Shown here: piece by piece, positions 1 through 35,055 of the stretch | Layout of the letters: every line of letters begins with the position of its first letter | How positions within the stretch are numbered: position 1 is the first letter of the stretch | Source of the DNA: Candidatus Woesebacteria bacterium RIFCSPHIGHO2_02_FULL_42_20 | GTDB lineage: Bacteria; Patescibacteriota; Microgenomatia; UBA8517 | NCBI GenBank assembly: GCA_001792535.1 | Contig: MGGS01000003.1 | Span: forward strand, 1 to 35,055 | Length of the DNA: 35,055 nt | Direction of reading: 5' to 3' | Notes under the pieces: model-generated | The model's database searches: none | What the model was told of the DNA's origin: nothing | The model's input: the letters and a program-made list of their open reading frames with translations, nothing else | Position numbers and translations under genes: made by a program

Positions 1-55
1 GGTATGGTAAAGCTTGAAAGAGTGTCCGATAAAAGTTTTAGGCTTGATAAGTTTG

Positions 56-1516
56 ATGCCAAACCTCAAATTAGTTAGAAAACATGCTTGGATTATGGCG
101 ATTATTTTGGTGGGGATTTTTTTGCGCGCCAATGGAGCTGTTGAAAATTTTCTGTATTCGCATGACCAGGATTTGCTTGGCTGGTTTGTCCGCGATGTGG
201 TCGAAAACAGCCATTTGCGCTTGATCGGCCAGGAAACATCGCAGCAAGGGGTCTTTGTCGGCCCGGTTTTTTATTATTTAATGGTCCCGTTTTATTTGCT
301 GTTTGCAATGGATCCTGTTGGTGGTCTGATTGGTGTAATTACGCTTTCTGCTTTTACACTAGGCAGTTTGTATTTTGTGGTGTCGAAAATATTTGGCAGG
401 CAAGTCGGGATCGGCATTGCTTTTCTTTACTCGGTAAGTCTCTATTCAATTTTAAACGATAGAGAAGTTGTTCCTACCGGGCCTATTGTTTTATGGACTG
501 TGTGGTTTTTGTTTAGCTTATATTCGATACTCAAGAAAAATTCAAAAGGCTTTTATTTGGCTGCCTTTTTGTTGGGACTTGCTTGGAACATTAACTTGTC
601 ATTAATACTTTTTGCGCCACTGGTTTTTATGGCATGGTACTTTTCAAAAGCCAAGCTCAAACTTCCCGTGATTATTAAAACACTGGCAATAACACTAATT
701 ACTTTTGCTCCATATATTCTGTTTGATCTGAAACATGGATTTCGCCTAACCAAAGCAATTTTACTAAGGTCGACGACATCACAAATAATAGTTGAAGGAA
801 GTGGTGGTGATTTTGAGCGCGTGATAATCTTGCTTTCAAAGAACATTGCAAATATTTTAGGTGTCATTAACCTTGACATTAAACATCAATTTTGGCTGGT
901 TGCTGTGCTTTTGGTTTTTGTTTTGTTAATTAAACAAAGAATCTTTAGTAAAAAACTGGCTATCTTACTGGTAACTTGGTTGGTTACCCCAATTATATTT
1001 TTTTCGCTCAATCCGATTATTTTGTCCGAATACTACCTGAATGGATTGACTTTGTTTTGGTTTCTCGTTTTGGCAGTTTTTGTTGGTAGCCACAGGAGAC
1101 TCGGGATGGTTGTTTTTATTGCGTTTGCTTCAATAAATTTACTTCGCTATAGCAAGTTGCCGGTTAACAAAAGCGGCTATCTAGAGCGCAAGGAAATTGT
1201 GCACTTTATTAAGAACGACTCGATTGCCAAGGGCTATCCTTGTGTTGCGATTTCCTATATTACAAAGCCGGGGTACGATTTCGGCTACAGATACTTTTAC
1301 TATTTGGAAGATTTTCATGTAAACAGTCCAAAAAGTGGCAGCCCTGTTTATACGATCGTTTACCCTTTACGGCAGGACATTACAACTGACAAAACCTTTG
1401 GCGCAATCGGCTTGATCTTACCTGATTATCAAAGATATGGTAGGGAAGAAATTAATAAAAGTTGTAGTGGCGAAAACTCCAATTTAACCGATCCAATGTT
1501 CGGTTTTCCGCAGTAG
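56..1516 (+). CDS. GT-C-like multi-TM glycosyltransferase (ArnT/PMT-like)
   Basis: Long hydrophobic ORF; N-terminal first loop 'YSHDQDLLGWFVRDVVE' with acidic pair; ORF opens at TTG 14 but in-frame ATG at 56 is likelier. Confidence 0.65.
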   Translation: MPNLKLVRKHAWIMAIILVGIFLRANGAVENFLYSHDQDLLGWFVRDVVENSHLRLIGQETSQQGVFVGPVFYYLMVPFYLLFAMDPVGGLIGVITLSAFTLGSLYFVVSKIFGRQVGIGIAFLYSVSLYSILNDREVVPTGPIVLWTVWFLFSLYSILKKNSKGFYLAAFLLGLAWNINLSLILFAPLVFMAWYFSKAKLKLPVIIKTLAITLITFAPYILFDLKHGFRLTKAILLRSTTSQIIVEGSGGDFERVIILLSKNIANILGVINLDIKHQFWLVAVLLVFVLLIKQRIFSKKLAILLVTWLVTPIIFFSLNPIILSEYYLNGLTLFWFLVLAVFVGSHRRLGMVVFIAFASINLLRYSKLPVNKSGYLERKEIVHFIKNDSIAKGYPCVAISYITKPGYDFGYRYFYYLEDFHVNSPKSGSPVYTIVYPLRQDITTDKTFGAIGLILPDYQRYGREEINKSCSGENSNLTDPMFGFPQ

Positions 1517-1520
1517 TCAG

Positions 1521-3077
1521 TTATCTTGTTACTGTAATGTCCGGGGTTACTTCTCCTTTGGCGGAGATGACAATTCTTCCGGTTGCTTGGTTTAAATATA
1601 TTGTGTAATTGGAGTTCTCCAGAGAGCCATTAAGCGGATCGTAGGGTAATTGAGCAATATAAACCGGGACGATTGTATCTACTGTGCCTGCGGCAGACAA
1701 ATTAAAGCAGGTCGGTGAAGTCCCTATGCAAGTTGGGCTGGTAGGAAAGTCGCTTGTGGAGTTATTGTTGTCAGTGTCGGGCAAGTTGCCACCATGTTCG
1801 GCTGCAAATTGGTAGATGGCGTTTGATATCGCAGAAAGATCAGCGCGGCGCTGGGTGTCCCTTTCTTCCGCGAATTGTTTGGAGGGATTAATAGCACCCA
1901 GAATTCCGCCGATGCTGTCAAGGTAATTGCCCAGTTCTTTTTCGATTACGTTCCAAATGTCCTCCCAGTCTGAAAAATTATCGGGGACGCTGACCAAAGT
2001 AGCTTTGCCAAAATCTTTGAAACTGACCGTGACTATCCTGACTAAAGGAATGTTTTGGTTGGCGCGCAATTCTTTTTCGAGTTGTGCCCTGTAATATTCG
2101 TCAGTGAGGGCTCGGAAAAATAAATTCGGTGGCTCGGTGTTTTTCAGACTGGACGTAGTGCTTATTTTGCCTAAGTCCGGCAAATTGATGTCGATGGAAT
2201 ACAAGTTTCCGGTTTTTTTGTCGATTACTATCTCGAATAAGTTTTGATCCCAATTTACAGCGTCAATTGCTCCCTTGATCTCTTTGGAATACGACCGCGT
2301 TATATCATTTCGGATTACTTTATCCACTTCGTTGACAAATTCAGTGAGCTTAGCTTTTTCCAGCCCGGCCACTATTCTATAAACCTTTAATCCGTTTTGT
2401 TCGGCATTCTTGTCAAAAGATTTGATTGTTACGGCTTCGGCAAATTTTTGGGCAAGTTTCTGGATGTCCTCCCCTTTGATGAGGTTTTTGTATTTTTCTT
2501 TCAGTAAACTTGCTGCTTCGCTAGAGTCGCCTGAATTTTTGAAAAGTATCCACTTTTCACCTGCCACGATTGGTCTAAGTATTTTGTAAGATTCGCTTTG
2601 GGCAATCTCCGGAGCCTCTTGGAGAATTTCACTTTCCAACAGTGAAAATGAGCTGATAAAAGGCTTTATGTAAACCTCCTGGTTATTAAATATCAAGTCC
2701 AATATGACTGTTTGTTGGAGTTCGTCAGTATCGGTGGTTGTGAAATCGAGTTTTATCTTGGAGTAGAGCTGGCTGTTTTGATTGATTGTGCCGGACAGTG
2801 TCAGTTTCCCAAAGTCATCCAGCCCGTAAAATTGTGACTCAAAACTGACAGAATCGCTTTTGGAGAGTTTGCCGAATGCGTTGGAGATCAATAGTTTAGG
2901 ATCTTTTATTATTAAGTTGGGAAAAAACACCAATATAACCACGAATACGGAGATAAACGCCAAGACAATTCTTAAAATGATCAGTGGTTTTCGTTTGCTC
3001 TTAGTTTCGTTCGACGAAGAAATGTCTTGACTACTGTTGTTTAGTCCAGGACTGGTTACCACATGCACATCGTCCAT
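1521..3077 (-). CDS. Single-TM-anchored LolA/LppX-like protein with C-terminal pseudopilin-like domain
   Basis: N-terminal TM (PLIILRIVLAFISVFVVILVFFP), beta-rich middle region, C-terminal 'NPSKQFAEERDTQRRADLSAISNAIYQFAAEHGGNLPD...YIAQLPYDPLNG...YTIY' typical of type IV pilin-like proteins. Confidence 0.65.
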   Translation of the reverse strand: MDDVHVVTSPGLNNSSQDISSSNETKSKRKPLIILRIVLAFISVFVVILVFFPNLIIKDPKLLISNAFGKLSKSDSVSFESQFYGLDDFGKLTLSGTINQNSQLYSKIKLDFTTTDTDELQQTVILDLIFNNQEVYIKPFISSFSLLESEILQEAPEIAQSESYKILRPIVAGEKWILFKNSGDSSEAASLLKEKYKNLIKGEDIQKLAQKFAEAVTIKSFDKNAEQNGLKVYRIVAGLEKAKLTEFVNEVDKVIRNDITRSYSKEIKGAIDAVNWDQNLFEIVIDKKTGNLYSIDINLPDLGKISTTSSLKNTEPPNLFFRALTDEYYRAQLEKELRANQNIPLVRIVTVSFKDFGKATLVSVPDNFSDWEDIWNVIEKELGNYLDSIGGILGAINPSKQFAEERDTQRRADLSAISNAIYQFAAEHGGNLPDTDNNNSTSDFPTSPTCIGTSPTCFNLSAAGTVDTIVPVYIAQLPYDPLNGSLENSNYTIYLNQATGRIVISAKGEVTPDITVTR

Positions 3078-3084
3078 ACGACTA

Positions 3085-3094
3085 ATGTTATACT
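3085..3094. promoter_or_regulatory. Overlapping divergent -10 boxes (- TAACAT 3090-3085; + TATACT 3089-3094)
   Basis: 7 nt before ATG 3077 (minus) and 6 nt before GTG 3101 (plus); shares GACTAATGTTA with the 28011 locus. Confidence 0.55.
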
Positions 3095-3100
3095 TTTGCA

Positions 3101-3745
3101 GTGAAAATTAAAAGGTTACTTCCGTACGTTTTTATCTTAACTTTTGTTGGACTAACAGTCTATTTACTTAGCGAAAGCATTAGCTCTGATAAAGTTGCTG
3201 ATATTGTTAAGTCAACAGGGCCACTTGCGCCATTGGTTTTTATTTCCCTTTTTGCTTCAACGCACGTCCTTGCGCCACTAAGTGCATCTCCATTGTTATT
3301 TCCTGCATTTTTACTTTTTGGAGCTAAACCAACTGTATTTTATATGTATTTGGCAACCGTTATTTCTTCTTTCACAAATTTCTGGATATCAAAACAGTGG
3401 GGTAGAAGTCTGGTGATTAAATTGGTAGGAAATAAAAATATGCAGAAAATAGACGAATTCACAGAGTACTACGGTGTCGGTGCCTTAATATTTTTACGTC
3501 TCTTTAGTGGTTATATGACGGATTTTGTATCCTATGCTTATGGTTTAACAAAAATTAAATTTTCAGTGTATTTTCTAATTTCTATTCTAGTTCCAATTCC
3601 ATGGCTTCTCTTTTGGCAACTTTATGTTGGAAATAGGGTTGATGGTATAAAAGATTTCGCAGTTTGGGTATACATTCCCATAATACCTTTTGTGTTTATC
3701 ACATCTTTATTTATTTATAAATTTAAAAAGAAGCGTTCTAAGTGA
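3101..3745 (+). CDS. DedA/TVP38-like VTT-domain membrane protein
   Basis: VTT pattern 'GAKPTVFYMYLATVISSFTNFWISKQWGRSLV...ALIFLRLFSGYMTDFVSYAYGLTKI'; GTG start. Confidence 0.7.
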   Translation: MKIKRLLPYVFILTFVGLTVYLLSESISSDKVADIVKSTGPLAPLVFISLFASTHVLAPLSASPLLFPAFLLFGAKPTVFYMYLATVISSFTNFWISKQWGRSLVIKLVGNKNMQKIDEFTEYYGVGALIFLRLFSGYMTDFVSYAYGLTKIKFSVYFLISILVPIPWLLFWQLYVGNRVDGIKDFAVWVYIPIIPFVFITSLFIYKFKKKRSK

Positions 3746-3852
3746 CTGCTTGCTGATTAATCGATGAATCGGAGAAAGGTGTGCTTGATATGACCGTGAT
3801 AGTATGGGTGTGGATCTCGAAGTGAGTGCTTTATTTGTTTGAGCTGTGAGTA

Positions 3853-3858
3853 TATAAT
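3853..3858 (+). promoter_or_regulatory. -10-like TATAAT, 8 nt before hicB ATG
   Basis: TATAATCTCTTTGTATG. Confidence 0.6.
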
Positions 3859-3866
3859 CTCTTTGT

Positions 3867-4106
3867 ATGACTAAAAAATTAGACTATCTTATTAAACTTA
3901 TATATGACAAAGATTACAAAGGCTATGTTGCCGATGTTGTAAATTTGTATGGCTGTATGTCTCAGGGAAAGACTAAAAAGGAAGCTTTGGCCAACGCAGA
4001 GAAAGCAATAAAGGCATACATGAAAGTAATAAGCAGGAGCAGAAAAGCAAACTTTGTCGGTTTCGCTAAAAGAGCAGTTGATATTTCACTTCCAGCATTT
4101 AACTAA
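3867..4106 (+). CDS. hicB: HicB-family antitoxin
   Basis: 'YKGYVADVVNLYGCMSQGKTKKEALANAEKAIKAYM' HicB partial RNase-H-like fold pattern; directly followed by hicA. Confidence 0.85.
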   Translation: MTKKLDYLIKLIYDKDYKGYVADVVNLYGCMSQGKTKKEALANAEKAIKAYMKVISRSRKANFVGFAKRAVDISLPAFN

Positions 4107-4337
4107 ATGCCCAAGTTTGCGAATATCTCAGGAAGAAACGCTGTAAAAGCGTTTTTAAAATCCGGCTATAAACATGTTCATACTTCCGGTGATCATGCGA
4201 TACTGCAAAAGTCTGGCTGTCCATCGCTGTCTATTCCGCTGCACAAAGAAATCGCCCCGTTTCTCTTGAAATCCCAAGTAAAAAGAGCAGGACTAAATGG
4301 GAATGAGTATTTAAAATTACTAAAGCAAAGATCGTAA
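4107..4337 (+). CDS. hicA: HicA-family mRNA interferase toxin
   Basis: 'GRNAVKAFLKSGYKHVHTSGDHAILQKSG...SIPLHKEIAPFLLKSQVKRAGLN'; ATG immediately follows the hicB stop. Confidence 0.87.
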   Translation: MPKFANISGRNAVKAFLKSGYKHVHTSGDHAILQKSGCPSLSIPLHKEIAPFLLKSQVKRAGLNGNEYLKLLKQRS

Positions 4338-4362
4338 AAGTGAACGAGATCTCCTTATCTGC

Positions 4363-4368
4363 TAAAAT
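4363..4368 (+). promoter_or_regulatory. -10-like TAAAAT, 7 nt before ATG 4376
   Basis: TAAAATCTAGGATATG. Confidence 0.5.
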
Positions 4369-4375
4369 CTAGGAT

Positions 4376-5143
4376 ATGGGTGCAATGCCTTATCTTTCTG
4401 TTGTTATTCCTGCTTACAATGAGGTTGAGAACATAAAACGAGGAGTTTTGGGGAGCGTTTACGACTATTTAAAGCAACAAAAATATACTTGGGAGGTGTT
4501 GCTTGCAAACGACGGGTCAACCGATGACACATCCAAAATGCTTCATAAATTTGCCGACAAGCATAAGGGATTTAGAGTTCTAGATGAACCACATAGAGGG
4601 AAAGCAGGTATTGTTATCGCGGGAATGCTCAAAGCTGCGGGTGAAATTGTTATTTTTACCGACATGGATCAAGCGACACCTATTGACCAGCTTGAAAAAA
4701 TGCTTCCCAAGTTTGCCGAAGGTTATGCATTGGCTATTGGTGTACGCAGTGGCAGAAAAGGTGCCGGACTACAACGGCTGGCAATGGCATACGGTTTTGC
4801 TGTTCTTCGCTTTGCGATACTAAGACTTCCCTTTAAAGATACTCAATGCGGCTTTAAAGGCTTCACAAACAAAGCGGCAAAAGAAATTTTCAGGCGGATG
4901 CAGGTGTTTCGTGATGGCCAAGCTTCCAAGGGGTCGGCAGTCACCGCGGGATTTGATTTAGAAGTGTTATACATTGCCAGAAAGTTGGGTTACAAAGTGG
5001 CCGAGGTCCAGGTTGAATGGTCGGACTCCGGGGAACGAGGAAAACACGGAGTAAACCCCATCAAGGATTCCTGGGAAGGCCTTAGAGATTTAATCCGTGT
5101 GCGTGTAAATGCAGTGCTTGGAAAATATAAAGTTCAAGAATGA
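4376..5143 (+). CDS. GT2 polyprenyl-phosphate glycosyltransferase (ALG5/DPM1-like)
   Basis: 'SVVIPAYNEVENI', 'LANDGSTDDT', 'TDMDQATPIDQL', 'DTQCGFKGF' signature of dolichyl-phosphate glucosyltransferase-like enzymes. Confidence 0.85.
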   Translation: MGAMPYLSVVIPAYNEVENIKRGVLGSVYDYLKQQKYTWEVLLANDGSTDDTSKMLHKFADKHKGFRVLDEPHRGKAGIVIAGMLKAAGEIVIFTDMDQATPIDQLEKMLPKFAEGYALAIGVRSGRKGAGLQRLAMAYGFAVLRFAILRLPFKDTQCGFKGFTNKAAKEIFRRMQVFRDGQASKGSAVTAGFDLEVLYIARKLGYKVAEVQVEWSDSGERGKHGVNPIKDSWEGLRDLIRVRVNAVLGKYKVQE

Positions 5144-6678
5144 AAAAAGTGTTTCGTAAATGGTGGAAAACAGTTGCAGCTTTAGTTTTTATCCTTCTAC
5201 TTGCTTTTCTTATTAGACTGGCTAATTTGACCATTTTGCCGGTTTTTGCCGATGAGGCAATTTATATCCGCTGGTCGCAAATTATGCACTCCGAGCCGAC
5301 TTTAAGGTTTCTGCCTTTATCGGACGGCAAACAGCCTTTGTTTATGTGGGTTTTAATGGTTGTTATCAGTCGTTTTGACGACCCGTTAATTGCCGGGCGA
5401 TTGGTTTCTGTTTTCGCGGGTTTGGGAACAATAATAGGGGTTTTCTCGCTTAGTTATTTGATATTTAAATCAAACTTGGCTGCATTGGTTTCCTCACTTA
5501 TTTGGGCAATTTCACCCTATGCGATTTTTTTTGATCGTATGGCTTTAGTTGACTCCATGCTTGCCATGTTTGGCATTTGGACAGTCTTTTTTGCGATTGT
5601 AACCGTAAGGACCTTGCGCCTTGACTTTGCTATGATAACCGGATTTTTATTAGGTGCAGCCCACCTGACGAAGTCTCCATCAATCTTCTTTGTCATGATG
5701 CTCCCTGTAACCTGGCTTTTCCTAAAGAAATTTGACAAGAGACACTTGGTTAAACTTGTTGGCTTAAGCATTGTGTATTATGCAATTAGTTTCATTATTT
5801 ATAACATTCTTCGTCTAGGTCCAAATTTTCAACTAATTGCGAGTCGGAATTTTGACTATGTCTATCCTGTCACTCGACTTTTTAATAACTGGAGAGACCC
5901 TTTGATTTCTCATTTGGGTATGTTTTGGGACTGGCTGGTTAAGCTTGGACCCTGGCCCTTAGTTTTGTTAGTAATTACCGGTGTAACAATTAGCTTTAAA
6001 AAATATACAAAGGAGTTATTAGTTATTGGTTTATGGTTCATTGTGCCGGTACTTATTCAGGCCGAATATGGAAAAGTTTTCGCAGCCCGTTACGTTTTCT
6101 TTTCGATTCCTTTCATGGTTATTTTGGCAGGTGCCGGTTTTGTAAAAAGAAAAAGTATTTCTGTTATATTACTTTTGGTTTTTGTTGCAGCGTCCTTAGG
6201 CTCTAATTTCCATTTACTTACTAAGCCAGCAAAAGCTGCCTTGCCCGAAAGCGAAAGAAATGGCTATTTGGAAGAGTGGACTTCGGGTATAGGAATAAGA
6301 GAAGTGGCTGAGTTTATAAAACTCCAAAACTCCAAAAGTCCAAACCTTCAAATAGTGGTTGGCACGGAAGGTTATTTCGGGACGTTGCCTGACGGACTGC
6401 AAATGTATATCGAAGACTTGCCAAACGTGAATGTAATTGGGGTGGGAGTGGACCTAAAGGAGGTGCCGACTTCCTTGGTTGAATCGAAAGTTTCTGGCAA
6501 TAAGACTTATCTGGTGATTAATAAAAGCAGACTTCTGTTTGATCCAGCAAATTTCGGACTAGAACTCATTGCTGCTTACCCAAAGGAGCCGCGTAAACCA
6601 GACACCTGGCATTATACTTTAAAGGGTTCGCAAGAGGTGCTTTATTTATTTGAATTAACCGGAGACTATGCTGACTAA
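5140..6678 (+). CDS. GT-C ArnT/PMT (GT39/GT83)-like glycosyltransferase
   Basis: N-terminal 'VFADEAIYIRWSQIM...DGKQPLFMWVLM', multi-TM; ATGA overlap with previous gene. Confidence 0.8.
   Translation: MKKVFRKWWKTVAALVFILLLAFLIRLANLTILPVFADEAIYIRWSQIMHSEPTLRFLPLSDGKQPLFMWVLMVVISRFDDPLIAGRLVSVFAGLGTIIGVFSLSYLIFKSNLAALVSSLIWAISPYAIFFDRMALVDSMLAMFGIWTVFFAIVTVRTLRLDFAMITGFLLGAAHLTKSPSIFFVMMLPVTWLFLKKFDKRHLVKLVGLSIVYYAISFIIYNILRLGPNFQLIASRNFDYVYPVTRLFNNWRDPLISHLGMFWDWLVKLGPWPLVLLVITGVTISFKKYTKELLVIGLWFIVPVLIQAEYGKVFAARYVFFSIPFMVILAGAGFVKRKSISVILLLVFVAASLGSNFHLLTKPAKAALPESERNGYLEEWTSGIGIREVAEFIKLQNSKSPNLQIVVGTEGYFGTLPDGLQMYIEDLPNVNVIGVGVDLKEVPTSLVESKVSGNKTYLVINKSRLLFDPANFGLELIAAYPKEPRKPDTWHYTLKGSQEVLYLFELTGDYAD
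6320..6351 (+). repeat. Octamer tandem repeat (AACTCCAA AACTCCAA AAGTCCAA ACCTTCAA)
   Basis: Four consecutive 8-mers, two perfect and two degenerate. Confidence 0.75.
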
Positions 6679-7915
6679 ATACAAAAAAATATTAGTGATA
6701 GGGATTTTGTTGAGAGTTGTCTTGATGTTTTCCACATTCCATCCAGACCTTCAAGGCCATTCTTCGGTTACCTACTTTTTTACTTATGAAAAGAAACTGG
6801 ATATTTACCAGCACTTAGCGGCGCTACCCGTTGATCATCCATTGGTTAAAAACCTTGGGGTGGGGGACATTTTTATTTACCCGCCGCTTTCCTATTTTAC
6901 CTTAGGTATTGCCCGGACGGTATTATCTCCGTTTGCAGATCCGAACTTTACGCCGTGGATATGGGAAAACTTGGATAAAGTTGAAACATTCCCGGGATTT
7001 CATTTTCAAATTTTTCTTCTAAAAATACCTTATTTGTTTGTAGACGTATTGGCGGCTGTATTTTTGGCAAGATTGTTTGATAAAGAAAGCAACCAAAAAA
7101 AGGCGTTTGTGTTCTGGCTGTTTAACCCTTTGACGCTATATTCGACCTTTATGCTGGGGCAACTTGACTTGCTACCGACTTTTTTTGTAATACTTTCTAT
7201 TTATTTTGCAAAAAAGAAAAAATATTCTTTGTCTCTTGTGGCACTGGGAATCGGCGGTAGCTACAAGATGTTTCCTTTGCTTTTTATACCGGTAGCCGCG
7301 TTTTTGTTTTCAAAGTCTATAAGAGGCAGAGTAAAAAACCTATTTATTGGGTTTGTGCCTTTTGTAATTACAATACTACCTTTTTTGGGCTCACTGGCTT
7401 TCAGGCAAATGGTCTTATTCAGTCCCAAATCTCAAAAAATGCTTTTTATGAACTGGCCCGTTTCGGGGGCTGAAGGTATTTATCCGTTTGTTTTTATTTT
7501 AGTGCTATTGTATCTACTAGCATTTTATGGTCAAAACGCAAGGCTGCTTTTATCGTATTTTTTAAGCATTCTTCTTCTTACCTTTTCGGTGACCCATTAC
7601 CATCCACAATGGTTTCTGTGGATTACTCCGCTTTTGATAGTCGACCTCGTCAAAACTCGTAAACGCTGGGTCTTGGTTACAATCCTTATTGGGTGTTGGC
7701 TTGTGATAACGTTATTCTTTGAACCGTCGCTTTCCTATGGGTTGTTTTATCCGGTGTTTCCCGACCTAAAAAACGTTGTGGGCTTGACCGAGATTCTTTC
7801 TAAATATACCGAAGTGTTTAAGTTAAAGAGCATAATAAGGAGCCTTTTCGCTGCAGCTGCTTTTTACTACGCGTTTGACGTAATTAGGTCGAAGGTTAAG
7901 TTAAAAACTCAATGA
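6668..7915 (+). CDS. GT-C mannosyltransferase-like protein (GT87/DUF2029-like)
   Basis: 'FHPDLQGH', 'FWLFNPLTLYSTFMLGQLDLLPTFFVI...YKMFPLLFIPV'; SD-like GGAG upstream. Confidence 0.7.
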   Translation: MLTKYKKILVIGILLRVVLMFSTFHPDLQGHSSVTYFFTYEKKLDIYQHLAALPVDHPLVKNLGVGDIFIYPPLSYFTLGIARTVLSPFADPNFTPWIWENLDKVETFPGFHFQIFLLKIPYLFVDVLAAVFLARLFDKESNQKKAFVFWLFNPLTLYSTFMLGQLDLLPTFFVILSIYFAKKKKYSLSLVALGIGGSYKMFPLLFIPVAAFLFSKSIRGRVKNLFIGFVPFVITILPFLGSLAFRQMVLFSPKSQKMLFMNWPVSGAEGIYPFVFILVLLYLLAFYGQNARLLLSYFLSILLLTFSVTHYHPQWFLWITPLLIVDLVKTRKRWVLVTILIGCWLVITLFFEPSLSYGLFYPVFPDLKNVVGLTEILSKYTEVFKLKSIIRSLFAAAAFYYAFDVIRSKVKLKTQ

Positions 7916-9561
7916 AACATCGGATTTTTATTTTATTGCTTGTGTTAATCATACCTTCGTTTGCGAATCTGCTTCGCCCGGGATATTTTCCAATGCAGGA
8001 TGACTTACAGGCAATGCGGCTACACCAAATGGATAAGTGTTTTAGAGATTTTCAGATTCCCTGCCGTTGGGTGCCGGACATGGGCTACGGCTACGGCTAT
8101 CCTCAGTTTAACTATTATGCACCTGGAGTATATTACCTGGGAGAAGTTTTTCATTTAGTAGGCTTTCAGTTTGTTGACGTAGTTAAAATTCTTTTCATTA
8201 TAGGCTTCGTTCTCTCTGGCATTTTTATGTATGTCTTGGTTCGAGAGATCTTCGGTGAGTTACCGGCACTGGTCGCAAGCCTTTTTTATGTATACGGACC
8301 GGTTAGGGCGGTACAGGTTTACGTTAGAGGATCGCTTTCGGAGTTTTGGGTGGCAGTTTTTTTCCCGCTGGTTGTTTGGGCGGCAATTAAATTGGTTAAA
8401 TCGCAAAAGAATAACCACTTGGTACTGTTTTCTTTGTCTGTTGGCTCAATGTTTGTTATCCATAATCTGCTGCCATGGTTTTTCTTGCCGGTTTCGCTGT
8501 TTATAGCGTTATTCTTTTTACCCAAGAAAAATAAACTAAAATCGGTTACCAAGCTTTTTTGGGGTATAGTTTTGGCTTTCGGTCTGGCCGCCTTTTTTTT
8601 GATTCCGGTGTTTTTGGAAATCGGATATGTACACACAGAAACCCTACTCGGGGGGTATTTTGATTACCGGCGGCACTTTGTTTCCATCAAGCAACTTTTC
8701 TTGGCGAATAATTGGGGTTTCGGGTCGTCGGATATCGGTTCAGGCGACGAGTTAAATCTGGCACTCGGGCTGCTGCATTGGCCCGTTGCATTTCTTGGAA
8801 TCCTGGTTCTTTTAGCCAAACGAAAGTTGGACGGAATAGCAAAGCTCGTTATACCAACCAGTCTGGCATTTTTGGTCTTTGTATTTTTGATTCACTCCAG
8901 ATCCCATTTCGTTTGGGAAATGTTTGCAGTGCTTGCCTATTTACAATTTCCCTGGAGGTTTTTAGTGTTGACCAATTTTCTTTTAGCGCTCCTTGTAGGA
9001 ATTTCTGCTTTCTACTTTTCCGAAAATAAAAAAATTGCTTTTGTACTCGTTGGGTTGGTTTTTGTTTTCTATGGCTCGTTTTTTGCTCCAAAAGACTGGT
9101 TCCCGCTCTCCGATCGCGAAAAATTCAGCGGCAGCAATTGGGAAAGACAGCTTACAATTAGCATATTTGACTATCTGCCGGTTTCCGCCAGTGCTCCACC
9201 AGAGTCTAAAGCTTCGGAATTGCCGGAAGTGCTTGAAGGTGAAGCAAGCCTTTTGTCGTATACAAGAGGTAGTAACTTCCAAGAAGGAAAAGTGGTATCG
9301 ACCGGTAAGTCGTTGCTGAGAATTCCTATCTTTGACTTTCCCGGAATGGTAGCCAGTGTTGACGGCTATGAAGTTCCTGTTTTAAATGACTGCAGGGGAC
9401 AAAAAAATTGTTTGGGTTTAGTTACGATAGAAGTTCCAAGCGGCGAACATATCGTCAAAGTAAGGCTTACAGACACGTTGCCCAGAACTTTGGGCAATGT
9501 GATTTCGTTGGTTAGTCTTATTTTTTTGGTTGGCATATGGAAAAAATCGAAAAGTTTGTAG
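7912..9561 (+). CDS. PF10131-like (PTPS-related) GT-C membrane protein, paralog 1
   Basis: 'MQDDLQAMRLHQMDKCFRDFQIPCRWVPDMGYGYGYPQFNYY', 'QFPWRFL', C-terminal beta module. Confidence 0.78.
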   Translation: MKHRIFILLLVLIIPSFANLLRPGYFPMQDDLQAMRLHQMDKCFRDFQIPCRWVPDMGYGYGYPQFNYYAPGVYYLGEVFHLVGFQFVDVVKILFIIGFVLSGIFMYVLVREIFGELPALVASLFYVYGPVRAVQVYVRGSLSEFWVAVFFPLVVWAAIKLVKSQKNNHLVLFSLSVGSMFVIHNLLPWFFLPVSLFIALFFLPKKNKLKSVTKLFWGIVLAFGLAAFFLIPVFLEIGYVHTETLLGGYFDYRRHFVSIKQLFLANNWGFGSSDIGSGDELNLALGLLHWPVAFLGILVLLAKRKLDGIAKLVIPTSLAFLVFVFLIHSRSHFVWEMFAVLAYLQFPWRFLVLTNFLLALLVGISAFYFSENKKIAFVLVGLVFVFYGSFFAPKDWFPLSDREKFSGSNWERQLTISIFDYLPVSASAPPESKASELPEVLEGEASLLSYTRGSNFQEGKVVSTGKSLLRIPIFDFPGMVASVDGYEVPVLNDCRGQKNCLGLVTIEVPSGEHIVKVRLTDTLPRTLGNVISLVSLIFLVGIWKKSKSL

Positions 9562-11186
9562 CAAAATATTATTTGGCAATAATAATTTTGGGATCTATCC
9601 CGGCAATTCTTGCGCTATTTGTCGAGGGTTACTACGGCGCCTCGGATGACTTGCATGTGGCGTGGCTTGGTTTATTCAATGAAACAGTAAAACTCGGCCA
9701 ATTTCCGCCAAGATATGTACCGTCCTTGAGTTTCGGATTTGGCTACCCATTGTTTAATTTTGTCTTTCCGCTGCCTTTTTATATCGGAGAAATTTTTGTC
9801 TTGCTGGGATTCGGGTTAGTGGGAAGTATTAAGTCAGTTTTTGTAGTTAGCTTTGTTGCCTCGAGCATTGTTATGTATAAATTTTTAAGAACGTTGGTAA
9901 AGCCGTTGGTATCGCTTGCTGGCGCTGTTGTTTACCTTTATGCGCCCTATCGTGCTACGGAAGTTTATGTCCGTGGTGCAGTCGGTGAGGCATTAAGTTT
10001 TGTATTTTTGCCGCTTTTATTTTTGGGTTTTGTAAAGATACTGAAAAATGAAACGAAAAAAGGAATTTGCCTTACGGCTTTGGCATTGGCGTTTTTAATT
10101 CTAAGCCACAACATAGTATCGTACATGTTTCTCGGGTTTTTAGTTCTAGCACTTGTTTTTTTCAGGCAAAAATTTGTACAAATTATAACTGCCGGCATCT
10201 TGGGACTTGTGGGTAGCTCTTTTTTTTGGGTCCCGGCTTTGCTTGAATCAAATCTTGTTAAGTACGATACGGTCTTTAGTTACTTCGACCACTTTCCGAC
10301 ACTAAAACAACTTATTACACCGTATTTTGGCTACGGTGCATCAGTCCCCGGACCCGGCGACGGTATGTCTTTTTTCTTGGGGGGAATAAACATTTTGCTG
10401 GTGTTGACTTCGACTTATGTTTTGATTAAGTCTTTCAGAAGAAAACTTGACCTTAGTAAAACATTTTTACTTTTCTCTTTTGCCGCTTTTTTAATCTCGG
10501 TTTTTATGATGAATCACCGCTCGAGCGTAGTTTGGGACGCACTGCCTCTCCTGCCCTATTTTCAATTTCCTTGGAGGTTTTTGACGGCAACAACCTTTTT
10601 TACTACCCTGATGGTTATAAGCTTGTCACGAGTTAAAAAATCTGGCGTACTTGCCTTGTTTATTCTGGTGTTTGTGGTAGTTTTAAATTTTTCCTTTTTT
10701 AAACCCCAAGATAACTTGGGTCGGGGAGATGACTATTATTTGACTAGATACACGACATTAAACGGCACAAGCCCGGAATATAAATCGACAAAAGAGGAGT
10801 ATTTAAGACTTCCTGAAAATAGCGAAGCGAGACCTGCCACGCTGTACCCGGATTTTTATGGCGACAACATCATTGTCTTAAGTAATACTAAGATGAACTT
10901 ATTGGAGTACAAAGCTTTGGTTAAATCAAATGGCGGGGTAGTAAGCGTCAATAAATATTACTTTCCGGGTTGGGAAGTTAATGTGGATGGTCAAAAAGTA
11001 GATATTGTTTCAGGACAGCCATTTGGCCAAATTTCCTTTGATATTCCGGCCGGTGAGCATACACTTCATTATTTTTACAGTGAACCTTTGTATAAACGTC
11101 TGTTAGACGTAGTCTCGTTTGCGACACTTTTGTCCCTTATGTTAATTTTAGTAAGCAAAGATGCTAAAAAAGATAGTCAAAACTAA
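9537..11186 (+). CDS. PF10131-like (PTPS-related) GT-C membrane protein, paralog 2
   Basis: 'ASDDLHVAWLGLFNETVKLGQFPPRYVPSLSFGFGYPLFNFV', 'QFPWRFL', C-terminal 'YYFPGWEVNVDG'. Confidence 0.78.
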   Translation: MEKIEKFVAKYYLAIIILGSIPAILALFVEGYYGASDDLHVAWLGLFNETVKLGQFPPRYVPSLSFGFGYPLFNFVFPLPFYIGEIFVLLGFGLVGSIKSVFVVSFVASSIVMYKFLRTLVKPLVSLAGAVVYLYAPYRATEVYVRGAVGEALSFVFLPLLFLGFVKILKNETKKGICLTALALAFLILSHNIVSYMFLGFLVLALVFFRQKFVQIITAGILGLVGSSFFWVPALLESNLVKYDTVFSYFDHFPTLKQLITPYFGYGASVPGPGDGMSFFLGGINILLVLTSTYVLIKSFRRKLDLSKTFLLFSFAAFLISVFMMNHRSSVVWDALPLLPYFQFPWRFLTATTFFTTLMVISLSRVKKSGVLALFILVFVVVLNFSFFKPQDNLGRGDDYYLTRYTTLNGTSPEYKSTKEEYLRLPENSEARPATLYPDFYGDNIIVLSNTKMNLLEYKALVKSNGGVVSVNKYYFPGWEVNVDGQKVDIVSGQPFGQISFDIPAGEHTLHYFYSEPLYKRLLDVVSFATLLSLMLILVSKDAKKDSQN

Positions 11187-12879
11187 GAATTTTTGGCCGG
11201 TTGTAGTTATTACAATCTTGGCTTTACTGGCTTCGCGAAGGCTTTTTGTGCCGGGCTATTTTATCATGCACGACGATTTGCAAATGATGCGGACCTTGGA
11301 AATGGAAAAGTGCTTTAAAGACTTTCAAATTCCCTGCCGCTGGGTGCCGGATATGGGCTATGGATTTGGCTTCCCATTGTTTAATTTCTATCCGCCACTG
11401 CCTTACCTTTTTGCAATGGTTTTTCGGCTGCTTGCTTTTCCGTTTACTGCAACTGTCAAGTTGACCTTTGCATCTGCCTTTTTACTGTCTGGGGTGGCAA
11501 TGTATTTTTTTGCCAGGAAATTTTTCCTGCCTGCCGGCAGGCAGGCGGCAAATATCGGCGGGGTGGTTGCTGGGATTTTTTACATATGGGCACCATATCA
11601 TGCCGTTGATATCTATGTGCGGGGTGCGATGAATGAAGCCTGGGCTTTTGTATTTTTTCCCTTAATTTTGCTTTTTTCGTATCAACTAATCACTAGTCAC
11701 AAAAATTTAATTCTCCTTTCCCTTTCCTGGGTTGGTCTTCTTTTGGCCCATAATCTGATGGTCTTAATTTTTACGCCGGTTTTTGCTCTTTGGTGTTTAC
11801 TCTGGATTGTCAAATCCAAAAAAATATTGAGTATTAAGTATTTAGTTTTAAGTGGCATTCTCACTTTTGGCCTCGCAGCCTTTTTTACCCTGCCTGTCTT
11901 AGTCGAAAGCAAACTTGTCTACGTTAATCTGTTGACTCAAGGCTATTATGATTTTGCTGGCCACTTTGCGACTTTAAGACAGCTTTTTATTTCAAGATTC
12001 TGGGGCGACGGACCGTCTACTTTTGGCATTGGGGACGGTATGGCTTTTCCAATAGGTCACATTCATTGGATCGCAGTTGCCGTAAGCGGCTTGGTTTTTG
12101 TTTACTTTTGGTGGAAAAGGAAAAAGCTTGAAGTTGCCGATTTTGTTTTTGTCTTTTTTATGGCTGTAGGCCTTTTTAGTGCTTTTATGGCGCACGGAAG
12201 GTCTACTCCAATTTGGCTGGCAATCCCCGTACTTAAGTATGTCCAGTTTCCTTGGAGGTTTTTGACTTTGGCGAGTTTAGGTTTTTCGTTTGCAGCCGGC
12301 TGGCTGATTTGTAAATTGGAAAAATTCAAAAAGCAGCCTTTGTGGTTGGTTATTATAATGGTTATTGCTGTTGTTGTTTGGAATTGGGAGTTTTTTGCGC
12401 CTGTTCGTGAAGGCCCGGTAACTGACACTGAAAAGTTTGCAGGCGAGGCCTGGCGAATCCAGCAAGCGGCCGGGATTTACGATTATTTACCCAATACCGC
12501 CAAAATTGCGCCGGACTCAAAAAGGACAGTTTTAGCCGAAATTATTGAAGGTAAGGGGATTATCTATTTTGAGAATCATCCCGAGCGCACCAACTGGCTT
12601 ACTTTTGACGCCGATATCAAAGAAGGTGGCGCGGTCGTACGAATTAATGTCCTGGCTTTTCCCGACTGGAAGGTGTTAATAGATGGAAACCAAGTGCCAA
12701 CGTACATTGACGAAGTTGAAGAGTGGGGAAGGCTGTATGTAGATATCCCGGAAGGCAAGCACTTTGTCTACGCCAGACTTTACAATACACCAATCAGAAA
12801 TATCGCAAATGGCATTTCGCTTGTTACCTGGCTCGGCTTTTTATCGTTTCCTTTGGTTAAAAAGTTTCGCCGGCAATGA
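11161..12879 (+). CDS. PF10131-like (PTPS-related) GT-C membrane protein, paralog 3
   Basis: 'MHDDLQMMRTLEMEKCFKDFQIPCRWVPDMGYGFGFPLFNFYPPLPY', 'QFPWRFL'; contains LPAGRQA insertion. Confidence 0.78.
   Translation: MLKKIVKTKNFWPVVVITILALLASRRLFVPGYFIMHDDLQMMRTLEMEKCFKDFQIPCRWVPDMGYGFGFPLFNFYPPLPYLFAMVFRLLAFPFTATVKLTFASAFLLSGVAMYFFARKFFLPAGRQAANIGGVVAGIFYIWAPYHAVDIYVRGAMNEAWAFVFFPLILLFSYQLITSHKNLILLSLSWVGLLLAHNLMVLIFTPVFALWCLLWIVKSKKILSIKYLVLSGILTFGLAAFFTLPVLVESKLVYVNLLTQGYYDFAGHFATLRQLFISRFWGDGPSTFGIGDGMAFPIGHIHWIAVAVSGLVFVYFWWKRKKLEVADFVFVFFMAVGLFSAFMAHGRSTPIWLAIPVLKYVQFPWRFLTLASLGFSFAAGWLICKLEKFKKQPLWLVIIMVIAVVVWNWEFFAPVREGPVTDTEKFAGEAWRIQQAAGIYDYLPNTAKIAPDSKRTVLAEIIEGKGIIYFENHPERTNWLTFDADIKEGGAVVRINVLAFPDWKVLIDGNQVPTYIDEVEEWGRLYVDIPEGKHFVYARLYNTPIRNIANGISLVTWLGFLSFPLVKKFRRQ
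11526..11545. repeat. 20-bp perfect palindrome CCTGCCTGCCGGCAGGCAGG inside a CDS
   Basis: Self-reverse-complementary; encodes LPAGRQA, absent in the two adjacent paralogs. Confidence 0.85.
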
Positions 12880-12951
12880 CTTGTTTTTGATTTACTACGC
12901 CACTACGTATGGGAGTATATCTTCGAGTTTTAACAACAATCAATATAATGG

Positions 12952-12957
12952 TAAAAT
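12952..12957 (+). promoter_or_regulatory. -10-like TAAAAT, 6 nt before GTG 12964
   Basis: Spacing consistent with a leaderless transcript of the flippase gene. Confidence 0.5.
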
Positions 12958-12963
12958 TTTAGT

Positions 12964-14457
12964 GTGGTGAGGCAGGATATTGGAGAACATTTAAACCCGA
13001 CCGATGAAATTACGCTCGAGGCTGTAAAGTCAAGAGCTGTTAAGGGTGTTGTCGCATTGACCGGCCGCACGTTGGTGCTTAATATTATTTCGCTTTTCGC
13101 TCAAGGTCTTCTTTGGGCGTTTTTAAGCCCGGAACAGTTCGGAGTATTTTTGATTGTTTCTGCAACCATTAATTTTTTGAGCTATTTTGCGGATATTGGC
13201 TTGGGAGCGGCGTTGATTCAAAAAAGGGAGAAGCCAACTGAAGCGGACTTTAAGACGGTATTTATCGTTCAAGAAACATTGGTTGTTACGATTACGCTAT
13301 TGGTTTTTTTGATTAGCCCGGTGCTTGCCCGTACACATAACCTGACTTACGAGGGTATAGCGCTTTTGTATGCGCTAACCATTTCGTTTTTCTTGGCGTC
13401 TTTAAAAAACATTCCCTCAATAATTTTGGAACGCAAGCTGGAATTTGGCAAATTTATTATTCCTCAAGTTGTCGAGCAGGTTGTCTACAACGTTGCGGTT
13501 GTGTTTTTTGCCTGGAGGGGCTTTGGGATAACAAGTTTTACGTATGCAGTTTTGATTCGGGGGGTTATTGGAGTTGTGACGATTTATATCCTTCAACCGT
13601 GGAAACCGGGGCTAGCATTTTCTAAAGCTTCGCTCAAAGGCCTTTTGAGATTCGGTATTCCCTACCAGCTCAATAATTTTCTGGCAACAATTAAAGACGA
13701 TGGTATGACAATTGTCTTGGGAGGGGTACTGGGGAGCGCGGGACTGGGAATTTTGGGAACTGCCCAGAAACTTGCGCAATACCCACTGCGGTTTTTTATG
13801 GATAATGTAACCAAGGTTACCTTTCCCGCATTTTCCAGGATGCAGGATGACAAAACCTACTTGGAAAGGAGCTTGACCAGATCGCTATTTTTCATTTGTG
13901 CACTTGTCTTTCCGAGCCTAGTCGGGCTATCGGTGTTGTTTCCGGTCTTGGTAACGGTCATTCCCCGCTACGGCAAGTGGGCGAGTGCATATATTCCCTT
14001 CTTATTAATCTCCATTAATTCTATGTTTGCGGCTGGTTCCACCCAATTGACCAACTTACTCAACTCGATTGGCAGGATCAAAACAACATTCAAACTTATG
14101 GTTATGTGGACAGTTCTTACTTGGGCAATTCTGCCCTTTTTGTCGATTGTTTCTGGCGCCCAAGGCGCGGCCCTCGGTTATGCCGTCGTTGGTGCAAGTT
14201 CGGTAGTAGTCTTTTATTTAGTTAAACGAGTTGTCAACTTTTCATTTTACTATTCCGTGGTAAAACCTTTGTTTGCCTCAGGCATTATGGGTGCTGTTTT
14301 GCTGGCCGCAAGGGGTCTATTTTCCTGGAGTTTTTTGGGAATTGGTATGATGGTGGTTATTGGTATTACTTTTTATGCGCTGGTGATTTATTTGTTAGTG
14401 GGTAAATCTGCCGTCGAAGATGTTAAAAAAGTTTTTGCGACTTTTAGCAGAAAATAA
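12964..14457 (+). CDS. Wzx-like polysaccharide/lipid-linked oligosaccharide flippase
   Basis: 'LSPEQFGVFLIVSATINFLSYFADIGLGAALIQKREKPTEADFKTVF' MOP-superfamily pattern, multi-TM. Confidence 0.85.
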   Translation: MVRQDIGEHLNPTDEITLEAVKSRAVKGVVALTGRTLVLNIISLFAQGLLWAFLSPEQFGVFLIVSATINFLSYFADIGLGAALIQKREKPTEADFKTVFIVQETLVVTITLLVFLISPVLARTHNLTYEGIALLYALTISFFLASLKNIPSIILERKLEFGKFIIPQVVEQVVYNVAVVFFAWRGFGITSFTYAVLIRGVIGVVTIYILQPWKPGLAFSKASLKGLLRFGIPYQLNNFLATIKDDGMTIVLGGVLGSAGLGILGTAQKLAQYPLRFFMDNVTKVTFPAFSRMQDDKTYLERSLTRSLFFICALVFPSLVGLSVLFPVLVTVIPRYGKWASAYIPFLLISINSMFAAGSTQLTNLLNSIGRIKTTFKLMVMWTVLTWAILPFLSIVSGAQGAALGYAVVGASSVVVFYLVKRVVNFSFYYSVVKPLFASGIMGAVLLAARGLFSWSFLGIGMMVVIGITFYALVIYLLVGKSAVEDVKKVFATFSRK

Positions 14458-16105
14458 GCTGGCATCGCTTTTGATTTTTTTAGGATCGCTTTCGTGGTCA
14501 ATTCCCTTGGTTAAAAGTGGGATTGGTTACGACTTCGGAGTTGGTTTTTGGGGGCCCAATGGTCACGATGGTATTTGGCACATTGCTTTAGCTAATTCAC
14601 TGGCCCGTGGATCTTGGGAGATGCCTGTTTTTGCCGGCTCCTTTCTGCAAAATTACCACATCGGCTTTGATTTGTTGCTTGCTTTGGCTGCTAAAATTTC
14701 AGGCGTTTCTACGAGTATTATCTATTTTCAAATAGTTCCTCCGGTTTTGGCCATTTTGGTAGGGCTTTTGACATATCGCTTGGTTGCGACTTGGAAAAAA
14801 AGTAAAAAAGAAGCTTTGTGGAGTGTGTTTTTTGTATATTTTGGAGGCAGTTTCGGTTGGTTGGTCACTCTTTTAACAAGCGGTCAATTAGGTGGAGAAT
14901 CAGTTTTTTGGTCCCAGCAAGCGGTATCAACTTTAATTAATCCACCTTACGCCCTTTCGTTAGTTTTGTTGTTACTCGGATTGATATTTTTAATAAAGTC
15001 TCCAATCACTAATCACCAATCACTAATAACTATTTTTATTTTTGGAGTGCTTTTCGAAGTTAAAGCTTATGCGGGATTGTTGGCACTTTTTGGTTTATTT
15101 GTTGTCGGAGTTTATGAGTTTGTAAAAAACAGGGATATAAAGGTGTTAAAAATATTTTCCGGGTCATTTGCTATAACACTATCATTGTATTTATTTTTAA
15201 ATCGCGGGTCGCAGGACCTGCTGGTTTTTCAGCCGTTTTGGTTTTTGGAAAACCTGATGTCACCGGACAGACTTAATTGGTCTAAATTGGGCGAAGCCTT
15301 AGTAAATTGGAGACTCGGTGGTCTTTATTACAAGTCTGCCTTTGGTTATGTGCTGGCATTTATACTTTTTGTGTTTGGGAACTTGGGAACAAGACTGGTG
15401 TCAATTTTTTCTTTGTCCAAAAGAATTGACTTGTTAAGTGTCTTTATTTGGGCGGTTATATTAGCCGGGATTACCGTCCCGATGGTTTTTTTACAAAAAG
15501 GCACTTCTTGGAATACTATTCAGTTTTTTTATTACAGCCTTTTCTTGTTAGCAATTTTGTCCGGTGTGGGGCTAGTTAAATTAGGAAAATTGTTAAAAGT
15601 ATCTCTGGTTTATGCTGTAGTTTTGCTAGTTACTTTGCCGACGACTTTTTCCACACTCTACTACCATTATTTACCCGGCAGACCCCCTGCAAAGATCTCA
15701 ACCGAGGAACTTAGGGCATTGGACTTTTTGAAAGATCAGCCCGAAGGAGTGGTTTTGACTTATCCTTTTGACCGTGAAGCGGCAGATGCGGCGGTTGACA
15801 ATCCTCCCAGACCGCTTTATTTATATGAATCGACAGCTTACGTATCGGCTTACACCGATAAACCAGTTTTTCTTGAAGATGAAGTTAACCTTGATATCAC
15901 CGGTTATGGTTGGAGTACCCGCCGCGAAGAGATTGTTAGATTTTTTAGTACGAGTGACCAAAACGCCGCTCATAGATTTTTGGAAGATAATAATATTAAA
16001 TATATTTATTTGCTCAAAGGTCAACAAGTAAGTCTGAATTTTCAAGAGCTGGGAGCGAAAAAAATCTTTGAAAACAATATTTCCTTAATATATTCAATAT
16101 CGTGA
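14420..16105 (+). CDS. GT-C-like multi-TM membrane protein
   Basis: 'FWGPNGHDGIWHIALANSLARGSWEMPVFAG' first loop plus multi-TM body; overlaps flippase 3' end by 38 nt. Confidence 0.65.
   Translation: MLKKFLRLLAENKLASLLIFLGSLSWSIPLVKSGIGYDFGVGFWGPNGHDGIWHIALANSLARGSWEMPVFAGSFLQNYHIGFDLLLALAAKISGVSTSIIYFQIVPPVLAILVGLLTYRLVATWKKSKKEALWSVFFVYFGGSFGWLVTLLTSGQLGGESVFWSQQAVSTLINPPYALSLVLLLLGLIFLIKSPITNHQSLITIFIFGVLFEVKAYAGLLALFGLFVVGVYEFVKNRDIKVLKIFSGSFAITLSLYLFLNRGSQDLLVFQPFWFLENLMSPDRLNWSKLGEALVNWRLGGLYYKSAFGYVLAFILFVFGNLGTRLVSIFSLSKRIDLLSVFIWAVILAGITVPMVFLQKGTSWNTIQFFYYSLFLLAILSGVGLVKLGKLLKVSLVYAVVLLVTLPTTFSTLYYHYLPGRPPAKISTEELRALDFLKDQPEGVVLTYPFDREAADAAVDNPPRPLYLYESTAYVSAYTDKPVFLEDEVNLDITGYGWSTRREEIVRFFSTSDQNAAHRFLEDNNIKYIYLLKGQQVSLNFQELGAKKIFENNISLIYSIS
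15004..15031 (+). repeat. Heptamer tandem repeat (AATCACT AATCACC AATCACT AATAACT)
   Basis: Four consecutive 7-mers, read directly. Confidence 0.8.
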
Positions 16106-16119
16106 AACTAAATATTTAA

Positions 16120-17496
16120 TCATAATTTTTCCCCTATTTTTATAAATTTGGCGTCTTCCGTGCTTATCTCATTTAAATTATGCTTATTTTTATAGCTCTC
16201 AACTATCTCTTTTGTTATTTTAAGAATTAATTTATATTGCTTTTCATTTCCAGCTTCATCTCCATGTTCTATTATCAACGAATTTCTGAATTTAGAAACC
16301 TCCCAGACTTTTTTTATGTCAAAAATACCCTTTTGGTCTAGAGCTTTTAAAAGGGTAGCAGATTGCATTAGTCCTATTCTTTCATCTTGTTTTGCTTGAC
16401 CTCCGGTTAATTTTTGCCATTCTTTTGAGTAAAGTGCAACAACTTTCGAAGATAATTTAGACCACTCAATGTTCCATGGATTTATTTTTCTTAATACCAA
16501 GTCCGATTGGAAGATGATATCCATGCATCGATAGAGATAAATGATAGCGAACATAAAACTGTTTTCATCTGCGGCGTGACTTGCCCTAATGTTTAGCTCA
16601 TAAACAAATGAGAGGACGTATTTAGGAGACTTTAACTTGCTAATAAAGTTTGACGGGTTACTTAACGTATTTAAAAATCTTAAATTCTTTTCAACTAAGT
16701 TTACTAATTTGGGATTGAACCGTGAGCAGAGCTCTTTGGCCTCTTGGATAAAAACACTTGCTGCTCTAAATTCGTATTTTTGCCAGTGTAGGTAGCCTTT
16801 GGTGAGAGTTTCCAAAAACAAAACTTGCTCTATTCTCATGGTTCTTCGCTTAATGTTGTCTAGTATTTTGATCACATCCCTGAACATTTGTTTATTAAAT
16901 AGAGAAACAGCTTTCTCGAGTTCCAAATCTCCGTAATATTCAATAGGATCCTTTAAAGATTTGACAACTCTTTGTAAAGGGTCAGCCTGTTTTATATTCA
17001 TGTCGTATTTGCCCCATTCCTGGTATAAAACGCTAAATTCAAAATATCTTGCCACCATAATGAGAGGTGCGCTTAGAGAAGTTGATCCGGAAGATATGTA
17101 TACTGCAGTTTTCGCCAGTCTGTCTTCCTCCCAAATTTCCCGGACTATTTTGTGTACGCTAAACGGGTCGTTTATAACTACTTTATGTACCCTAATCATG
17201 GAAGGTTTTAAATAAGTAAGTTTAGTTAGAGTGTCTAAAGAATCGAAACTCTCTTTTGTTCCTATTAAGAAATGATATTCATCGGCTTCTACTGTTTGGA
17301 TAAGAAGAGCGAGTTTGTCAACTGCTCGACCAAGTGGAACGATGATTCTACTAAATTTTTTATAAAGATCTTTATTTTTGGATAGAGTTGGCAAGATATG
17401 TTTTACCCAATGCTCGTCGGCTTTATTTCTTCCTTTAGTGTTAAGAATTTTGAGCCATTCAGATACAACTGTTTCAGATTGTTTCAGACCTTTCAT
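16120..17496 (-). CDS. CARF-HEPN protein, Csm6/Csx1/TIGR02710-like
   Basis: Rossmann-like N-terminal part with 'AVYISSGSTSLSAPLIMVARYFEFSVLYQEWGKYD' (aa 131-165), 'ELEKAVSLFNKQMFRDVIKIL', 'NIRASHAADENSFMFAIIYLYRCMDIIFQSDLVLRK', C-terminal HEPN R-x6-H 'FRNSLIIEHGD' (R404, H411). Confidence 0.68.
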   Translation of the reverse strand: MKGLKQSETVVSEWLKILNTKGRNKADEHWVKHILPTLSKNKDLYKKFSRIIVPLGRAVDKLALLIQTVEADEYHFLIGTKESFDSLDTLTKLTYLKPSMIRVHKVVINDPFSVHKIVREIWEEDRLAKTAVYISSGSTSLSAPLIMVARYFEFSVLYQEWGKYDMNIKQADPLQRVVKSLKDPIEYYGDLELEKAVSLFNKQMFRDVIKILDNIKRRTMRIEQVLFLETLTKGYLHWQKYEFRAASVFIQEAKELCSRFNPKLVNLVEKNLRFLNTLSNPSNFISKLKSPKYVLSFVYELNIRASHAADENSFMFAIIYLYRCMDIIFQSDLVLRKINPWNIEWSKLSSKVVALYSKEWQKLTGGQAKQDERIGLMQSATLLKALDQKGIFDIKKVWEVSKFRNSLIIEHGDEAGNEKQYKLILKITKEIVESYKNKHNLNEISTEDAKFIKIGEKL

Positions 17497-17503
17497 AATT
17501 GGG

Positions 17504-17509
17504 ATTATA
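17504..17509 (-). promoter_or_regulatory. -10-like TATAAT, 7 nt before ATG of the CARF-HEPN gene
   Basis: Reverse complement reads TATAATCCCAATTATG. Confidence 0.6.
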
Positions 17510-17550
17510 TCAAATTTTGGCTATTTTATTTATAATTATCGATTTCGTGT

Positions 17551-17556
17551 TAAAAT
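17551..17556 (+). promoter_or_regulatory. -10-like TAAAAT, 8 nt before GTG 17565
   Basis: TAAAATTTAGAGCAGTGGTGAAAATC. Confidence 0.5.
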
Positions 17557-17564
17557 TTAGAGCA

Positions 17565-18482
17565 GTGGTGAAAATCAGCGCAATAGTCACAGCAACTCCG
17601 GGTTACGATGACATTGCTAAACTTGAAAAGTGCTTGGAGTCGATTAGGTATTTTGCCGACGAGATCATTTTTGTAATTAACGGGGAATCGGGCGAATTGG
17701 AAAAAGTTGCGGGCAGGTTTAAAGCAATAATATATAATCATAAATTTCTTAATTATGTCGAGCCGCTAAGAAACTTCGGAATAGCGAAAGCGAGTCACGA
17801 GTGGGTTTTGATACTTGATCCGGATGAGTTGCTTGGGAGTGCTTTAATCAAAAAACTCAGGTCGGTAATCAAAGATAGTACTCTAAACTACTGCCTCATT
17901 CCGAGAAAAAATATGGTTTTTGATAGTTGGCTTAAGCACTCACGCTGGTGGCCGGATTTTAATGTGAGGTTTTTTAGAAAAGGTAAAGTTACATGGAGCG
18001 ATGAGATCCACATACCGCCGGCTACCGTTGGTAAAGGTTACGAATTTCCTGTTAAGGAAGAATTTGCGATTAGCCATAATCACTACAATAGCGTTGAGGA
18101 GTATCTTGAAAGGTTGAATAGATATACGTCGGTTCAGGCGGAGGGTAGGATTAGTGAGGGTTACAAATTCAAATGGCAAGACTTGCTCCGTTTTCCGGCA
18201 AGTGAATTTTTGAGTAGGTATTTTGCCGGATTTGGTTACAAGGACGGATTGCATGGTTTGGTGTTGTCCGTGCTTCAGGGTTTTTCCGAATTTGTGGTTT
18301 ATGTTAAGGTTTGGCAAAAAGAGGGCTTTAAACACATAGATGTTGATCCAGCGGAGTTTATAAAGCAGTCTAAAAATCAAATTAAGGAATACAACTGGTG
18401 GTGTATACAAACACTTCTTAAAAGTGCGTCGGTTCCTAAAAAAATACTTCTTAAAACATACCGGAAGTTATTTTTGAGATGA
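17565..18482 (+). CDS. GT2 glycosyltransferase (WaaE/KdtX-like)
   Basis: 'KISAIVTATPGYDDIAKLEKCLESIRYFADEIIFV', 'LDPDELL', 'IPRKNMVFDSWLKHSRWWPDFNVRFFRKG'; start moved from 17499 to GTG 17565/17568 on promoter position and homology. Confidence 0.82.
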   Translation: MVKISAIVTATPGYDDIAKLEKCLESIRYFADEIIFVINGESGELEKVAGRFKAIIYNHKFLNYVEPLRNFGIAKASHEWVLILDPDELLGSALIKKLRSVIKDSTLNYCLIPRKNMVFDSWLKHSRWWPDFNVRFFRKGKVTWSDEIHIPPATVGKGYEFPVKEEFAISHNHYNSVEEYLERLNRYTSVQAEGRISEGYKFKWQDLLRFPASEFLSRYFAGFGYKDGLHGLVLSVLQGFSEFVVYVKVWQKEGFKHIDVDPAEFIKQSKNQIKEYNWWCIQTLLKSASVPKKILLKTYRKLFLR

Positions 18483-19405
18483 CGAGAGTTTTTGTTGTAA
18501 TTCTGAATTGGAATAGACCGGGGGATACGATCGAGTGTTTAAAATCTGTTGGCCAGTCACAGGTTACAGGTTACGAATTAAATGTGGTTGTAGTTGATAA
18601 TGCATCTGACGATAATTCAGTTGATTTAATAACACGTAAAACAGAAAGCGCAACTCAAAAACTGAGTGGCTTGAAAATAATTAAAAACAAGGAAAATTTG
18701 GGCTACGCAGGAGGTAATAATATCGGCATTAGTTACGCCCTCAAGGGCGGTGCAGATTATGTGATGGTTTTAAATAACGACACACTAGTTGATGTTAATT
18801 TAATTAGTCGGTTTGTTGAAATGGTCCAGAAACATCCCGATGTCGGAATTTTTTCTCCAAAAATTTATTTTGCCAAAGGCTTTGAGTTTCACAAAGAGTG
18901 GTATAGAAAGAGTGAATTTGGGAGAGTGATCTGGTATGCGGGTGGTACTATTGACTGGCATAATGTTTATGCAACAAATTTAGGAGTCGACGAAGTTGAC
19001 AGGGGCCAGTTCGCTAATAAACGTGAGATCGACTTTGCGACCGGAGCATGCATGTTCATAAAAGCTGAGAGTCTAAAAAAGACGGGTATCTTCGATGAGC
19101 GCTATTTCATGTATTTTGAGGATGCAGACCTGTCTTTACGGATGAAGAAGTTTGGGTGGAAGGTGTTATTTGTACCAAAAGCAATTCTTTGGCACAAAGT
19201 AGCTCAAAGTTCCAAGATAGGCAGTGACTTAAATGACTACTATATTCACAGGAATAGGTTATTGTTTGGCATTCGCTATGCTCCAATGCACGCGAAGCTG
19301 GCATTATTGAAAGAAAGTGTTAGGTTTTTGTTTTTTGGTCGGCCCTGGCAAAAAAAAGGAGTTAGGGATTTTTATTTAGGAAAGTTGGGGAGAGAATCGT
19401 GGTGA
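18479..19405 (+). CDS. GT2 glycosyltransferase (rhamnosyltransferase WbbL-like)
   Basis: 'VFVVILNWNRPGDTIECLKSV', 'VVDNASDDNS', 'NLGYAGGNNIGI', 'LNNDTLVD', 'FDERYFMYFEDADLSLRMKKFGW'. Confidence 0.87.
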   Translation: MTRVFVVILNWNRPGDTIECLKSVGQSQVTGYELNVVVVDNASDDNSVDLITRKTESATQKLSGLKIIKNKENLGYAGGNNIGISYALKGGADYVMVLNNDTLVDVNLISRFVEMVQKHPDVGIFSPKIYFAKGFEFHKEWYRKSEFGRVIWYAGGTIDWHNVYATNLGVDEVDRGQFANKREIDFATGACMFIKAESLKKTGIFDERYFMYFEDADLSLRMKKFGWKVLFVPKAILWHKVAQSSKIGSDLNDYYIHRNRLLFGIRYAPMHAKLALLKESVRFLFFGRPWQKKGVRDFYLGKLGRESW

Positions 19406-20184
19406 AACTAAGTGCTATTGTCGCAACAAGGAACGAGGGGAAAATGCTAGGTCCTTGCCTGGAATCCCTTGGTTTTGCTGATGAAATAATAGTTGTGGAC
19501 ATGGAATCTTCAGATGACACACTCACGGTTGCCAGGAAATTTAATGTGACAATAATCAACTATCCTTGGAAAAGATTCGATTATTCAGGACCCAGAAATA
19601 AAGGATTTGAAAAATCACAAGGCGAATGGATTTTATATATAGATGCTGATGAGAGAGTAACACCCTTACTTCGTAAGGAAATAATTCGATCAATTAGCCT
19701 GCCTGCGCAAGCAGGTAATTCTGAAAATCAGTATTCTGCTTATGCTATTCCGAGAAGAAATATAATCTTTAATCAAGAATTTAAACACGTTGGTCAGTGG
19801 CCGGATTATGCAAAAAGGCTTTTTAAGAGGGGTAAGTTTCAAAAGTTTGAAGGTGCTGTACATGAAGAGCCTGTATTTGATGGTGTATTAGGGCATTTGA
19901 CTAACTCAATGATCCACAACAAGCATGAGAATATAAGTGAAATGATTGAAAAAACAAATCAATGGTCTGACATTGAAGCGCGCCTTATGTTTGAAGCAAA
20001 ACATCCACAGATGAATATTTTCAGGTTCGCCTCTGCGATAGTTAGGGAATTTTGGCTTAGGATGATAAGCCAGCGGGCATTTCTTGATGGGACAAAAGGC
20101 ATGATTTACGCTCTGTATCAAGCGTTTAGCAGATATGTTAGTTACTCAAAGCTCTGGGAATTACAAATAAAAGATAAAAAATGA
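19399..20184 (+). CDS. GT2 glycosyltransferase (WaaE/KdtX-like)
   Basis: 'LSAIVATRNEGKMLGPCLESLGFADEIIVVDMESSDDT', 'YIDADERV', 'IPRRNIIFNQEFKHVGQWPDYAKRLFKRG'; contains LPAQAG insertion. Confidence 0.86.
   Translation: MVKLSAIVATRNEGKMLGPCLESLGFADEIIVVDMESSDDTLTVARKFNVTIINYPWKRFDYSGPRNKGFEKSQGEWILYIDADERVTPLLRKEIIRSISLPAQAGNSENQYSAYAIPRRNIIFNQEFKHVGQWPDYAKRLFKRGKFQKFEGAVHEEPVFDGVLGHLTNSMIHNKHENISEMIEKTNQWSDIEARLMFEAKHPQMNIFRFASAIVREFWLRMISQRAFLDGTKGMIYALYQAFSRYVSYSKLWELQIKDKK
19698..19715. repeat. 18-bp near-perfect palindrome CCTGCCTGCGCAAGCAGG inside a GT2 CDS
   Basis: Palindromic except one base pair; encodes LPAQAG. Confidence 0.75.
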
Positions 20185-21209
20185 AAGCTGCGATTTACAG
20201 CCCGTATCTTGATACTCTTGGGGGTGGAGAGCGCTATGTGCTCTCAGTTGCCAGAGCATTAATCGAAACTGGTTGGAACGTGGACATTGAATCTAGCGAC
20301 CAGAATCTGGGTCAAAAAGTTAAAAAAAGATTTGGGTTTGATTTGGTTAAGGCTAATTTTGTCGAAAGCGTTCAACGGGGTAACGGTTACGATTTGTGTT
20401 TTTGGCTGAGTGACGGGAGTGTCCCGACGCTTTTTGCCAGATGTAATGTTTTACATTTCCAAAGGCCATTTAGTGGTGTGGACGGAAAGAGTTTGCTTAA
20501 TAGGATGAAGTTTTTTCGAATAAATTCAGTTGTTGTTAACTCTGTGTTTACTAAAAAATGGATCGACACTGAGTATCCTAAAAAAAGTATTGTTGTCTAT
20601 CCGCCTGTGGACATTGACAAGCTAAAAGCTGGGCGGAAAGAGAATATGCTTCTATATGTGGGAAGGTTTTCACAACTCGAGCAATCTAAAGGACAGGACG
20701 TGTTAGTTAAAAATTTTATAAACTTAATAGAGGCCGGCCTTAGAGGTTGGAAGCTGGTATTGGCCGGAGCAAGTAATGTTGGTAGGACAGGTTTCGTTGA
20801 TAGTTTAATTAAAGAAAGTGTTAATTATCCAATAACAATTATTGAAAATGCAGCTTTCAGAGAAATTGTCAAGTTATATTCAAAAGCTAAGATATTTTGG
20901 TCTGCTGCAGGGTATGGGGTCGATGAGAAAAGTACGCCGGAAAAGATGGAACATTTTGGAATAAGCGTTGTTGAGGCAATGGCTAGTGGTGCTGTACCGA
21001 TTATTTATGATGGTGGGGGACATGGAGAAATAATTGAAACCGGAAAGACAGGGTATACTTGGAGGAAAGAAAAAGAGTTATTAACTACCACTTTGGAATT
21101 AACTGAAAACAAAAAGAGGCTCGGTGAATTAGCTATGCATTCCATTGAAGCTTCGCAAAAATATTCGTATGAGAGATTTAAAAAAGAAATTATTAACCTT
21201 CTTGGTTAA
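20181..21209 (+). CDS. GT4-family glycosyltransferase (ALG11-like)
   Basis: 'IYSPYLDTLGGGERYVLSVARALIETGWNV', 'LLYVGRFSQLEQSKGQDVLVKNF', 'GISVVEAMASGAVPIIYDGGGHGEII'. Confidence 0.88.
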   Translation: MKAAIYSPYLDTLGGGERYVLSVARALIETGWNVDIESSDQNLGQKVKKRFGFDLVKANFVESVQRGNGYDLCFWLSDGSVPTLFARCNVLHFQRPFSGVDGKSLLNRMKFFRINSVVVNSVFTKKWIDTEYPKKSIVVYPPVDIDKLKAGRKENMLLYVGRFSQLEQSKGQDVLVKNFINLIEAGLRGWKLVLAGASNVGRTGFVDSLIKESVNYPITIIENAAFREIVKLYSKAKIFWSAAGYGVDEKSTPEKMEHFGISVVEAMASGAVPIIYDGGGHGEIIETGKTGYTWRKEKELLTTTLELTENKKRLGELAMHSIEASQKYSYERFKKEIINLLG

Positions 21210-23436
21210 AGAAAAATTTTTGGTGTTAACTCTTTTAGTCTGTTTTGTTTTCTACTTCCCTGTTTTTTTTCAGAATAAAGTTGCTCTACCCGTAGATGCG
21301 TTGGTTGGCGCGCATTTACCTTGGACGGAAGTAAATTGGCCAGGCTACCCCACAGGTGTTCCCATAAAAAATTTAGAAATAACAGATGCGATTTCGCAGT
21401 TTTATCCGTGGAGATCTCTTGCTGGCGAGTTTTGGCGAAATTTAACTGCGCCTTTGTGGAACCCCTATATACTAAACGGTACCCCGTTTTTAGCAACACT
21501 TCACTCTGCGTCGCTATACCCGTTAAATGTCGTCTATTTGCTATTTGGCAATATTGATTCTTGGAATATCCTGGTTATGTCACAAACCTTTTTAGCTGCA
21601 ATTTTTACTTATCTGTTATTAAAGAAACTAAACTTGGATCGGAAAGCATGTTTTTTAGGCGCGGTTGCTTTCGCCTTTAGCGGTTATATGATCGCATGGT
21701 TAGAGTTTGCAACCGGGCCGCATGCAGGTCTTTGGTTGCCGCTGTTACTATATTTTTTACTTGTTTTAAAAGAGAAAAAAAGTGCTCTTATTCCTATTTC
21801 GGTGATTGTCTTTTTTGTCTTTAGCGCCGGAGACTTTCAAGTTCCGTTGTATGTGGCTGCTATTTATTTTTGTTTTTCGCTTTCTATTTCCCGGGAAAGC
21901 AGTTTTCTATTAAGGTCGGTTTTCGCATTTATTGTCGGTTTGCTACTCTCAGCTGTTCAATTGCTTCCGACATTAGAGCTGTTTGCCAACTCGATACGAG
22001 GTGATGATCCATATATTAGTGACTATTTTTATGGCATATTGCACTGGGAGAAAATTGTAAATTTTATTTGGCCGGATTTTTTCGGAAATGTGGTGACGGG
22101 CAATTATTGGGGAAAATTCGGCTTTCACGAGTACATGGGCTTTGTCGGGGTAGTTGCTCTTATATTTGTATTGTTCTCCCTTTTTACAAGAAAACAAAAA
22201 TACGAAAAGTTTTTTGTGATGACCTTAATTGTTACTCTCTTGTTTTTGTTTCCTTTCCCTACAGCACTTTTGCCTTATAAGTTGAAATTACCCGGTTTAT
22301 CGACAAGTTCGGCCAGTAGGCTACTTTTTGTTGCAGATTTTTGCCTGTCGGTACTTGCGGCCTACGGCTTGACCAAGTGGATACGGATTAAAAAACAAAG
22401 TTTGAATAAGATAGTGACTACTTTGCTGATATTGACTGTAGTTGTGGGTGTTATGGTTATTGTCTTGGCTAAAGTACAACCTGAACAAGCGAAAAATCTG
22501 GCTGTTGCTCTTAAAAATATGATACCCGCGACTTTTGTTTTGATAACAGTTTTTGTGTTCTCTCGCAACAAAAAAATTGGGGTGTATTTATTCATTTTTT
22601 TGGCGGTCTGCGAGATGCTTTGGTATGCACGTAAAAATACGCCTTTTTCACCGCGACAATTTGTTTTTCCTCAAACCCAAACAACAAAGTTTTTACAGGA
22701 AAATTTGAGTGAATATCGTTTTGTAAGCGGAATACCTCTTAATTTGCATATGCCCTATAAATTAAATTCTCCCGAAGGTTATGATCCAATATATCCGAGG
22801 GCTAATGCCCAGTGGCTTTCGTTGGTTAATTTTTCAAATAAGGAAAATCTGAGCCGAAGGTATGGAATTGTTCACTATTTTGATTCTGAATTTCTTGACT
22901 ATGCAGGTGTAAAGTATGTGCTTGACTATAGAAAAAATCAGTACGGGGCTCCGGCTGAAAAAGGGGACTATGCGAAAGGAATTGAGACAAATAGGTACAA
23001 AGAAGTATTTAAGGAAGGGCGTTTGAGTATTTTTGAAAATATGAACGTTTTACCTAAAATTTGGATTACTCCTAAGTTTGAATTTAAAGACGATCAGCTT
23101 ATTTTAGTTCCACAACAAGATGTAGTTTTCGAGGTAACTGATTTTAAACAAGGTTTAAATGAAATGGAGTTTAATATTAGTACGAACAAAAACGGGTATC
23201 TATTCCTCTCAGAAACTTTCTATCCCGGTTGGAGAGCTTTAGTTGATGGGATAGAAGTTGAGATAAAAAAAGCAGACGATTTATTTCAATCAGTAGAGAT
23301 CCAACAAGGAAATCACTCAGTAGATTTCCAATATTACCCTAATTCTTTTAAAATAGGAAAGTATCTGTTTATTTTTGGTGCGTTACTCATCTTTTTATAT
23401 TATTTAAATGAGAAAAGGACAGAAAAGCGCGAGTAA
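21169..23436 (+). CDS. YfhO-like GT-C membrane protein
   Basis: 'LPVDALVGAHLPW...ISQFYPWRSLAGEFWRNLTAPLWNPYILNGTPFLATLHSASLYPLNVVYLLF', C-terminal 'FYPGWRALVDG'; ATG 21169 preferred over TTG 21145. Confidence 0.83.
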   Translation: MRDLKKKLLTFLVKEKFLVLTLLVCFVFYFPVFFQNKVALPVDALVGAHLPWTEVNWPGYPTGVPIKNLEITDAISQFYPWRSLAGEFWRNLTAPLWNPYILNGTPFLATLHSASLYPLNVVYLLFGNIDSWNILVMSQTFLAAIFTYLLLKKLNLDRKACFLGAVAFAFSGYMIAWLEFATGPHAGLWLPLLLYFLLVLKEKKSALIPISVIVFFVFSAGDFQVPLYVAAIYFCFSLSISRESSFLLRSVFAFIVGLLLSAVQLLPTLELFANSIRGDDPYISDYFYGILHWEKIVNFIWPDFFGNVVTGNYWGKFGFHEYMGFVGVVALIFVLFSLFTRKQKYEKFFVMTLIVTLLFLFPFPTALLPYKLKLPGLSTSSASRLLFVADFCLSVLAAYGLTKWIRIKKQSLNKIVTTLLILTVVVGVMVIVLAKVQPEQAKNLAVALKNMIPATFVLITVFVFSRNKKIGVYLFIFLAVCEMLWYARKNTPFSPRQFVFPQTQTTKFLQENLSEYRFVSGIPLNLHMPYKLNSPEGYDPIYPRANAQWLSLVNFSNKENLSRRYGIVHYFDSEFLDYAGVKYVLDYRKNQYGAPAEKGDYAKGIETNRYKEVFKEGRLSIFENMNVLPKIWITPKFEFKDDQLILVPQQDVVFEVTDFKQGLNEMEFNISTNKNGYLFLSETFYPGWRALVDGIEVEIKKADDLFQSVEIQQGNHSVDFQYYPNSFKIGKYLFIFGALLIFLYYLNEKRTEKRE

Positions 23437-24058
23437 ACTTCACAAAAATGTGCCACCGGACTGGTATTGGCGGTCTATAAAGGAAAATGTTTTTCAAAAA
23501 TATTGGCATGGTTGCAGATTCGAAGAGGTTGGTAAACTTGTCGAATCCTCAGGCGGCACTATCCTTGACATAGGAAGCGCCGACGGCGTTTTTACGAACG
23601 AGATCTTAAAAAAGTCTAATGCAAAACAAATCATCGGTATTGATGTACTAAAGTCTTCGGTTGACTGGGCAAATAAGCATTGGAAAGATCCAAGGTTAAA
23701 ATTCATAGTTGCCGACGCGCATAATCTTCCCTTCAGAGCGGGTAGCTTTGACGCGGTTTTCGCGCTCGAAGTGTTGGAACACGTGTTCGAACCGATGGAA
23801 GTTTTTCGTGAAGTAAAACGGGTGCTGAAAAAAGAAGGCTACGGCGTATTTTTGGTGCCATCGGATAATTTCCTTTTCAAAAATATAGTTTGGCCGGTTT
23901 GGACTAAGTTTCGCGGTAAAATTTGGGTCGATACACATATCCAGACTTACAATAACGATTTTTTGAGAAAAATGGTTGAGCAAATAGGGTTTAAAGTTGA
24001 ACAGAATAAAAAATTTATTTTGGGTATGTTAAATGTTGTAAAAGTCAGGAAAGTATGA
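23408..24058 (+). CDS. Class I SAM-dependent methyltransferase (type 11)
   Basis: 'ILDIGSADGVFTNEIL', 'IIGIDV', 'FIVADAHNLPFRAGSFDAVFALEVLEHV'. Confidence 0.88.
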   Translation: MRKGQKSASKLHKNVPPDWYWRSIKENVFQKYWHGCRFEEVGKLVESSGGTILDIGSADGVFTNEILKKSNAKQIIGIDVLKSSVDWANKHWKDPRLKFIVADAHNLPFRAGSFDAVFALEVLEHVFEPMEVFREVKRVLKKEGYGVFLVPSDNFLFKNIVWPVWTKFRGKIWVDTHIQTYNNDFLRKMVEQIGFKVEQNKKFILGMLNVVKVRKV

Positions 24059-24939
24059 GGGTTTCTGTAGTTGTTGTAAATTGGAGCGGGATAGAATTAC
24101 TCAAAAAAAATTTTCCGTATTTAATTATTTCTGCTAACTACACAAAAAATTTAATTTATGAGGTGATTGTTGTTGACAACGGCTCAACAGATGATTCAGT
24201 TAGTTATCTTAGAGGGTTAAATTTTTCTAAATTAAAAATAATTGAGAATAGAAAGAATTTTGGCTTCACAGCCGCTGTAAATCAGGGGGTTAGGCTTGCG
24301 ACAGGCGAAATTATCTGTTCGCTTAATAATGATGTCAGGCCGACAAAAAATTTTCTTGAAAAAGCTCTGAACCTTTTTTCCGATAACCGTGTTTTTGCGG
24401 TAAGTCTTCATGAGAAAGGCGAGGGCCCACCACAAGGCAAATTTGAACACGGGTTCGTAGAATTTACGCGCGGACAGGAATCTAATGAAATACAAAACAC
24501 TTTTTGGGTAAGCGGGGGCAGCGGCTTATTTAGAAAAAATGTTTGGGATAAGTTGGGAGGTTTTGCCAAAATGTTCACACCGGGTTATTGGGAGGATTTA
24601 GACATTTGCTTTCGGGCAGTTAAGCGGGGATATAGTCTGTTGTGGGCGCCGGAAGCACTCGTTTATCATCAACATGAATCTACTTCGAAAAGACTTAGCA
24701 AGTCCTATATCGACTTAATAAAAGAAAGAAACCAATTGCTTATGATATGGAAAAATGTCACCAGCGTACGACTTATAAATTCACATCTTTTTGGCTTGTT
24801 AAGGCGGCTATTTAGCCATCCAGGTTACGCTAAAGTAGTTGTTTTTGCAGCGCTTAAATTACCTGTAGTTTTTAAATGTCGGAAAAAGGAAAAGAACGAA
24901 TGTATTGTGACAGATGAGGAAGTGTTGGGAATTCCATGA
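24055..24939 (+). CDS. GT2 glycosyltransferase
   Basis: 'VSVVVVNWSGIELLKKN', 'VVDNGSTDDSV', 'NFGFTAAVNQGV', 'SLNNDVRP', 'YWEDLDICFRAVKRGY'. Confidence 0.87.
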   Translation: MRVSVVVVNWSGIELLKKNFPYLIISANYTKNLIYEVIVVDNGSTDDSVSYLRGLNFSKLKIIENRKNFGFTAAVNQGVRLATGEIICSLNNDVRPTKNFLEKALNLFSDNRVFAVSLHEKGEGPPQGKFEHGFVEFTRGQESNEIQNTFWVSGGSGLFRKNVWDKLGGFAKMFTPGYWEDLDICFRAVKRGYSLLWAPEALVYHQHESTSKRLSKSYIDLIKERNQLLMIWKNVTSVRLINSHLFGLLRRLFSHPGYAKVVVFAALKLPVVFKCRKKEKNECIVTDEEVLGIP

Positions 24940-25757
24940 AGGTAGATTTATCGGTAATAATAGTTAATTTTAATACTCCCAAATTGGTAAAGGAGTGTGT
25001 TAAATCGGTATCGACTTTAGGAACAGAATCAAATTTTGAAATTATTGCCATTGATAACGCTTCGCGTGAACCTATCGGTAACCGAGATCTTCACCTTTAT
25101 GACGTATCTGTCATACAGAACAAGATAAACTTAGGCTTTGCTAAGGCTGTTAATGTTGGGATAAAAGCTTCTCGGGGTAAATACATATTGCTTTTAAATT
25201 CTGATACTAAGGTTCAAAAAGGTGCAATCGACGAACTTTATCACTTTGCGAAAATTACTCCTGATGCTGGAGTTGTCGGAGCCAAATTACTGAACACAGA
25301 TGGAAGTACTCAGGAATCTTGTTTTAGATTCCCGACGTTATGGAGGACTGTTAAGCAGTATTGGTTGGGTCAGCAAGGAGTGCTGGACAAATACGCACCC
25401 AGTTCTCAAAAAACTGTTGAGGTGGAGGCTGTTGTTGGTGCAGCATTTTTAATTACTCCGAAAGCTAGGGAAAAAGTAGGTTTGCTTGACGAGAGATATT
25501 TTATGTTTTTTGAAGACCTGGATTATTGCAGGAAAATAAGGAAGGCAGGTCTTAAAGTTTATTATTTGCCGACGGCTCATGTTTTTCATTTTCATGGTGC
25601 AAGCGGAAAAAAGTTGGCGGATAGGGCAAACCAATGGCGACGCCTAGTTCCTTCCAGTAAAATATATCACGGCATAATAATGCACTACTTAATTTTCTTA
25701 GTTACTTGGACAAGTCAAAAAGTTTCAACTATATGGAATAAAAAGCCGTTATTGTAA
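24936..25757 (+). CDS. GT2 glycosyltransferase (rhamnosyltransferase-like)
   Basis: 'LSVIIVNFNTPKLVKECVKSV', 'NLGFAKAVNVGI', 'LLNSDTKV', 'DERYFMFFEDLDYCRKIRKAG'. Confidence 0.87.
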   Translation: MKVDLSVIIVNFNTPKLVKECVKSVSTLGTESNFEIIAIDNASREPIGNRDLHLYDVSVIQNKINLGFAKAVNVGIKASRGKYILLLNSDTKVQKGAIDELYHFAKITPDAGVVGAKLLNTDGSTQESCFRFPTLWRTVKQYWLGQQGVLDKYAPSSQKTVEVEAVVGAAFLITPKAREKVGLLDERYFMFFEDLDYCRKIRKAGLKVYYLPTAHVFHFHGASGKKLADRANQWRRLVPSSKIYHGIIMHYLIFLVTWTSQKVSTIWNKKPLL

Positions 25758-27382
25758 GGATAAACTTTTTCTAATATTTGTGACTCTTCTGACTTGATGT
25801 CTTTTTCCGGCAAACGCTCCGGGGGACCTATAAATAATGTTTTAGTAAGATATCTATCTTCCGGCCAATAAATGGCTCGGAATTCGTAATTATCATAACC
25901 CCCGCCTTCCCCCAGAGTGTCGGATCTGTTGCCAAGTAATCTTGCTTGGCGTTGATATTTTTGCGGGGGATATTTTTCATAAAAAAGGTAAAAAATATAT
26001 GGACCCTGATACGAAGTGTCGATTATTATTTTATTAAATGAACCTTTATATTTTTGGGTTGCGGTAACTACCTCTTCATATCCGCACTGCCAACCGGATG
26101 GTCCGACTGCAGTTCGCTTGGAAGTGAAGACATAATAGCTTGCAAAATAAAATGCTACAAAATAAATAAAGCTTGCGGCAAACACCGAAGCAAGTAATAT
26201 TTTGATAAAACTATTTTTTAGTTTGCCGATAATCAGTATTAAATAATACATCCCGGCGCCGGTAATTATCGAAAGTGGCGCGGTCAAGGCCAGGGCTCTT
26301 CTGGCATGAACAGGATCTCGTGTAATGGCCGAAGTGATAGGAGAAACTAAAATCCAAAATAGAATGAATTTTTTGTATTTGGTAGAGATTTTGCTTTTGT
26401 ATAAAAATGCGGCTCCGAAAATAATTAAAACAATATCGGTTAAATACAACATTCCCATTCCCCAGATATATTGTCTTCCGTCTTCAGTCGGTCCTTTGAC
26501 AAATAAAAAGTCCGGGGAAAAGTGGTTTAAAAAGTGGTTAATAAAAGAAAGGCCGTTTTCTAAAGTTGCGGAATGGAAAATATTAACTGTCGGGTTACTG
26601 TCGCCCTGGGCTTTGAGTTCAAACACATATTCGTCGGGTCGTCTATAACCAAAGATCGTGGTTTTTGCAAATTTTTCGCCCTGACCAATGGAAACGACGC
26701 TAAGTAAAATTGGAACTAATAGAAAAAGAGTTAAGATTGCAGTCTTGGCCAACTTTCTCCCTTTGGCAATAATTTCTTTTTTAAACACGAAAACTGTGGT
26801 TAGTAAAATTAAAGGAATGAATACCCGCTCGCCGAAATAGGTGTACAGTGAAAGAAAAAAGATAATTGCAGGTAACACAAAGCTACCTCTTTTTTCAATG
26901 ACCGCTTTTAATAATAAGTATATGCCGGCAAGTGTGATTGTGTAGGCTATTCCTCCTTCAGTTCCCGCTCTAGTGAATTGGATATGCCAAGGGGAAATTG
27001 CCAATGCCAGAGCAGAAAAAAAGGCGATGACTCTCTTTTGAAGAAGTTTCCGTGTAATGAAATAGAGAAAAATCGGTGCGATTGACCCTAATAGTGATGG
27101 GAAAAATCGTACCGAAAATTCGCTTAATCCCCACAACTTAATTATCGGAACCAGACTATACACGTAAAATGGGTACTTGTAGTCTCCGACCGACTTAAAT
27201 TCCATCGGTAAACTTGTTCCATATTCATCTTTGCCTGTTTGAAGTATCGAATAGGCATTATAGCCAAAACTGGCTTCATCCCAATTTAGACATCTAAAGT
27301 CGTCAAGCTTGTAGAACCTTATAACGGCAGATAGTGTGAAAATTAGTATTATTACTAGAAAATCTCCGGCTTTAAATTTCAT
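25715..27382 (-). CDS. GT-C ArnT/PMT-like glycosyltransferase
   Basis: 'NWDEASFGYNAYSILQTGKDEYGTSLPMEFKSVGDYKYPFYVY', 'FSPDFLFVKGPTEDGRQ'; start taken at ATG 27382 (ATGA overlap with upstream gene) rather than 27412. Confidence 0.83.
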   Translation of the reverse strand: MKFKAGDFLVIILIFTLSAVIRFYKLDDFRCLNWDEASFGYNAYSILQTGKDEYGTSLPMEFKSVGDYKYPFYVYSLVPIIKLWGLSEFSVRFFPSLLGSIAPIFLYFITRKLLQKRVIAFFSALALAISPWHIQFTRAGTEGGIAYTITLAGIYLLLKAVIEKRGSFVLPAIIFFLSLYTYFGERVFIPLILLTTVFVFKKEIIAKGRKLAKTAILTLFLLVPILLSVVSIGQGEKFAKTTIFGYRRPDEYVFELKAQGDSNPTVNIFHSATLENGLSFINHFLNHFSPDFLFVKGPTEDGRQYIWGMGMLYLTDIVLIIFGAAFLYKSKISTKYKKFILFWILVSPITSAITRDPVHARRALALTAPLSIITGAGMYYLILIIGKLKNSFIKILLASVFAASFIYFVAFYFASYYVFTSKRTAVGPSGWQCGYEEVVTATQKYKGSFNKIIIDTSYQGPYIFYLFYEKYPPQKYQRQARLLGNRSDTLGEGGGYDNYEFRAIYWPEDRYLTKTLFIGPPERLPEKDIKSEESQILEKVYPYNNGFLFHIVETF

Positions 27383-28008
27383 GTTTTGTTTAGTAGTTCG
27401 GCCAGAAACCAAGGATAGTGAACGGTATAGTTGTGGAAAAATCTTAATATTTCAAAAAACAAAAAGGCTACCAGAATAGAAAAAATTCTTTTATCTTTTT
27501 CATAAGCCTTCTGGGTTCCAAGCGCTGTTAGGTAAGTTAAACCAATTAGGAACGGTATTCGGGTTAACGTTTCAAAATGGGGTGCAAAAAACGCGGCGGG
27601 CACAGCCAATACAATTAGGAGCAAAATCAGAGGTTTGTTTTTATACGCACCATATAAAAAGAAAGGTAGAAAGCTAAGATAAATTGCACCTGCAAGGTGC
27701 GAGCTTTTTGTTGTTTCAGGGTCGCCTTTAAAAAACAGAAAACTTGGGTCAAAGGACTCGAAATATCTTTGAAAAACCTCTTTTGCAAAAAAGACAGGTT
27801 TGTTTACCAATAGTTTTGAAATCATATTGGTCGGTCCAAGCTCGCCTCGTAAAGTATTTATATTGTCAACAAAGTGTTGATTACTGATAATAAGTCGTGG
27901 TGGTAGAGTGTAGTTGATCATTTGGCTGTTGACCGAAAGCGTGATAAACCAGGGAGAAGTAATAATTAAGCCAAAAAACAAAATTATTCTTAACTTAGCT
28001 TTAGACAC
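27379..28008 (-). CDS. Small membrane protein resembling the C-terminal part of ArnT-like GT-C proteins
   Basis: 'FESFDPSFLFFKGDPETTKSS...' aligns with 'FSPEALFFKGDPDLQRS' of 31470..33056; no N-terminal catalytic DE loop; start taken at GTG 28008 after TAACAT box. Confidence 0.62.
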   Translation of the reverse strand: MSKAKLRIILFFGLIITSPWFITLSVNSQMINYTLPPRLIISNQHFVDNINTLRGELGPTNMISKLLVNKPVFFAKEVFQRYFESFDPSFLFFKGDPETTKSSHLAGAIYLSFLPFFLYGAYKNKPLILLLIVLAVPAAFFAPHFETLTRIPFLIGLTYLTALGTQKAYEKDKRIFSILVAFLFFEILRFFHNYTVHYPWFLAELLNKT

Positions 28009-28015
28009 CAGACTA

Positions 28016-28025
28016 ATGTTAAAAT
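28016..28025. promoter_or_regulatory. Overlapping divergent -10 boxes (- TAACAT 28021-28016; + TAAAAT 28020-28025)
   Basis: Each hexamer ends 7 nt before a start codon (GTG 28008 minus, ATG 28033 plus). Confidence 0.55.
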
Positions 28026-28032
28026 AAATCTC

Positions 28033-29721
28033 ATGAAACACAAGACTGTGTTTTTACTTGTCGTCTTGTTAGCTTCAATCTTAAGATTGTATAAACTTGA
28101 TCGTGTCCCCGTTTCGATGTTTGGTGATGAACTTGACGTTGGTTACCATGCCTATTCCATACTCAAAACAGGCCGGGATTACCAAGGTAACTTTATGCCT
28201 TTGCATTTCCATTCACTGGCTGAATGGCGGACTCCATTGTATCTTTATTCCACCGTTCCCACAGTTGCGATATTCGGAATTAGCCCTTACGGCGTGAGGT
28301 TGCCGGCAGCTTTTTTTGGCATAGCAGGGGTGATTGCGGTTTATTTGTTGGTCAAAAAAGTAACAAAGACGAAGCGGCTGGCAATGTTTGCGGCTTTTCT
28401 TTTAACAGTTTCCCCGTGGCATATTCAGTATTCGAGAGCGGCTTTTGAAGTAACCGAGATGCTATTTTTTCTTTTAATGGCTTTACTTTTTTACTTTAAA
28501 GCAAGGGAAAAGTCAAAGTACTTGTGGGTCGCGGTGTTTTTCGCGATGCTTATGCCCTGGGTCTATAGCACTTCTAAGTTGTATGTTCCCCTTGTGTTAC
28601 TTACAGCAATTTTTATTTGGAGAAAATGGCTAGCATTGATACCGTTGAAGCACAAAATTTTGGCTGTTGGCACTGGTCTTGTTTTGGGATTGCCACTAAT
28701 TGTCGTTACTTTAACAGGCGAGGGTAGCCAGAGGTTCGGCTATGTGAGTGTTTTCAGTGACCCGACTGTTGTTCCCGAAGTCGGAGTAGACAGGTGGGAA
28801 GATGCCAAATCAAGAGGTGAAACTGGCGAAGGCTTGTCTCCGGCAATTGCCGACAGGCTTATTCACAACAAATATACAGTCTGGCTCAAGGTCATAACAA
28901 ATAACTATTTGCAGTCTTTTTCTACAGATTTTTTATTTATGAATGGTGACCCCAATCCAAGGCATTCCATAGACGGGATAGGGGAATTTTATAGGATAGA
29001 CTCGATAATGTTGTTGGTTGGAATAATAGTCTTTTTGAAGTCTAAATTGGAGATTAAGGTCAAAACGTTTTTAGTCATTTTGTTATTACTTTCTCCAATA
29101 TCGGCTGCAATTACCAGAGACGGCGGCAATCACGCGACCCGACTCATTCTAATGCTGCCATTTATTGTTCTGCTTGTTTCCTACGGCTTAAATTGGCTAA
29201 GAAAACATAAAACAGCATTTGTTATGTGTTGTTTGCTGTATGTTGTTAACTTTATTTTTTACCAGCATAATTATTGGGTTCATAACCCGTATCAGTCGGA
29301 GAGATGGTGGCATGCCGGTTGGGGAGAGGCGATTCAATTGATTAAACAAGATGAGAAGAATTATGACAAAGTGATAATTTCAATGGCCGGCGAACCGGCG
29401 TGGATATTTTTTGCGGCCTACATGGAATATCCTCCTGAAGCTTGGCAGGAAAACTTTCCAATAGACAACAAGACATCCCTGCGCGGGTTTGGCGATGTAT
29501 CTCATATAGCCAAGTATTATTTCGGTACAGCGAACGTCGAGGGCGGAATATATTCACTACCTAGTCTTATTGACGGTAAAACTTTGTATCTTGCCAATGC
29601 AAAAGAAGTTGGAGGAAATTTGATTAGAGAGCCAGATAAGACCCCGATTGGCTTAAAGTTAATTGACTCGGTAGCATTTCCTTCCGGCGAGCCGGCTTTT
29701 TACTTATTTACAAAATCATGA
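28033..29721 (+). CDS. GT-C ArnT/PMT-like glycosyltransferase
   Basis: 'MFGDELDVGYHAYSILKTGRDYQGNFMPLHFHSLAEWRTPLYLY', 'FSTDFLFMNGDPNPRHSIDG'. Confidence 0.85.
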   Translation: MKHKTVFLLVVLLASILRLYKLDRVPVSMFGDELDVGYHAYSILKTGRDYQGNFMPLHFHSLAEWRTPLYLYSTVPTVAIFGISPYGVRLPAAFFGIAGVIAVYLLVKKVTKTKRLAMFAAFLLTVSPWHIQYSRAAFEVTEMLFFLLMALLFYFKAREKSKYLWVAVFFAMLMPWVYSTSKLYVPLVLLTAIFIWRKWLALIPLKHKILAVGTGLVLGLPLIVVTLTGEGSQRFGYVSVFSDPTVVPEVGVDRWEDAKSRGETGEGLSPAIADRLIHNKYTVWLKVITNNYLQSFSTDFLFMNGDPNPRHSIDGIGEFYRIDSIMLLVGIIVFLKSKLEIKVKTFLVILLLLSPISAAITRDGGNHATRLILMLPFIVLLVSYGLNWLRKHKTAFVMCCLLYVVNFIFYQHNYWVHNPYQSERWWHAGWGEAIQLIKQDEKNYDKVIISMAGEPAWIFFAAYMEYPPEAWQENFPIDNKTSLRGFGDVSHIAKYYFGTANVEGGIYSLPSLIDGKTLYLANAKEVGGNLIREPDKTPIGLKLIDSVAFPSGEPAFYLFTKS

Positions 29722-30356
29722 ATAAGGTCGATATAGTTGTTAACGAAGCTAAAAAATTATTGAAAGAGAATCCGTTTGATGTTGGTCATGATTTGAGTCA
29801 CCACACAATGGTTTGGAGATTGGCTAAACGAATCACTAAAAATATAGATGAAAAAATTGATATGGATGCACTTAAAACTGCATGTTTGTGGCATGATGTG
29901 GTTGTTACCAAGTTGCCAACTAAAGACGTATTACTGAAAACAAAAATGACAGATGACTCTTTAGAGTATTTGGTTGTTCTCTTAAAAAAATATAAATTTA
30001 GTAAAGAGTTTATAAATAAAGTTGTTATAGCAAAAAAATACCACCATTTTGATGAAAAGCCGAGAAGTGTAGAAGGTAAAATTTTGTGGGATGCAGATAA
30101 GCTTGGTGTTTTAGGTTTGAACAGGTGGCAGAGATTTATTCAGGCCGAGAAAAACGGGAAAATTCCAAAATCTTTTGTTAGCTACTATGCAAGCACGTTT
30201 AAAGAAAAGTACTTAAAAACAATGCGTAACAGGTTACATTTTAAATACAGCAAAATCTTGCATGATGAAATGATTCTAAGACTGATTAAGAGTAAAGAGG
30301 GAAGGGCAACCGCAAAAAGGTTTAGCTGGGATTTGAAATCAGCCTTACCAAAATAA
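29718..30356 (+). CDS. HD-domain phosphohydrolase
   Basis: 'VGHDLSHHTMVWRLAKRI', 'ACLWHDVVV', 'LWDADKLGVLG'. Confidence 0.8.
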   Translation: MNKVDIVVNEAKKLLKENPFDVGHDLSHHTMVWRLAKRITKNIDEKIDMDALKTACLWHDVVVTKLPTKDVLLKTKMTDDSLEYLVVLLKKYKFSKEFINKVVIAKKYHHFDEKPRSVEGKILWDADKLGVLGLNRWQRFIQAEKNGKIPKSFVSYYASTFKEKYLKTMRNRLHFKYSKILHDEMILRLIKSKEGRATAKRFSWDLKSALPK

Positions 30357-30748
30357 TGTTCAAAGCCCCTAAAAATACATCTATATTTAAAAAAGAACCA
30401 AAAAATGACAAATATGTCATTCAGTTTGCTCCTGAATTATGCAGGTTTATTAGAGAAAGAAAAAAATGTCAAACTTTTAGGTATGGAGATAAGTATGATT
30501 ATCTGAAAGTTGGGGACAACGTTAAAATTCGGAACGTGATAACAAAAGGAATAATTGGAAAAGCAATAATAACAGATAAAGCTTATAAAATATTTTCAAA
30601 ATTACCGTATAACAATCTTGGTAGTCATGAATCATACAGCAGTAAAGAGCACCAGAAAAAAGTTTTAAGTGGTTATTACACGTACATCGGTCGGGAAATC
30701 TGCGACGACGACCCATTTATAATTTTTGATTTTAAATTAGTTAAATAG
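30356..30748 (+). CDS. ASCH-domain-like protein
   Basis: 'FIRERKKCQTFRYGDKYDYLKVGDNVKIRN' PUA-like/ASCH pattern. Confidence 0.65.
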   Translation: MFKAPKNTSIFKKEPKNDKYVIQFAPELCRFIRERKKCQTFRYGDKYDYLKVGDNVKIRNVITKGIIGKAIITDKAYKIFSKLPYNNLGSHESYSSKEHQKKVLSGYYTYIGREICDDDPFIIFDFKLVK

Positions 30749-30850
30749 TAAATGTTCCTTGTATTAACGTACTAGTACACTAATACACTTCATACAACTA
30801 GTTAGCTGTAGTGTGTTTGAAAGGTAGTTTATCGGTGTTAATATTGATTG

Positions 30851-31480
30851 GTGAAAAAAATACTGATCTTTATACTGATTGGCTTAGGTAATTATTGGAT
30901 TTGGAGGATTTTCGAGACCAGTTTGATACTTGGTCTTTCCTGTATTATCGCCTCGGTTGGTTTGTCGAACTATTTAATTAATAATAAGCGATATCTATTG
31001 ATACTTTCTTCGGCTCTATTAGTAATTATTGGTTTGTTTCAAATAAAAAAATTTGATATCAGATCGTTTACTGGTACCTCTGCACTAGAGAGAGATTTTA
31101 TTGACAAGCGAATGAGGCTCTATCCAAGCCCTCGAGTTGCTCATTGGCTAGAACAAAGGCCGGAAGCAATCGCTTTTTACAGATTTACTGATAACTCAGG
31201 AGAAGTTTTGGATTTTAATTACTACTTCTTTGCTAACCATCCAAGAGAAAGAGCAGCAGTTACCGAATACGCGAAGTTTCCGTGGTTTTATTTGCCACCG
31301 TTTTTGGGAGGGTTGTATCTGTCTTTAAAACAAAAAAGAAATTTAAAGTTCCATCTGTTATTTATGTTTGCAGTTGTTGTAACAGCCGCCGTTTATCCAA
31401 ACGAGCCCGTTGGATTTGTTTTAGTGTTTCCATTCGTCGTTTCATTGAGTGCTTATTCGGTAAATAATTATGTTAAATAA
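30851..31480 (+). CDS. Small membrane protein, possible second copy of the GT-C-like small partner
   Basis: Same size class as 27379..28008 (~210 aa), 'YFFANHPRERAAV...FYLPPFLGGLYLSLK', overlaps the start of the following GT-C by 11 nt. Confidence 0.55.
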   Translation: MKKILIFILIGLGNYWIWRIFETSLILGLSCIIASVGLSNYLINNKRYLLILSSALLVIIGLFQIKKFDIRSFTGTSALERDFIDKRMRLYPSPRVAHWLEQRPEAIAFYRFTDNSGEVLDFNYYFFANHPRERAAVTEYAKFPWFYLPPFLGGLYLSLKQKRNLKFHLLFMFAVVVTAAVYPNEPVGFVLVFPFVVSLSAYSVNNYVK

Positions 31481-33056
31481 ATTGTCTGTATCTGTACTGT
31501 TAATCTTTTGTGCCTTCTTGTTTTTTTGGAGATTGGATAAAGTCCCACCGGGTTTTTATATCGATGAGTCACTCCATTCTTATAACGCACTTTCAATACT
31601 TGAAACAGGAAAAGACGAATATGGCAAAGGTTTCCCTGTGCTTTTTAGATTTTTCGGCTCCTATAATGAGCCACTTTATGTGTACCTTACAACTATTTCT
31701 ATTTGGTTGTTTGGAGAGACCATTTTTGCAGCCAGGCTCATTTCGGCTTTAGCCGGGGTGTTATCGACAATTTTAATATATTTTTTCATGCTCAAGGTTA
31801 CAAAAAACAGGACGACATCTGTTATTGTTGGCCTATTGGGGGCTATGAGTCCATGGCTATTGCTTTATTCACGCACTGGCTTTGAGGTTTCTTTAGCTTT
31901 CTTTTTGTTTTTGCTCGGACTTTTCACCTTTTACTTAGGCACGAAGAAACCGAAATATATAGCAATTTCTTTTTGGTTATTTTCGTTTTCAACGTATGCT
32001 GCGTATACCGAGCGATTCGTGTCACCGCTTCTTGCGCTTTTACTGATATTTATTTTTAAAGAGTATTTGTTTAGAAAAGAAAATCGAAAGTATTTATTAC
32101 TGGGGACATCTGGCGCGCTATTAATTCAAATTCCCCATTTATTTCTTGTATCCACTCCGGCATTTTTCCCGAAAGGAGACCTATTTTCTTTAGGCGGGTT
32201 TATTGCCCGCTACATTTATTATTTCTCACCCGAAGCACTTTTTTTCAAAGGCGACCCAGACCTGCAGCGGTCTGTTCCGGAAATGGCGGTTTTTCCTTTT
32301 TGGCTGGTAATTCCTTATTTTGTTGGTTGGTATTTTTGTTTCAAAAAAAGATTTTCGAATTTGTCCAAACTGATAATAGCTTCGGCTTTGATATCTCCAC
32401 TTCCGGCGGCATTGACTTCAGATCCTTTTGCAACCCACAGAGCCATGCCACTGCTTGCACCACTTCTACTGGTTATAGGGATAGGTGTTAACAAAATTTT
32501 TGAGATTCTAAAACCGTTTTTGGGTGTTTTTTTGTTTCTGTTAATTTTTATGGTCTCAGCACTTCTTTTATGGAGATCCTTTTTTGTACTCTTACCGGGC
32601 GAGCGGTCGTTTTATTGGGGACAGCAGTATGTGGAATTGGCCAAATTAATTAAGCAAGATCACCAAAACCTTTATTTAATTGACCAGGGGAGACTAAAAA
32701 TTGCTTACGCCACGATAGCATATATAGCCGACATTGACCCTTTGATTTTTCAACAGCCACAAAGCCTGGAAATTGAAGAAAATTACTATTCAGCGTTTCC
32801 TTACAACCCAAGCTATTCGTTTGCAAATGTCGAGCTTCGCTCGCTAGACTGGGAAACAGATATTTACAAAAACCAGATTATAGTTGGTGACAACATTAGT
32901 ATTTCACAAGAACAGGCAAGAGAGCACTTTTTGAAAAAAGAATTTGAGATAACCGATCCTTTGGGTGAAGTGTTACTTTCAGGCTTTAAAACAAGTCCCA
33001 AATCAAAGTGTGAATCCATCAAGTACGAAAATACTCACTGCAAAGGTGTAAAATAA
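31470..33056 (+). CDS. GT-C ArnT/PMT-like glycosyltransferase
   Basis: 'YIDESLHSYNALSILETGKDEYGKGFPVLFRFFGSYNEPLYVYL', 'ALFFKGDPDLQRS'. Confidence 0.85.
   Translation: MLNKLSVSVLLIFCAFLFFWRLDKVPPGFYIDESLHSYNALSILETGKDEYGKGFPVLFRFFGSYNEPLYVYLTTISIWLFGETIFAARLISALAGVLSTILIYFFMLKVTKNRTTSVIVGLLGAMSPWLLLYSRTGFEVSLAFFLFLLGLFTFYLGTKKPKYIAISFWLFSFSTYAAYTERFVSPLLALLLIFIFKEYLFRKENRKYLLLGTSGALLIQIPHLFLVSTPAFFPKGDLFSLGGFIARYIYYFSPEALFFKGDPDLQRSVPEMAVFPFWLVIPYFVGWYFCFKKRFSNLSKLIIASALISPLPAALTSDPFATHRAMPLLAPLLLVIGIGVNKIFEILKPFLGVFLFLLIFMVSALLLWRSFFVLLPGERSFYWGQQYVELAKLIKQDHQNLYLIDQGRLKIAYATIAYIADIDPLIFQQPQSLEIEENYYSAFPYNPSYSFANVELRSLDWETDIYKNQIIVGDNISISQEQAREHFLKKEFEITDPLGEVLLSGFKTSPKSKCESIKYENTHCKGVK
33049..33054 (+). 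promoter_or_regulatory. -10-like TAAAAT overlapping the upstream stop codon, 6 nt before GTG 33061
   Basis: GTAAAATAATTTTGTGAAA. Confidence 0.4.
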
Positions 33057-33060
33057 TTTT

Positions 33061-34329
33061 GTGAAAAAGAAATTAGCAATTCTTTTTGGTTTGGCGTTTG
33101 TATTTAGGATGGTCTTGGCTTTCGGGGTTTATCACCCCGATCTTCGGAATCACATGGATTGGGGAATAAGATTTTGGGACTATGGGCCAGAAAAGTTTTA
33201 TACTGCCAACGTTTGGAGCTATACTTGGCCAAATCAACCCCCCGGTACAATATATATATTTGCGGGGGTAAGAAAACTTTTTGAAGCGGTGTTTGGTATT
33301 TTTTGGTGGATAAACACCACTGTCCCACCATTTCCTTCGCAAATGATGTTTTTTTTGGAAAGCAACTTGTACCCGGCACTTTTGAAACTTCCTGCGATTT
33401 TGGCTGACTTGGGAATTGCATTTATAATTTATAAACTCCTTTCGCAATTGAAATCTAAAAGGTTGGGTTACTTTGGCGCATTGGTTTTTCTGGTTAACCC
33501 GGTAGTTTGGTACAATTCCAGCGTTTGGGGACAAACAGACTCGATAATCAATTTTGTTGCGCTTGCCGCTTTTTACCTTCTTTTAAAAAGGCAATTACTG
33601 CTGGCGGTTATGGTTTTAAGTCTATCTCTTTATATAAAGGTATCACTTTTGATATTTGTTCCCGTCTTCGCAATAATTGTTGTAAGACAGAAATACAAAT
33701 TGGTGGAGATTTTGAATGCGGTTGTTTTTTCGCTCTTGGCAGTATTGTTTATTACTCTTCCGTTTGCCCCCGAAGCTCCTCATAATTGGCTCTTTAGAAT
33801 TTACAAAGACAAGGTTTTTGCCCAGCAACTTCATGTTATTACAGCTAACGGGTTTAATATCTGGTCGGCATTAACCGGCATTCATGAACAGCCGGACAGC
33901 CTGATATTTGCCATTATAAATTATCGCACCTGGGGCTACATCATCTTTGCTGGGTTTTTGGTTTTACCTTTGTATAAAATATACAAAAAGCAAAATGCTT
34001 CTTCGGTCTTTACCACGCTAAGTCTTGTGGCCTATTCTTCGTTTATGCTTTTAACTAATATGCACGAAAGATATCTTTATCCTCTATTTCCAGTATTCAC
34101 AATAATGGTTTTATTAAACAATAAATTAAGATCACTGTATTGGATTATTAGTTTGTTGACACTTTTTAATATGTATCATTTTTGGTGGTATCCTGAAATC
34201 GGGTTGGTAAGGTCGATTTTTGAATACGGAGACAGATTGCTTCCAAGAGTGATGGGTGCAGTCAACTTTGTGCTTTTTGTTTCGGTATATAGAAGATTAC
34301 TTTTTGACGGCGACAGAGTCCGTAAGTGA
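33061..34329 (+). CDS. GT-C mannosyltransferase-like protein, paralog of 6668..7915
   Basis: 'YHPDLRNHMDWGIRFWDYGPEKFY...PNQPPGTIYIF', 'LVNPVVWYNSSVWGQTDSIINFVALAAFYLLLKR...YIKVSLLIFVPVF'. Confidence 0.75.
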   Translation: MKKKLAILFGLAFVFRMVLAFGVYHPDLRNHMDWGIRFWDYGPEKFYTANVWSYTWPNQPPGTIYIFAGVRKLFEAVFGIFWWINTTVPPFPSQMMFFLESNLYPALLKLPAILADLGIAFIIYKLLSQLKSKRLGYFGALVFLVNPVVWYNSSVWGQTDSIINFVALAAFYLLLKRQLLLAVMVLSLSLYIKVSLLIFVPVFAIIVVRQKYKLVEILNAVVFSLLAVLFITLPFAPEAPHNWLFRIYKDKVFAQQLHVITANGFNIWSALTGIHEQPDSLIFAIINYRTWGYIIFAGFLVLPLYKIYKKQNASSVFTTLSLVAYSSFMLLTNMHERYLYPLFPVFTIMVLLNNKLRSLYWIISLLTLFNMYHFWWYPEIGLVRSIFEYGDRLLPRVMGAVNFVLFVSVYRRLLFDGDRVRK

Positions 34330-35040
34330 CTTTTCTTCTTGTTCATATTTGTAAACTGCACGACCGGCGTGATACCAAATTAGTTTGCCGAGAAGTGTGA
34401 TGTTTAAAACGAAAGTAAAAATCGCAAAAAAGAGATTGAAAGGAATCTCGTAAAACGATGCTTGGGTACCCGATACCAAAACCGACTGATGGATCAGTAG
34501 AGCTATAATTGTCCAGATGAGCTGATGTTTCCATGTGTCATTGTAAAAATGTGACAGTGCGAGCGAAATTCCCAGAACAACGCCATCCAGGGCATATAGG
34601 ATTAAATAGTTTTGCTCAGCCATATTTGTTGGATAGCTTAGTTCGAATAAGCTGATAATTAGTAGTAGGAACACAGCTCCGGAAAAAATCATTACATGAC
34701 TTACCGGACCGTGGAAAAACTCGTTAGTGATGTATTCCAAGACAAATTTCGGGTCAAGGGTTAAGTCCTCTTTGGTGAACTCTTCTTTGATTACCGAAAC
34801 GATGTATATCCCACTGCCGTATGCAACAAACAGACTGGCGATAAAGAATGCTAATACAAATGGCAGGTCATTTTGACTTAAGTCGGCGGAACCCGTCCTT
34901 AGTTTAATGGTAATGAATATCCCAGACATTAAAATTAGAGTAGGCAACATCAGAAGCAAAATGGTTATTGCAATCTTAAAGATCCTTTTTTTAGAGTAAT
35001 AACTCAGAGGGTGTTTTCTTTTTTTTGCTTGCAGGACCAT
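34297..35040 (-). CDS. Multi-TM membrane protein of unknown function
   Basis: 247-aa ORF with several TM segments; no motif recognised. Confidence 0.55.
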   Translation of the reverse strand: MVLQAKKRKHPLSYYSKKRIFKIAITILLLMLPTLILMSGIFITIKLRTGSADLSQNDLPFVLAFFIASLFVAYGSGIYIVSVIKEEFTKEDLTLDPKFVLEYITNEFFHGPVSHVMIFSGAVFLLLIISLFELSYPTNMAEQNYLILYALDGVVLGISLALSHFYNDTWKHQLIWTIIALLIHQSVLVSGTQASFYEIPFNLFFAIFTFVLNITLLGKLIWYHAGRAVYKYEQEEKSLTDSVAVKK

Positions 35041-35055
35041 TTTATTGCGAAGTAT

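Follow-up and report, generated by a model that had tools for sequence, protein, structure and literature searches.

The window, by which we mean the whole 35,055-nucleotide stretch of DNA that was analysed, is a complete contig (C3) of a 1.08-Mb genome that comprises 18 contigs, is 98.26% complete and comes from a member of the candidate phyla radiation (CPR). A single intact open reading frame (ORF) on the minus strand encodes a protein of 458 amino acids, with its ATG at 17496 and its stop codon at 16120-16122. This is exactly the span 16120-17496 named in the original prediction, and every peptide quoted there (YISSGSTSLSAPLIMVA, from residue 133; ELEKAVSLFNKQMFRDVIKIL; IRASHAADENSFMFAIIYLYRCMDIIFQSDLVLRK; and RNSLIIEHG, with R404 and H411) was found in the translation. 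The surrounding locus is a glycan locus, as had been proposed, with PMT-like enzymes, GT2, GT1, a polysaccharide flippase-like protein and YfhO-like proteins as neighbours; these genes are tightly packed on both sides, and 14 bp lie between the gene and the stop codon of its left neighbour. The GC content of the gene was 34.5%, compared to 37-45% for most ORFs of the contig, and its GC3 of 32% was below that of nearly all long ORFs of the contig. The features described below are as follows.

16120-17496, minus strand: orphan CARF-6H-HEPN protein of the TIGR02710/Csm6-Csx1 kind, 458 aa (profile matches, AlphaFold, Foldseek)
17359-17496, minus strand: N-terminal extension, residues 1-46, two low-confidence helices (model)
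16957-17358, minus strand: CARF Rossmann domain, residues 47-180 (model in which strands alternate with helices; Foldseek hits on TtCsm6 and Cam1 CARF)
17068-17100, minus strand: CARF motif II, YISSGSTSLSA, residues 133-143, with Thr139 at the Lys/Arg position (alignment of 79 relatives)
16663-16947, minus strand: 6H helical linker, residues 184-278 (Pfam Csm6_6H, model)
16183-16626, minus strand: HEPN ribonuclease domain, residues 291-438, helical (Pfam Cas_Cas02710, model, Foldseek)
16264-16287, minus strand: catalytic motif R404-N405-x5-H411 of the HEPN domain (its R, N and H occur in every homolog covering the site, 77-78 relatives)
17504-17512, minus strand: candidate extended -10 element TGATATAAT, 7 nt before the ATG (perfect TGnTATAAT; kept as TGGTATAAT, likewise 7 nt from the ATG, in the sister species)
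17170-17562: block 96.5% DNA-identical to the sister genome G384 (BLAST block 17170-17567)

The best library match was the PADLOC family CARF1--CARF_HEPN (PDLC01801; 2.2e-43, residues 41-453), followed by PADLOC Csx1 (8.8e-38). The linker matched Pfam Csm6_6H (PF22205) above its cut-off (39.3 bits against 27.6, E 7e-10), while Pfam Cas_Cas02710 HEPN fell marginally below its gathering cut-off of 27 (26.5 bits, E 6.1e-6) and NCBIfam TIGR02710 scored 47.1 bits (E 1.6e-12), below its equivalog cut-off of 83.9 bits. By sequence comparison the nearest solved structures were those of Thermus thermophilus Csm6 (TtCsm6, TTHB152; PDB 5fsh, 8jbb, 8jbc, 8jh1). An AlphaFold model built with 77 relatives as input had a mean pLDDT of 86.3 and a pTM of 0.77; within the CARF domain pLDDT stayed near 90 through residue 160 and dropped to about 70 in the loop 161-180. 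Foldseek comparison of this model with the PDB returned TtCsm6 for all top matches over the whole length (E 4e-17 to 5e-14), then Enterococcus Csm6 and the Cam1 CARF domain, and every one of the 19 PDB matches below 1e-3 was Csm6 or Cam1 CARF. TM-scores were moderate (at most 0.60), in keeping with the flexibility of a multidomain monomer. A CARF Rossmann domain is thus followed in a single chain by a HEPN fold that contains R404 and H411, as in the broad Csm6/Csx1 class, and the predicted order of CARF, helical linker and HEPN was borne out by the profile matches, the model and the whole-length fold match. The PADLOC, TIGR02710, Csm6_6H and TtCsm6 fold matches lie well outside what chance would give, and the assignment of fold and family is settled. 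The protein shares with TtCsm6 the CARF-6H/HTH-HEPN order, an N-terminal extension (one of similar length also precedes CARF in a Meiothermus relative, L017) and the R-N-x5-6-H site, at 18% sequence identity.

The putative effector site is complete. R404, N405 and H411 form the R-x4-6-H motif of HEPN ribonucleases, remain intact, and are the counterparts of TtCsm6 R415, N416 and H422, mutation of any one of which kills activity (PMC10897365). All six family-invariant residues were kept. Other HEPN positions differ from the relatives (R307H, R308A, D315M, D316F), and residue 326 is Asp rather than the invariant Glu, in the region of TtCsm6 E332, which holds the Arg in the off state. Strongly conserved positions were retained at 2 of 10 sites in CARF and 12 of 23 in HEPN, which is not a significant difference (Fisher p 0.13), and the idea that CARF had eroded significantly more than HEPN was dropped. 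The relatives had been fetched using a pattern from the HEPN domain, which by itself accounts for some of the conservation seen there. Judged by its sequence, the whole protein is diverged, not CARF alone.

The CARF pocket told a different story from the catalytic site. The original prediction placed a ligand loop in the N-terminal region and the peptide is indeed there, from residue 133, but it had overlooked that the basic residue of the loop is missing: the loop reads SSGSTSL instead of TSGTKSM, and SSGST with T139 departs from the motif II pattern [ST]-x-G-[TS]-[KR]. At the position facing T139 all 79 aligned relatives are basic (Lys in 74, Arg in 5). The same relatives carry an acidic residue or Asn at 133, Thr or Ser at 135 and 138, an invariant Met at 141 and Arg or Lys at 164, where the present protein has Tyr133, Ser135, Ser138, Leu141 and Tyr164. 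In TtCsm6 the counterpart of T139 is K137, and the K137A variant loses both cA4 binding and RNase activation (PMC10897365). The TtCsm6 residues for cA4 binding and ring-nuclease activity are likewise replaced in the phmmer alignment: T59 and S60, for which T59A/S60A loses RNase activity (PMC10897365), correspond to R57 and A58, N164 to W161, R173 to Q170 and E179 to R176. The adenine side is kept, with T80, E82 and Y158 matching TtCsm6 T81, E83 and Y161 (the T-x-E and the loop Tyr), and K169 matches TtCsm6 R172. We therefore dropped the view that the whole ligand pocket is gone and consider the pocket remodelled on its phosphate and cleavage side. Because the K137 equivalent and other phosphate-side contacts have been replaced, canonical activation of this CARF-HEPN protein by cyclic oligoadenylate (cOA) appears doubtful, and its description as cyclic-nucleotide-responsive is not supported as worded, given Thr139 and the replaced motif-I and mobile-loop residues. 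R57 or K169 could substitute for the lost Lys.

Comparison with known members placed these replacements in context. The protein is homologous to TIGR02710 and PADLOC CARF1--CARF_HEPN over residues 41-453 and has the catalytic and several structural residues in common with them, but lacks the GTK motif. In the tree its end branch was 2.77, against a median of 0.4; its placement beside the Meiothermus protein was not used, as long branches were flagged as meeting. A TIGR02710 protein on a Rubrobacter radiotolerans plasmid (L016/L107, record 9716-10945) has also exchanged the loop Lys for Thr (TGGTTPM), but sits in a locus annotated cas2, cas4, cas7d and cas6, so loss of the Lys alone is no proof of a role outside CRISPR. 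That Rubrobacter locus may be without a cyclase-active Cas10. Methanospirillum-type CARF-HEPN proteins (L040, L042, L048, L049, L050) look like local orphans in a crude scan of their fetched flanks, which showed no cas gene or array; they differ in keeping a basic residue in the loop, where Lys has become Arg (SGTREM). This clade is a possible archaeal orphan lineage. Two further TIGR02710 proteins are not close relatives. One, canonical and grouping with archaeal sequences, is encoded by another genome of this family (G385:C27, L098); the other (G642, L100) is divergent and belongs to a RAMP-like locus from the same class. The former lies on a 2.3-kb stretch with no other long ORF, and transfer or contamination is possible there. 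No relatives came from single-protein scans of genome contigs and viral contigs or from tblastn searches of plasmids and phages, and a first alignment scan of viral contigs gave no confirmed relative.

Effectors ancillary to type III systems are encoded alongside type III CRISPR-Cas, unlike the present gene and in a further difference from TtCsm6. Searches of the 18 contigs found no RAMP/Cas7-like gene, no Cas1, no Cas10 palm and no GGDEF gene, and each of the same searches detected its target in control genomes; no repeat-spacer array lies within the window. The earlier remark that no array is visible was upheld for the window, and the RAMP, Cas1 and Cas10 searches showed no type III system elsewhere in the genome that would remove the orphan status. 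mCpol (PF18182), expected of a Panoptes system, was not detected in the genome at E <= 10, in a search where the controls gave matches, none of them above the cut-off; CD-NTase/SMODS (PF18144), expected of CBASS, was not detected at E <= 10, with two controls above the cut-off. The Cas10 palm, mCpol, CD-NTase and GGDEF searches thus gave no candidate in the genome for a local cyclase that would make the ligand. The orphan status is supported: the tested cas and cyclase families are absent from a 98%-complete genome. In public genomes, a crude scan of the fetched flanks showed cas genes or an array for 65 of 80 relatives and neither for the other 15, nine of which have more than 9 kb of sequence. 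Orphans therefore occur in the family, while most of its members are CRISPR-linked.

Among hundreds of members of the class, close copies were confined to the genome of one sister species, G384. There the gene is a fragment of its first 327 bp, located at the end of a contig beside the same GT2 gene, on the same side and in the same orientation. The original prediction asked whether the gene recurs in CPR glycan loci; it does so in this one fragment, and no recurrence was seen in glycan loci of other class members. Between the contig end and a point about 66 bp upstream of the ATG, DNA identity to G384 was 96.5%; through the next genes it was about 65%. Such a sharp break is explained by recent transfer or recombination. 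A 24-bp identical stretch sits at the break, so the contig end could alternatively be a chimera. Together with the lower GC and the sister-only close matches, the break counts for horizontal movement, and the gene has probably moved recently. Eight of the 109 common codons differ, six of them changing the amino acid and two silent, which does not demonstrate purifying selection. The extended -10 element, whose pattern was chosen post hoc with a chance expectation of 0.04 in the window, suggests that the gene has a private promoter and may produce a leaderless mRNA. In its longest reading, the GT2 gene begins at TTG 17499 and overlaps this promoter region; its true start may be GTG 17565, as the copy in the sister species suggests. 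Elsewhere in the locus, a low-GC pair of genes at 29718-30748 (33% and 30%) encodes an HD-domain phosphohydrolase together with a protein of 130 aa that is ASCH-like by eye, with no Pfam, PADLOC or NCBIfam match. The pair is missing between the matching G384 genes (L007 17453-19147 and 19355-19990) and would therefore be a second small insertion in the locus.

The reading we prefer, while holding it tentatively at somewhat under even odds, is that a horizontally acquired Csm6-type RNase has been kept without CRISPR, its sensor rebuilt for another signal or another form of gating. Its main rival is decay after CRISPR loss, in which an effector that came from a type III locus is no longer under selection and is drifting toward loss, the CARF pocket first and with the HEPN site still readable. 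The lost CARF contacts, the long end branch, the many substitutions at strongly conserved positions of either domain, the excess of amino-acid-changing over silent codon differences from the sister and the lack of partner genes in the genome would all fit such a relic. Against it stand the intact 458-residue frame with its full catalytic triad and all family-invariant residues, the -10 element conserved in the sister and the confident predicted fold of the whole protein. Small genomes of the CPR kind also tend to shed useless genes. On balance we regard decay as rather unlikely. An ordinary cOA-activated Csx1/Csm6 protein, its signal made in trans by an invading element, a host cell to which the bacterium attaches or a type III system in the portion that the assembly lacks, would account for the whole-length similarity to TtCsm6 and the retained adenine-side residues, and the genome is indeed short of 100% complete. 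This is a less likely explanation still, because the Lys is lost that is Lys or Arg in every aligned relative and whose alanine substitution in TtCsm6 abolishes binding and activation, and the 18 contigs yielded no RAMP, Cas1 or Cas10.

The assembly and the setting invite two other explanations. The gene, or its sister copy, could have been misjoined to the locus by assembly or binning, as might be suspected from a sister fragment lying exactly at a contig end, an identical junction stretch that could seed a chimera and the low GC. We judge such an artefact very improbable: the gene lies mid-contig here with tightly packed glycan genes on both sides, two assemblies place it in the same orientation and at a matching distance from the GT2 gene, and the copies differ at 3.5% of sites and so do not derive from the same reads. 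The position inside a long polysaccharide locus might instead point to a regulator that works with the surrounding glycan genes, for example by cutting their mRNA. We found no support for tying the RNase to glycan control and give this the least credence of all, as the gene is on the opposite strand with its own promoter-like element, does not recur in glycan loci elsewhere in the class, and has a left neighbour for which no homolog was found in the sister genome (a query without a positive control).

Retention of a rebuilt Csm6-type RNase is anchored in the fold, the domain order, the catalytic residues, the sensor replacements and the lack of any tested cas or cyclase family. The long end branch, which would also fit decay, counts for this reading too. 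In this scenario the gene would have arrived horizontally on its own, apparently bringing a promoter with it, and would have been retained although no CRISPR system accompanies it. On the model of TtCsm6, the protein would dimerise and its CARF domain would gate a composite HEPN site predicted to cut single-stranded RNA, slowing or stopping growth. The remodelled CARF domain may answer a ligand other than a canonical cyclic oligoadenylate, or be gated otherwise; since T80, E82 and Y158 are kept, an adenine-bearing nucleotide is possible as ligand. The probable role would be anti-phage or stress dormancy. A more far-reaching version is rather unlikely: here the RNase would have left CRISPR altogether, its CARF domain rebuilt to read a different, Cas10-independent nucleotide or other signal, and would pass from one species to another as a single-gene cassette for dormancy or defence.

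Outside CRISPR-Cas, CARF homologs are already known in abundance (PMC12669027), so being an orphan is no novelty by itself; the novelty lies in its coming together with a rebuilt pocket and what looks like recent movement. CARF-HEPN proteins are usually interpreted as readouts of Cas10 signalling. With no Cas10 or known cyclase found in a nearly complete genome, a replaced loop Lys and a complete RNase site, this protein would offer a clean test of whether CARF effectors can be re-tuned to other signals.
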